Source of the DNA: Pelagibacteraceae bacterium AG-404-N13 | GTDB lineage: Bacteria; Pseudomonadota; Alphaproteobacteria; Pelagibacterales; Pelagibacteraceae | DNA: 51,773 nt | Assembly (NCBI GenBank): GCA_003216255.1 | Contig: QCJD01000012.1 | Location: 1 to 51,773 of the forward strand | Direction of reading: 5' to 3' | Part shown: piece after piece, positions 1-51,773 of the stretch | Layout of the letters: every line of letters begins with the position of its first letter | Numbering within the stretch: the first letter of the stretch is position 1 | Notes under the pieces: model-generated | What the model was told of the DNA's origin: nothing | Seen by the model: only the letters and a program-made list of their open reading frames with translations | Databases searched by the model: none | Position numbers and translations under genes: made by a program

Positions 1-1
1 G

Positions 2-271
2 GTTATCAAAAGCTTTGAAGAAATTTATAAAGATGCTGAACTAAAACTAAAGATAAAAGATAAAGCTGTCTTTATTGAGCATGTAAAAGGTTATGTTTCC
101 ATCAAAGAAAAAAGTATAATTATCGGCGTCGGATGCAAACATCGTAATGAAGCTTATAATTTATCTAGATTTATTATTGAAGAAATAAAAAAAAGAACAC
201 CTATATGGAAAAAAGAACATTATCCTAATGAAGAAAGCGAATGGTTAAAAGGTGTTAGTATTCAATTATGA
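2..271 (+). CDS. moaE: Molybdopterin synthase catalytic subunit MoaE (C-terminal part, cut by window edge)
   Basis: The last 89 residues are readable and the start lies before the window. MoaE, with thiocarboxylated MoaD, puts sulfur into cyclic pyranopterin monophosphate to make molybdopterin in the cytoplasm. Visible family marks are an FIEHVKGYV segment, the conserved CKHRNEAY stretch and the PIWKKEHY...EWLKG segment that carries the active-site lysines. The gene ends convergently with the xdhC-type gene, the two stops overlapping by 6 bases. moaB lies 2.2 kb away, so this is part of a scattered molybdenum-cofactor neighbourhood. Identification is firm although the N-terminus is not seen. 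Confidence 0.9.
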   Translation, partial: VIKSFEEIYKDAELKLKIKDKAVFIEHVKGYVSIKEKSIIIGVGCKHRNEAYNLSRFIIEEIKKRTPIWKKEHYPNEESEWLKGVSIQL

Positions 272-946
272 TTTATAAGTTTCTGATACTAATTGTGCAA
301 TAATTGAAAGAGCGATTTCTGGAGCAGATTTTCCTCCAAGTTTTATACCTATTGGACCATGTATTGAATTGATTTCTTCTTCTTTAAATCCAGCTTCTTT
401 TAATCTTTTACACCTATTTAAATGAGTTGTCTTACTTCCAAGAGCTCCGATATAAAAAAATTTATTCTTTAAAGCATGCTTTAAAGCTGGATCGTCTATT
501 TTTGGATCGTGAGTTAAAGCAATTAAAGCTGAACATGAGTCGGTCTTTAAATCTTCAAATGCTTCTAATGGCCACTTATTGATAATATTAATATCTGGAA
601 ATCTTTTATCTGATGTATAATAACCTCTTGGGTCAATTATAAATATTTCAAAATTCAAACTTTTAGCAAATTCAACTAAATATTGAGTTATGTGTACCGC
701 ACCTATTATAATTACTTTTGTTGGTCTTAAATATGTATCTATAAAAATATCTGTATTTTCAATCATCCCATTTTTTTTATTTTCAAAATAATCATTTATT
801 ACATCTGAATATTTTTCAAAATTTGCATCTAAAGTTTTATTCTTTTCAAATATGAAACTGTCACCAGTTGAAATATTAGTTATAATTGCAAATTCTTCTT
901 TGCGATTTTTTTTATCTAAAATTTGTTCTAGTAAATGTTTCTTCAT
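266..946 (-). CDS. XdhC-family protein, C-terminal Rossmann half
   Basis: XdhC/CoxF-type proteins bind molybdenum cofactor and help sulfurate and insert it into xanthine-dehydrogenase or CO-dehydrogenase-like enzymes. This 226-aa protein carries the XdhC Rossmann domain: IIIGAVHITQYL at about residues 75-86, IIDPRGYY, and IALTHDPKIDD followed by YIGALGSK. The usual N-terminal XdhC/CoxI domain is a separate gene just upstream. The ATG follows that gene's TAA with no spacer and in the same reading frame, so one stop codon divides what is a single protein in many bacteria. Cofactor-maturation role is known for the family; the target enzyme is not in this window. Confidence 0.85.
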   Translation of the reverse strand: MKKHLLEQILDKKNRKEEFAIITNISTGDSFIFEKNKTLDANFEKYSDVINDYFENKKNGMIENTDIFIDTYLRPTKVIIIGAVHITQYLVEFAKSLNFEIFIIDPRGYYTSDKRFPDINIINKWPLEAFEDLKTDSCSALIALTHDPKIDDPALKHALKNKFFYIGALGSKTTHLNRCKRLKEAGFKEEEINSIHGPIGIKLGGKSAPEIALSIIAQLVSETYKS

Positions 947-1276
947 TTAATTTATTCTTTCAAGAAAAATTGTAATTTCTCCCCCACAAGCAAGACCTAA
1001 TTCCCATGCATTTTCATCTGAAACTTTTAATTCAATCTTCTTAAATTGCCTATTTTCTTTTATTAATAGCAATGACTCTTCTATTACAGAAGATTCTACA
1101 CATCCTCCTGATACAGATCCTGAAAAATCACCATTTTCATTAATAATCATTTTGCTGCCAACTTGACGAGGTGATGATCCCCAAGTTTTTATCACAGTAA
1201 CTAAAGCAACCTTATAATTAGATTTTATCCATGAATTTGCTTCCTCTAAAATCTTTTCATCTAGTACCTTTTTCAT
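947..1276 (-). CDS. XdhC/CoxI N-terminal domain protein
   Basis: This 109-aa protein matches the N-terminal XdhC/CoxI domain: KTWGSSPRQVGSKM, then SGSVSGGCVES and a C-terminal ELGLACGGEITIFLE. In the family the conserved cysteines of GGC and ACGG are linked with molybdenum cofactor binding. It is the first gene of a two-gene unit; its TAA abuts the ATG of the Rossmann-domain gene. Separate genes for the two halves also occur in other alphaproteobacteria, so this is more likely a true gene pair than a fresh nonsense mutation. It is divergent from the DUF1244 gene across an 86-base spacer. Confidence 0.85.
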   Translation of the reverse strand: MKKVLDEKILEEANSWIKSNYKVALVTVIKTWGSSPRQVGSKMIINENGDFSGSVSGGCVESSVIEESLLLIKENRQFKKIELKVSDENAWELGLACGGEITIFLERIN

Positions 1277-1320
1277 TTTATAAATTTATTGCATAGTTAT
1301 TTTTGTTTTTCCAAATTTAT

Positions 1321-1350
1321 TTGATAAGATTTAAAAAGATCAAATAAAAA
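1321..1350 (+). promoter_or_regulatory. Candidate promoter for the DUF1244 gene
   Basis: TTGATA at 1321-1326 lies 18 bases before TAAAAA at 1345-1350, about 13 bases before the ATG. The -10 match is weak in this A/T-rich background, so this is only a candidate. Confidence 0.25.
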
Positions 1351-1362
1351 ATACAAAAAAAT

Positions 1363-1608
1363 ATGGATGAAAATACAAAAAAAGAATTACAATCTGCTGC
1401 ATTTGAGAGATTATTAAATCATTTAAGAGATAGAAAAGATGTTCAAAACATAGACCTAATGAATCTTGCTGGCTTTTGTAGAAACTGTTTGTCAAAATGG
1501 TACAGAGAAGAAGCAGAAAAAAAAGGTATAGAACTTTCAGATCCAAGTGCTAGAGAACATGTTTATGGGATGCCCTACTCTGAGTGGAAAGAAAAATATC
1601 AAAAATAA
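1363..1608 (+). CDS. DUF1244 family protein
   Basis: An 81-aa soluble protein with the DUF1244 signature: AAFERLLNHLRDRKDVQNID, then MNLAGFCRNCLSKWY and a C-terminal YGMPYSEWKEKYQ. The family is common in Alphaproteobacteria and Gammaproteobacteria and is about this length, so the gene is complete. Function is unknown. The paired cysteines in FCRNC could bind metal or be redox-active, but that is inference. The EamA transporter gene follows after 14 bases and is probably co-transcribed. Confidence 0.88.
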   Translation: MDENTKKELQSAAFERLLNHLRDRKDVQNIDLMNLAGFCRNCLSKWYREEAEKKGIELSDPSAREHVYGMPYSEWKEKYQK

Positions 1609-1622
1609 ATATTTTTCTTTAA

Positions 1623-2477
1623 ATGATAAGATTATTTCCTTTTGTTTTTATTTTACTTTGGTCTTCAGCTTTTATAACAACTAAACCAATTGTAGATAAT
1701 AGTGAGCCTTTCTCTGCATTGTGTTTTAGATTTTTTTTTGTTGCTATAGGTTTTTTTATTTATTCGATTTTTACAAAAAAAGTTATCCTTGATAAAAAAA
1801 ATTATATTATACAATCCTTATTAAGTGGAATACTATTTCATGGTCTTTATTTAGGTGGTGTTTTTTTTTCAGTTTCAAAAGGTTTGCCTACAGGTATTGC
1901 AGCTTTGATTGTAACACTTCAACCTATATTAACAAATGCTCTAGCTGGTCCAATACTTAATGAAAAAGTTACATGGAAACAATGGATTGGTGTTATTTTA
2001 GGATTTTTTGGAGCATGTTTAGTTTTAGGATATGATGTTGGAAATACATTGCCTATAATAGGAATTTTGGCATCTATTGTAGCACTAATTGCAATCACCG
2101 CTTCAACTCTCTGGCAAAAAAAACTAAGCAATAATTTACCATTGTCGGTTAGCAATATGTATCAAGCTATAGGGGGATGTTTATTTCACTTAATTTTAAT
2201 AATTGTATTTGTAGATCCATATATAAATTTTTCAACAACTTTTATAATTGCTATGAGTCATCAAATTATTTTAGTATCTTTCGGAGCATTCACTATACTT
2301 ATGTATTTAATAAAAAATAATTCTGCTAGTAAAACTGTGACTATATTTTTTTTAATTCCAGCAACATCAGCTGCTATGGCTTGGTTATTCTTGAATGAAT
2401 CTCTAAGCACCTATGATATTTTTGGATTTTTAATTGCCTCATTTGGCGTATTTATCGCAACTAGAGAAAATAAATAA
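1623..2477 (+). CDS. EamA/DMT-family transporter
   Basis: A 284-aa inner-membrane protein with about ten hydrophobic helices arranged as two EamA repeats, as in the drug/metabolite transporter superfamily. It starts MIRLFPFVFILLWSSAFITT, typical of the first EamA repeat; the second repeat begins near residue 145. Substrates in this family include amino acids and other small metabolites, and nothing here indicates which. It follows the DUF1244 gene by 14 bases and converges on moaB with only 2 bases between stop codons. Complete length. Confidence 0.85.
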   Translation: MIRLFPFVFILLWSSAFITTKPIVDNSEPFSALCFRFFFVAIGFFIYSIFTKKVILDKKNYIIQSLLSGILFHGLYLGGVFFSVSKGLPTGIAALIVTLQPILTNALAGPILNEKVTWKQWIGVILGFFGACLVLGYDVGNTLPIIGILASIVALIAITASTLWQKKLSNNLPLSVSNMYQAIGGCLFHLILIIVFVDPYINFSTTFIIAMSHQIILVSFGAFTILMYLIKNNSASKTVTIFFLIPATSAAMAWLFLNESLSTYDIFGFLIASFGVFIATRENK

Positions 2478-2479
2478 TT

Positions 2480-2980
2480 TTATTTTTCTTTAAGTCTTGG
2501 AAATAATTCTACAAAATTACAAGGCTTATGCTTTATATTTAATTGATGTACTAAAATTTTATCCCAAGCATCTGTGACTCCACCTGATGAACCTGGCAAT
2601 GCAAATATATATTTACCCTTAGCTAATACTGCACAGGCTCTGGATTGTATCGAAGAAGTGCCCACTGTTTTCAAACTAACGTATCTAAAAATTTCACCAA
2701 AACCTGGTATTTTTTTATCAGCTATCTCATCTATAGCTTCTGGTGTGATATCTCTTCCAGTTAATCCAGTTCCACCAGTTGTTATTATTACGTCTATTTT
2801 TTTCTTTTTTAACCATATTTTGATAATTTTTTTAATATCTTTTTTATTATCTTTGCAAATTTTTCTTTCAATCAAATTATGTTTTGCTTTTTTAATTTTT
2901 TTTGAAAGTAAATTCCCTGATTTATCTGTTTTTAAAGTTCTTGTGTCAGTAACTGTTAATAATGCTATATTTACATTCAT
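2480..2980 (-). CDS. moaB: Molybdopterin adenylyltransferase-type protein MoaB
   Basis: A 166-aa cytoplasmic protein of the MoaB/MogA fold, which adenylylates molybdopterin before metal insertion. Diagnostic segments are LLTVTDTRT at the N-terminus, VIITTGGTGLTGRDITPEAI at about 84-103, and ALPGSSGGVTDAWDKIL near the C-terminus. Length is normal. Together with the moaE end and the two xdhC-type genes it shows that the cell uses molybdenum cofactor. Its ATG is only 12 bases from the ATG of the divergent TauE/SafE gene, so promoter elements must lie partly inside the neighbouring coding regions. Confidence 0.9.
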   Translation of the reverse strand: MNVNIALLTVTDTRTLKTDKSGNLLSKKIKKAKHNLIERKICKDNKKDIKKIIKIWLKKKKIDVIITTGGTGLTGRDITPEAIDEIADKKIPGFGEIFRYVSLKTVGTSSIQSRACAVLAKGKYIFALPGSSGGVTDAWDKILVHQLNIKHKPCNFVELFPRLKEK

Positions 2981-2992
2981 AATTTATTTTTT

Positions 2993-3742
2993 ATGATTAT
3001 ATTATCAATTTTTTTTCTTGTAACTGCATTAATTTACTCAAGTGTTGGCTTTGGTGGAGGTTCTACTTATCTAGCTTTGTTACTTTTATGGGGAATTCCT
3101 TACACAATATTTCCCATTATTGCCTTAGCTTGCAATATAATTGTAGTTTCTGGCAACTCATTTAATTATATAAGAGCAGGAAATTTAAATTTTAAACTTC
3201 TTCTACCTTACTTATTTGGATCAATACCTTTTGCTTTTATTGGAGGATCTATACAAATTGAAAAAGAATTATTTGAGATTATTTTATTTTTTGTATTAGG
3301 AATTGCAGGAATTTTACTATTAATAAACTTTAAGACCTATGAAAATAATTCATCTAGCTACAAAACTTTACCAATTTATTTTTCACTTTTAATAGGTATA
3401 ATTTTAGGTTTTGTTTCAGGAGTAGTTGGTATAGGAGGTGGTATTTTCTTGGGACCTATTCTATATTTATTTAGAGCTGCAAACCCTAAATATATAACCA
3501 CTGCTGTTTCATTGTTTATATTAATAAATTCAATATTTGGAATAATTGGTCAATTAACTAAAGATCAAAGTATAGTTGAAATAAAAGAATATTTTTTCTT
3601 ATTGTTAGCGGTCCTTATTGGAGGACAATTAGGAAATTTATTAAATCTAAAATTGCTATCTACAAAAATACTTGCATTGATAACTTCCCTATTAGTGATT
3701 ATTGTTGCTATAAGAATGGGATTTAATATTTTTATTTTATAA
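2993..3742 (+). CDS. TauE/SafE-family membrane permease (sulfite/organosulfur exporter type)
   Basis: A 249-aa polytopic membrane protein with about eight hydrophobic segments. Two glycine-rich repeats, YSSVGFGGGSTYLALL near residue 16 and FVSGVVGIGGGIFLGPIL near residue 140, are the signature of the TauE/SafE (formerly DUF81) family. Members export sulfite, sulfoacetate or other anions, but substrate assignments are mostly unproven. The stop codon overlaps the msrA start by one base (TAATG), so the two are translationally coupled. The sulfur link with msrA is suggestive only. Confidence 0.85.
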   Translation: MIILSIFFLVTALIYSSVGFGGGSTYLALLLLWGIPYTIFPIIALACNIIVVSGNSFNYIRAGNLNFKLLLPYLFGSIPFAFIGGSIQIEKELFEIILFFVLGIAGILLLINFKTYENNSSSYKTLPIYFSLLIGIILGFVSGVVGIGGGIFLGPILYLFRAANPKYITTAVSLFILINSIFGIIGQLTKDQSIVEIKEYFFLLLAVLIGGQLGNLLNLKLLSTKILALITSLLVIIVAIRMGFNIFIL

Positions 3743-4320
3743 TGAAATTTTTATTTTTAAGTTTTGTAATTTTATTTTTTTCAACCAAAGTAACAATGTC
3801 TCAAAATATGGAAAAAGCCTATTTTGCTGGAGGTTGTTTTTGGTGCATGGAAGAATCATTTGAAAAACTCAACGGTGTTGAAGAAGTAATTTCAGGTTAT
3901 TCTGGTGGTATAACTGCAAACCCAACATATAGGGAAGTGACCTATGGGGATACTGGTCATTTCGAGGTTGTTGAAATAATTTATGATAAGAACAAAGTAT
4001 CTTATGAAGATTTATTAAAAAATTTTTGGATTAATATTGATCCTTTTGATGCATATGGTCAATTCTGTGACAAAGGATACAGCTATAGATCTGTTGCATT
4101 TTATGAGAATGATAAACAAAAAAATTTAATTGAAAGAGATGTAAAAAAATTTGAAAAAAAATTTAAAAAGAAAGTTGTAACTTATATCAAAAAATTTGAA
4201 GTTTTTTACAAAGCAGAAGATAAGCATCAAGATTATTACCAAGAATATTTCGAAAATTACCTAAAATATAAAAAAGCCTGCAAAAGAGAGAGGATATTAA
4301 GCAATATATGGGGTTCCTGA
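3742..4320 (+). CDS. msrA: Peptide-methionine (S)-S-oxide reductase MsrA
   Basis: MsrA reduces the S-epimer of methionine sulfoxide in proteins. The catalytic motif GGCFWCMEESF is at about residues 30-40; downstream are YSGGITANPTYREVTYGDTGHFEVV, split here as YSGGITANPTY and YGDTGHFEVV, and IDPFDAYGQFCDKGYSYRS, with a further cysteine as possible resolving residue. The N-terminal 20 residues are hydrophobic and resemble a signal peptide, which would send the enzyme to the periplasm; an internal ATG at MEKAYFAGG would give a cytosolic form. The TAATG overlap with the permease gene supports the long form. Confidence 0.93.
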   Translation: MKFLFLSFVILFFSTKVTMSQNMEKAYFAGGCFWCMEESFEKLNGVEEVISGYSGGITANPTYREVTYGDTGHFEVVEIIYDKNKVSYEDLLKNFWINIDPFDAYGQFCDKGYSYRSVAFYENDKQKNLIERDVKKFEKKFKKKVVTYIKKFEVFYKAEDKHQDYYQEYFENYLKYKKACKRERILSNIWGS

Positions 4321-4324
4321 AAAG

Positions 4325-5428
4325 TTATAATACGTAAGGCTCAGGTCTAGCGTTGCTATTTAAAACTCTTTCAACGGCAAATACACTAATATCTATTGTT
4401 TGATAACTTCCTGTTGTAATAAGTTCAGTTAGAGCTCTACCAATTCCTGGGGCTTGCATTAATCCTCTTCCAGTAAAACCGGAAGCCATGTAAACATTTT
4501 CATATTTTGGATGTTTTCCAACTACAGCGTTATTATCAAGTTTATTACAATCATAGTAACCTGCCCAACCACCAGTTAGTTTTAATTCTTCAAATGCGGG
4601 TATTCTTTTTGCAAGAGCGGGCCATACTAATTCTTCAAAATCATTCCAAGCTGGTTCCAAATCTTCAGCATCAAATAAAGATAAAGGTGATCCAGCTAAA
4701 TATTCTTTACCTTCTGGTCTCCAATAGACGCCTGTAGTTAAATCCCCAGTTAATGGCATATCGGGATAATGCTTAGGACATTTAACTCTAAAAACTGTAT
4801 GTTTTTGTGGTACTACAGGAATGTCATCTAAAAGTTCTTTTGTCCAACAGCCAGCTGCTGATACTATAGTTTTTGCATTAATTTCGGATAAGCTTTTGAC
4901 TTCTCCTTTTAAAAATTCTGATCCTAGCTCTATTGCTTTACTTTTAAGAGCACTATGAAACATAAAAGGATCAATCCAACCCTCGCTTTTATTATCTGTA
5001 TATGTTGCAGTTTCTATACCTTCATTATTGATATATGGAAAAATTTTACTTAATTCAGAACCTTTTATATTTTTTGTGCCAGCTTCACACTCTTTGTGGT
5101 TTTTCAATGCTCTGTACTGTTCTTCAGCATCATCTTTACCAAACATTAATAAATATCCATTAGGCACCATACTAGCAGTTGGATTTGGATTTTTTTCTGT
5201 TTTTAACAAATCTGGTATTTGAAAAATAAAATCTTTAGCAAATTTACCTAAAAGAATATTTTCTTTTTGATAAAATTGTCTTCTGAATCCACCCAACGAT
5301 AAGGGAAATGAGGCTGACTTGTAAGTTGGGTCTCTCTCTATTACTTTAACTTTTCTACCTTCTTTCGATAAAAAATAAGCTGTTGCTGCTCCAATTATCC
5401 CTCCTCCAACTATTACAACATCATCCAT
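4325..5428 (-). CDS. FAD-dependent oxidoreductase, DAO family (sarcosine oxidase-like)
   Basis: A 367-aa flavoprotein. It opens with the dinucleotide-binding motif VVIVGGGIIGAATAYFL followed by the acidic end VKVIERD, and has the DAO-fold landmarks FPLSLGGFRRQF and a C-terminal NVYMASGFTGRGLMQAPGIG. Such enzymes oxidise secondary or tertiary amines such as sarcosine, dimethylglycine or D-amino acids, producing an imine and passing electrons to oxygen or a carrier. The substrate cannot be read from the sequence. It is 33 bases downstream of an SDR gene on the same strand, so the two may be co-expressed. Confidence 0.82.
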   Translation of the reverse strand: MDDVVIVGGGIIGAATAYFLSKEGRKVKVIERDPTYKSASFPLSLGGFRRQFYQKENILLGKFAKDFIFQIPDLLKTEKNPNPTASMVPNGYLLMFGKDDAEEQYRALKNHKECEAGTKNIKGSELSKIFPYINNEGIETATYTDNKSEGWIDPFMFHSALKSKAIELGSEFLKGEVKSLSEINAKTIVSAAGCWTKELLDDIPVVPQKHTVFRVKCPKHYPDMPLTGDLTTGVYWRPEGKEYLAGSPLSLFDAEDLEPAWNDFEELVWPALAKRIPAFEELKLTGGWAGYYDCNKLDNNAVVGKHPKYENVYMASGFTGRGLMQAPGIGRALTELITTGSYQTIDISVFAVERVLNSNARPEPYVL

Positions 5429-5461
5429 AATTATTTAGTAATAATATAATATTTTTTACTT

Positions 5462-6172
5462 TTAAGAAAGTTTTGATCTTCCACCATCAACAGCAATTAC
5501 TTGTCCGGTTACCCAAGAACTTTCATCTGTAACTAGAAATTTTGCAAGAGCTGCTCCATCTTTTCCTTCCCCGATTCTTTTTAATGGATGAGCTTTTGCT
5601 ATACCTTGTGCAAGAGCAGTGTTTTTTAATAGTGGTTGTGCAATTTTTGAATTTGTTAGACTTAAAGCAACACAATTTACTCTTATATTTGGTGCAAACT
5701 CTGCTGCTAGAGATACAGTTAATCCTTCAACTGCAGCTTTTGTGGAAGCTATAATTGAATGATTAGTAAAGCCTCTTTGTGCAGCAACTGTTGAAAATAA
5801 AACTATAGAACCGTTGTTTTTTTTTAAACTGTCTTGATATCCTTTTATTAAATCTATTGCCGAATATAAGTTTAACTTCATGCATTTATTAAAGTCACTT
5901 TCAGAAGCCATTTTTAGTGGCTTCAAATCTATTGATCCTACACAGTAAACAATACCTTTAACATCTTCAATATTAGCTTTAATTTTATCTACAAAACCAT
6001 CTTCTAAAACATCTGCGATTGAATAGGCAGAATTAAGCTTTTCAGATAATGATTTTGTTTGATTTTCATCCCTTCCAACAAGATGGATTTCTTTTCCAGA
6101 CTCATGCATCTGAGTAGCCAAATTTGAACCGATAGAACCTGTCGCACCGACAATAAGATATTTTTCTGACAT
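5462..6172 (-). CDS. Short-chain dehydrogenase/reductase-like protein with altered active site
   Basis: A 236-aa Rossmann protein of the SDR superfamily: GATGSIGSNLA at the N-terminus, the VALSLTNS segment and a C-terminal SSWVTGQVIAVDGG like that of classical SDRs. The active-site region reads FTNHSIIASTKAAVEG, so the usual YxxxK is IxxxK and the catalytic tyrosine is missing, while the serine position is still in LFSTVAA. It may have another chemistry or bind nucleotide without classical reduction. It sits upstream of the DAO-family gene and is divergent from the first photolyase gene across 15 bases. Confidence 0.82.
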   Translation of the reverse strand: MSEKYLIVGATGSIGSNLATQMHESGKEIHLVGRDENQTKSLSEKLNSAYSIADVLEDGFVDKIKANIEDVKGIVYCVGSIDLKPLKMASESDFNKCMKLNLYSAIDLIKGYQDSLKKNNGSIVLFSTVAAQRGFTNHSIIASTKAAVEGLTVSLAAEFAPNIRVNCVALSLTNSKIAQPLLKNTALAQGIAKAHPLKRIGEGKDGAALAKFLVTDESSWVTGQVIAVDGGRSKLS

Positions 6173-6187
6173 ATATAATTTTATATT

Positions 6188-7684
6188 ATGAAATTGTTAC
6201 TTATACTTGGAAATCAATTATTTCCATTAAAAAACATTAACCGCTTCAAAAATGACCACCTAGTATTTATGGCGGAAGACTATGAATTATGCACTTATGA
6301 AAAACATCATAAATTAAAAATATTATTATTTTTATCTGCTATGAGATCTTATGCAGATAAATTAAAAAAAAATAAATTCAAATTAGAATATTCAAAAATC
6401 GATTCTATCGATTTCAAGAAAAGCTACTTGGATAAAATCAAAAAATTAATAAAATCAAAGAAAATATCTGAAATAACAAGCTTTGAGATTGAAGATAAAT
6501 TTTTTGAAGAAAAAATTGAAAGTTTTGCGAAAAAAAACAAATTAAAATTGAATAAAATACAATCTCCTATGTTTTTAAATTCAAGAGAAGAATTTCAAGA
6601 TTATTTATCAACAAATAAAAAACCTTTCATGGCAGCTTTTTACAAAGGGACAAGAAAAAAACTTAACATTTTAATAAAAAAAAATGGAGATCCTGAAGGT
6701 AATAAATGGAGTTTTGATGAAGATAATAGGAAAAAACTTCCTAAAAATATTTCAATTCCAAAATTTCCTAAAATTCTTGAGACTAAACATACTAAAATAT
6801 TAAAACCTATCGTCGAAAAAATTTTCAAAAACCACCCAGGAGATACAAAAAATTTTTGGTTTGCAACTGAATTTAATGATGTAGTTAAAATTTTTAATTT
6901 TTTTATAAAACAGAAATTAAACCTTTTTGGTGACTATGAAGATGCTGTAAATCAGGATAACAATATTTTATTTCATAGCGCTTTAAGTCCTTATATCAAT
7001 CTTGGGTTAATAACTCCTGATTTTATTATTTCAAATACTTTGGAATTTCATAAAAAAAATAAAATAAGACTTAATTCTCTAGAAGGCTATTTAAGACAGA
7101 TAATAGGATGGCGAGAATTTATGAGGGGTATTTACCAGAAGTATAGTGAAGAAATGGAAAATAAAAATTTTTTTAATCAAAATAGAAAAATGAAAAACTC
7201 TTGGTACAATGGAACAACTGGTTTACCACCTTTAGATTATGCAATTAGAAATGCAATGAATAATGGTTGGTCACATCATATTGAAAGATTAATGATACTG
7301 TCAAATATAATGAACTTGTGTGAACTTAAACCAAAAATTGTTTACAAATGGTTTATGGAAATGTTTGTAGACTCATCTGATTGGGTGATGGTTCCAAACG
7401 TTTATGGAATGGGTTTGTTTAGCGATGGAGGAATTTTTGCAACAAAACCATATATTTGTGGATCGAGTTATTTTATGAAAATGATGGATTTTAAAAAAGG
7501 AAGTTGGTGTAATATTATGGATGGACTTTATTGGAGGTTCATAAATAGAAATAGAGCATTTTTCAAAAAAAATCCTAGACTTTCAATGATGGTAAGAATA
7601 TTTGATAAAATGAAACCTGAAAGAAAAAAGCTGATTTTATCTGAAGCAGAAAATTTTATTAAAAAAAATACTTATGACAATTAA
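6188..7684 (+). CDS. Cryptochrome/photolyase of the PhrB (FeS-BCP) lineage
   Basis: A 498-aa FAD-dependent photolyase-family protein of the bacterial PhrB type, whose known members repair (6-4) UV photoproducts with light. It has an N-terminal alpha/beta antenna domain (to about residue 130) and a helical FAD-binding domain with IIGWREFMRGIY at about 305 and NNGWSHHIERLM at about 358-369; the two histidines match the catalytic pair of Agrobacterium PhrB. DWVMVPNVYGMG and DGLYWRFI are also typical. Of the four cysteines that bind 4Fe-4S in PhrB, only the last seems kept (Cys441); Cys378 and Cys424 are elsewhere. The last codons overlap the DCC gene. Confidence 0.88.
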   Translation: MKLLLILGNQLFPLKNINRFKNDHLVFMAEDYELCTYEKHHKLKILLFLSAMRSYADKLKKNKFKLEYSKIDSIDFKKSYLDKIKKLIKSKKISEITSFEIEDKFFEEKIESFAKKNKLKLNKIQSPMFLNSREEFQDYLSTNKKPFMAAFYKGTRKKLNILIKKNGDPEGNKWSFDEDNRKKLPKNISIPKFPKILETKHTKILKPIVEKIFKNHPGDTKNFWFATEFNDVVKIFNFFIKQKLNLFGDYEDAVNQDNNILFHSALSPYINLGLITPDFIISNTLEFHKKNKIRLNSLEGYLRQIIGWREFMRGIYQKYSEEMENKNFFNQNRKMKNSWYNGTTGLPPLDYAIRNAMNNGWSHHIERLMILSNIMNLCELKPKIVYKWFMEMFVDSSDWVMVPNVYGMGLFSDGGIFATKPYICGSSYFMKMMDFKKGSWCNIMDGLYWRFINRNRAFFKKNPRLSMMVRIFDKMKPERKKLILSEAENFIKKNTYDN

Positions 7685-8024
7685 AGTTTTTTTTAACAAT
7701 TCATGCAGTGTATGTAGATTAGAAATTAACCACTATAAAAAAGTTTCTGACAGTAATCTAGAATGGATCGATATTACAAATAATGAAGATGCGTTAAAAC
7801 TTACATCTAAGAATCAATACGAATTATTAAGAAGACTTCATGTTATAGACGATGGAAAAGTTATTGCAGGCGCAAAAGCTTTTGTTGTTATTTGGTCAAA
7901 AATTCCAAAATATAAATTTTTATCAAAATTATTTTCAATAAAATTTTTTTTTATAATTTTTCATTACGCATATGAGTTTGTTGCATACTTTCTATTTTTA
8001 AAAAACAGAAATCAGCTAAAATGA
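7674..8024 (+). CDS. DCC-family thiol-disulfide protein (DUF393)
   Basis: A 116-aa protein whose N-terminus MTIKVFFNNSCSVCRLEI matches the DCC (DUF393) family; here the usual DxxCxxC becomes NNSCSVC, keeping both cysteines. The family resembles thioredoxin-like redox proteins, but reactions are not defined. The C-terminal third is hydrophobic and basic and may touch the membrane. It overlaps the photolyase gene by 11 bases and the DUF2256 gene by ATGA, so all three are translated as a unit. DCC genes often neighbour photolyase and DUF2256 genes in marine bacteria. Confidence 0.82.
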   Translation: MTIKVFFNNSCSVCRLEINHYKKVSDSNLEWIDITNNEDALKLTSKNQYELLRRLHVIDDGKVIAGAKAFVVIWSKIPKYKFLSKLFSIKFFFIIFHYAYEFVAYFLFLKNRNQLK

Positions 8025-8146
8025 AAAAACAAAATTTGCCTTCAAAAATATGTCCTATTTGTAAGAGATCTTTTGTGTGGCGAAAAAAATGGCGTCTTAA
8101 TTGGAGTAACGTAAAGTATTGCTCAAAAAAATGTGCCTCTAGTTAA
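8021..8146 (+). CDS. DUF2256 mini zinc-finger-like protein, 41 aa
   Basis: A 41-residue basic protein. It has two CxxC/CxxxC-type pairs, KICPICKRSF and YCSKKCASS, flanking an invariant-looking VWRKKWRLNWSNV stretch, the pattern of the DUF2256 family. Four cysteines so placed suggest one bound zinc, which is inference. The start ATG overlaps the DCC stop (ATGA). The last 8 bases overlap the convergent permuted-photolyase gene. DUF2256 genes are repeatedly found beside photolyase genes; function unknown. Confidence 0.85.
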   Translation: MKKQNLPSKICPICKRSFVWRKKWRLNWSNVKYCSKKCASS

Positions 8147-9281
8147 ATTTTTGGATTATTTTTGGGATATAATTTTTGAAATTAAAAAAACCTTTATTGC
8201 AATACTGCCAAGAAAATTGATCAAGCTCTCTATATAAAAATTTAACTTCACTAAATTTTTTTGAATCTATGTAATCTAGTGTTTCTCCTACTGTTGGATA
8301 TAATAAATATGAATCGGCAATATCTTCAATTTCACTAACATCTAATATTTCACATTCTATCGATTTATCTTTAAGTCTTTTCTTTTGATCTTCAAACAAT
8401 TGAGTCTTAAAATTCATTGTTTTTTCACTTAATTTAATTTTTCTGTTTTGATTTTGATTAGTAATTAATTTAATTTTATTAAATTTGTTATTTATTAATT
8501 CGCTTAACTCCAAAGATAAACTATTTTCAAAGACTAGTAAATTTTTTCCTTCTTCAATATCTGGATTAATAAAATTTTTTTTTATAATAGGATAAAATTT
8601 TTCTACTTTTTTTGGAGATGCATTTTCTTTTAGTTTAATGTTTTTAAATCTATTATCAGTAAATTTTTTTATATTCCATTCACTTGCTAAATAATTTTTT
8701 CCTTGAGTTTGTATTCCAGCTACCCATCTCCAACCCAGTGTATTTGATGCTGGATCTCCATCGTAAAGATGTTGCATAAAAAATTCTGCACCTAATTGCC
8801 ATGGCAATTCTAAAGTAAATATCCAAATGCTAGCAAACCACATTCTAGCATGATTATGTAAATAATTATTTTCTTTCAACTCACCAACCCATTCGTTAAA
8901 ACATTGAATTTCTGTACTTCCTTCAACAGCTTTTTTATAATCTTGATCGTTTTTATATTTGTCTCTAATTTGATTTAATTCTAACAAATAATCTGTCCAA
9001 ACATCTGGCCTTAGTTCTATCCATCCTTTCCAAAAAGTTCTCCACATAATTTCTTGAATAAATTTTTCATTTTTAACAAAAGAATATTTATTTAATGATT
9101 TTTTTATTAACTCAACTTCGCTTATAACGCCGTGTGTTACATATGGAGATAAACATGAAACATTAGATCTTTTGTCTGGTCCATAATCAAAATTTCTTAA
9201 TTTTGAATAATTTACAAGGTTATTTTCGATAAACTCGTTCATTAACTCTTCTGCAAAAGTTCTTGAAGGCTTAAAATTCAT
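8139..9281 (-). CDS. Photolyase-like FAD-binding protein with antenna-like region at the C-terminus
   Basis: A 380-aa protein that begins directly with the photolyase FAD-binding domain (residues about 1-215): RNFDYGP and VSCLSPYVTHGVIS near the N-terminus, EIMWRTFWKGWIELRP, then NYLHNHARMWFASIWIF and DGDPASNTLGWRWVAG. No antenna domain precedes it. Residues about 245-380 alternate beta-like and helical stretches (LLVFENSLSLEL, SYLLYPTVGETLDYID, FSWQYCNKGFFNF), suggesting an alpha/beta domain placed after instead of before the FAD domain. Repair activity is unproven. Its ATG overlaps the DUF2805 stop by 11 bases. Converges with the DUF2256 gene. Confidence 0.82.
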   Translation of the reverse strand: MNFKPSRTFAEELMNEFIENNLVNYSKLRNFDYGPDKRSNVSCLSPYVTHGVISEVELIKKSLNKYSFVKNEKFIQEIMWRTFWKGWIELRPDVWTDYLLELNQIRDKYKNDQDYKKAVEGSTEIQCFNEWVGELKENNYLHNHARMWFASIWIFTLELPWQLGAEFFMQHLYDGDPASNTLGWRWVAGIQTQGKNYLASEWNIKKFTDNRFKNIKLKENASPKKVEKFYPIIKKNFINPDIEEGKNLLVFENSLSLELSELINNKFNKIKLITNQNQNRKIKLSEKTMNFKTQLFEDQKKRLKDKSIECEILDVSEIEDIADSYLLYPTVGETLDYIDSKKFSEVKFLYRELDQFSWQYCNKGFFNFKNYIPKIIQKFN

Positions 9282-9492
9282 ATCTATTTAATTTGCTTCT
9301 AGTTCTTTTTCTATGCTTTGCCATTCGCCCTCTTACTCTTTTTCTCCAAAGCACATAACTATTTTTTTTTAAATTTTTTCTCATAATAGAAATAACTTCA
9401 CTTTCCTTTAGGCCTGTTTTTTTTTTAATTTCTTCGAATGAAATCTTATCAGACCATGCCATACCTATTACAGCATCAATATCTTGTTTCAT
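9271..9492 (-). CDS. DUF2805 / TIGR03643 family protein
   Basis: A 73-aa basic protein matching TIGR03643/DUF2805: AVIGMAWSDKISFEEIKKK, TGLKESEVISIMRK and YVLWRKRVRGRMAKHRKR. The middle resembles a helix-turn-helix, so nucleic-acid binding is possible but unshown. The family is known mainly from neighbourhoods with photolyases, DUF2256 and CFA-like genes, exactly as here. It overlaps the permuted photolyase gene by 11 bases and follows the small membrane-protein gene by 23 bases, forming a minus-strand unit of three. Confidence 0.83.
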   Translation of the reverse strand: MKQDIDAVIGMAWSDKISFEEIKKKTGLKESEVISIMRKNLKKNSYVLWRKRVRGRMAKHRKRTRSKLNRYEF

Positions 9493-9515
9493 AAAATTTG
9501 AATTGAAAATAATTT

Positions 9516-9752
9516 TTATATTGTTTTTCTAGGATCTTTTAGTTTTTTCATCTTATCAATTAAACCTGATAATTTAGCACTTATGTAAACAATATAAACC
9601 ACTGTAAAACCAAGAGCCATTGTAGATAAAAAAACAAATATTGCGGTTAGTATTTTTTCTTCAAACCAGTTTTCTATTCCTGAATTAGAATAATATAAAA
9701 TATTCCAAAAAATGAAAAAGGAGATTTCATAAGTTATTATTATTCTAAACAT
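9516..9752 (-). CDS. Small membrane protein, unknown
   Basis: A 78-aa protein not recognised as a named family. Two hydrophobic segments are visible (about 5-22 and 36-60), followed by a basic tail KMKKLKDPRKTI. It is first in a minus-strand unit with DUF2805 and the permuted photolyase and faces the SDR gene across a regulatory spacer. That position suggests a membrane partner of the light/lipid cluster, but the sequence gives no function. Confidence 0.6.
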   Translation of the reverse strand: MFRIIITYEISFFIFWNILYYSNSGIENWFEEKILTAIFVFLSTMALGFTVVYIVYISAKLSGLIDKMKKLKDPRKTI

Positions 9753-9782
9753 ATTATTCGTATAGTTTGTTTTATTGATTCT

Positions 9783-9811
9783 TTAACTTACATCTTGTCG
9801 CATATTATAAT
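9783..9811 (+). promoter_or_regulatory. Promoter of the SDR gene at 9869
   Basis: TTAACT (9783-9788) and a perfect TATAAT (9806-9811) are separated by 17 bases. Transcription would begin near 9818, giving a leader of about 50 bases that contains the palindrome at 9839-9859. Confidence 0.6.
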
Positions 9812-9838
9812 CGTATCTAGTTTCATAATAAATATTAC

Positions 9839-9859
9839 ATATCTACTAAAAGTAGATAT
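9839..9859. promoter_or_regulatory. Perfect palindrome in the SDR leader
   Basis: Nine-base arms ATATCTACT and AGTAGATAT flank AAA. The right arm ends 9 bases before the SDR start codon and no clear Shine-Dalgarno sequence is present. It could be a repressor site in the divergent spacer or an RNA hairpin controlling translation initiation. Confidence 0.6.
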
Positions 9860-9868
9860 TATAAATTT

Positions 9869-10621
9869 ATGAAAACTATATGGATTACAGGAGCAAGTAG
9901 CGGCATAGGAAAATCTTTAGCTTTAAAGTTTGCTAATGAAGGATGGCAGGTTGCCGCATCTGCTAGAAGAGAAGATTTATTAAATCAATTATCTGAGTCT
10001 AATCAAAATATTTCTCCATTCCCTTTGGATGTAACTAGCAGAGAAAATTGTGAGGAAATTTTTGAAAAAATTAAAAATAAATTTGAAAGTATTGATACAT
10101 GTTTTTTTTCTACTGGTACTTGGGATCCAAAAAAAGAAAAAGAGATTGATATAGACCAAATGAAAAAAGTCATGGAGGTAAATTTTTTTGGAACTCTAAA
10201 TTGCATTAAAGCAGTTGAAATGTATTTTAAAGAAAAAAAAAATGGAAATATATCAATAGTTTCTTCTATTGCTGGCTATAGGGGTTTGCCGAATTCTACA
10301 GGATATGGAGCATCAAAAGCTGCTTTAAATAATTTAGCAGAAAGTCTTTATTTTGATTTTGGAAGATACAATGTAAGAGTTTCTTTGATTTCTCCAGGAT
10401 TTATAAAGACACCAATGACAGACAAAAATCAATTTAAAATGCCTTTTTTAAAAACTCCAGAGTTTGCTGCTGAAAAGATTTATAATGGATTAATAAATGG
10501 ATCTAGTTTTGAAATAGATTTTCCTAAAGAACTAACATTAATTTTAAAATTTTTGAAAATTTTACCTGATAGTGTTTATTTTAAATTGATAAGAAAATTA
10601 ACCAAATATCAAAAGCTTTAG
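9869..10621 (+). CDS. Classical short-chain dehydrogenase/reductase
   Basis: A 250-aa cytoplasmic NAD(P)-dependent oxidoreductase with all classical SDR marks: TGASSGIGKSLA at the N-terminus, VNFFGTLNC, SIVSSIAGYRG and catalytic GYGASKAALNNLAE, then SLISPGFIKTPMT. Unlike the SDR at 5462-6172 the active site is intact. SDR genes of this kind recur next to CFA-like/DUF1365/amine-oxidase clusters, which suggests a lipid or fatty-acid carbonyl substrate, but this is inference from context. It converges on the DUF3833 gene with one base between stops. The leader carries a strong palindrome. Confidence 0.85.
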   Translation: MKTIWITGASSGIGKSLALKFANEGWQVAASARREDLLNQLSESNQNISPFPLDVTSRENCEEIFEKIKNKFESIDTCFFSTGTWDPKKEKEIDIDQMKKVMEVNFFGTLNCIKAVEMYFKEKKNGNISIVSSIAGYRGLPNSTGYGASKAALNNLAESLYFDFGRYNVRVSLISPGFIKTPMTDKNQFKMPFLKTPEFAAEKIYNGLINGSSFEIDFPKELTLILKFLKILPDSVYFKLIRKLTKYQKL

Positions 10622-10622
10622 A

Positions 10623-11171
10623 TTAATCTTTAAAAAACATAACTGTTAGTTCTGCAACCTTAATACCAAATTTAGTCATCTTTGCTCTATTAATTGCTAC
10701 TTTTTCGTCTTGCATAAAAATCCAATCATCAAAAGTAATTTTAATTTCTTTTCCTTTTACTGGCACTAATAAGACATATTCAAATTTAAAAGCAGGTCCA
10801 TATGAATAACCTTTGGCGATGCCAACCACATCTTCGGCGGTTCCTTCATAATTGTGATTGTCTATTTTGTTTATTTTCCACTGTCTTGTTTGAACTTCGC
10901 CATCGCTCCAATTAAACTTTTCATCCAGAATTAGTTGTTTTCCATCCCATTTTCCATTTAAATCTGCAGAAAATTGTCTTGTTACTTTGCCAGATCGGTT
11001 TTGAAGTATTCCCCAGGCCTTTACGTTACCTGACATAAAATCTTCAATAATTAATCTCGGTTGCTTGTCTTTAAAATCTTCTGGTTTCATGGATTGCTTA
11101 CCTGAACAGCTTGTAATAAATAGAAGACTTACAATCAATAAAAATAATCTAAAACTTATTATTTGTTTCAT
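10623..11171 (-). CDS. DUF3833 lipoprotein, lipocalin-like
   Basis: A 182-aa exported lipoprotein: the signal peptide ends in a lipobox FITSC at about residues 18-22, so cysteine 22 would be lipidated. The body has the DUF3833 pattern, FMSGNVKAWGILQNRSGKV, a series of short beta strands with GYSYGPAFKFEYVLLVPV and DDWIFMQDEKVAINRA. The fold is thought to be lipocalin-like, suitable for a fatty ligand. It is the last gene of a long minus-strand series, 8 bases after the CFA-like gene. Function unknown; the association with lipid modification is contextual. Confidence 0.83.
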   Translation of the reverse strand: MKQIISFRLFLLIVSLLFITSCSGKQSMKPEDFKDKQPRLIIEDFMSGNVKAWGILQNRSGKVTRQFSADLNGKWDGKQLILDEKFNWSDGEVQTRQWKINKIDNHNYEGTAEDVVGIAKGYSYGPAFKFEYVLLVPVKGKEIKITFDDWIFMQDEKVAINRAKMTKFGIKVAELTVMFFKD

Positions 11172-11179
11172 AAAATTAA

Positions 11180-12358
11180 TTACTTATTTTGAAGAGAAAA
11201 TTGAATTAGATCTATATTTTTTGATTTAAACCCTGCTTCACAATAAGATAAATAAAAATTCCACATTCTTTTAAAATTTAGATCAAAACCTTGTTTAGAT
11301 ATTTGATCCCACTTTTTTAAAAACTCATCCCTCCATAATTTTAATGTGTTTGAATAATGGAAGCCATAAGATTCATATGTATTTATTGCCAAACCTTTAT
11401 CGAAAGATAAATCGTATAAACTTTTTTTCGAAGGCAAGAATCCTCCTGGAAAAATATATCTTTGAATAAAATCCTGTTTTGATTTGTATCTTTCAAAAAG
11501 ATCATCTTTAATTGTTATTGCTTGAATCGCAGCTTTGCCATTTTCTGACAAGTTGGATTTTATTGTTTGAAAATAGCTTGGTAGATAGTTCTTGCCCACC
11601 GCTTCAATCATTTCTATTGATGCAATAGAATTATATTTTTCTTGTACATCTCTATAATCTTTTAATTTAATTTGAATTTTTTCGTTTAATCCATTTTTAA
11701 ATATTCTCTTTTTTGCATATTCAAATTGTTTCTGTGATATAGTTATACAGTCCATCTTTATATCGTGATTTTTACCTACAAATTCTGCAAAACCTCCCCA
11801 TCCACAACCTATTTCTAAAATTTTATCACCAGGTTTTGGATTAATTAAAGATATAAGTTTTTTGTATTTATTCATTTGTGCAGACTCTAAACTATTTTCT
11901 TTTTTATCAAATATAGCACTTGAGTAAGTTAGACTAGGATCTAACCATAAAGAAAAAAATTCATTTCCTAAATCATAATGTTTAGAAATATTTTTTTTAC
12001 TTCTTTCCTTATCATTTTTTATAAATATGTTTTTTAATGAATTGACAAATGGAAAATCTAAAAAACCAGAAAATTTATGAATCACTTTTATATTCTTTGC
12101 TGACAACTCAATTAGATTGGTTAAATTATCTGTTTCAAAGTCACCCTTGATATAAGCTTCTGCCAAACCTATACTTCCATTTTTAATTATTTGATATGTA
12201 AATCCAGGTTTATTGATTTTAATTTTTACTTTTAATTCTTCTTTTAAGTCTCCAAAAATATATTTTTTATTATCAAAATTAGTTAATTCTAAACTTCCAT
12301 ATTTTATTAATTTTAAAAATTTAAAAACGATCTTATCAGTAATAATGTTTAATTTCAT
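11180..12358 (-). CDS. Cyclopropane-fatty-acid synthase-like SAM methyltransferase
   Basis: A 392-aa enzyme of the CFA family, which methylates or cyclopropanates double bonds of membrane phospholipid acyl chains using S-adenosylmethionine. Visible marks are HYDLGNEFFSLWLDPSLTYS, split as HYDLGNEFF and WLDPSLTYS, the SAM loop ILEIGCGWGGFAEF, IEMIEAVGKNYL and QRYIFPGGFLPS. Length fits the family. Its ATG overlaps the DUF1365 stop. In Rhodobacter a CFA homologue in a comparable cluster is needed for furan fatty acid synthesis, so the product may be a methylated or furan acid rather than a plain cyclopropane. Confidence 0.88.
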   Translation of the reverse strand: MKLNIITDKIVFKFLKLIKYGSLELTNFDNKKYIFGDLKEELKVKIKINKPGFTYQIIKNGSIGLAEAYIKGDFETDNLTNLIELSAKNIKVIHKFSGFLDFPFVNSLKNIFIKNDKERSKKNISKHYDLGNEFFSLWLDPSLTYSSAIFDKKENSLESAQMNKYKKLISLINPKPGDKILEIGCGWGGFAEFVGKNHDIKMDCITISQKQFEYAKKRIFKNGLNEKIQIKLKDYRDVQEKYNSIASIEMIEAVGKNYLPSYFQTIKSNLSENGKAAIQAITIKDDLFERYKSKQDFIQRYIFPGGFLPSKKSLYDLSFDKGLAINTYESYGFHYSNTLKLWRDEFLKKWDQISKQGFDLNFKRMWNFYLSYCEAGFKSKNIDLIQFSLQNK

Positions 12359-13122
12359 TTTTCTTCAATCGATATATTATTTTTTATTTTTAATTTTCGT
12401 TTAATTACTTTAATTCCTTTAAACCATAATTTTAATGCTTCAAAATGTATTGCGGCAATTATTTTAAATGTCATTAAAGGATGACAAATATAGGAAAATA
12501 TTAAATTTTTTTCGTTTAAATCTTTTGCTTTTCCATCTTGAGATGCATAAAGAAGTTTTCCTTCATTGTCTTTTTGATCAATAATAATAGAAATTTTCTC
12601 AGAGGTTTTTAGTACTCTAAAATAATAATGACATTCCATGTTTATAAATGGTGAAACATGAAACTTTTTTGTGCAATTATTAGTTATTAATTTATCATTA
12701 TCAGTTTTAAATATATACGTATGTTGTTCACCAAAAGTATTTTTAACCTCATACAAAATAGATATTAACTTTGAATTTTCATCATAAATAAAAAAAATGC
12801 TTAAAGGATTAAATACATAACCAAAAATTCTAGGGTAACACAATAGTTTGACTTGAACTTTTTCACTATTTATTCCAATTTTTTTTAAATTTTTAATTAT
12901 CCAACTTTTGATTGGAGTTCCGTCTCTAGGACCATGATCTATATCAAAAAAACTAATAATATTAAATTTGTTATACGAGAATATTTTAATTTTTTTTTCT
13001 ATTGTTTCCAATTCATCAATATCAATCAACAAAGAAAACACTTTATATTTAAAGTAATGCTCTTTAGGCTTGAACCTTCTATGAATAACTTTGCCATCAT
13101 AAATTATTGAATTTTTAATCAT
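12355..13122 (-). CDS. DUF1365 family protein
   Basis: A 255-aa protein with the DUF1365 N-terminus YDGKVIHRRFKPKEHYFKYK, then IDHGPRDGTPIKSWI and CYPRIFGYVFNPLSIFF. The family is almost always encoded between an amine-oxidase-like flavoprotein and a CFA-like methyltransferase, as here, and has no assigned reaction. It overlaps the flavoprotein gene by 8 bases and the CFA-like gene by ATGA, so the three products are likely made in fixed ratio. A role in unusual fatty-acid formation is inferred from the neighbours. Confidence 0.85.
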   Translation of the reverse strand: MIKNSIIYDGKVIHRRFKPKEHYFKYKVFSLLIDIDELETIEKKIKIFSYNKFNIISFFDIDHGPRDGTPIKSWIIKNLKKIGINSEKVQVKLLCYPRIFGYVFNPLSIFFIYDENSKLISILYEVKNTFGEQHTYIFKTDNDKLITNNCTKKFHVSPFINMECHYYFRVLKTSEKISIIIDQKDNEGKLLYASQDGKAKDLNEKNLIFSYICHPLMTFKIIAAIHFEALKLWFKGIKVIKRKLKIKNNISIEEK

Positions 13123-14353
13123 CTAAAGACTTAATCATTTCAATAGAAGATTTAATACCATCTTCATGAAAACCATAACCAAAATAACTTCCACAAAATA
13201 AAATATTTTTTTTATTTTGTAATAAAATTAATTTTTTTTGAAAATCTAATGCTTTTTGGTCAAAGTATGGATGTGTAAATTTAACTTTTTTTAATATTTT
13301 GTCTTCTTTTATTTGTGACATTGGATTTAATGTTAAAAAAATATTTTCATGACAATTCAAATTTTGCAACAAATTCAGCCAATATGTTAATGAGTTTTTT
13401 TCAGGGTTTTCTGAGTTTACATGTGAATTCCAAGATGACCATACTTGCTTATTTTTTGGCATTATATTTTCATCGGAATGAATAATTGCAATATTTTCCT
13501 TATATTTAAAATTTGACAGAAAAATTCTTTCTTCATCAAGAGGATTTTCTATTATTGATAAAGCTTCATCTGCATGATTAGCAAGTACAACTTTGTCATA
13601 ATCAAAAAATTCATTATCTCCTCCGTAATATACCTGAACACCAGTTGGTATTCTTTTTACATTATTAATTTTATAGTTTTTGTAATATTCTCCACTTATT
13701 TTTGATAAAATTTTATTTACATATGATTTGCTTCTATTTGAAACTGTAAACCACTGAGGTCTTTTCTTTAATTTAAATAAACCGTGATTTTGAAAAAATT
13801 TTAAGAAAAATTTCATTGGCATATTATTAGCCTCATAGGGAGGCATGGACCATATTGCTGATACCATTGGTATTAAATGATAATTAATAAATGATTTGGA
13901 TAAATTTTTTTTTCTTAAAAATTCTCCTAATGTAATATCTTCTTTTAAATCAGAAATTTTATCACAATGATTGTAAAACTTAATAATGTCAAAAAACATT
14001 TTAAGAAAATTTAAATTAAATATATTCGATTTATTTGAAAACATTCCTTTTAATCCTCTCCCACAATATTCAAAACTAGTACCTTGAACCGAAACCGAAA
14101 ATGACATATCGCTTTTTTCAATTTTAATTTGATTTTCTGAAAAGAAATTTATTAAGTTTGGATATGTTTCATGATTAAAAACAATGAAACCTATATCTAC
14201 AGGAATTTTTTTTTCATTGAGTAAAATATCTAATGTGTATGAATGACCACCAAAACGATCTTCTTTTTCAAATAAATCTACTTTATGTTTTTTTGATAAA
14301 TAATATGCTGCACTTAATCCAGATATTCCCGATCCAATTACTGCTATTTTCAT
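13115..14353 (-). CDS. Amine-oxidase-like FAD flavoprotein
   Basis: A 412-aa protein opening with the FAD-binding motif IAVIGSGISGLSAAYYLS and FEKEDRFGGHSYT, like flavin amine oxidases and phytoene-desaturase relatives. The segment VDIGFIVFNHETYPNLINFF and C-terminal FCGSYFGYGFHEDGIKSS are typical of the branch encoded with DUF1365 and CFA-like genes. A lipid-dehydrogenating role is plausible from context. It shares ATGA with the upstream EamA gene, linking it to the pxp genes. Cytoplasmic or membrane-associated; no signal peptide. Confidence 0.85.
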   Translation of the reverse strand: MKIAVIGSGISGLSAAYYLSKKHKVDLFEKEDRFGGHSYTLDILLNEKKIPVDIGFIVFNHETYPNLINFFSENQIKIEKSDMSFSVSVQGTSFEYCGRGLKGMFSNKSNIFNLNFLKMFFDIIKFYNHCDKISDLKEDITLGEFLRKKNLSKSFINYHLIPMVSAIWSMPPYEANNMPMKFFLKFFQNHGLFKLKKRPQWFTVSNRSKSYVNKILSKISGEYYKNYKINNVKRIPTGVQVYYGGDNEFFDYDKVVLANHADEALSIIENPLDEERIFLSNFKYKENIAIIHSDENIMPKNKQVWSSWNSHVNSENPEKNSLTYWLNLLQNLNCHENIFLTLNPMSQIKEDKILKKVKFTHPYFDQKALDFQKKLILLQNKKNILFCGSYFGYGFHEDGIKSSIEMIKSLDD

Positions 14354-15222
14354 TTAGTTTTTCTTTCTTTTATTAATAAAGAATAAAATTGAATAAATAC
14401 GGCAAACAAGATAATTGAACCACCAACAAATGCATATAATTGTGGACTTTCATCTAAAAAGATCCAGGCCCAAAAAGGTCCAAGTACTGCCTCGGTCATC
14501 ATTAAAATGCCAACCATAGCTGACAGGGTTTTCTTTGCTCCAATAGTTATGAAAATAAAACCAAGTCCAACCTGAAAAAAACCAGCCAAAAAACCTAAAA
14601 AAAGATCATTAGTAGAAACAGTAATTTTTGAAGAAACATAATAACCAATTAACATTGCTACTATTCCAGCAAACAGTTGCAATGGAACCATGTCTACATT
14701 TGGATATTTTCTTATAATAATAATTAATACAGCAAATGAAATTGGCATTATAAACGCAACTAAGTTTCCAAAAAATTGTCCTGGCGATAATGAGTTTCCT
14801 ACCATTAATAATATTCCTGACATGGCAAGAATAATTGATGATAATGTTAGTTTAGATATTTTCTCTTTTAAAAATAGGTATCCAAAAATTGCTAGAAAAA
14901 TTGCCTGAGTTTGTATTATAAAATTAGCATTTGCAACAGTTGTATTGTACATGGCAAAAACATAAGCACTAAAACCAAGACCAAGTATTATACCTCCAAT
15001 AAACCCAGGTAACCCAGACTGATAAAGTGCAGTAAAAACTTTTTTTTTATAAGTAGATAATAAAAATATAGAAACTAATAAAACAAAAAAAAATTGTCTC
15101 CAAAAAAGGATTTGCCATAAAGTTGCACCTTCGAAAGATTTTACTATTAAACCTCCAAAACTTAAGCAAAATGCACCTAGAAAAACTAGAAAAGGTCCAG
15201 GTAAGTTTGAAATTAGATTCAT
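14350..15222 (-). CDS. EamA/DMT-family transporter
   Basis: A 290-aa inner-membrane protein with about ten transmembrane helices in two EamA repeats; FGGLIVKSFEGATLWQILFW lies in the first. It overlaps pxpC upstream (ATGA) and the flavoprotein gene downstream (ATGA). Being coupled to the 5-oxoprolinase genes, it might move 5-oxoproline, glutamate or another amino acid, but the sequence cannot show the substrate. Only low similarity to the EamA protein at 1623-2477 is apparent, so it is not a recent duplicate. Confidence 0.85.
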   Translation of the reverse strand: MNLISNLPGPFLVFLGAFCLSFGGLIVKSFEGATLWQILFWRQFFFVLLVSIFLLSTYKKKVFTALYQSGLPGFIGGIILGLGFSAYVFAMYNTTVANANFIIQTQAIFLAIFGYLFLKEKISKLTLSSIILAMSGILLMVGNSLSPGQFFGNLVAFIMPISFAVLIIIIRKYPNVDMVPLQLFAGIVAMLIGYYVSSKITVSTNDLFLGFLAGFFQVGLGFIFITIGAKKTLSAMVGILMMTEAVLGPFWAWIFLDESPQLYAFVGGSIILFAVFIQFYSLLIKERKTK

Positions 15223-16166
15223 TTGATTTTTGAAACTAAATTCATTGTTTCCATTTGATATAGTTTAAATAATAATTCAGCACTAGCTAAATCTATTTCC
15301 TTAAACTTTATTTTAGATCCTGGTGGTAATTGTACCAACTTATCGTAGTCAGCGCTTATAACAACACCAATTTTTGGATAACCACCTATTGTTCCATGAT
15401 CGGATAACATAATTATTGGATTTCCATCTGATGGTACTTGAATCACTCCTTTAATAATACCTTCTGATTTTATATTGGTATCTACATCATTTTTAAGTTT
15501 TATTCCTTCCAATCTCATTCCCATTCTATCGCTTAATTTTGTTACTGAAAATTCTTTATCAAAAAAATTTTTTTTACTTTCGGCTGAAAAATAATTAAAA
15601 TTTGTTCCTTTAATAACTCGAATATTTTCAATTTTTGTATTCAGATAATCTAATTTTCTTGTTGAAGTTTTAGAGTTAGCACTAATAATTTTAATCATCT
15701 GGTCTTTTTCTATTTTTTTTCCATCATTAGGTCCAATTTTAGCTTTTATATTAGTTGAAAAACTATCCCACTGAGCTTCTATATCAAAGCTACCACCTAT
15801 AGCTAAATATCCGTAAACAGAATTATTAGTAGAAGCGATATCTAATTCATCTCCATCTTCTAAAATATAACTTTGATAACAGTTTCCTTCTATTGTTTTA
15901 TTCTTTTTTAAAATATTAAAAGTAATATTTCCTGTTATGTTGAAAATAATTGTTTCTCCTCTTAATTTAAGTAATGGACCCTGAAATGCAAATTCAATAG
16001 CGGGTGCATTAATTTTATTTCCTACAATTGCATTAGCTAAAGTATAATTTCTATTATCCATTGCGCCGCTAAATGGAACACCAATGTGATATAAATTTTT
16101 TCTTCCTAAATCCTGAAAAGTAGTGTTAATCCCTGGTCTAATTACTTCAAAATAACTTTCATTCAT
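15219..16166 (-). CDS. pxpC: 5-oxoprolinase subunit PxpC (KipA-type)
   Basis: With PxpA and PxpB it hydrolyses 5-oxoproline (pyroglutamate) to glutamate using ATP. The 315-aa product shows YFEVIRPGINTTFQDLGR, HIGVPFSGAMDNRNYTLAN, IEFAFQGP and a C-terminal IQVPSDGNPIIMLSDHGTIG, the allophanate-hydrolase-subunit-2/KipA pattern. I place the start at the ATG at 16166, which overlaps the pxpB stop and puts the family N-terminus at residue 1; an ATG at 16184 and a TTG at 16202 are less likely. The stop overlaps the EamA start by ATGA. Confidence 0.9.
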   Translation of the reverse strand: MNESYFEVIRPGINTTFQDLGRKNLYHIGVPFSGAMDNRNYTLANAIVGNKINAPAIEFAFQGPLLKLRGETIIFNITGNITFNILKKNKTIEGNCYQSYILEDGDELDIASTNNSVYGYLAIGGSFDIEAQWDSFSTNIKAKIGPNDGKKIEKDQMIKIISANSKTSTRKLDYLNTKIENIRVIKGTNFNYFSAESKKNFFDKEFSVTKLSDRMGMRLEGIKLKNDVDTNIKSEGIIKGVIQVPSDGNPIIMLSDHGTIGGYPKIGVVISADYDKLVQLPPGSKIKFKEIDLASAELLFKLYQMETMNLVSKIK

Positions 16167-16833
16167 AATATTTTTTATATTCATCAATGGAAATCTGTTC
16201 AAAAGATACTGTATCTCCTGGATTGATTAAATTTGGCTTTAGTTCATTTGTATTATCGAAGATATTGAGAGGTGTATTTCCAATAATGTTCCAGCCTCCT
16301 GGGCTTTCAAAAGAATATATATTACAAAATTGTTCTGTGATGCCAACAGATCCCTTTGGAATTCTAACTCTTGGTGTCTCTAATCTTTTAGCTCTTAAGG
16401 ATATATCGGTATCTCCTAAAAATGGATGACCAGCTATAAATCCAGTCATATAACAATAATAATCTTTAGAAAAAAATTTTTCATAAATTTTCTCTTCTGA
16501 AATATTAAGTTTTTTTTCTAAATTATTTATATCGAGTGCAAATTTTTTATCACAACAAATAGGAATTTTAATTATTTTACCTTTGTTATTTAAAATTTCT
16601 TTCAGTTCCAAATTTTCAATTATTTTCTTAAGTTCCTTAAACTTGGTAAGACTTAAATCAAATGAAATAATTAATTTGTTATAAGAAGGTGTTATATTTG
16701 TAATTCCTTTAATTTTTTTTTCCTTAATGTTTTTAAAATATTTTATTACTTTTGCATTTGTTTCTTTGTTTACTTCTATTCCAAAATCACAATATAGAGC
16801 TGCGTCACCAAGATTTGATATATTTTTTATCAT
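16159..16833 (-). CDS. pxpB: 5-oxoprolinase subunit PxpB (KipI-type)
   Basis: A 224-aa partner of PxpC. Diagnostic residues are DAALYCDFG near the N-terminus, the central YCYMTGFIAGHPFLGD, and LETPRVRIPKGSVGI, followed by SFESPGGWNIIGNTPL. It is the first gene of a minus-strand series running through pxpC, EamA, the flavoprotein, DUF1365, the CFA-like gene and the DUF3833 gene. pxpA is transcribed divergently 28 bases away, so all three subunits can share one control region. Complete. Confidence 0.9.
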   Translation of the reverse strand: MIKNISNLGDAALYCDFGIEVNKETNAKVIKYFKNIKEKKIKGITNITPSYNKLIISFDLSLTKFKELKKIIENLELKEILNNKGKIIKIPICCDKKFALDINNLEKKLNISEEKIYEKFFSKDYYCYMTGFIAGHPFLGDTDISLRAKRLETPRVRIPKGSVGITEQFCNIYSFESPGGWNIIGNTPLNIFDNTNELKPNLINPGDTVSFEQISIDEYKKYYE

Positions 16834-16861
16834 GCCATGTTATACTTCAACTAACAAAACT

Positions 16862-17635
16862 ATGGAAATTAATATCAATTGTGATTTAGGTGAAAAATCG
16901 AAGCATCATTCTAACAAGCATGATCCTGATTTACTCAAAATAGTTAATTCTGCTAATGTTGCCTGTGGTTATCATGCCGGTGATGATGAATCGATGAATC
17001 AAGTGGTTGAAATATCTAAAAATAACGGTGTAAGTATCGGTGCTCATCCATCTTTTAACGACCCAGAAAACTTTGGAAGAAAGAGAATGAATTTAACTTC
17101 TTCTGAAATAAGAAAACTTATAATAGATCAATATGCAATTTTACAAGAGATTGCTGCAAAACATGGGGAAAATGTAACCCATATTAAACCACATGGTGCT
17201 TTAAATAATATGGCTTGCGAAGATATAGATTTAGCAACAACTCTGGCTAGGGCCATTAACGAAATTAGTAAAGATCTAATCTATTTAGTACCGACTGGTT
17301 CTAAAATGGAAGAAGCTGCAAAAAAATTAAATATGAAAATAGCTTGTGAAATATTTGCTGACCGAAACTATGAAGATGATGGCAATTTAGTTTCTAGAAA
17401 AAAACCAAATGCACTTATTACTGATCCTAATGAAGCAAAACAACATGTTTTGAGTATGATTAAAAATCAGGCTTTAAATTGTCACAGCGGTAAGCAAATA
17501 CCTTGTGAAATTGACTCTGTATGTATACATGGTGATAACTTAAGTTCTTTAAACACTGCGCAAGCTATAAGATCGAACTTAATAGAAAACAAAATTGATT
17601 TAAAACCATTAAATAAAATGAAAAAGTTTTTTTAA
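16862..17635 (+). CDS. pxpA: 5-oxoprolinase subunit PxpA (LamB/YcsF family)
   Basis: A 257-aa protein that starts MEININCDLGEKSKHH, the LamB/YcsF signature, followed by NVACGYHAGDDESMN, VSIGAHPSFNDPENFGRK and HIKPHGALNN. These histidine and aspartate-rich motifs form the active site for ring opening of 5-oxoproline. I take the ATG at 16862 because it gives the family N-terminus; a longer frame upstream would run into the divergent pxpB gene. The TPR gene begins immediately after the stop (TAAATG). Confidence 0.92.
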   Translation: MEININCDLGEKSKHHSNKHDPDLLKIVNSANVACGYHAGDDESMNQVVEISKNNGVSIGAHPSFNDPENFGRKRMNLTSSEIRKLIIDQYAILQEIAAKHGENVTHIKPHGALNNMACEDIDLATTLARAINEISKDLIYLVPTGSKMEEAAKKLNMKIACEIFADRNYEDDGNLVSRKKPNALITDPNEAKQHVLSMIKNQALNCHSGKQIPCEIDSVCIHGDNLSSLNTAQAIRSNLIENKIDLKPLNKMKKFF

Positions 17636-18118
17636 ATGCCATTTAAAATCTTAAATATAATTATAATATTTTTTTCTTTAACTATTTATTCTTATTCTGC
17701 AGGAACTTCTGGTGGCAAAACAAAATCAAATTTTGATCAAGCATCTAAACTGATTAAAGATGCAAAAAAATATGAGAAAAAAGGAAAAGAAAAGAAAGCA
17801 AAAAAAAGATATGAAAGAGCTTTAAAATTATTAATTAAAGCTAATAAAGAAAAACCAAACCAACCAAATACTTTAAATTATCTGGGATTTACTTCCAGAA
17901 AACTTGGAAATTTTGAAAAAGGTGAAGAATATTATTTATTGGGATTAAAGATAGATCCAAACCATACTGGTATAAATGAATATCTTGGCGAATTATATTT
18001 TGTAACAGATCGAATTGATCTAGCTAAAGAAAGATTAGGTGTATTAAAAAATTGTAATTGTGAAGAATATAAAGACTTGAAAGAAATTATTGAAGGAAAA
18101 AAACAATCTAAATATTAA
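17636..18118 (+). CDS. Exported TPR-repeat protein
   Basis: A 160-aa protein with a signal peptide (about residues 1-22, ending IYSYSAG) followed by a lysine-rich helical region and tetratricopeptide repeats at about 38-125, for example NTLNYLGFTSRKLGNFEKGE and INEYLGELYFVTDRIDLAKE. TPR units mediate protein contacts; this one would act in the periplasm. It starts directly after the pxpA stop, and its own stop shares TTAA with the convergent dctM stop. Two cysteines in NCNCEEY near the C-terminus are unexplained. No named function. Confidence 0.75.
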   Translation: MPFKILNIIIIFFSLTIYSYSAGTSGGKTKSNFDQASKLIKDAKKYEKKGKEKKAKKRYERALKLLIKANKEKPNQPNTLNYLGFTSRKLGNFEKGEEYYLLGLKIDPNHTGINEYLGELYFVTDRIDLAKERLGVLKNCNCEEYKDLKEIIEGKKQSKY

Positions 18119-19425
18119 TTGATATTTTGAATCATCTGTTGAGGCATCCATAAAACTAATTCTGGAAAAAAAATAATTATTATCAATGCAAAGATCATTA
18201 ATAAAAAAAGTGGAAATGCACTTTTAGCGATAAAACCCATATCTTTGTTTGCCATTCCTTGTAGTACAAATAAATTAAATCCTACTGGGGGAGTTATCTG
18301 TGCCATTTCAACTACAATTACCAAAAATATTCCAAACCAAATCATATCAAATCCAGCTTGTCTAATCATTGGTTCAATAATTGCCATTGTTAAAACAACA
18401 GCAGAAATACCATCTAAAAACATTCCTAGGATAATATAAAAAACCATTAATACAAAAATTAAAACGTAAGGAGATAATTCCATACCCTGTATCCAAATTG
18501 CAAGATTTCTAGGCAAACCAGTAAAACCCATTGCAAGTGATAAAAAAGTTGCTCCTGCTAAAATAAAAGCAATCATACATGAAGTTTTTGTTGCACCTAA
18601 TAGAGAAGCTTTAAATGTTTCTTTAGTTAAACTTTTTTGTAAGTAAGATAAAATTAATGCCCCAACTACTCCTAACGAAGCTGCCTCGGTTGCAGTTGCT
18701 ATGCCTGTGTAAATAGATCCAATTACAGCTAAAATTAATAAAATTACTGGCATAAGTTGTTTTGATTTTTTAATTTTTTCTATAAATGAAAAAGTTTCTA
18801 GCGACACTGGCATACTTTTTTTGTTTATTAATGACCAAACGATTACATAGGACATAAATATTAAAGCAATCATTATGCCGGGAATTATTCCTGCAATAAA
18901 TAGCTTGGCTATAGATTCTTGAACAGTAACACCGTAAATAATTAAAATTATTGAAGGTGGTATTAACAAACCAAGAGTTCCTGATCCCGCTAAACTTCCT
19001 AACAATATTGTTTCAGGATATTTTCTTTTTCTAAGTTCAGGTATTGACATTTTTCCTACAGTAGCAACTGTTGCCGCTGAAGAGCCTGATATTGCTGCAA
19101 AAAGTGCACATCCTACAACATTAACATGAATTAGTCCGCCTGGTAATTTTTGCATCCAAGGAGCCAGTCCTTTGAATAGATTTTCTGATAACTTTGTTCT
19201 AAATAAAATTTCTCCCATCCAAACAAAAAGTGGTAATGCTGTCAATGTCCAAGATGATGATGCTCCCCAAATTGTAGTTGCCATTGCATCACCTACTGGC
19301 CTAGAGGTAAATAGCATCATTCCTATTGATGAAACTCCTATCATGCTTATAGCAACCCAAATACCAGTTCCTAAAAAGAATAAAAGAACACTAATAAAGA
19401 AAATAGTTAAAAATATTTCAATCAT
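18115..19425 (-). CDS. dctM: TRAP transporter large permease (DctM type)
   Basis: A 436-aa, roughly 12-helix permease that moves an organic acid with sodium or protons, taking it from the periplasmic DctP protein. Family marks are AISGSSAATVATVGKMSIPE, the SGTLGLLIPPSIILIIYG region and ITPPVGFNLFVLQGM near the end. The start overlaps the dctQ stop by 8 bases. The stop shares TTAA with the convergent TPR gene. The substrate is not readable; C4-dicarboxylates and other carboxylates are usual for the family. Confidence 0.92.
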   Translation of the reverse strand: MIEIFLTIFFISVLLFFLGTGIWVAISMIGVSSIGMMLFTSRPVGDAMATTIWGASSSWTLTALPLFVWMGEILFRTKLSENLFKGLAPWMQKLPGGLIHVNVVGCALFAAISGSSAATVATVGKMSIPELRKRKYPETILLGSLAGSGTLGLLIPPSIILIIYGVTVQESIAKLFIAGIIPGIMIALIFMSYVIVWSLINKKSMPVSLETFSFIEKIKKSKQLMPVILLILAVIGSIYTGIATATEAASLGVVGALILSYLQKSLTKETFKASLLGATKTSCMIAFILAGATFLSLAMGFTGLPRNLAIWIQGMELSPYVLIFVLMVFYIILGMFLDGISAVVLTMAIIEPMIRQAGFDMIWFGIFLVIVVEMAQITPPVGFNLFVLQGMANKDMGFIAKSAFPLFLLMIFALIIIIFFPELVLWMPQQMIQNIN

Positions 19426-19909
19426 TTGATTTGTTAAGTATTGTCAAAATAAATTGATGAAAAACACAAATGAAAAATATGAGAGAACCGATAGCGACAC
19501 TCATTTGGGGTATCCAGATTAAAATTTCATCAGCGCCTTCACTTCTTTCTTGAAATTCATAAGATATTTTTAACATCTTAATAAAATAAAAAGCTACATA
19601 TCCTGAAAAAAAGCTAGCTACAATTAAACACCATTTTTCCAAGAATTTTTTTTTTGTACCTGAGACTTTTTCTAAAAAGAGAGTAATTCTAATATGTCCA
19701 CCTTCAACAAAAGTATATGCTAAAGCAAAAAATGATGAGGCGGCCATGCAATATCCCGAATATTCAGCTAATCCCCTAATATAAAATCCAAAAATTCTTG
19801 AAGCTATCCCAATTAATATAAAGGTTGCTACTAAGATTAAAAACAAGGCAGCTATATATCCAGAAATTTTATAAATTTTATTTAGAAAATTATCTATTTT
19901 GTAAAACAT
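19418..19909 (-). CDS. dctQ: TRAP transporter small permease (DctQ type)
   Basis: A 163-aa protein with four hydrophobic segments, the usual architecture of DctQ subunits. It shows FFALAYTFVEGGHIRITLFL, typical of the family, near the middle. It forms the membrane complex with the dctM product, whose start overlaps its stop. It lies 45 bases downstream of dctP, behind a strong hairpin that should make the permease mRNA less abundant than dctP mRNA. Confidence 0.87.
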   Translation of the reverse strand: MFYKIDNFLNKIYKISGYIAALFLILVATFILIGIASRIFGFYIRGLAEYSGYCMAASSFFALAYTFVEGGHIRITLFLEKVSGTKKKFLEKWCLIVASFFSGYVAFYFIKMLKISYEFQERSEGADEILIWIPQMSVAIGSLIFFICVFHQFILTILNKSND

Positions 19910-19912
19910 ATT

Positions 19913-19941
19913 AAAAAGGCCGTTATTTAAACGGCCTTTTT
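19913..19941 (-). terminator. Intrinsic terminator/attenuator between dctP and dctQ
   Basis: A 12-bp perfect stem (AAAAAGGCCGTT pairing with AACGGCCTTTTT) with a 5-base loop, ending in T residues in the direction of dctP transcription. It is the kind of partial terminator that lets a periplasmic binding protein be made in excess over its permease. Confidence 0.85.
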
Positions 19942-19954
19942 AACTATACTAATT

Positions 19955-20926
19955 TTAATTGTATGCGGCAAGAACACTAGCGCCTCTACTGCCTGCTTTT
20001 TTCTTCCACTCTCCGGCCATAGTTGCTCCAACTTCTTGAAAATGCTTCTGTAATTCGGAATTTACTTTTCCAACTTGCATACCCGCAGCTGCTAAAACTT
20101 TTTTATCAGCTACATTTCCTTTTTTTGATAAATCCCAACCTTTTCTTTCAGCTACTGCTGCTTCTTTCATTATTAATTCTTGAGTAGCGGCATCTAATTT
20201 ATTCCAAGCTCCTCTATGAACAATAACCATATTCTTTGGGAACCATGCTGCTATGTCATAGAAGTATTTTACTCCATTTTCCCAAATTTTTTTGTTTTTA
20301 CCAGTAGTTGGGGAAGTAATCATACTTTCTACAGCACCTGTTGAAAAAGCTTGGCTTATCTCTGCAGCTTCAATTTTAGTGGGTGCCATACCAGTTAACT
20401 CAGCTATTCTTATTGTTGCGGAGTTGTATGCTCTAAACTTTAAACCTTTAAGGTCAGAAACACTATTTATTTCTTTTTTACTGTAAAGTCCTTGAGCAGG
20501 CCACGGAACAGCATATAAAAATACTAATCCTTTTTCTTCAAGACCTTTTATAATTTCTGGTTTAGAAGCTTTATACAGTTTCATAGCATCGCTATAAGAA
20601 GTTGCTAAAAATGGTTGAGAGTCTATTTCAAGCAATGGATCTTCTTTTCCCAAAGCTGACATAAATCTTTCTCCAATTTGAGCTTGACCAGTTCTTACAG
20701 CTCTAAATATTTCTCCACCTTTAAATAATGATCCACCTGGATGAGTCACTATTGTTAATTTTCCTCCACTTTTTTCACTTACATTTTTTGCAAATTCAGC
20801 TGCGTTTGCTGAATGAAAATTCCCAGCTCCATAAGCTAAAGCCATATCCCATTTTTCGGCTAAAGATACGTTTGCAAATAATAAGACTGAACTAATTAAA
20901 AATGTAAATAATTTAAATAATTTCAT
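19955..20926 (-). CDS. dctP: TRAP transporter substrate-binding protein (DctP type)
   Basis: A 323-aa periplasmic binding protein with a signal peptide (about residues 1-23, ending SVLLFANVSLAEK). DctP-family segments include GGSLFKGGEIFRAVRTGQAQIG, quoted here as GGSLFKGGEIF and VRTGQAQIG, and LKGLKFRAYNSATIRIAEL with the conserved arginine that binds the substrate carboxylate. A strong Shine-Dalgarno sequence AAGGAGG precedes the ATG. First gene of the dctPQM operon, with a hairpin after it. The ligand may be a carboxylate; it cannot be named. Confidence 0.92.
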   Translation of the reverse strand: MKLFKLFTFLISSVLLFANVSLAEKWDMALAYGAGNFHSANAAEFAKNVSEKSGGKLTIVTHPGGSLFKGGEIFRAVRTGQAQIGERFMSALGKEDPLLEIDSQPFLATSYSDAMKLYKASKPEIIKGLEEKGLVFLYAVPWPAQGLYSKKEINSVSDLKGLKFRAYNSATIRIAELTGMAPTKIEAAEISQAFSTGAVESMITSPTTGKNKKIWENGVKYFYDIAAWFPKNMVIVHRGAWNKLDAATQELIMKEAAVAERKGWDLSKKGNVADKKVLAAAGMQVGKVNSELQKHFQEVGATMAGEWKKKAGSRGASVLAAYN

Positions 20927-20930
20927 CTAT

Positions 20931-20978
20931 CCTCCTTTTTAAAATTGATATTTAAGTATCTCTTAAAGACTAAATCAA
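20931..20978 (-). promoter_or_regulatory. dctP promoter candidate and strong ribosome binding site
   Basis: On the minus strand TTGATT (20973-20978) and TTAAAT (20950-20955) are 17 bases apart, and AAGGAGG (20931-20937) lies just before the dctP ATG. Such a full Shine-Dalgarno match is rare in this window and fits a highly made binding protein. Confidence 0.5.
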
Positions 20979-21037
20979 TAAAAATTTCTCACTGCTCTCA
21001 TTGAAAATTTTACAGATTATACTATTATAAACCTATC

Positions 21038-21649
21038 TTGATTGAAGAACTCATTATTTTAACAAACATTATTTTTATAACCATTATCTTAACTGCAGAT
21101 AATGCTGTGATAGTCGGTTCTATCGCTTCAAATTTTGTTCCCAAAAATAGAAAACAAATAATTCTTTGGGGTGTAATAGGATCCTTTTTTTTTAAAATTT
21201 TCTTTGCGGTCTTCGCAACTTTTTTATTTGAGTTTTATTTTATAAAAATTTTAGGTGGCCTATTGTTAATTTGGATTGTAAATGATTTAAGAAAAGATTT
21301 ACTGGATATTAAAAAAATTAAATCTCCAACAAAAAAAAATAAAGAACCTTCATACATTAGTAGTATCGGAAAAGTTTTATTTGCAGATATCATGATTAGT
21401 TTTGATAATGTTATTGGTGTAGTTGCTGCTGCAAAAGGATATTTTGGATTTATGATATTTGGGCTTATGTTATCAGTTGTTCTAACTGGTGCTTTAGCTA
21501 GTTATATGGCAAACTACATACAAAAACACATTTGGATAGCATATGTAGGTTTAGTTTTCATTTTAGTAGTTGGTCTTCAGCTAGTTATAGGTGGATTGAG
21601 TGATTTAGAAATATTAAAAATTAATGAAGAATTTAAGAAATATTTTTAA
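21038..21649 (+). CDS. TerC/YjbE-family membrane protein
   Basis: A 203-aa polytopic membrane protein with about six helices. The TerC-family acidic-asparagine motifs are ILTADNAVIVGSIAS near residue 18 and MISFDNVIGVVAAAKG near 120. Relatives are implicated in metal ion (manganese or calcium) export. No ATG is available at the right place; TTG at 21038 gives the family N-terminus (MIEELIIL). The stop shares TTAA with the convergent panB stop. Confidence 0.83.
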   Translation: MIEELIILTNIIFITIILTADNAVIVGSIASNFVPKNRKQIILWGVIGSFFFKIFFAVFATFLFEFYFIKILGGLLLIWIVNDLRKDLLDIKKIKSPTKKNKEPSYISSIGKVLFADIMISFDNVIGVVAAAKGYFGFMIFGLMLSVVLTGALASYMANYIQKHIWIAYVGLVFILVVGLQLVIGGLSDLEILKINEEFKKYF

Positions 21650-22416
21650 TAGGAATATTTTTTACTAGGATATTTTTTGTTTTTAACTTCTGTTTTAAAT
21701 TGTTTTATTGCTTTTCTGATATGAACTCTTAAATCAATATATCTCTTAACAAATTTTATTTTGGATTGCGTTAATCCCAAAATATCATCTGTAACAAGAA
21801 TTTGCCCATCACAACTATTTGAGGATCCGATACCAATGGTTGGAATTGAAATTTTATTAGTAATTTTTTTTGCAAGACTTTTTTCTACACATTCGAGAAC
21901 AATTCCAAAAACCCCTATTTTTTCAAGAAGAATAGAATCATTCATTAACTGTTTCCTTTCTTTTAAAGATTTTCCTTTTGATTTGAAATTTCCTTTCACT
22001 GATTGTGGCATTATTCCAAGATGACCCAAAACTGGAATATTATTTTTTATTAAATGTTGAACTATATTTTTAATTTTCTTTCCACCTTCAAGTTTTACTC
22101 CATGACATTTTGTTTCTTTCATGACTTTTTTACAATTTTTCAAAGCTTCATTTTTATTTTTATATGTATTGTATGGCATATCAACTATCATAAGGCTTTT
22201 TGTAATACCCATTCGAACACTTTTTGAATGTTCAATCATCATATTAAGTGTAACTTTTCTTGTAGAATTAAAATTGTACAACACAGACCCAAGAGAGTCT
22301 CCAACGAGAATTAAATCTGTATATTTATCTATTTCTTCTGCAAAATTTTTTGAGTATGCTGTTAAGCAAATAATTTTAGATTTATTTTTTTTTAACTTTA
22401 ATTTTTCAATCCGCAT
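21646..22416 (-). CDS. panB: 3-methyl-2-oxobutanoate hydroxymethyltransferase
   Basis: PanB transfers a hydroxymethyl group from methylene-tetrahydrofolate to 2-oxoisovalerate, making ketopantoate for coenzyme A. The 256-aa sequence shows DLILVGDSLGSVLYN, MIVDMPYNTY, GVKLEGG and VLGHLGIMPQSV, then GIGSSNSCDGQILVTDDILG, all expected active-site regions. Length is normal. panC is not next to it. It lies 12 bases downstream of the gloA-type gene on the same strand and converges on the TerC-like gene. Confidence 0.93.
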   Translation of the reverse strand: MRIEKLKLKKNKSKIICLTAYSKNFAEEIDKYTDLILVGDSLGSVLYNFNSTRKVTLNMMIEHSKSVRMGITKSLMIVDMPYNTYKNKNEALKNCKKVMKETKCHGVKLEGGKKIKNIVQHLIKNNIPVLGHLGIMPQSVKGNFKSKGKSLKERKQLMNDSILLEKIGVFGIVLECVEKSLAKKITNKISIPTIGIGSSNSCDGQILVTDDILGLTQSKIKFVKRYIDLRVHIRKAIKQFKTEVKNKKYPSKKYSY

Positions 22417-22428
22417 TATGGATTAATT

Positions 22429-22848
22429 TTACCAGGTACCTGTATTTTCCATTGAGGCCCAAGGTTCTTTGGGTTCTAAATTACCCTCTTGAAGTATCTC
22501 AATAGAAATTTTATCTGGTGATCTTACAAATGCCATATGTCCGTCTCGTGGTGGTCTATTTATTGTATAACCCATGTCCGCTAATCTTTGACAAGTTTCA
22601 TAGATATTATCAACTCTATAGGCTAAATGACCAAAGTTTCTTGAACCTTCACCTAAGTTATCTCCATCCCAGTTATATGTTAGTTCAATCTCAGCTTTGT
22701 CATCATTTGGAGCGGCAAGAAAGACTAAGGTATATCTGCCCTTTTCACTATCCCTTCTTCTTGTTTCCTTTAATCCTAATCCGTCACAAAAAAATCTTAA
22801 TGACTCTTCTATATTTGATACTCTAATCATTGTATGGAGATATTTCAT
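22429..22848 (-). CDS. gloA: Lactoylglutathione lyase (glyoxalase I)
   Basis: A 139-aa metalloenzyme of the VOC fold that turns the methylglyoxal-glutathione hemithioacetal into S-lactoylglutathione. It has [17 protein letters not shown], the glycine-rich [12 protein letters not shown], and the metal ligands at [23 protein letters not shown] and SIEILQEG (His, Glu, His, Glu). Normal length for the short bacterial type. It is between guaA and panB on the same strand, 22 and 12 bases from them. Confidence 0.93.
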
Positions 22849-22870
22849 AATATAACTTTATAAATTGTTT

Positions 22871-24433
22871 TTATTCTAATTCAATAGTGCTTGGTGGCTT
22901 AGATGTAATATCATAAACAACCCTGTTTATGCCTCTTATATTGTTTACAATTTGATTTGATACAAACTGCATAAATGGTTTTTTAAATTCAAAAAAATCT
23001 GCAGTCATACCATCTTCAGATGTTATAGCTCTCAATAAACATAAGTATTCGTAAGTTCTATTGTCTCCCATGACTCCAACTGTCTTGACTGGTAGTAAAG
23101 CAGCGTAGGCTTGCCAGATTCTATTGTATAATTTTTCATCTTTTAATGCTTTTATGAAATAATAGTCAGCTTCTTTTAAAATTTTAATTTTTTCTCTTGT
23201 TATTACTCCTGGTATTCTAATTGCTAGTCCTGGCCCAGGAAATGGGTGTCTTGATATAATATCTTTATTTAAATTTAACTCTAGACCAAGTTTTCTTACC
23301 TCGTCTTTAAAAAGATATTTAAGCGGCTCTAATAATTTTAAATTCATCTTCTTTGGCAGTCCACCAACATTATGGTGTGATTTTATTTTTGAAGTTTGAC
23401 TTCCTGTGACAGATTTACTTTCAATAAGGTCAGGGTATAATGTTCCTTGAGCAAGAAATTTTACATTTTTTATTTTTTTTGCATACTTTTCAAAAATTTT
23501 AATAAATAAACTACCTATAATTTTTCTTTTTTTTTCAGGATCAGAGACATTTTTTAATTTTGATAAAAACTGATTTTCAGCATCTACATATATCAAATTT
23601 ATCTTAAATTTTTTTTTAAATGTATTTACTACTTGTTTTTCCTCATCTTTTCTTAACAATCCAGTATTTACAAAGATACAAGTTAAATTTTTACCTATAG
23701 CGTTTGCTAACAGTTTTGCAACTACACTACTATCTACTCCTCCAGATAAAGCACAAATTACTCTGGAGTTGCCTACTTTTTTTTTTACCTCTTTAATTAA
23801 ATTTGTTTTTTGATATTTGGGAGACCAATTTTTTTTTATCTTACATATATCAAAAACAAAATTTTTGAGTATTATTTTTCCTTTATTGGTATGAGTTACT
23901 TCGGGATGAAATTGTATACCATACAGCTTATCTTTAGTACTTTCGATAATACATAGTTTAGAATTATTTGTTTTTGCAATTACTTTAAAATTTTTAGGTA
24001 ATTTAGTTACTTCGTCTGCATGACTCATCCAAACATTATTTTTATTATTTACAAAAAAATTTTTAGTTAAAATACTATTGTTTACTTTTTCAACTGTTGC
24101 TAAACCAAATTCTCTGGCTTTTGATTGTTTTACTTTTCCGCCCATTTCTTTAGATATAATTTGATGGCCAAAACAAATGCCTAAAACAGGTATTTTTGAC
24201 AATAATATATTTTTGTTTAATTTAACTTTATTGCTTTGATAAACATTAAGAGGTCCGCCAGATAAAACGAGGCCTTTTACATTTTTTTCTATTTTGTATT
24301 TTTTATTAATTTTATTATGATTGATTATTTCACAATAAATTCCTAGCTCCCTTATTTTTCTTGCAATAAGCTGTGTAAATTGCGATCCAAAATCAATAAT
24401 TATGATTTTTTGAAGATTGTCTTCAAGAGGCAT
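22871..24433 (-). CDS. guaA: GMP synthase (glutamine-hydrolysing)
   Basis: Makes GMP from XMP, glutamine and ATP. The 520-aa protein has the class-I glutamine amidotransferase domain (catalytic Cys in GICFGHQI, His and Glu in [10 protein letters not shown]), the P-loop [15 protein letters not shown] of the ATP pyrophosphatase domain, and the C-terminal dimer domain with [15 protein letters not shown] start it at the ATG at 24433 (MPLEDNLQ) rather than an in-frame TTG 12 bases upstream. It overlaps the upstream TPR gene by 11 bases, and guaB lies just beyond that gene: a purine operon. Confidence 0.95.
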
Positions 24434-24851
24434 CTTTTTTTTCAAATTCTTTCAGACGGCTGTTAATAGATGTTAATTTCTCACACATTGTTGAACATAT
24501 AACTTTAAAATCTTTCTTTAATTCTTCAGCCTTTGAAAAATTTGATCTTTTTAACTCTATATCTATTAATATATACATCGCTTCCTCATTTTTTGGATCC
24601 AGAAGTAAAGCGGTATTAATATTCTTTTCTTCCTCTACTTTATTTTCTTCAAAATTAAATATTTTTGCTAGATATAGATAAGAGTCTGCATTTTTCGGAT
24701 TATACACAATATTTCTTTGAAATAAAAATTTCGATTCCTCATATTTTTCTTCTTCAAACAAAATTTTCGCTTCGTCAAAAAAACTTTTTTTTCCTGCAAA
24801 GGATGAGGTTATAAGTCCAAAAAATATTAAAATTGTAAAAATTTTTTTCAT
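24423..24851 (-). CDS. Exported TPR-like protein between guaB and guaA
   Basis: A 142-aa protein with a signal peptide (about residues 1-19, ending LITSSFAG) and TPR-like helices: [34 protein letters not shown] and [20 protein letters not shown]. It is predicted to be periplasmic. It sits between guaB (2 bases) and guaA (11-base overlap), an odd place for a secreted protein, so it is likely translated with the purine enzymes although no functional link is known. Similar in size and style to the TPR protein at 17636-18118. Confidence 0.75.
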
Positions 24852-24853
24852 AA

Positions 24854-25918
24854 CTAATTTTTTACTTCATCTATATTATGTACCATACTTTCAAAAAAAC
24901 CAGCCTTTGTGATTTTATAAAATTTAGGTTTTTTTCTTAAATGCGTTATTTTTTTTGATCCAAGATATCCCATGGACGATTTTAATCCTCCTACCAATTG
25001 ATAAATCACTTTATCGACTTTTCCCTTATATTTTACAAAACCTTCTACTCCTTCGGGTACATATTTAGAGCTATTCTTTTGCTTAGTTTGAAAATATCGA
25101 TCTGCTGATCCCTTATTCATTGCTCCAATTGAACCCATGCCTCTAAAGCTTTTAAATAGTTTTCCATTTTTTTTTATGATTTTTCCTGGCGCTTGATCTG
25201 TTCCAGCAAATAATGAGCCTATCATTACTGCATCTGCTCCAGCAGCAAGAGCTTTTGCAATATCTCCAGAAAACTTTATTCCACCATCTGCAATAATTGA
25301 TACTTTTCTATTTCCAACACCGCTCTTAACATTCATTATTGCGCTTAATTGAGGTACGCCTATTCCAGCCACTAATCTTGTGGTACAAATTGATCCTGGT
25401 CCAATACCCACTTTAATAGCGTCTACACCAAGTTTAATTAAGAATTTTGCAGCTTCTGCTGTTGCTATATTACCGGCACATAATGTTGTTTTTTTTGGTT
25501 TTGTTTTTACTATCATTTTAATTATGTCTGATACTTTTTTGGTATGAGCATGTGCGGTATCAACAACTATCAAATCTAAATTTTCTTTTAGTATTCTTTT
25601 AGCTCTACTATACTCTTCTGGGCTAGCTCCAACTGCTGCTCCTACTAATAATTTTTTTTGTTTTACTTTTTTAATTTCAAAAATTTGTTTTTCGATACTC
25701 AAATTCCTATGTATTACACCTATTCCACCTTTTTCAGCTATGGCAGCTGCCATACTACCTTCTGTAACAGTATCCATTGCTGATGATATCAATGGTATTT
25801 TTAAAGTTAAATTTTTTGACAATTTTATGGATGTAATAGTTTCAGACGGTAATATTTCAGAATAATTTGGTGCTAGTGTTACGTCGTCAAATGTTAGAGC
25901 TTCTTTGATGGGATCCAT
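24854..25918 (-). CDS. guaB: IMP dehydrogenase lacking the CBS domains
   Basis: Oxidises IMP to XMP with NAD, the first step to GMP. The catalytic barrel is complete: [18 protein letters not shown] near the N-terminus, the active-site loop [15 protein letters not shown], the flap GSADRYFQ and [10 protein letters not shown]. It is only 354 aa, against about 480-500 for most bacteria: the sequence runs from [18 protein letters not shown] straight into [12 protein letters not shown], where the paired CBS (Bateman) module is normally inserted. Loss of that module should remove adenine-nucleotide feedback. Co-directional with guaA. Confidence 0.95.
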
Positions 25919-25957
25919 GTCCTTATATAAATGATTCTTGAAAAAAATAAAGAGTAA

Positions 25958-26569
25958 CTATCTTAAAAATTTACAAATAATAAAATTTTCTTTTGAATCT
26001 TTTCTACTAGCTGGAGGTTTAAAAACATTTACGTTTTCAAAATTTTTTTTTGCTTTTCCAACAATTTCATTAAATGATGGCCCCATAAATATTTTTGATA
26101 CAAAACATCCTCGTTTTTTTAGTATATTTGTTGAAAAATTTAACGCATCAATGCTTAATTCACCAGTAACAATAGAGTCTAAGCTCTTGTTTCCTGTAGT
26201 ATTAACTGCCATGTCCGAAATAACAGCGTCAATTTTACCACCAAAATAATCAATAATTTTTTTTTTGTGATATTCCTCTGTAAAATCACCTACTATTTGA
26301 TGGATGCCATCTATTTCTTTCATTTCTTTAAGATCAATAGAGACAATTTTTGAATTTTTGAAATTTTTTGATACAAACTGCGACCAACTGCCTGGTGCCG
26401 CACCTAAATCTACAAGTTGTATACCATTTTTTAGAAATTTAAATTTATCGTTTATTTCTTTTAATTTGTATACAGCTCTTGATCTATAGCCTTCGATTTT
26501 AGATTGTTTTACGTAGATATCTCTTTTTTGTTTAATTATCCAATTTTTTGAGAACTTATTCTTTTTCAA
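25958..26569 (-). CDS. rlmE: 23S rRNA (uridine-2'-O-)-methyltransferase RlmE (FtsJ/RrmJ)
   Basis: Methylates a 23S rRNA uridine at the ribose 2'-OH (U2552 in Escherichia coli), a late step in large-subunit maturation. The 203-aa sequence shows VKQSKIEGYRSRAVYKL, the SAM-binding VDLGAAPGSWSQF, and VISDMAVNTTG. Family length. The start appears to be TTG at 26569, because no ATG fits the conserved N-terminus; it immediately follows the TAG of the glycosyltransferase gene. The catalytic lysine-aspartate set is compatible with KIFMGP and the motifs above. Confidence 0.92.
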   Translation of the reverse strand: MKKNKFSKNWIIKQKRDIYVKQSKIEGYRSRAVYKLKEINDKFKFLKNGIQLVDLGAAPGSWSQFVSKNFKNSKIVSIDLKEMKEIDGIHQIVGDFTEEYHKKKIIDYFGGKIDAVISDMAVNTTGNKSLDSIVTGELSIDALNFSTNILKKRGCFVSKIFMGPSFNEIVGKAKKNFENVNVFKPPASRKDSKENFIICKFLR

Positions 26570-27469
26570 CTAATTCCTAAATCTTAAACTTTTATTTATA
26601 ATTTCTCCATCTAAAGTTTTTATTTTAGAAATATGGTCTTTATCATTTCGAATTTGATCATTATTTTTTCCTGCAAAATGAATTATTCCTAATTCGTGAT
26701 TAGGCAAATATGGTTCTACAAAAGTATTATTTTGTTTATCAAATTTTATTGCATCAATTAATGTCCAGTTACAATACGCAGGCAATATCTCTACATCAAG
26801 ATTGTCTGAATAAATTGTAATATTCATTGCAATTTGTTCTGATCCCCAAATTCTTCCTGAAGATAAAGCTTTTTTTAAATTTTTTTGCCAAACTTCCCAG
26901 TGAGGAGCATCTGTTTCTAATGAAAACACTCCTATGTTCAAATGAGGTTTGAGAGCAACTTCCCTGGCTATTTTTTCTGAAAAACCTGAAGATTTTGCAT
27001 GTTTATAATTTTGTGATTTTATTTTAGCATAGCCCCCAAAAAGCCACTCTGCTCTTAATACTCTTCCATATGATCTATCAGCTGAAGTTGAGATAGCTAA
27101 TTTTTTATTTTCACATCCTTTTAAGTACAATTCTATTGCATACCATGAATTCACCCATGCATCTGCATCAATCCAAATATATTTTTTAAAACCTGGAAAG
27201 TACTTTGGTAAAAAAGCTCTTGAAACTTGGCTTTTTAACCATTCTCTACCCTTAATTCTGCTATCAGATACTTCTATATCCCATTCTGCTTTTTTTATTT
27301 GATCTACTTTTTTTTTGAGAATTTCTATTTGATCTTCTTTTAGACCCGCATCCATAATACAGATTTCTACTTTATTACTTTGTGTAAATCTTTTTATCGA
27401 GTCAATTAGTTCATTCAATAATTCGAAATAGTTAGAGTCTGCTAGCGAAATAATTGCATTTTCTTTCAT
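26570..27469 (-). CDS. Putative glycosyltransferase (GT8-like)
   Basis: A 299-aa soluble protein. The N-terminus resembles a nucleotide-sugar domain, and YIWIDADAWVNSW at about 97-109 supplies the DxD metal site expected of GT-A enzymes. A later NIGVFSLETDAPHWEVWQ and IWGSEQIAMNITIY resemble the acceptor half of GT8 or related families. Donor and acceptor are unknown. It abuts pssA and rlmE, with no spacer at either end, within a run of psd, pssA, this gene and rlmE on the minus strand. Lipid or polysaccharide glycosylation is possible. Confidence 0.65.
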   Translation of the reverse strand: MKENAIISLADSNYFELLNELIDSIKRFTQSNKVEICIMDAGLKEDQIEILKKKVDQIKKAEWDIEVSDSRIKGREWLKSQVSRAFLPKYFPGFKKYIWIDADAWVNSWYAIELYLKGCENKKLAISTSADRSYGRVLRAEWLFGGYAKIKSQNYKHAKSSGFSEKIAREVALKPHLNIGVFSLETDAPHWEVWQKNLKKALSSGRIWGSEQIAMNITIYSDNLDVEILPAYCNWTLIDAIKFDKQNNTFVEPYLPNHELGIIHFAGKNNDQIRNDKDHISKIKTLDGEIINKSLRFRN

Positions 27470-28267
27470 TTAAAGCACATCTTCGTGATGGTCAATATCT
27501 TCTAAATTGTTTTTGTGACTTTTATTAATTTTGTAATAGTGAATAGCGCTAATAGGTATAACTGATAAATAAAGAAATCCAGAAATTATTAAAGTATTAA
27601 ATGTATAAATTAATAGTAATCCAAAATATAAAACTACAACTAGTAACAAAAAAATTGTTGCGCTTCTTGGAACAACAATTTTTTTTAAAGAATATGTAGG
27701 AAATTTGCTAATTAAAAGAATAGAAATAATTATAAATAAAGTTGGTACTATAACTTTATAATTTGGGTTAAAAAACTGTATTTCACTAAAGCTGTATATC
27801 AATGGCATAAGAACCAGGACTCCTCCTGCTGGGGATGGTATACCTTCAAAAAAATTGTCTTTCCAAGATGATTCTGCCTCTGAACTTACATTAAATCTAG
27901 CTAATCTTAATGCTACACAAATTACATAAATTAAAGATATTAACCATCCTAATCTTCCTAGCTCAGATAAACTCCAAAAGTACATTATAAATGCAGGCGC
28001 AACACCAAAACTTATAACATCCGTTAATGAGTCTAATTCTTTTCCAACTTTAGAAGTTCCTTTAATTAATCTTGCAATTCTTCCATCTAGTCCATCTATG
28101 ACACCTGCAACTATCACAGCTATAATTGCTAATTTGAAGTTTCCATCAAAAGCAAATTTAATTGAAGTTAAACCAATGCATACACCAATCAAAGTTAAAA
28201 TATTTGGAAGTATAACTCTTGAATTTTTGTTTGATACCAATTTAATATTTTTTTTTGGTTGTTCCAT
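27470..28267 (-). CDS. pssA: CDP-diacylglycerol-serine O-phosphatidyltransferase
   Basis: Forms phosphatidylserine from CDP-diacylglycerol and serine in the inner membrane. The 265-aa protein has the CDP-alcohol phosphotransferase signature spread over DGLDGRIARLIKGTSKVG and ELDSLTDVISFG, and about seven hydrophobic segments. It lies 4 bases downstream of psd, so phosphatidylserine synthesis and decarboxylation are co-expressed to make phosphatidylethanolamine. Complete, with a short acidic/histidine tail. Confidence 0.93.
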   Translation of the reverse strand: MEQPKKNIKLVSNKNSRVILPNILTLIGVCIGLTSIKFAFDGNFKLAIIAVIVAGVIDGLDGRIARLIKGTSKVGKELDSLTDVISFGVAPAFIMYFWSLSELGRLGWLISLIYVICVALRLARFNVSSEAESSWKDNFFEGIPSPAGGVLVLMPLIYSFSEIQFFNPNYKVIVPTLFIIISILLISKFPTYSLKKIVVPRSATIFLLLVVVLYFGLLLIYTFNTLIISGFLYLSVIPISAIHYYKINKSHKNNLEDIDHHEDVL

Positions 28268-28271
28268 ATAA

Positions 28272-28919
28272 CTATCTTTTTGCTATTAACGTTTCTCCAG
28301 CAATAGTTTTTTGATTTACTTTTACAAGTGGTTCATAATTTTCAAAGTACAGGTCAGCTCTACTACCAAATCTTATCATTCCAATTCTTGATCCTTGCTT
28401 TAATTCTTCATCAACAGATGTTTCTGTAACTATTCTTCTTGCTACCAAACCTGCAATTTGAACTACTATTATATCTTCACCGTGTGAATTTTTTATTTTA
28501 TAATAATTTCTTTCATTATCTTCGCTAGCTTTATCTAAAGATGCATTAACAAATTTTCCTGGCCTGTATAGTATCTCAGAAATTTTTCCTGAGCATGGAG
28601 ATCTGTTTACATGACAGTCAAAAACATTCATGAAGATACTAACTTTTTTAAATTTTTTATTTTCTAAACCCAGCTCCTTAGGTCCATCTGTTTCTAAAAC
28701 TTGCAAAACTAATCCATCTGCAGGGCTAGTAAGGTAGCTTTCATCGTTAATTGAAATTCTTTCAGGGTCCCTGAAGAAATAGTAACACCAGATTGTAAGT
28801 ACGAGACCGATAAATCCTAAAAAACCACTTATAAAGTACAAAATGATTGTTGCAAAAATAAAGATTACAATAAATTTGTAACCTTCGTTGTGAATTTTTG
28901 GAAAAATTTTATCTAACAT
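28272..28919 (-). CDS. psd: Phosphatidylserine decarboxylase, short (type II) form
   Basis: Converts phosphatidylserine to phosphatidylethanolamine with a self-generated pyruvoyl group. This 215-aa form has two N-terminal membrane segments, PADGLVLQV, MNVFDCHVNRSPCSG, and the C-terminal autocleavage site IGMIRFGSRADLYFE with the FGS motif. I use the ATG at 28919; a TTG three codons upstream is possible but unlikely. It heads an operon with pssA and is divergent from icd across about 75 bases. Confidence 0.92.
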   Translation of the reverse strand: MLDKIFPKIHNEGYKFIVIFIFATIILYFISGFLGFIGLVLTIWCYYFFRDPERISINDESYLTSPADGLVLQVLETDGPKELGLENKKFKKVSIFMNVFDCHVNRSPCSGKISEILYRPGKFVNASLDKASEDNERNYYKIKNSHGEDIIVVQIAGLVARRIVTETSVDEELKQGSRIGMIRFGSRADLYFENYEPLVKVNQKTIAGETLIAKR

Positions 28920-28993
28920 AATCGCCAAACCTTTATTTTTGAGTTAATATGTATACAAAAAGAATAAATTCAACTATTAAGATATATCAATAA

Positions 28994-30208
28994 ATGAGTA
29001 AAATTAAGGTAAATAATCCTATCGTTGAACTGGATGGTGATGAAATGACTAGAGTCATCTGGGACTTCATTAAAAATAAATTAATTCTTCCTTATGTAGA
29101 CTTGGGTATTGAATATTATGATCTTAGCATGAAAAGCAGAGATGATACCAATGATCAAATAACTATAGATTGTGCAAAAGCCATTAAGAAAAATGGAGTT
29201 GGTATTAAATGTGCAACGATAACTGCTGACGAATTAAGAGTTAAAGAATTTAATTTAAAGAAAATGTGGAGATCTCCAAATGGAACAATTAGAAATATTA
29301 TTGGTGGCACAGTATTTAGAGAGCCGATTATTTGTAAAAATATCCCAAAATTAGTTCCATCATGGACTGATCCATTGATCATTGGAAGACATGCTTTTGG
29401 AGATCAATATAGAGCAACTGATTTTTTAGTACCTGGAAAAGGTAAGCTTGAAGTTAAGTGGACATCTGATGATGGAAAAGATGAGAAAAATTATGAGGTA
29501 TTTAATTTCCCAGGACCTGGTATTGCATTATCAATGTATAATTTAGATAAATCTATTGAGGACTTCGCTAGGTCTTGCTTCAATTATGGCTTAATAAAAA
29601 AATGGCCTGTATACCTTTCAACAAAAAACACAATTTTAAAAAAATACGATGGTAGATTTAAAGATATTTTTCAAAAAATTTTTGAAGAAGAGTTTAAAAC
29701 TGAATTTGAAAAAAATAAAATTACTTACGAACATAGATTAATCGATGATATGGTTGCATGTGCAATGAAATGGAGTGGCAAGTATATTTGGGCATGCAAA
29801 AATTATGATGGCGATGTCCAGTCAGATACTGTAGCTCAAGGATATGGTTCTCTTGGATTAATGACTAGCGTTTTGTTAGCTCCGGATGGAAGAACAATGG
29901 AGGCAGAAGCGGCTCATGGAACTGTAACAAGACATTTTAGAATGCACCAACAAGGAAAAGAAACTTCAACAAATCCTATAGCTTCAATTTTTGCTTGGAC
30001 TAGAGGATTGGCGCATAGAGGAAAGCTAGATAACAATAATGAGTTAATTAAATTCTCTAATACTTTAGAAAAAGTTTGTATTGATTGTGTAGAAAATGGA
30101 TCTATGACAAAGGATCTTGCAATATTAGTTGGTCCTTCTACAAAATATCTTACAACAAATCAATTCCTTGATGAAATTGATCGTAATCTATTAAAGCAAT
30201 TAAACTAG
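28994..30208 (+). CDS. icd: Isocitrate dehydrogenase, NADP-dependent (IDH2-type)
   Basis: Decarboxylates isocitrate to 2-oxoglutarate in the TCA cycle. At 404 aa it belongs to the homodimeric type shared by alphaproteobacteria and eukaryotes: [16 protein letters not shown] at the start, [20 protein letters not shown], quoted as [13 protein letters not shown], then [13 protein letters not shown] and a C-terminal [14 protein letters not shown]. Complete. Divergent from psd; converges with alaS, the coding regions overlapping by 9 bases. Confidence 0.95.
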
Positions 30209-32863
30209 AGACTTAATTTTTTCAATAGCTTCATCTATTTTAGATATATCTTGACCACCAGCTTGAGCGAAATCTTTTCTGCCTCCACCACCTTTTCCTC
30301 CAATAATTTCTGAGCCAACTTTAGCAAATTTAACTGCATCATACTTATCAATTAAATTTTGGGTTACGCCTACCGCTAAACCTACTTTTTCATCTTTACT
30401 TGCAAATACCACTACTATTCCATCAGTTAATTCTTTTTTTCCATTATCAACTAATTTTCTTAAATCTTTAGGAGGCAAATCTTCTACTTTTTGAAGTCTA
30501 ATTTTTACTCCATTAATTATTTCATCATTAATAATATTTTTCGATTTATCATCTAAAATAGATTTAATACTCAATTGTTCTAGTTGTTTTGACAGTTCTT
30601 TAATTAAACCTTTTTGATCTTCATTATCTAAATTTGGTTTTTCTCCAAGTTTGATTATTTGTTCAGATAATTCTTTAATTGTTTCCACATCCTTTTGAGC
30701 CGAAAGACCAGATAGTTTCTCTTTATTTTTTAAGTAGTCATCCAACTGTTTATCTCTTAAAGCCTCCACTCTTCTTACTCCTGCTGCTATTGAAGATTGG
30801 CTTACTATCTTAAATTTACCAATATCACCGGTATTTCTGACATGAGTTCCTCCACATAATTCAGTTGAAAAATAACTACTTTCTTCGTCTCCCATTGATA
30901 AAACTCTTACTTCTTCTCCATATTTTTCTCCAAATAATGCTAAAGCTCCATTTTCTACAGCTTCTTTTGGAGTCATTAGTCTGGTTTTTACATCAGATTT
31001 TTTTTCTACCATTGTGTTCACATATGTTTCTATTTTCTTGATTTCATCTGCACTTATTGGCTTCATATGGCTAAAATCAAATCTAAGTCTCTCTGGTTCA
31101 ACTAATGATCCCTTTTGAGTTACATGCGCTCCCAAGACTCTTCTTAAAGATTCGTGCAATAAATGTGTAGCTGAATGGTATGCTCTAATATTATCTCTTC
31201 TTGAAACATTTATTTTCATTTCTACACTACTATTTAATTTAATTATTCCACTTTTCACATTTCCATAATGAACAAATAAATCTCCTAATTTTTTTTGTAC
31301 ATCTTTAACTTCAAATTTAAAATCTCCTGAAATTATTTCCCCTTCATCTCCAACTTGTCCTCCAGATTCTCCATAAAAAGGCGTTTGATTAACAATTATC
31401 ATACCTTCTTCACCTGATTTTAATTGATCAACCTCTTTGTTGTCTTTAAATAATGATAATACAACACCTTCTGCTTGATTAGTTTCGTAACCTAAAAATT
31501 CTGTTGCACCAAGTTTTTCTCTAACACCAAACCAAATATCATCTATGGCACTGTCTCCTGATCCCTTCCAATTTTTCTTAGCAAGCTCTCTGCTTTCTTT
31601 CATCAAACTTTGAAATTTTTCATGATCAATTTTTAAGGATTTATTTTTTAAAATATCTTCAGTTAAATCTAATGGAAATCCATATGTATCATAAAGTTTA
31701 AAAGCAACATCGCCTGGAAGAACTTTATCTATTTTTTCAATCTCATCATTTAAAATTTTAATTCCTCTATCTAAAAGTACTAAAAATTTTTCCTCTTCCA
31801 TTTTTAAAGTTTCTTTAATTAAAGATTCTGCTCTTTGTAGTTCTGGATAGTTATCTTTCATTTCTTCAACTAAAGTTTTAAAAATATTGTAGAAAACTGG
31901 TTTCTTTGATCCTAATAAATGAGAATGTCTCATTCCTCTTCTCATAATTCTTCTAAGAACATAACCTCTGCCTTCATTAGATGGTAAAACTCCCTCGGCT
32001 ATTAAAAATGAGCTGGCTCTTAAGTGATCAGCAATAACTCTAAAGCTTGATAAATTTTTTTCATTAGGTTTAACTTTAACAATTTCCGAAGTTGAGCTAA
32101 TTAGTTTTTTAAAATGATCTGTTTCATAATTATCATGGGTTCCTTGAAGAAGTGCGGCAATTCTCTCTAAACCCATTCCAGTGTCAACAGATGGTTTTGG
32201 TAAACTTATTCTTTTTTCTTTTGATAACTGCTCGAATTGCATAAATACTAAATTCCAAATTTCTATAAAACGATCTCCATCTTCATCTTTTGAACCTGGT
32301 AAACCTCCTTTTAAATGTTCACCATGATCATAAAAAATTTCTGAGCAAGGGCCGCAAGGACCTGTTTCTCCCATTGACCAAAAGTTATCTGATGTAGCTA
32401 TTCTAATGATTTTATCGTCGCTAAAACCTGCAATTTTCTTCCAATAATTAAAGGCTTCATCATCCTCATGAAAAACTGTTACATACAGTCTATTTCTATC
32501 TAAACCAAAATCTTTGGTAATTAAATTCCAAGCTAACTCAATAGCCCTCTCTTTAAAATAATCTCCAAAAGAAAAATTCCCAAGCATTTCAAAAAAAGTA
32601 TGGTGTCTTGGTGTGTATCCAACATTTTCTAGATCGTTATGTTTTCCACCAGCTCTTACACATTTTTGTGATGTTGTAGCCCTTTGATAATCTCTTTTTT
32701 CTAATCCAGTAAATACATTTTTAAACTGAACCATTCCTGAATTTGCAAACATTAAGGTGGGATCATTATTTGGCACAAGATTGCTTGACTCTACAATCCT
32801 ATGATCATTCTTCTCAAAATATTTGAGAAACGTTTCCCTTATTTGATTCAATGTTTTTGCCAT
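30200..32863 (-). CDS. alaS: Alanyl-tRNA synthetase
   Basis: Charges tRNA-Ala. The 887-aa protein contains the class-II catalytic core ([28 protein letters not shown]), the editing domain with the zinc site [12 protein letters not shown] and ELCGGTHV, and the C-terminal oligomerisation domain with [16 protein letters not shown]. Length is normal. It is upstream of nothing on its strand except the convergent icd end. A 14-bp palindrome (32925-32938) lies in its upstream region. Confidence 0.96.
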
Positions 32864-32924
32864 ATTTTTTAAAATACAGCTTTTTTATTCTATGTAAATT
32901 CTAAATATACGTGTATTAACAAGC

Positions 32925-32938
32925 TTGCTTTAAAGCAA
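32925..32938. repeat. 14-bp palindrome upstream of alaS
   Basis: TTGCTTTAAAGCAA reads the same on both strands and lies about 62 bases before the alaS start, in the 186-base spacer shared with the recA terminator. No confident -35/-10 pair was picked there. It may be a regulator site or chance in A/T-rich DNA. Confidence 0.4.
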
Positions 32939-33001
32939 ACTGTCTTCAATTAATATAAAAAGAGTAAAATTTTGATTCTGGTTATATTTTTTTCTAAAGG
33001 G

Positions 33002-33030
33002 AAAAAAGGCGCCCAATAAGGCGCCTTTTT
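33002..33030 (-). terminator. recA: Intrinsic terminator of recA
   Basis: A GGCGCC / GGCGCC core at 33008-33013 and 33020-33025, extended by paired A and T runs, forms a stem of about 11 bp with a 6-base loop, 20 bases after the recA stop. The T run follows the stem in the direction of recA. Confidence 0.88.
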
Positions 33031-33049
33031 AATAACTAAAAGTTATCTG

Positions 33050-34171
33050 CTAATTTTTTTTAGTAGGGATATCCTCTTTTGTCTCTGGCTCTGCCTTCTC
33101 TTCATTTAAAGGGTTGCCTTCGATTTTTTTTGAAATAACACCAGCTTTCTCTCTAATTGACATCTCAATTTCTGCTGCTGCTTTTGGATTTTGTTCAAGG
33201 AAAAGTTTTGCATTTTCTCTTCCTTGTCCTATTTTTTCTCCCTTGTAAGCATACCAAGCTCCGGATTTCTCGACTATATCCGCTTTTGCTCCAAGATCTA
33301 TTAGTTCCCCTACTTTACTAATTCCTTTTCCGTACATTAAATCAAATTCTACAACTTTAAATGGTGGTGCAACTTTATTTTTAACTACTTTAACTCTAGT
33401 CGTATTACCAATTATATTATCTTTTTCTTTGATAGCGCCAATTCTTCTAATATCCATTCTTACTGAAGAATAAAATTTAAGTGAGTTTCCTCCTGAAGTT
33501 GTCTCAGGACTACCAAACATAACACCTATTTTCATTCTAATTTGGTTAATAAATATTACCATTGTGTTTGTTCTAGAAACTGATCCAGTCAGCTTTCTTA
33601 ATGCCTGACTCATTAATCTTGCCTGAAGACCAACATGATGATCGCCCATATCTCCTTCAATTTCTGCTCTTGGCGTTAATGCAGCAACTGAATCAACTAC
33701 AAGGACTGACATCGATCCTGACTTAATTAAAGTATCTGTAATTTCTAACGCTTGTTCACCTGTGTCTGGTTGAGAAATTAACAACTCTTCAGTATTCACT
33801 CCTAATTTTTTAGCATAAACTGGGTCTAGTGCATGCTCTGCATCAACAAAACCGCAAATCCCACCTGCTTTTTGTGCTTCTGCCACTACCTGTAAAGCCA
33901 GTGTTGTTTTTCCAGATGACTCTGGTCCATAAATTTCAATAATTCTTCCTTTTGGCAATCCACCAATTCCAAGCGCTAAATCCAAACTTAGAGATCCTGT
34001 TGATACAGACTCAATATCCATAGCTCTTTGTTCGCCAAGCCTCATTACAGAACCTTTTCCAAAGTTATCTGTGATTTGGCTTATTGCTGCGTCTAGTGCT
34101 TTGTTCTTTTCCTTGTTTTCCAATTCTTTATCTTTTGTGGATTTCACCACTTTTAAGTTATTTTTAGTCAT
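33050..34171 (-). CDS. recA: Recombinase RecA
   Basis: The ATP-dependent strand-exchange protein that also triggers cleavage of LexA and UmuD. The 373-aa sequence has the Walker [44 protein letters not shown] split as [11 protein letters not shown] and [10 protein letters not shown], and an acidic, charged C-terminal tail. It has an extra lysine-rich N-terminal stretch of about 20 residues. A promoter containing a near-consensus alphaproteobacterial LexA box lies upstream, and a strong terminator follows. Confidence 0.97.
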
Positions 34172-34217
34172 TTTTTGCCTCTTTTTTTGCGTTTTTTAAC
34201 AATCGAATCATCTTTTA

Positions 34218-34245
34218 AATGTACACATTTTGTTCTCATTGGCAA
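34218..34245 (-). promoter_or_regulatory. recA: recA promoter with overlapping near-consensus LexA box
   Basis: On the minus strand TTGCCA (34240-34245) and TACATT (34218-34223) are 16 bases apart. Between them GAAC-N7-GTAC (34221-34235) differs from the alphaproteobacterial SOS box GAAC-N7-GAAC at one base and shares GAACAAAAT with the umuD box at 37623. LexA bound here would block the promoter. Confidence 0.55.
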
Positions 34246-34279
34246 TATAATTCTTAATTTTAGGCAAAATACTTTGAAA

Positions 34280-35572
34280 TTACTTAAGTTTTAGATAGTC
34301 GCTGTTAAGTAGTCCAACAGACTTTAAGAGATTATACTGTGCCATTAAATAATTTCTCTGGGAATTTGCTAGAGAAATTTGCGCAGTAAGCAACAAAGAA
34401 TTTGATTGAATTACATCAAGAGTGGTTCTGGATCCTCTTTCGTACTCAGCTGAAATACCTTCGTTTGCAATTTTAGCAGCTCTCACTTGTGCTTTAACTG
34501 AATTTAAAAAACTTTTTGAAGACTCTAGGCTAGACCAAGCGCTAGCAACTTTTGTATCATTAGTTTTTATCGCATCTTCTAATAAAAGTCTTTTTCTGTA
34601 AGTTAAATTAGAATTTTTATTGATTGTTGATCGTTTTTTACCCCCAGAATAAAATGGCCAACTTATAGTTGCTTTTAAAACATCTTTTTCTTTTTCATCA
34701 TAAGTTGTGCTTAGATCTTCAGAATAAGATCTTTCTAAAGATAAAGATGCTGTAGGTTTAAGATCTGCTTCTGAAATTGCTAAATCTTTTTCAGACTGAA
34801 TTAAATCGAGTTCAGCAATTTTAATATCAGGATTATTTTTTTTTGATAGTTCTATAGCATTTTCTAAACTGCTTGGAATATTTGCAATTGCTTTTGAATT
34901 TTTTTTAAGTTTATTTGGATCAGGTGAATTTCCTACAATGTTCTCGTAATTTAAAATACTAATTAATAAATCATTGGAGGCTTGAGTAAATTGTGCTTGT
35001 GCTCCTGCTAGTGAAGATTCTGATTGTGAAAGATCGGTAATTGTAATTTTTCCTCTATCTAATCTTACTTTGTCTGTTTCAACTTGTCTTACTAAAAGAT
35101 TAAGATTCCTTCTGTTAATTTCTAATTTTTCTCTTGCTAAAATTAATCCAGTAAAAGTTTCGATTGCACTATAAATAACATCTTGCTCTTTTTTTGATAA
35201 CTTTGCTCTTGCTAATTCTAATCCAACTATATTTTTTTGATGGGATATGTCCCTTCCATAATCAAGCAGACTTTGCTCTAATTTTATTGATGTTGTTAAA
35301 GGATCCACATCAGTGATACTTGCATTACCACCACTTTGATTTGTTAACTTATTTGTATTTTCAAAACTTTTCGATCCTGTTAAACTTAAAGAAGGCATGT
35401 AATCAGCTCTTGAAATATTTATATCTTCTTCTGAAGCTTTGATATTTTCTCTTTCTGCATTAAGCTGGGTATTATTTTTAAATGTATCATTTAAAGCTTC
35501 ATATAAAGTTACTGCAAAAGCATTGCTCGTTAACAAAAAGATATAAATTATAACTGATAAAATTTTTTTCAT
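34280..35572 (-). CDS. tolC: TolC-family outer membrane protein
   Basis: A 430-aa outer-membrane channel protein. It has a signal peptide (about residues 1-20, ending LLTSNAFAVTLYEA), the typical TLYEALNDTFKNN start, and two similar halves rich in long helices and coiled coil with RGKITITDLSQSESSLAGAQ and RGSRTTLDVIQSNSLLL. TolC proteins link inner-membrane pumps or type I secretion systems to the outside. No pump or adaptor gene is next to it. Its start overlaps the kinase-like gene stop by ATGA. Confidence 0.88.
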   Translation of the reverse strand: MKKILSVIIYIFLLTSNAFAVTLYEALNDTFKNNTQLNAERENIKASEEDINISRADYMPSLSLTGSKSFENTNKLTNQSGGNASITDVDPLTTSIKLEQSLLDYGRDISHQKNIVGLELARAKLSKKEQDVIYSAIETFTGLILAREKLEINRRNLNLLVRQVETDKVRLDRGKITITDLSQSESSLAGAQAQFTQASNDLLISILNYENIVGNSPDPNKLKKNSKAIANIPSSLENAIELSKKNNPDIKIAELDLIQSEKDLAISEADLKPTASLSLERSYSEDLSTTYDEKEKDVLKATISWPFYSGGKKRSTINKNSNLTYRKRLLLEDAIKTNDTKVASAWSSLESSKSFLNSVKAQVRAAKIANEGISAEYERGSRTTLDVIQSNSLLLTAQISLANSQRNYLMAQYNLLKSVGLLNSDYLKLK

Positions 35573-36501
35573 TTTGATTTATTATATACAACAGATTTTA
35601 TCTGTTGGTTACAATTTAAATTTAATATTATTGAAGCATATTTAGGAACACTTTTAAACATATTTTGAGTTATTCTTTGATATGTTTGCATAAAATTTAT
35701 TATTTCTTCATCGCTCATTATTTTAAGCTTATTTGATCTTTTACTTTTTAAACTTAGTTTTTTTTCCTGTTTTATTCTCCATTGTCTTAACAAGCTAAAA
35801 TTTTTTGCTTTTATAAATAATAAACAATTTAATTGATCATACAATTTTTTGTATTTTGATTTAAGCTGTTTATTAACGAACCTACGCCAAATTATCTTTT
35901 GATCCTTTAGTTTTTCTAATGGGTTTATGGGTATCTTAAGTGTGTAATTTTGTTCAGCTTTGGCTCCTACGCACCATCCTTCAAAAATTATGACATCGGG
36001 TCTTCTTTTAACTGAATACCATAATTTTTTATTATATCTATCATCTGTGGCTTTGTTAAATCTAGGAACCTTTATTGATTTAAACTTTTTTTCTTTTGTC
36101 CTTTTAAAAAAATCTAACATAACATTTATATCATGGGTTCCGGGCACTCCTCTAACCATTAATAGTGGGTGTACTTTTTTAGATAATTCTAATCTTTTTT
36201 TTCTCGTTTTATAAAAATCATCTATTGAAATTTTAAAAACATTTAATTTAAAGTATTTATTTAAAATAATAGATATTATTGAACTAATTGTTGTTTTTCC
36301 AGACCCCTGACCTCCTGATATTCCTAGGATAAATGGTTTTTTCTTTTCAACTTTTTTTGCAATCCAAAAACTAATTGGGATAAGAAAAGACTTGATCATC
36401 TTTTCTTTATTTTTAAATTTTTCTTTAGAAGTTTCTTGTGATTTTATAAAGCTTAAACATGCTTTGTTAACTTTTTTATAACATTCAACAATGTGTAACA
36501 C
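35569..36501 (-). CDS. P-loop kinase, D-glycerate 3-kinase-like
   Basis: A 310-aa soluble protein. The P-loop is GISGGQGSGKTTISS at about 60-74; downstream ISIDDFYKTRKKRLE, VRGVPGTHD and IIFEGWCVGAK match the plant and yeast D-glycerate 3-kinase/Tda10 group, related to phosphoribulokinase and uridine kinase. D-glycerate phosphorylation would feed photorespiratory-type glycolate metabolism, an inference. The start is GTG at 36501, 6 bases after the GFA stop; a shorter version could begin at an internal ATG (MIKSFL). Coupled to tolC by ATGA. Confidence 0.78.
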   Translation of the reverse strand: MLHIVECYKKVNKACLSFIKSQETSKEKFKNKEKMIKSFLIPISFWIAKKVEKKKPFILGISGGQGSGKTTISSIISIILNKYFKLNVFKISIDDFYKTRKKRLELSKKVHPLLMVRGVPGTHDINVMLDFFKRTKEKKFKSIKVPRFNKATDDRYNKKLWYSVKRRPDVIIFEGWCVGAKAEQNYTLKIPINPLEKLKDQKIIWRRFVNKQLKSKYKKLYDQLNCLLFIKAKNFSLLRQWRIKQEKKLSLKSKRSNKLKIMSDEEIINFMQTYQRITQNMFKSVPKYASIILNLNCNQQIKSVVYNKSK

Positions 36502-36507
36502 TATTTA

Positions 36508-36879
36508 TTATTTTTTTTGATCTAATGCGTGATTTTCACCATCGTTAACTGGAACATTTTCTATCTCAAATGGCTTGATACTTTCGACACAAGCAATGTT
36601 TACACCATATATTTTTGGGTTACTTCTAGGTCTGTTATGGGTATGAATGCCACAAACTTTACAAAAATAATGTTTAGCAGTATTTGTATAAAATTGATAA
36701 AGTGTTAAAAGTTTTTCACCTTTAGTAAGTTTAAAATCATCTGGCTGAACTACTCCTATAATATATCCTTTTCTTTTACAAATAGAACAATTGCAACGCA
36801 TAACTTTTTCAAATCCATTTTCAGGAACGTTAACTTCTGCTTCTATTCCACCACAATGACATGTTAATTTTTTCATCAT
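36508..36879 (-). CDS. GFA/CENP-V family zinc protein (second of two)
   Basis: A 123-aa protein of the glutathione-dependent formaldehyde-activating enzyme (GFA) family. Cysteine motifs CHCGGIEAEV, MRCNCSICKRKG and YFCKVCGIHTHN are the zinc ligands of the fold. True reactions of most members are unknown. A strong Shine-Dalgarno AGGAGG precedes two consecutive ATGs; spacing favours the second (36876), giving a product one residue shorter. It follows another, only distantly similar GFA gene by 17 bases. Confidence 0.85.
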   Translation of the reverse strand: MMKKLTCHCGGIEAEVNVPENGFEKVMRCNCSICKRKGYIIGVVQPDDFKLTKGEKLLTLYQFYTNTAKHYFCKVCGIHTHNRPRSNPKIYGVNIACVESIKPFEIENVPVNDGENHALDQKK

Positions 36880-36896
36880 TTAACCTCCTTTAAATT

Positions 36897-37379
36897 TTAT
36901 TTTGATCGAGTTTTTAAATATTCTTTATACCTTTCAAGACTTTCTTTTGGCCATGTTGTCTTTGCATCATACATTTTTTCAAAACAATTAACATCTTCTG
37001 AAAGGTTTAACCATGGGTCTTTGTCTTTTAAAAAGATATGTGCTTGGGGTGGAAACTTATCTGACTCTTTTAAAGTTTTAGTTCTAACATTTAGTCTACC
37101 TACTGCTGAATCATAATCGGTATAGAGATAGGTTCCACATTTAGTGCAGAAAAAAGCTCTAGATGCTGCACCGCTCCCTGCTGTAAGTTTAGTTGTCGAA
37201 ACTTCTCCATCAATCATTAAAGTATTTTCTAAAACACTTGTATTTACAACATACGAAGATCCAGTTAGAACCTTGCAATCTTTACAGTGACAAGCTTGGG
37301 TAAATAATGGCTTATCCGTGATTTGATATTTTACCTGTCCACAAATACATCCGCCCTCTAAATGTTCGCTTTTATTCAT
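36897..37379 (-). CDS. GFA/CENP-V family zinc protein (first of two)
   Basis: A 160-aa relative of the downstream GFA protein. It has CICGQVKYQI, QACHCKDCKVLTGSSYV and FFCTKCGTYLYTDYD as zinc motifs, and a C-terminal extension rich in charged and aromatic residues. Substrate unknown; glutathione adduct chemistry is the family's label and has been questioned for many members. Its start codon overlaps the stop of a 35-aa membrane peptide gene by 8 bases. Confidence 0.87.
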   Translation of the reverse strand: MNKSEHLEGGCICGQVKYQITDKPLFTQACHCKDCKVLTGSSYVVNTSVLENTLMIDGEVSTTKLTAGSGAASRAFFCTKCGTYLYTDYDSAVGRLNVRTKTLKESDKFPPQAHIFLKDKDPWLNLSEDVNCFEKMYDAKTTWPKESLERYKEYLKTRSK

Positions 37380-37479
37380 CTTTATTTTTTTTCAAAATTT
37401 TGGAAATTTCATCTACTCTTATTGCAATAGCTAGCACAATTCCCAATATACCTAATAACAACCAAGTTTCTAAATTCAT
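37372..37479 (-). CDS. 35-aa single-helix membrane peptide
   Basis: An uninterrupted 35-codon frame on the minus strand starting MNLETWLLLGILGIVLAIAI and ending in RVDEISKILKKNKDE: one hydrophobic helix with a charged, basic cytoplasmic tail. The stop TAA overlaps the GFA ATG (ATGAATAA), the arrangement of real coupled genes here. I know no family. It is first in a unit with two GFA genes, the kinase-like gene and tolC, and is divergent from umuDC. Confidence 0.6.
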   Translation of the reverse strand: MNLETWLLLGILGIVLAIAIRVDEISKILKKNKDE

Positions 37480-37544
37480 AGATTTAAACTATATCTGGTT
37501 ATACTTATCCACAACCCCACATTATTTATTTATAGATGTTCATG

Positions 37545-37566
37545 TTTTGATTCACTTTTGATTCAC
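37545..37566. repeat. Tandem 11-bp direct repeat in the GFA/umuD spacer
   Basis: TTTTGATTCAC occurs twice with no gap (37545-37555 and 37556-37566), one helical turn apart, about 65-95 bases upstream of the 35-aa gene and ahead of the umuD promoter. The spacing fits a site for a tandem-binding regulator or a two-copy expansion. Confidence 0.55.
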
Positions 37567-37590
37567 TTCCAGACTCAAAATACAACCTGA

Positions 37591-37637
37591 TTGACACTAT
37601 TGAATAACTTATATATTAATAAGAACAAAATAAGAAC
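37591..37637 (+). promoter_or_regulatory. umuD: umuDC promoter and LexA (SOS) box
   Basis: TTGACA (37591-37596) and TATTAA (37614-37619), 17 bases apart, form the promoter; TATATT at 37612 is an alternative -10. A perfect alphaproteobacterial SOS box GAAC-N7-GAAC lies at 37623-37637 over the expected start of transcription. The ATG at 37642 follows directly. Confidence 0.85.
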
Positions 37638-37641
37638 ATTT

Positions 37642-38037
37642 ATGAAGCTAACAGTACCATATTACTTACATAAAGCTGGCGCAGGTTTTCCATCGCCTGC
37701 CACAGACTACATCGAAGAAGATATCGATTTAAATGTTCATTTAATCAAAAATGTTCCAGCAACCTTCATCATAAGAGTTCAGGGAAAATCAATGGTGGAT
37801 GTTGGTATTAATGATGGTGATCTATTAGTTGTTGATAAGAGCTTAACGCCAAAAAATTTTTCAACTGTTATTGCAAATGTGCATGATGAATTGGTTGTTA
37901 AAAGTTTTGTTCAAGATAAAGACAAAAAATTTTTAACATCTGGTTCTAAAGAGTTTGTAGATCGAATTTTAATTAACGAAGAAGAAGATGTTTTTATCTG
38001 GGGAGTTGTAACTTATGTCATCCATTCAGTATACTAA
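37642..38037 (+). CDS. umuD: DNA polymerase V subunit UmuD (LexA-like self-cleaving protein)
   Basis: The 131-aa UmuD is converted by RecA-stimulated self-cleavage to UmuD', the partner of UmuC in translesion synthesis. The cleavage region [17 protein letters not shown] is at about residues 10-26, the nucleophile serine in [10 protein letters not shown] and the lysine in DELVVKSF. The true start is the ATG at 37642; an upstream in-frame TTG is part of the -35 box. umuC overlaps its end by 23 bases. Controlled by a perfect SOS box. Confidence 0.93.
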
Positions 38038-39295
38038 GAAAATAGCATTAATTGATTGTAATTCTTTTTATGTTTCTTGTGAAAGATTGTTTAATCCTAA
38101 AATAAGAAAAAAACCTGTTGTTGTTTTATCTAATAATGATGGTTGTATCGTCTCAAGATCTAACGAAGCAAAAGCTTTGGGAATAAAAATGGGTGAACCT
38201 TATTTTAAAGCAAAAGATATAATTATTAAAAATGATGTTCAAGTTTTCTCGTCAAACTATTCTTTATATGGGGATCTCTCTAGAAGAGTAATGAGAACTC
38301 TTAAAAGATTTAATTCTGATATAGAAGTTTACTCAATCGATGAGGCATTTATGGATTTAACAAATTTTTCTGATAGTGAAGTTCTAGATGTAGGACAAGA
38401 GATTAGAGAAACAGTATTACAGTGGACAGGCATCCCAACAAGTATTGGTATCGCAAAAACAAAAACACTGAGTAAAGTTGCAAACCATATTGCAAAGAAA
38501 AAACAATCAGGTGTTACAAGTTTTATTGGTATTGATAATATAGATCCATTGCTAGAAAGAGTTGATATCAATGATGTTTGGGGAGTTGGTAGACAACTAA
38601 CAAAATTTTATCATAAAAATGGAATTTATAATGCTAAACAATTAAAAAATAAATCTAATACATGGATTAAAAAAAATTCAAATGTTTTAGGATCAAGAAC
38701 TGCGATGGAACTCAGAGGTATTTCTTGTATTGATTTGGAAAAAACGAAATCAAAAAGGAAGAGTTGTGTAGTATCAAGATCTTTTGGTCAGAGAATAGAA
38801 AAATATCAAGAATTAAAAGAAGCAGTTGCAGGTTATTGTTTAAATGCTTGTGAAAAAATTAGATCAGAAACTTTAGTTGCAAAATCAATTACTGTATTTA
38901 TAAGAACCAGTCCATTTCAAAGTCGATTTGGATATTATTCAAATTCAAAAACAATTGATTTTCCAATTGGCACAAACGACAGTATTGAGATTGTAAAAAC
39001 AGCTTTAACTGCTTTAGAAAGTATTTTTAAAAATGGTTATCGTTATCAAAAAGCGGGAGTATTATTATCTGGATTATCAGAAGCTACTAATAATAAAAAT
39101 CTATTCTCTTCTGAAAAAGATGAAAAAATAAATAGCTTAATGAAGTCTATCGATAATACTAATTATAGATATGGCAGATCAACTTTAAGCCTTGCAAGTG
39201 CTGGGGTTCATAAGAGATGGAATATGAAAAGAGAATACTCTTCTAAAATAGATACGGCCGATTTTCATTATTTACCAACAATAAAAGCCATCTAA
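38015..39295 (+). CDS. umuC: Y-family DNA polymerase V catalytic subunit UmuC
   Basis: Translesion polymerase; copies past UV lesions once UmuD has been cleaved. The 426-aa protein shows the palm motifs [19 protein letters not shown] and [11 protein letters not shown] with catalytic acidic residues, [17 protein letters not shown], then helix-hairpin-helix DVWGVGRQL and a little-finger region. It overlaps umuD and is under the same SOS control. Its stop shares CTAA with the convergent alginate-lyase-like gene. Complete. Confidence 0.95.
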
Positions 39296-40599
39296 TTAAT
39301 ATTAACACTATTAGCATAATAACAGGCTTGAGATCCGCCAAAGCCAAAATCATTAACAAATTTCTTTCTATCGCTTGGTAATGCTTCTAACCATTTGTTA
39401 ATTATTTCGTTACCATTATTATCAAAGTTATTAGATAGATAAGGAATTACCCATGCAATTGATGCCATGGTACCACTAAATTTATAAGCAAATGCTATAT
39501 CCTGATTTTTTGATACTAAATGCTTTAGTTTGATGTTTTTATCGGACCAACCTTTAGATAAAAATTCAATCATTTTATGTAAATCTACTTTTTTTTTAGT
39601 TTTAATTTCGTATAAGTCATAACCTTGGGATTTTGCGATTTCAGCTATCATTACCATTGCTCCAACTACTTGATTCATTTTTTTCAATGCTCTTTTATTT
39701 CTTTTGCTAGCATCTTTTACGTTTCTAACTTCAAACTTATGACTTCCATCTTTTCTAGTATTTAGTAAAGCTGCATAAAAACCTTTTATACCTGCTTGAA
39801 AATATTTATCATTGCCAGACACTGATCCCCATAATGTATAAACAAAAGTTCTTTGCATCTCTGTATGAATTCCTGCAGGCATTCCATCTCCAGATCCATC
39901 ATCATGTCCTTGACTAGCACTTGCTGCAACTAAATATTCTAGCCAATCATGTGCTATTTTTTTTTCTTCAGGATTAAAAATATCTAATTCACTTAAAACC
40001 CCATAGGCTATAATTATATTAGTTATAGTATCTCTTAAATTCCAGAAAGTATCCACATATCCCCAGTTCATACCCCCTTGTTTTGATCCAGTGTCAGGAT
40101 ATAAGTGAGAAAAAGATCTTTCTTTAGCCCAACTTAACATTAGGTCTTTAATTTCAATTAACGGTTCTCTCTTGCCCTTCTTTAACCAATTTTGCAGTCC
40201 ATAATTCATGGTTTGACTATATTCGGCAGCGTAATTAGCATGTGAAAGAAAGTGGCCTCCAGGTTTCCACAAATGTCCTTTTATTTCAAGAGTTGGTTGT
40301 AAATTTGGCAACATAGTAAAAAAACAATTTTTGTAAAATATTTTCGGATTATTATTTCTTTCGTTTTCAAGTTTTTTAGCAGAAAAAAAAGTGATACCGG
40401 GTTTAGTTGTCTTATAATTTTCAAAACTTCCCTCCCAATTTTTAATCGATTTAAATTTTATTTTTTCATCACTTACTGAATTCATTACGTTTTTTTCTAT
40501 TTCAATTTTATCTAAGGTAAATGCATCAAGATATTCATTACTAAAACTATTGTTTAGAAAAAAAATATTTAAAATCAAAAAGAGTATTAATTTTTTCAT
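39292..40599 (-). CDS. Exported alginate-lyase-like protein
   Basis: A 435-aa secreted protein: signal peptide (about 1-20, ending FLNNSFS), then a helical domain similar to the alpha/alpha-toroid alginate lyase family (Pfam Alginate_lyase). Family-like landmarks are [36 protein letters not shown] and a GSHKFEVRN...[15 protein letters not shown] region. Substrate is unproven and it may act on a cell-envelope glycan instead of alginate. It follows the GT2 gene directly (stop and start adjacent), so its place in a glycan operon is clear. Similarity is recognised at fold level only. Confidence 0.65.
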
Positions 40600-41469
40600 T
40601 TATTTTATATTATCAATACTTGAAATATTTGATAATGAATTTTTTAATAATTCTAAATTTTCTCTCTTTGAAATTGAAAATACTAAAACTATTAATAATA
40701 TTATTAATGGTATTGGTATAAGCATAATCGCTGAAATATTTTGATGAATTAAAAATAAATATACTATTAAAAAGAATATAGATCTAATTAGTACACTTAA
40801 TTTAAAAACTGAAATTATTGATAAGGAGTGAATAATCAAATTTTTAAAACTCATTTTAGATGGATCAAAATATCTTGTACCTCTAATTGATGAAACAATA
40901 GACCTATCTTTTTCTAACTTTGTTAAGGCTCCTGAAAAACTACTCCAAGTGGCTTTATCATTAATCATTTTTTCTACAGTTGTTCTTGGAAGGCAAGTAT
41001 AGTTTCCAAATTTTATTGATTGCCCTGTAAATGCAAAAGTTAATATTTTGTGAATACTATAACAAAATTTAAACATTAAACTTTCAGATCTTTTTACTCT
41101 TTCACCTACAATGGGTTTATCTGAAGTATAATTTAGATATTCTACAAAATTCTTTATTTCTTCTGGTCTATCTTCGCCATCACCATCCATGGGTATTACA
41201 TAATCAAATTCTTCTTTTTCAAATATATGTTTTAGTCCTGTAGCAATACATCTTGCATGACCTCTATTTTCTTTCATATTAATGATTTTAATGGACTGTA
41301 AATTCTCAGTGTTTAAAGCATTTATTGATTGTTGGTCTGTGGATGCATCATTAATAATTATAATTGAGAATTGGCTTTGTAATCCTGCAATATTTGAATT
41401 TATTTCTTCTAATAATTTTGATGCAGATTGCCAATCATTATAAATTGGAACTAAAATTATTATTTTCAT
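40600..41469 (-). CDS. GT2 glycosyltransferase, polyprenyl-phosphate sugar synthase-like
   Basis: A 289-aa membrane-anchored GT2 enzyme. The GT-A domain shows ILVPIYNDWQSASKLL, IIINDASTD and the acidic VIPMDGDGEDRPEEI, and two hydrophobic segments at about 215-255 anchor it in the membrane. Enzymes of this layout usually load a sugar on undecaprenyl phosphate for a GT39/GT-C transferase, which is encoded upstream here. The ATG overlaps the stop of a 39-aa membrane peptide gene (TAATG). The sugar is unknown. Confidence 0.82.
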   Translation of the reverse strand: MKIIILVPIYNDWQSASKLLEEINSNIAGLQSQFSIIIINDASTDQQSINALNTENLQSIKIINMKENRGHARCIATGLKHIFEKEEFDYVIPMDGDGEDRPEEIKNFVEYLNYTSDKPIVGERVKRSESLMFKFCYSIHKILTFAFTGQSIKFGNYTCLPRTTVEKMINDKATWSSFSGALTKLEKDRSIVSSIRGTRYFDPSKMSFKNLIIHSLSIISVFKLSVLIRSIFFLIVYLFLIHQNISAIMLIPIPLIILLIVLVFSISKRENLELLKNSLSNISSIDNIK

Positions 41470-41588
41470 TATGATACCGAGCTTATTAATCTAAACAAAG
41501 TTGCAAAAAAACCATATCCTGAAAATTCTATTGCAGTAATAATTACTATTATAAGAAGTAATTTTTTTTGTTTATCACTAATATTCAT
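41469..41588 (-). CDS. 39-aa single-helix membrane peptide
   Basis: A 39-codon frame on the minus strand: MNISDKQKKLLLIIVIITAI, then EFSGYGFFATLFRLISSVS. It has a short basic N-terminus and one hydrophobic helix at about residues 10-28. The stop TAA overlaps the GT2 ATG by one base and the start is 6 bases after the GT39 stop, so it is embedded and coupled in the operon. No family recognised. It could be a small accessory or flipping subunit between GT39 and GT2, which is speculation. Confidence 0.65.
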   Translation of the reverse strand: MNISDKQKKLLLIIVIITAIEFSGYGFFATLFRLISSVS

Positions 41589-41594
41589 AATTAA

Positions 41595-42890
41595 TTACTT
41601 ATATTTTATACATTCTAAATTTATATTACAAAGAAAGACATTGTTAGAATCATAAATCCACTTTGGTCTCTCGTCTAAATGGTATGATATGTTGCCTGCT
41701 AACCATTCATTCCCTTTTACAAAACTTAAATCACCGGTAACTTGAACTTGATCATCATAAAATTGTTTAGCTTTTTTTGCCTCTTCTTTACCTTGATAGT
41801 CTGTTCTTTTATCTGTTTTAGTTATTGAAACATAAGCATAAGCAAATGGAGAAAAAATAAATAAAACTAAAAATACTGCAATAAAACCTTTTAGTTTATT
41901 CAAATTAATTTGAGATTGAAAAATATAAATAACCAGAACCCCAAAAAATAAATAAAAAGGTGTCATCCACATAGTTCTAATTTTAACTCCCATAATCGTT
42001 GAGGTTAGAAACACTAAGGCTATTGGAGTAATATTTATAACTAATAAAAACATAAGTTTATTATCTTGTAAATTAATTTTTGTTTTTAATTTGTTATTTA
42101 AAAATAAGAGCATTACGAAGAAAGGAATTAATATTCCAATTTGCTTACCTAGAAATATTAAAGGATGCCTGATATGATTTATAATATGTGAGTCTTCTGC
42201 GCCAGTTCTATGAAGTCCATAAGTAATGGTTATATAGTTATTTTCTGTTAACCAAATTAGATGTGGTATCAAAACTATAAAAAAAGAAATTATAGATATC
42301 ATACATTTAAAATCGATTTTCTTTTTATAAATCATATAAATTAAATAAATATCTATCGCTAAACCTAAATAAACAAATAAGTATTTCGATAAAAATCCAA
42401 ATCCGGCAAATAATCCAAGCAAAAACCAATCTATAATTTTATTATCTTTAAAACCTTTCCAAAAATATAAAACAGTTAAAGCCCAAAAAGGCATCAAACA
42501 AACATTCACATTAAATTCTGGAGTTGTAAAATTATAGAAATAAATTCCCTCTAATAATAAAACAGATAATAAACAAAAAATTTTGTTTTCAAAAAAATCT
42601 TCTGCAAATTTAAAAATTGCAAAAAAGGAAATAATTACACAAATTTGACTTAACAAATAGTAAACCCAATCTTGATTGCCAAAAATTTGATAAAATACTT
42701 CTGATAAAAAAGCGCTCATTGGAGGATGTTTATTAAATCCCCAGTCTAAATTACTTCCCCAAGCAAGTGCCTCGATTGTATCTAGTGGTAAATTATTATT
42801 TGTTAAAGTCGGTACTAAAGTCCAAATAATTAAATGTGTTATTATAAAAATATAAAATAAGTTGGTTAAATTCTTTTTATTTAAAGCCAT
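41595..42890 (-). CDS. GT39-like membrane glycosyltransferase (ArnT/PMT type)
   Basis: A 431-aa protein with about ten to twelve membrane helices. The N-terminal FNKHPPMSAFLSEVFYQIFG, preceded by NLDWG, resembles the first periplasmic loop with the conserved acidic residue in the GT39/ArnT family, which transfers sugars from polyprenyl phosphate to lipid A, proteins or glycans. I start it at the ATG at 42890; a TTG 18 bases upstream is less likely. First gene of an operon with the 39-aa peptide, GT2 and the alginate-lyase-like gene. Acceptor unknown. Confidence 0.82.
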   Translation of the reverse strand: MALNKKNLTNLFYIFIITHLIIWTLVPTLTNNNLPLDTIEALAWGSNLDWGFNKHPPMSAFLSEVFYQIFGNQDWVYYLLSQICVIISFFAIFKFAEDFFENKIFCLLSVLLLEGIYFYNFTTPEFNVNVCLMPFWALTVLYFWKGFKDNKIIDWFLLGLFAGFGFLSKYLFVYLGLAIDIYLIYMIYKKKIDFKCMISIISFFIVLIPHLIWLTENNYITITYGLHRTGAEDSHIINHIRHPLIFLGKQIGILIPFFVMLLFLNNKLKTKINLQDNKLMFLLVINITPIALVFLTSTIMGVKIRTMWMTPFYLFFGVLVIYIFQSQINLNKLKGFIAVFLVLFIFSPFAYAYVSITKTDKRTDYQGKEEAKKAKQFYDDQVQVTGDLSFVKGNEWLAGNISYHLDERPKWIYDSNNVFLCNINLECIKYK

Positions 42891-42919
42891 TTTTGTCAAT
42901 TTATACAATTAATACGTCC

Positions 42920-42947
42920 TTGACACCCAATAATTCGTGAATATATT
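42920..42947 (+). promoter_or_regulatory. dksA: dksA promoter
   Basis: A perfect -35 TTGACA (42920-42925) is followed after 16 bases by TATATT (42942-42947). Transcription would start near 42954, leaving about 16 bases before the ATG at 42970 and excluding an upstream in-frame GTG as start. Confidence 0.75.
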
Positions 42948-42969
42948 CACCAAATTCAAAAATTTGATC

Positions 42970-43386
42970 ATGGTAAAGATCTCTAAAACATACATTCCAA
43001 AAGAAAAAGAAAAATACATGTGCGCAAAACATCTTGAATTTTTTAAACTTAAATTAATGGAATGGAAAAAAGATCTTAAAAGATCTAATAGTGAAGCGAT
43101 ATTTAATGCTTCTATGGATGATAATAGTTCATCAGCAGATATAGTTGACCAGGCAAGTTCTTATACAGAAAAAAATGTTGAAATGAGAGCTATCAATAGG
43201 CAAATAAAGCTTATTTCTAAAATAGATGGTGCGCTTAAAAAAATACAAAATGGTACATATGGTTTTTGTGAGGAAACAGGTGAACCAATAGGTTTAAAGA
43301 GATTGATGGCAAGACCCGTGGCTACATTATGTATTGCAGCTCAAGAAAAACACGAAAAGAACGAAAAAGTTTACGCAGACGACTAA
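42970..43386 (+). CDS. dksA: RNA polymerase-binding transcription factor DksA
   Basis: DksA works with ppGpp in the RNA polymerase secondary channel. The 138-aa protein has the alphaproteobacterial N-terminus YIPKEKEKYMCAKHLEFF, a long coiled coil, and the C-terminal globular domain GTYGFCEETGEPIGLKRLMA then ARPVATLCIAAQEKH. Only one cysteine of each CxxC pair remains (CEET, CIAA), as in other two-cysteine DksA variants. The ATG at 42970 is fixed by the promoter. Stop shares CTAA with the convergent GST gene. Confidence 0.93.
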   Translation: MVKISKTYIPKEKEKYMCAKHLEFFKLKLMEWKKDLKRSNSEAIFNASMDDNSSSADIVDQASSYTEKNVEMRAINRQIKLISKIDGALKKIQNGTYGFCEETGEPIGLKRLMARPVATLCIAAQEKHEKNEKVYADD

Positions 43387-44012
43387 GGTAAGGGTATCCC
43401 CAAATTTTTGTCCATAAATTTATAGCCTCTATCTACAGCAGGGCGTTTTGCAATTTCCAAATACCATCTACTAAGATTGCTATGCTTTTCTAACCCAATA
43501 TCATGCCATTCGTGTCTTGCTATCCATGGCCATGTAGCAATATCAGCTATTGAATAATTTTCTCCAGCAAGAAATTTTGATTGCCCTAATCTTTCATTTA
43601 AATCACGATAAATTGATTTAGCTATATCAAAATATCTTTTTTCACCAAATTCGCTTTTTCCAGAATTGTAATGATGAAATTGATGATGTTGACCAATCAT
43701 GGGACCAACATATCCCATTTGACCCATTAACCACTGATTAATTTTAAGTCTATTTTCTTTATCATAAAATTTATTACTTTTTTCACCCAGATACATAAGG
43801 ATTGCACCAGACTCAAACACAGATTCTTTTTTGTTATCATGATCGATAATCACTGGAATTTTACTAAATGGACTAATTTTTTTAAATTCAGGGTGGAATT
43901 GTTCTTTTTTTCCAAGGTCAACTTTAGTTACTTTATAATCAAAACCAATTTCTTCCAGCATTATACTTATTTTTTTTCCGTTGGGAGTGTCTGCTGAAAA
44001 TAACTCTATCAC
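43383..44012 (-). CDS. Glutathione S-transferase family protein (Nu-class, YfcG/YghU-like)
   Basis: A 209-aa protein with an N-terminal thioredoxin fold (SADTPNGKKISIMLEEIGFDY, quoted as TPNGKKISIMLEEIGFDY, and KISPFSKIPVIID) and the helical C-terminal domain QWLMGQMGYVGPMIGQHHQF, the hallmark of Nu-class enzymes, which have disulfide reductase activity. Its start is GTG overlapping the stop of the ferredoxin reductase gene (GTGA), making it the last gene of the group proteorhodopsin-ferredoxin-reductase-GST. Confidence 0.88.
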   Translation of the reverse strand: MIELFSADTPNGKKISIMLEEIGFDYKVTKVDLGKKEQFHPEFKKISPFSKIPVIIDHDNKKESVFESGAILMYLGEKSNKFYDKENRLKINQWLMGQMGYVGPMIGQHHQFHHYNSGKSEFGEKRYFDIAKSIYRDLNERLGQSKFLAGENYSIADIATWPWIARHEWHDIGLEKHSNLSRWYLEIAKRPAVDRGYKFMDKNLGIPLP

Positions 44013-45024
44013 TCCTTAACGCCCAACCTATCTTTAACTGCTTTTGAAGTAGTTGTGAATTCAAGTTTATACTTTTCATTTGGTCTGGAATATTTAAAAC
44101 ATCCTCTTGCAGCTAAAGCACCCTCATGGAAACCTGATAAAATAAGTTTAAGTTTTCCAGGATAAAAACAAATATCGCCGATAGCAAATATGCCCTTTTT
44201 ATTAGTCTCAAAATTTTCTGTGTTAACTGGTATTAATTTTTTATCAATATTTAAGCCCCAATCTAAGATGGGTCCTAATTGCATTATTAAGCCAAAAAAA
44301 CCTAGAACATAGTCTGCATTAATAGATCTTATTTCTCCATCATCTCCTTTGATTTCAACGCTTTCTAGTGTTCCATTACCTTTTACATCTTTGATAGAAA
44401 ATTTAGTTAAAACATCTAATTTCTTTTCTTTTTTCAGTTCATATAATTTTTCAACACTAGCTCCAGCTCCTCTAAATTCATCTCTTCTATGTATTAATGT
44501 AACTTTAGAATTCTTTGATAATTCAATAGCCCAATCTAGTGCACTATCTCCTCCGCCGAAAATAACTACCGATTTACCCTTAAAAATGGTCTTATCTTTT
44601 ATTGAATATAAAACAGATTTTCCTTCAAATTTTTCACAATTTTTAGTTGGAAATTTTCTAGGTTCAAAAGATCCAACTCCACCTGCAATAATAATGTTAG
44701 TTGTTAAAAATTCTTTGCCTTTAGAGGTTTTTACCAACCATCTATCGTTTTCATTTTTTATTTCTTGAACTCTGTCACTTAAATGAGATTTAAAATTAAA
44801 AGGTTTAATTTGTTCAATTAAATTATTTGTGAGTTCTTCTCCAGTGCATTCTGGAATTGCGGGTATATCATAAATCGGTTTATCTGGATAAAGTTCTATA
44901 CATTGGCCACCAAGTTTATCAAGATTATCGACTATTTCACATTTAAGTCCTATGATGCCCAATTGATGTGCGCAAAATAAACCTGTGGGTCCAGCTCCAA
45001 CAATTAAAACATCTGTATCAATCA

Positions 45025-45025
<1 letters not shown>
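44009..45025 (-). CDS. TrxR-like ferredoxin-NADP(+) reductase
   Basis: A 338-aa flavoprotein with the two dinucleotide sites DVLIVGAGPTGLFCAHQLG and VVIFGGGDSALDWAIEL and the C-terminal FAIGDICFYPGKLKLI. It resembles thioredoxin reductase but has no CxxC redox motif, so it fits the ferredoxin/flavodoxin-NADP reductase group that exchanges electrons between ferredoxin and NADPH. The start overlaps the ferredoxin stop (TAATG), so the partner is encoded next to it. Confidence 0.92.
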
Positions 45026-45402
<377 letters not shown>

Positions 45403-45423
45403 ATTAATTATTTAACTCTACTA

Positions 45424-46185
45424 TTATCTTTTAGAAGAGTTAGCAACAGCGCAAGACCAGATAATTAAACCGAAAGCGATTTTATTAACAAAGTCTGCTA
45501 AGTTGTAAATAACGTTAAGTGCATTAGCGTCAATACCACCTGTTAGGTAACCAAAAATGTAACCTAAAGGATAGATTGCCCAACCTACAGTAACGATCAT
45601 TCTTAATGCACCGAATGCAGTTACTAAAGATTTGTTTCCAGATTTAGCTGCAGCTTTGCCCGCTTCACCTGAAAAGATTTCATAAAGAATGTAAATCCAT
45701 CCTGCCATACCGATAATAAAACCAAGTGTAGCATTGATGAATCCAGCTTCTCCAAGATATCCACCAACTAACATTACTAAAGAACCAATAAAGATTCTCC
45801 AGAAAATGCCGCTGTCAACTTTTCTTACTGCTGAAAGAATTAAGTAAAATTCTACTAGCTGTAAAGGAACTGTAATTAACCAATCAATGTATCTGTAAAC
45901 AGTTGGAGTATCTCCTGTCTCAACCCAAACCGCTCTCATGTACATGTAATGTATAAATGCAATACCAGTTACTAATCCAGCTACGTTTACAGATTTTCTC
46001 CATTGAGAACTTACATTTGCTTGTTCCATAAAGAAAAACGCAGTAGCTGCCAACATACCCATTGAAATTAACCAGAATGAAATTCCAACGAAATCATCCG
46101 TAGCCAAAAAGGTAGTTGCCGCATTAGCCGCCGTAGTTGCTCCAATAAGCACTAAAGCTAAAGCTAACATCTTAATTGTCTTCAT
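45424..46185 (-). CDS. Proteorhodopsin, blue-absorbing proton pump
   Basis: A retinal-binding light-driven proton pump with seven helices and a cleaved signal peptide (about 1-22, ending TTAANA). Positions offset by 4 from the reference proteorhodopsin: His79 (H75), Arg98, Asp101 as acceptor (D97), Gln109 as spectral tuner (105, so blue), Glu112 as donor (E108), Lys235 for retinal (K231). The 253-aa form starts at the ATG at 46185 behind a GAGGGAG site; an in-frame ATG 15 bases upstream overlaps that site. A structured leader precedes it and a strong terminator follows. Confidence 0.97.
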   Translation of the reverse strand: MKTIKMLALALVLIGATTAANAATTFLATDDFVGISFWLISMGMLAATAFFFMEQANVSSQWRKSVNVAGLVTGIAFIHYMYMRAVWVETGDTPTVYRYIDWLITVPLQLVEFYLILSAVRKVDSGIFWRIFIGSLVMLVGGYLGEAGFINATLGFIIGMAGWIYILYEIFSGEAGKAAAKSGNKSLVTAFGALRMIVTVGWAIYPLGYIFGYLTGGIDANALNVIYNLADFVNKIAFGLIIWSCAVANSSKR

Positions 46186-46213
46186 AAAAAACTCCCTCAT
46201 TAGTTAGTTTTTA

Positions 46214-46231
46214 TAGTTTAAATTTAAACTA
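46214..46231. promoter_or_regulatory. 18-bp perfect palindrome in the proteorhodopsin leader
   Basis: TAGTTTAAA and TTTAAACTA are adjacent and complementary, with no gap. The site lies 28 bases upstream of the proteorhodopsin ATG. It is a candidate operator or RNA structure. Confidence 0.55.
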
Positions 46232-46232
46232 C

Positions 46233-46264
46233 AGACGACCCTAATGGTTCGTCTAGAGTTAGGG
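46233..46264 (-). promoter_or_regulatory. Possible mutually exclusive hairpins in the proteorhodopsin leader
   Basis: AGACGA (46233-46238) can pair with TCGTCT (46249-46254), and CCCTAA (46239-46244) with TTAGGG (46259-46264). The two pairings interleave and cannot both form, as in an attenuator or switch. Their use is not shown. Confidence 0.4.
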
Positions 46265-46266
46265 GC

Positions 46267-46295
46267 TTAATAGCAAATAAAATTAGATTATTGAA
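46267..46295 (-). promoter_or_regulatory. Candidate proteorhodopsin promoter
   Basis: On the minus strand TTCAAT (46290-46295) and TATTAA (46267-46272) are 17 bases apart. It would give a leader of about 75 bases. The match is moderate. Confidence 0.35.
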
Positions 46296-46317
46296 GACTT
46301 TTTGACCTCTAAAAAGT

Positions 46318-46370
46318 ATTGATTTTACTTGTATTTTAAAATTAAATACAACCTGTTACTTAAAATCAAT
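46318..46370. repeat. Nested inverted repeat in the divergent proteorhodopsin/prpE spacer
   Basis: ATTGATTTTA (46318-46327) pairs with TAAAATCAAT (46361-46370), a perfect 10-bp arm, and inside it GTATTT (46331-46336) pairs with AAATAC (46344-46349). TTGATT and TTAAAT within it, 17 bases apart, could be the prpE promoter. Confidence 0.45.
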
Positions 46371-46398
46371 AGAAAATGGCAATTCAAAACAAATCAAA

Positions 46399-48291
46399 AT
46401 GACGAATGGATTTAATCAAATTTATAACGATTCGCTGCAAAAACCAGAAGAATTTTGGAAAAATATTTCAGAGGATGTGTTTTGGTTTAAAAAACCATCG
46501 CGAATTTTAAATAAATCTAACCCTCCCTTCTATAAATGGTTTGAAGATGGTGTTACAAACACTTGCTATAACGCATTAGATTTACATATAGATCAAGGAC
46601 AAGGTGATAAAACAGCATTAATTTATGACAGTCCTATCACTGGAAATAAAGCAAAGTTTAGTTTTAACGAATTAAAAGAAAAAGTTTCAAGATTTGCTGG
46701 GGCTTTAGATATTCAAGGAGTAAAAAGAGGAGATAGAGTTATAATTTACATGCCAATGATACCAGAGGCAGTAATTGCTATGCTTGCCTGTGGTAGAATT
46801 GGAGCAATTCATTCCGTTGTATTTGGTGGATTTGCATCTAATGAATTATCCAGTAGGATAGATGATAGCAAGGCTAAAGTTTTAATTACTGCTTCTTGTG
46901 GCTTTGAACCTGGAAGAACAGTCGAGTACCGACCTTTAGTAGATGAAGCTTTAAAATTAGCAAATCACAAAGTCGAGAAGGTCATTTTATTTCAAAGAAA
47001 AGACCATGAAGTAAAACTTAATGAGCCTCTTGAGATCAGTTGGGATGAATGTTTAGCAAATGCTAAAAATAAAGATTGTGTTGAAATGGGTTCAAATGAA
47101 TTAGCCTATATTTTATATACATCTGGAACAACAGGTGTTCCTAAAGGAATTGTTCGAGATATTGGTGGGCATATAGTTGCTTTAAAATGGACAATGAAAA
47201 ATATATACAACATTAACACCGATGATATCTGGTGGTCTGCAAGCGATATAGGATGGATTGTTGGTCATTCTTACATAGTCTATGCTCCGTTATTTAAAGG
47301 GTGCACTACAGTATTGTTTGAAGGCAAGCCTGTTGGAACTCCTGATGCTGGTACATTTTGGAGAATAATATCTGAATACAAAGTTAAATCACTTTTCACT
47401 GCTCCAACAGCTTTTAGAGCAATTAAAAAGGAAGACCCAGAAGGTAAATTTTTTTCAAAATATGATTTAAGTTCATTTGAATCTTTATTTCTTGCAGGTG
47501 AAAGAGCTGATCCCGACACCATTAAGTGGGCAGAAAATTTATTGAAAGTACCTGTAATTGATCATTGGTGGCAAACTGAAACTAGTTGGGCAATAAGTTC
47601 TAATTGTACAGGAATTGAGATGCAAAAAACTAAATATGGCTCAGCTTGTAAAGCAGTTCCTGGTTATGATGTAAAAATAATAAAACCCGATCAAAGTTTG
47701 GCTAAACCAAATGAAATGGGAGATATAGTTGTTAAACTACCTCTTCCACCAGGAACATTTCCTACGCTATGGAATGCAGATAAAAGATATAAAGAAAATT
47801 ATATGACAAATTATAAAGGTTATTATCAAACTTACGATGCTGGTCATATTGACGAAGACGGATACATTTGGATAATGTCAAGAACAGATGATATCATCAA
47901 TACAGCAGGTCATCGATTATCAACTGGAGCCATAGAAGAAGTTCTGTCTGAACATAAGTCAGTCGCAGAATGCGCAGTAATTGGTGTAGCTGATAAATTA
48001 AAAGGCCAAGTACCAATTGGTTTATTAGCTCTTAAGGCAGGTGTAGATAAGGATAATGAAACTATATCTGCAGAGTGTGTAAAAATGGTAAGAGATAAGG
48101 TTGGTCCTGTAGCAGCTTTTAAAACCGCGATTGTTGTAAAAAGACTTCCTAAAACTAGATCAGGAAAAATATTGCGAGGAACTGTAAGGAAAATTGCAGA
48201 TAAAGAAGAATATAAAATGCCTGCAACAATTGATGACCCAGCGATACTAGATGAAATTAAGGAGTCTTTGAAAAATTCAGGGATATTATGA
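46399..48291 (+). CDS. prpE: Propionyl-CoA synthetase (PrpE-type acyl-CoA synthetase)
   Basis: A 630-aa ATP-dependent acyl-CoA synthetase that adenylates a short-chain acid and transfers it to CoA. The P-loop-like motif YTSGTTGVPKGIVRD, WWSASDIGWIVGHSYIVYAP split as SASDIGWIVGHS, and the C-terminal TRSGKILRGTVRK with the acetylatable lysine are clear. The TG-VPKGIVRD form is that of PrpE rather than acetyl-CoA synthetase; acetate use cannot be excluded. Divergent from proteorhodopsin across 213 bases. Confidence 0.9.
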   Translation: MTNGFNQIYNDSLQKPEEFWKNISEDVFWFKKPSRILNKSNPPFYKWFEDGVTNTCYNALDLHIDQGQGDKTALIYDSPITGNKAKFSFNELKEKVSRFAGALDIQGVKRGDRVIIYMPMIPEAVIAMLACGRIGAIHSVVFGGFASNELSSRIDDSKAKVLITASCGFEPGRTVEYRPLVDEALKLANHKVEKVILFQRKDHEVKLNEPLEISWDECLANAKNKDCVEMGSNELAYILYTSGTTGVPKGIVRDIGGHIVALKWTMKNIYNINTDDIWWSASDIGWIVGHSYIVYAPLFKGCTTVLFEGKPVGTPDAGTFWRIISEYKVKSLFTAPTAFRAIKKEDPEGKFFSKYDLSSFESLFLAGERADPDTIKWAENLLKVPVIDHWWQTETSWAISSNCTGIEMQKTKYGSACKAVPGYDVKIIKPDQSLAKPNEMGDIVVKLPLPPGTFPTLWNADKRYKENYMTNYKGYYQTYDAGHIDEDGYIWIMSRTDDIINTAGHRLSTGAIEEVLSEHKSVAECAVIGVADKLKGQVPIGLLALKAGVDKDNETISAECVKMVRDKVGPVAAFKTAIVVKRLPKTRSGKILRGTVRKIADKEEYKMPATIDDPAILDEIKESLKNSGIL

Positions 48292-48298
48292 TTAAATT

Positions 48299-48553
48299 TT
48301 AATCATGAATAGTGAAATTTTTTTCTTTTAAATAATTTTTGAATTCATCTTTAGTCATTTCATCTGATCCAATACCGAATACTCCAGTATCATCAAATTT
48401 TTTTGCCTTCTTAAAAACTTTCTCTGGAGTTACCATGCCTTCCTTTAATAAAAATAATTGGTTATCTATTACTCTTCTTTGAGCATCTGAAACACCCGCA
48501 AATGTATTGTTAGAAAATGCAAAAATTAAAGCTAAGACAAAAAAAAATCTCAC
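48299..48553 (-). CDS. Small exported protein, unknown
   Basis: An 84-aa protein with a signal peptide (about 1-19, ending SNNTFAG) and a mature part of roughly 65 residues rich in lysine and aspartate, with DDTGVFGIGSDEMTKDEF. Not a recognised family; nothing indicates an enzyme. The start is GTG, 2 bases after the dihydroorotase stop, and it is the last gene of that pair. Periplasmic location is inferred from the signal peptide. Confidence 0.6.
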   Translation of the reverse strand: MRFFFVLALIFAFSNNTFAGVSDAQRRVIDNQLFLLKEGMVTPEKVFKKAKKFDDTGVFGIGSDEMTKDEFKNYLKEKNFTIHD

Positions 48554-48555
48554 AT

Positions 48556-49863
48556 CTAAATAAATTCCATAGGTAAACCAGATGGTTTTCCTATAATTTT
48601 TCCTTCTCTCATTTTTATTTCACCAGCTATTATAGTAGAAACTGGCGTACCTTTGAATTTGTATCCATGAAATGGAGACCAACCACATTTACTTTCAATT
48701 TTTTCATTTTTAATTTCAATAACTTTATTCATATCCACTATTGTAAAATCAGCGTCATATCCTTCTTTTATAAAACCTTTATTTTTAATTCCAAAAATCT
48801 TTACTGGGTTTTCACACACTGAGTTTATCAATTGTTCTAAACTTAATTTTCCATCATTTATATGGTTTAACATAACTGGCATCAAAGTTTGTACTCCAGG
48901 CATACCTGATGGAGAATTTGGATATTCTTTATCTTTATTAATTTTTAGATGTGGAGCATGATCTGATCCAATAGTATCATTAAAATTATTTTTAACTGCA
49001 TACCACAATCTATCATAATGAGATTTTTCTCTTAAAGGTGGATTCATTTGAGCATAACTACCTAATTTGTCGTAACAGTCGGGAGCATAAAGTGTTAAAT
49101 GTTGAGGAGTAATTTCAAATGTGATGTTTCCCTTATGCTGTGATAGGAAATCAATTTCCTCCTTTGTTGTAATATGAAGTATATGAGCTTTTTTATTATA
49201 TCTCTCTGCAATTCTAACGATCCTCCTTGTAGATGACATTGCGCATTCGACACTTCTCCAAACTGGATGTGAGTGTACATCCCCCTTTTTTATAAGTTTT
49301 TTGTTAGTATTTAAAATCTCTTCATCTTCAGAATGAACAGCTACAACTTTAGAGCTATTTTGAAAAACTTTATCAATATCCTCTTCTGCAGCAACTAATA
49401 AATTGCCAGTTGAAGAACCTGCAAAAAGTTTAATTCCACAACAGCCAACTAAATTTTTTAAACTTGCTAAATCTTTTGCATTGTCAGCTGTAGCACCAAA
49501 ATAAAAAGCATAATTAGAATACATTCTATTTTTAGCGAGATCTAATTTTCTTTGAAATTCAGTTTTGTTAGAAGTTGGTGGATTTGTATTTGGCATTTCA
49601 AATACACTTGTAATTCCTCCTACGATAGCAGCCCTACTACCTGAATGCAGGTCCTCTGTATCAGTAGAACCAGGTTCTCTAAAGTGTGTTTGAGTATCTA
49701 TACAACCAGGTAAAACTGTTAGATTACTTGCATCATATATTTCTTTCGCCTCATTATTAATTTTTCCAATTTCGATGATTTTACCATCCTTGATAGCTAT
49801 ATCGCAGCTTTTAAGATCTTTATCGATGTAACAAGAACCGTTTTTAATTAATAAATCTAACAT
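48556..49863 (-). CDS. pyrC: Dihydroorotase-like amidohydrolase (PyrC/AllB type)
   Basis: A 435-aa zinc amidohydrolase. CIDTQTHFREPGSTDTEDLH matches the dihydroorotase entry motif, here D-x-Q-x-H instead of D-x-H-x-H, as in one group of bacterial dihydroorotases. Other ligands and active-site regions are EMPNTNPPT, VHSEDEE, HILHITT and GSDHAPH. It probably closes the ring in pyrimidine synthesis, with a hydantoinase/allantoinase role as alternative. Length fits. Its ATG faces ygfZ across 43 bases. Confidence 0.85.
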   Translation of the reverse strand: MLDLLIKNGSCYIDKDLKSCDIAIKDGKIIEIGKINNEAKEIYDASNLTVLPGCIDTQTHFREPGSTDTEDLHSGSRAAIVGGITSVFEMPNTNPPTSNKTEFQRKLDLAKNRMYSNYAFYFGATADNAKDLASLKNLVGCCGIKLFAGSSTGNLLVAAEEDIDKVFQNSSKVVAVHSEDEEILNTNKKLIKKGDVHSHPVWRSVECAMSSTRRIVRIAERYNKKAHILHITTKEEIDFLSQHKGNITFEITPQHLTLYAPDCYDKLGSYAQMNPPLREKSHYDRLWYAVKNNFNDTIGSDHAPHLKINKDKEYPNSPSGMPGVQTLMPVMLNHINDGKLSLEQLINSVCENPVKIFGIKNKGFIKEGYDADFTIVDMNKVIEIKNEKIESKCGWSPFHGYKFKGTPVSTIIAGEIKMREGKIIGKPSGLPMEFI

Positions 49864-49906
49864 TTATGTAAAAAGTAATTATATTATAAATTAAAATCAA
49901 TCAATT

Positions 49907-50788
49907 ATGAAAAAAAATAATGTTTACGTATTTGAGGATAGAGGGCTTCTCTATTTAAATGGTGAAGATGTAAAAGAATTTTTACAAAATCTGATTACAA
50001 ATGATATTGAAAAAGTAACTGATGAGATGAGCTGTTTTGCTGCACTGCTTACACCGCAAGGAAAATACTTATTTGATTTTTTAATCATTAGACATAAAGG
50101 AGGGTATTTTTTAGATTGTGAAAAGAAAAATATTGATGATCTTTATAAAAAATTAGCTTTGTATAAATTAAGATCAAAAGTTGAGATTTTAAATCTCAGT
50201 AATGAATTTGTGGTAGCAGGAATAAGTCATGAAAAATTTTTAAGTTTTGAAAATTCTAAAGATATCGAGGGCTTTACTATCAAATATCGAGAAGATCCTA
50301 TTTTTTTAGACCCAAGATTAAAAAAATTAGGCGCTAGATTAATAATTAATTTAGAAAAATTATATTTATCTTTAAAAAAATTAGAACTTAAAACTGCAAA
50401 TGTTGAGGATTACTATAATTTAAGCCACAAGCTTGGGATTTCTCAAGTTGATAATTTTAATTTACAAAATAAAATATTTGGAATTGAGTGTAATTTTGAA
50501 GAAATGAATGGAATAGATTTTAAAAAAGGATGCTATGTTGGGCAAGAAAATACTGCAAGAATTAAACTTAAAAATAAATTAAATAAAAAACTTTTTGCAA
50601 TTAAAATTATTGATGGAAATTTAAATAGTGATCAAATATTTTTAAAAGAAAAAGAAGTTGGAAAATTGCTAATAAAAAATGAAAATCCTTTTGCTCTAAT
50701 TAAAATTAAAAATGATTTATTAGACTTTGAAAAAACCTATCAATGTGGAGAAGCAAAACTTAGAATCCTTAAACCAGGTTGGGTATAG
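49907..50788 (+). CDS. ygfZ: YgfZ/GcvT-like folate-binding Fe-S assembly protein
   Basis: A 293-aa tetrahydrofolate-binding protein related to aminomethyltransferase GcvT that helps maintain iron-sulfur enzymes. It has the tell-tale KKGCYVGQENTARIK segment near residue 206, with the conserved cysteine, and the N-terminal EFLQNLITNDIEKV. Normal length. Divergent from pyrC; its stop is 2 bases from the convergent MazG-like gene stop. Unlike GcvT it lacks the full glycine-cleavage active site. Confidence 0.9.
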   Translation: MKKNNVYVFEDRGLLYLNGEDVKEFLQNLITNDIEKVTDEMSCFAALLTPQGKYLFDFLIIRHKGGYFLDCEKKNIDDLYKKLALYKLRSKVEILNLSNEFVVAGISHEKFLSFENSKDIEGFTIKYREDPIFLDPRLKKLGARLIINLEKLYLSLKKLELKTANVEDYYNLSHKLGISQVDNFNLQNKIFGIECNFEEMNGIDFKKGCYVGQENTARIKLKNKLNKKLFAIKIIDGNLNSDQIFLKEKEVGKLLIKNENPFALIKIKNDLLDFEKTYQCGEAKLRILKPGWV

Positions 50789-50790
50789 AA

Positions 50791-51162
50791 TTATCTTATA
50801 AATTTTGATAAATCTGGTTTAAAGTAATTAGGTCCTTTCATAACTTTGCCGGCCTCATTATAAATAGGTTTTCCATCTTTACCCAGTTTACTCATATTCG
50901 AATTTTGCACCTCATTAAAACAACTATCTAAATCTATTCCAAAAGCATGTCCTGCTCCATAAGTTACATATAATATATCGGTTAAAGCATCAGCTACTTC
51001 TAAAATATCCTTATTTGCCATAGCCTGTTTAAGTTCCTCTAATTCTTCTCTAATCAAATTATATCTTAATTCATTAATTTTATCTGAACTGAATGAAGGT
51101 TTCGATTTTATTTCTTGGCCAAAAGTTTGCATAAAAGTTTTTACTTTTTGAAAGTTTGTCAT
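50791..51162 (-). CDS. MazG-like nucleotide pyrophosphohydrolase
   Basis: A 123-aa all-alpha protein of the MazG/HisE-type superfamily. The metal-binding motif is in RYNLIREELEELKQAM (ExxEE) and DILEVADALTDILYVTYG (ExxD...D). Members hydrolyse (d)NTPs or phosphoribosyl-ATP; the C-terminal half NSNMSKLGKDGKPIYNEAGK is like PRA-PH-type proteins, so the substrate is uncertain. A Shine-Dalgarno GGAG lies before its start. Divergent from fumC. Confidence 0.85.
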   Translation of the reverse strand: MTNFQKVKTFMQTFGQEIKSKPSFSSDKINELRYNLIREELEELKQAMANKDILEVADALTDILYVTYGAGHAFGIDLDSCFNEVQNSNMSKLGKDGKPIYNEAGKVMKGPNYFKPDLSKFIR

Positions 51163-51224
51163 TTTACTCCTGTTAGATTTGTTAAAACTAGTATATAAAT
51201 AAATTACTTTAACTATTCAAACAA

Positions 51225-51773
51225 ATGAAAAAAAGGAAAGAATTTGACAGTATTGGAACCATTGGTGTTACCAAGGATAAATACTGGGGAGCCTCTACTG
51301 AAAGATCTAATAAATTTTTTAATATTGGAAAAATTCTAGTAGATAGTTCGATAATTCGTTCAATAGCAATTATAAAAAGATCTGCAGCTATAGTTCATAA
51401 AAAAGATCAACTTATACCTGCAAAAATTAGTAACGCTATTGTTAAAGCTTCTAACGAAGTTATTTCTGGAAAACTCAAAAACAATTTTCCACTAAAAGTA
51501 TGGCAAACTGGCTCAGGAACACAAACTAATATGAACGTAAATGAAGTTATTGCTAATAGAGCAATTGAAATACTAGGAGGAAAAAAAGGAAGTAAAAAAC
51601 CTGTTCATCCTAATGATCATGTAAATAAATCTCAATCTACAAATGATGTTTTTCCAACTGCAATCCATATTTCGGTAGCAACAGAAACAATAAACAAATT
51701 ATTACCAAGTTTAAAATTATTGGAAAACACACTTAAAAAAAAATCAAAAGAATTTAATAAAATTGTAAAAATT
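51225..51773 (+). CDS. fumC: Fumarate hydratase class II (N-terminal part, cut by window edge)
   Basis: Hydrates fumarate to malate in the TCA cycle. The first 183 residues are present and end at the window edge. Landmarks are [31 protein letters not shown] at about 97-112, and [20 protein letters not shown] at about 129-148, the fumarase/aspartase substrate-binding regions. The rest, including the GSSxMPxKxNP loop, lies downstream. The ATG at 51225 follows an AT-rich 62-base divergent spacer. Confidence 0.93.

Follow-up and report, generated by a model that had tools for sequence, protein, structure and literature searches.

Pelagibacteraceae bacterium AG-404-N13, a member of the SAR11 group, encodes a photolyase-type protein in which the catalytic FAD domain comes first and an α/β domain follows. 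The gene occupies 8139..9281 on the minus strand of the window, that is, of the whole 51,773-nucleotide stretch of DNA analyzed here. The reading frame (8139-9281) starts with ATG and runs for 380 codons, and its identification as an inverted-order, NewPHL-like photolyase gene draws on the open reading frame, its orthologs, and a tree. We consider it very probable that the product is a SAR11 inverted photolyase that repairs cyclobutane pyrimidine dimers (CPDs) and that its C-terminal domain is related to the photolyase antenna domain, from which it has diverged in sequence and position, and packs on a shortened FAD domain.

The protein is laid out as follows. The catalytic FAD domain, residues ~1–210 (8652..9281, minus strand), covers the family model except for its final third, as seen with Pfam, the predicted structure, and an alignment to 1owl, the Synechococcus/Anacystis photolyase. 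Its core (8688-9062, minus strand) matches FAD_binding_7 (PF03441) at residues 74–198 with an E-value of 1.6e-17, covering profile positions 1–127 of 203. In three canonical photolyases taken as controls, PF03441 spans positions 1–202 of 203, and PF00875 lies ahead of the FAD domain in all of them. The canonical, antenna-first layout is not what is found here. That is, Pfam gives no PF00875 match in the 380-residue protein up to an E-value of 1, and the 1owl alignment begins at query residue 4, opposite chain residue 207, with no α/β domain ahead of the FAD domain. A variable linker, residues ~211–245 (8547..8651, minus strand), is apparent in the alignments and is modelled without helix or strand. 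It is followed by the C-terminal α/β domain, residues ~246–380 (8142..8546, minus strand), whose antenna-like (Rossmann-like) fold is suggested by the models, Foldseek, VIA, and profile comparisons. Within it, the models and the family alignment mark a conserved tail, residues 351–375 (8157..8231, minus strand), with the pattern R-x-x-D-x-x-x-W-x(5)-G-F-F-x-F-K-x-x-I-P.

The full-length predicted structure (mean pLDDT 86.4, pTM 0.87, from an alignment of nine sequences) is helical up to residue 207. It then has a strand at 247–250, a helix at 261–264, a strand at 270–274, a helix at 286–305, strands at 310–314 and 324–327, a helix at 333–340, a strand at 347–349, and three short helices at the end. 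The order, FAD domain and then α/β domain, is thus confirmed to be opposite to that of textbook photolyases. A preliminary description of this DNA had noted the FAD domain at the front with no antenna before it, the strands and helices after about residue 245, and a second photolyase of ordinary order encoded opposite (DPRP and FAD domains, 6188-7684, plus strand), and all three observations hold. The same description had spoken of a permuted or re-wired photolyase. The domain order bears this out in Pfam, the model, and the 1owl alignment, but a strict circular permutation is rejected, since the FAD domain is truncated as well (PF03441 ends at position 127 rather than 202 of 203). What we have is an FAD domain, itself shortened, with one domain standing on its opposite side, and "circular permutation" is an overstatement.

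The FAD_binding_7 match and the flavin and lesion pocket residues place the protein, as judged from its sequence, in the photolyase/cryptochrome superfamily. We take residues E283, W286, N349, M353, and W392 to be the CPD contacts in 1owl; they correspond to E77, W80, N143, M147, and W186 here, and all five are conserved, each in 24 or 25 of the 25 family sequences. Residues N143, D174, D176, and N180, the last being the asparagine near the flavin, are present in 25 of 25. Of the residues that presumably form the electron-transfer triad of 1owl (W390, W367, and W314), the first two are retained as W184 and W161, and the outer tryptophan, W314, aligns with K108. At the level of the whole model, VIA superimposes the Thermus photolyase 2j07 over 209 residues with a Z of 15.1 and an rmsd of 2.8. 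Thirteen residues contacting FAD in the Synechococcus/Anacystis photolyase are given in the Figure 1 legend of PMC9426592. Nine of these 13 are identical in the 1owl alignment (Y228, S241, L243, S244, R287, N349, D380, D382, and N386, in 1owl numbering), and four are altered (T240, W280, T346, and A385).

The protein has cysteines at positions 43, 127, 310, and 361. When it is aligned with the Deinococcus relative P0006, only C127 pairs with an Fe-S cysteine (C155), while C240, C243, and C250 of P0006 stand opposite K213, K216, and a gap. Three of the four cysteines of the [4Fe-4S] set are therefore absent from the SAR11 protein in this alignment.

Photolyases with inverted layouts are known. 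The NewPHL photolyases are reportedly the subject of Emmerich et al. 2020 (NAR 48:12845), and the short photolyase-like proteins (SPL) are said to have been treated by Xu et al. 2021 (MBE). According to PMC13274461, NewPHLs/SPLs have an inverted topology and repair CPDs in single-stranded DNA, and the four NewPHL members named (Dinoroseobacter, Methylobacterium, Erythrobacter, and Rhodospirillum) are all Alphaproteobacteria. Published NewPHL sequences appear there as UniProt A8LJA9, M7YZC8, Q2N8F4, and B6IPR5. PMC9426592 describes a reverse domain order for Phr4/Phr5 and for Phr6; in Phr7, the FAD domain is N-terminal, a "Z-domain" stands at the C-terminal end, and the Fe-S cysteine set is missing. 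There, Phr7 is placed near Phr4/Phr6 and is identified with the CPD photolyases of Dinoroseobacter and Methylobacterium that act on single strands. The domain order had seemed novel at first sight; it is already in print, as NewPHL and as the Phr4, Phr5, Phr6, and Phr7 proteins of picocyanobacteria (PMC9426592, PMC13274461), and the surprise is much reduced for that reason.

The SAR11 protein has the NewPHL layout by Pfam and the models, with a catalytic FAD domain first and a separate C-terminal domain. It shares with NewPHLs these two domains, the inverted topology, and a bacterial host; it differs in being a SAR11 sequence, 380 residues long, compared here with NewPHL descriptions. With Phr7 of Prochlorococcus, likewise compared by description, it has in common the FAD domain in front, the C-terminal domain (the Z-domain of Phr7), an incomplete set of Fe-S cysteines, and the Phr4/Phr6 neighbors, although Phr7 is cyanobacterial. 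Phr4+Phr5, Phr6, and SPL share with it a shortened FAD domain in front and an antenna-type domain behind or in the next gene. However, CxxC-type Fe-S cysteines occur in four of the seven Phr4/Phr6-like proteins checked, whereas the SAR11 protein keeps one cysteine of four; and the antenna half of Phr4/5/6 is still near PF00875 (in Deinococcus P0006 at an E-value of 7.2e-4, below the cut-off), whereas the SAR11 rear half goes unrecognized by Pfam. Class I/III CPD photolyases share the FAD domain and the CPD pocket residues but carry the antenna first and have a full-length FAD domain.

In a tree of 60 FAD domains, the neighborhood is the one given for Phr7 in PMC9426592. The tree is a quick IQ-TREE reconstruction, with SH-aLRT as its only support measure and a midpoint root used for drawing. 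The 23 NewPHL-like sequences, including the SAR11 protein, lie on one side of a branch with a support of 99 (23 of the 26 collected were used; L004, L017, and L108 were dropped). Ten Phr4/Phr6-like sequences are their neighbors (91), and 27 canonical photolyases are separate (100). The SAR11 protein and the 22 other sequences with an FAD and a C-terminal domain thus form one clade beside the Phr4/Phr6-like proteins, a clade made up of the NewPHL-like sequences collected here. Class membership is argued from architecture, relatives, and the tree; together with the missing Fe-S set, these make it most likely that the protein is a SAR11 representative of the inverted class already known, of the NewPHL/Phr7 type.

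The gene is widely kept among close relatives. Full-length orthologs (residues ~1–380) occur in 23 of 37 genomes of its own genus, its own included, with genome completeness of 55–100%, and two further genomes of the genus have partial matches. Elsewhere in the order, full-length orthologs were found in 2 of 24 genomes, and in a class-wide draw of 192 genomes, 17, its own included, gave a match at an E-value below 1e-50. The nearest named relatives, in the best 80 of 568 loci, are 64–79% identical and all belong to Pelagibacteraceae or Candidatus Pelagibacter. Four of 142 matching plasmid records (Niveispirillum, Peteryoungia, Ruegeria sp. TM1040, and Novosphingobium) cover at least 98% of the length at 30–35% identity. 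PF03441 is matched twice in the genome's own assembly, which is 83% complete, and both matches fall inside the window. Among viral contigs, 18 pattern matches contained no relatives; ten phage records match through the FAD domain only, at 25–30% identity and none over more than 80% of the query, and a single PHROGs family is matched, also through the FAD domain only.

We now turn to the rear domain. Fold searches with the whole model were filled by matches to the FAD domain and say nothing about the rear part, and for that reason the rear domain was modelled alone (mean pLDDT 78.6, pTM 0.75, from 46 sequences), giving the order β-α-β-α-β-β-α-β. The top Foldseek match of this isolated domain in the PDB is 8ijy, the 6-4 photolyase of Synechococcus elongatus, with an E-value of 0.01, a probability of 1.00, and a TMq of 0.57; the second belongs to an unrelated family, also with an E-value of 0.01 and a probability of 0.84. 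No PDB match of the isolated domain reaches an E-value of 0.001 or better. Photolyases and cryptochromes make up 7 of the 50 Foldseek matches listed and 9 of the 50 VIA matches listed, including the first four of the latter, at Z of 7.6–7.3. The top VIA photolyase alignments cover 106–114 residues with an rmsd of 3.4–3.6. Five of the nine photolyase/cryptochrome alignments are confined to roughly the first 150 residues (residues 2–133 in 8ijy, for example), and the remaining four begin at residue 1 or 2 and extend to 229–318. The next matches are tied with them, as follows: a Vibrio protein, 1xmx (7.3), a universal stress protein (7.3), and shikimate dehydrogenases (7.2–7.1). The best Z of 7.6 falls short of the value of 8 from which VIA is informative, and VIA re-aligns only chains that Foldseek has ranked, so a fold missing from its list means nothing. 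In the fold comparison of residues 245–380 that the preliminary description had called for, photolyases, matched at their N-terminal part, are thus the top matches; since other Rossmann-like folds score level with them, the fold alone leaves the matter undecided. Residues 246–380 gave nothing above any cut-off in Pfam or NCBIfam. A YqiA esterase match to residues 245–377 (NCBIfam, E-value of 0.025, 14 bits against a cut-off of 252) was judged a chance match, and the 50 matches listed for the isolated domain by Foldseek and by VIA include no esterase.

The tail of this domain is conserved, with D354 in 24, W358 in 24, and G364 in 25 of 25 family sequences. Its pLDDT is 85–88 (residues 351–380) when modelled beside the FAD domain and 46–49 (residues 356–380) in the rear domain alone. 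This gap fits packing of the tail against the FAD domain, although it also reflects the different alignments used for the two models.

Profile comparisons with hhalign, whose E-values are those of single comparisons, point to a path from the rear domain to the antenna domain. The antenna profile was built from all 27 ordinary photolyases collected, and the C-terminal profile, like the conservation counts, leaves aside L108, a protein identical to L123. The Phr5-like profile (11 sequences) matches the canonical antenna profile (27) at an E-value of 1.1e-8, against 0.3 when reversed. The NewPHL-like C-terminal profile (25 sequences) matches the Phr5-like profile at 1.8e-5, against 0.59–0.65 for reversed controls. 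The direct comparison of C-terminal domains with the canonical antenna gives 0.0034, 0.016 with query and target swapped, and 0.047 with both reversed; across all three steps, one-sided reversed controls give 0.3–0.65. Further controls came from 16 families, of which f0 and f11, being photolyases of the inverted or split type, were set aside. Among the 14 that were left, f7 looks by eye like the catalytic tail of the DPRP photolyase rather than an antenna. Forward and reversed, the best of the 14 reached 0.007 with the C-terminal profile, 0.059 with the Phr5 profile, and 0.0093 with the antenna profile, and the excluded f11, the family with the Phr5-like genes, scored 8.9e-4 with the C-terminal profile. 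The match of the C-terminal domains to Phr5 is therefore ~390 times better than the best control. In contrast, the direct step to the antenna is not clearly above the best control of 0.007 and, by itself, is not convincing.

The signal is carried by the relatives of the SAR11 protein. With the eight sequences from SAR11 and its order removed, the C-terminal domains match Phr5 at 2.4e-5 and the antenna at 7.9e-4; the eight alone give 0.22 and 0.32, that is, no match. Since those eight nevertheless match the 17 other alphaproteobacterial C-terminal domains at 3.3e-16, the link to the antenna runs through relatives. Gene arrangements show related layouts. In Deinococcus P0006, the FAD domain comes first and the rear half weakly matches PF00875 (E-value of 7.2e-4, 20 bits against a cut-off of 26.6). 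At all eight of the best alphaproteobacterial loci (L161–L168), a Phr4-like FAD-only gene is followed by a small Phr5-like antenna gene, as read directly at seven and by tblastn at L162. Neighboring FAD-only and antenna-only genes, with a 4-base overlap, also occur in Deinococcus sp. QL22 (L183). Split Phr4/Phr5 genes are described for picocyanobacteria in PMC9426592, and pairs of this type in Alphaproteobacteria and Deinococcus extend beyond the picocyanobacteria treated there. The profile data suggest that the rear half is an eroded copy of the half that normally stands in front. Relocation of the antenna to the rear, as raised in the preliminary description, is thus partly and indirectly supported by the rank of photolyases in Foldseek and VIA and by the chain from C-terminal domain to Phr5-like protein to antenna; against it stand the near-tie in fold scores (Z of 7.6 against 7.3–7.1), the weak direct step, and the lack of a match for the SAR11-order sequences taken alone (E-values of 0.2–0.3).

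How do other readings fare? The rear domain could be an unrelated Rossmann-like domain recruited by an antenna-less ancestral "short photolyase", its likeness to the antenna being that of a shared fold. The universal stress proteins and shikimate dehydrogenases that VIA places level with photolyases would agree with such recruitment, as would a direct antenna match that is weak and, for the SAR11-order sequences alone, missing. SPLs are moreover reported to be without the α/β domain and to be possible ancestors of the family (PMC9649867). Nonetheless, photolyases head both the Foldseek and the VIA listings, the C-terminal domains match Phr5 far beyond any control, the Phr5-like match to the antenna is strong, and the FAD-only gene precedes the antenna gene at eight of eight alphaproteobacterial loci. 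We regard recruitment as unlikely, and for the "short" photolyases the evidence leans toward a relocated antenna over primitive antenna-less ancestry.

The function might also differ. Replacement of the outer triad tryptophan at the aligned position (K108) and the presence of cryptochromes among the FAD-domain matches are compatible with a photoreceptor, a cryptochrome-like signalling flavoprotein, or with a repair-dead protein. Against this stand the five CPD contacts, conserved in 24 or 25 of 25 sequences, and N180, present in all 25. Published relatives with the inverted layout repair CPDs (PMC9426592 and PMC13274461, citing Emmerich 2020), and we think a signalling or inactive protein rather improbable. 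An FAD domain that begins at residue 4 with no antenna ahead could, finally, betray a canonical gene that lost its N-terminal part by truncation or misassembly and reads on into unrelated downstream sequence. This reading is scarcely credible and was dropped because the 380-residue frame is conserved across genomes, namely the 23 of 37 of the genus, the best 80 of 568 loci, and other alphaproteobacterial orders.

We therefore return to the CPD-repairing inverted photolyase, and suggest that it works as follows. The N-terminal helical domain would bind FAD and hold the CPD in a class I-like pocket, and blue or UV-A light would excite FADH−, from which an electron would split the dimer; the conserved residues and the published class point to both steps. 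The C-terminal α/β domain, which would be akin to the photolyase antenna domain though diverged and displaced, may pack with its conserved W/GFF tail on the FAD domain and close the side that, in canonical photolyases, is covered by the lost C-terminal helices. A preference for single-stranded DNA may be carried over from the published members by analogy. An antenna pigment is probably not needed, or some other pigment may be used.

It is tempting to extend this to the whole group, in a proposal to which we give somewhat less than even weight. The "sealing" domain of NewPHL would be a relocated, worn-down antenna, and Phr4+Phr5 (split), Phr6 (fused), and NewPHL would be stages in the history of a single lineage whose antenna shifted to the rear of a shortened FAD domain. 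The "short" photolyases would then not be primitive antenna-less ancestors. The tail with D354, W358, and GFF would stand in for the FAD-domain helices that were lost and might also provide the outer tryptophan for electron transfer.

The second photolyase of the window (6188..7684, plus strand; open reading frame and Pfam) has the ordinary order, DPRP (PF04244) and then FAD_binding_7, and is of the prokaryotic (6-4)/PhrB kind, as judged from its DPRP domain. By eye, its C-terminal stretch is missing the CxxC pair of the Fe-S members, and the Fe-S-less Phr2 forms described in PMC9426592 are likewise without this pair. Among the best 80 of 568 Pelagibacteraceae loci, 79 with more than 1.2 kb of downstream sequence, a relative of this second photolyase occurs in 35, convergent and downstream in all 35. 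Between the two photolyases lies a gene for a DCC1-like thiol-disulfide oxidoreductase (7674..8024, plus strand; open reading frame and Pfam), which overlaps the end of the second photolyase gene and has a relative in 8 of the 80 loci. A run of genes at 9869-14353 encodes an SDR, a DUF3833 protein, a cyclopropane-synthase-like methyltransferase, a DUF1365 protein, and an FAD/NAD(P) amine-oxidase-like protein. We take this run to resemble the light and singlet-oxygen regulons of other alphaproteobacteria. A functional cluster with the inverted photolyase was considered and dropped because SDR and DUF3833 genes, sought in flanks of up to 2.5 kb, were found in 1 of the 80 loci only. A gene for an AarF/UbiB-family kinase is annotated beside or near the inverted photolyase in Ruegeria, Peteryoungia, and Asticcacaulis (L106, L107, L110, and L025), and in a SAR11-order genome, a neighbor of the inverted photolyase resembles this kinase by eye.

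SAR11 bacteria are among the most abundant cells of sunlit seawater, and the inverted photolyase is common in the genus studied here, being full length in 23 of 37 genomes even with incomplete ones counted. The relation between the rear domain, Phr5, and the antenna bears on whether all photolyases and cryptochromes descend from antenna-less "short" photolyases. Should the rear domain indeed be a moved antenna, the reading of the short forms as ancestors would lose an important premise.
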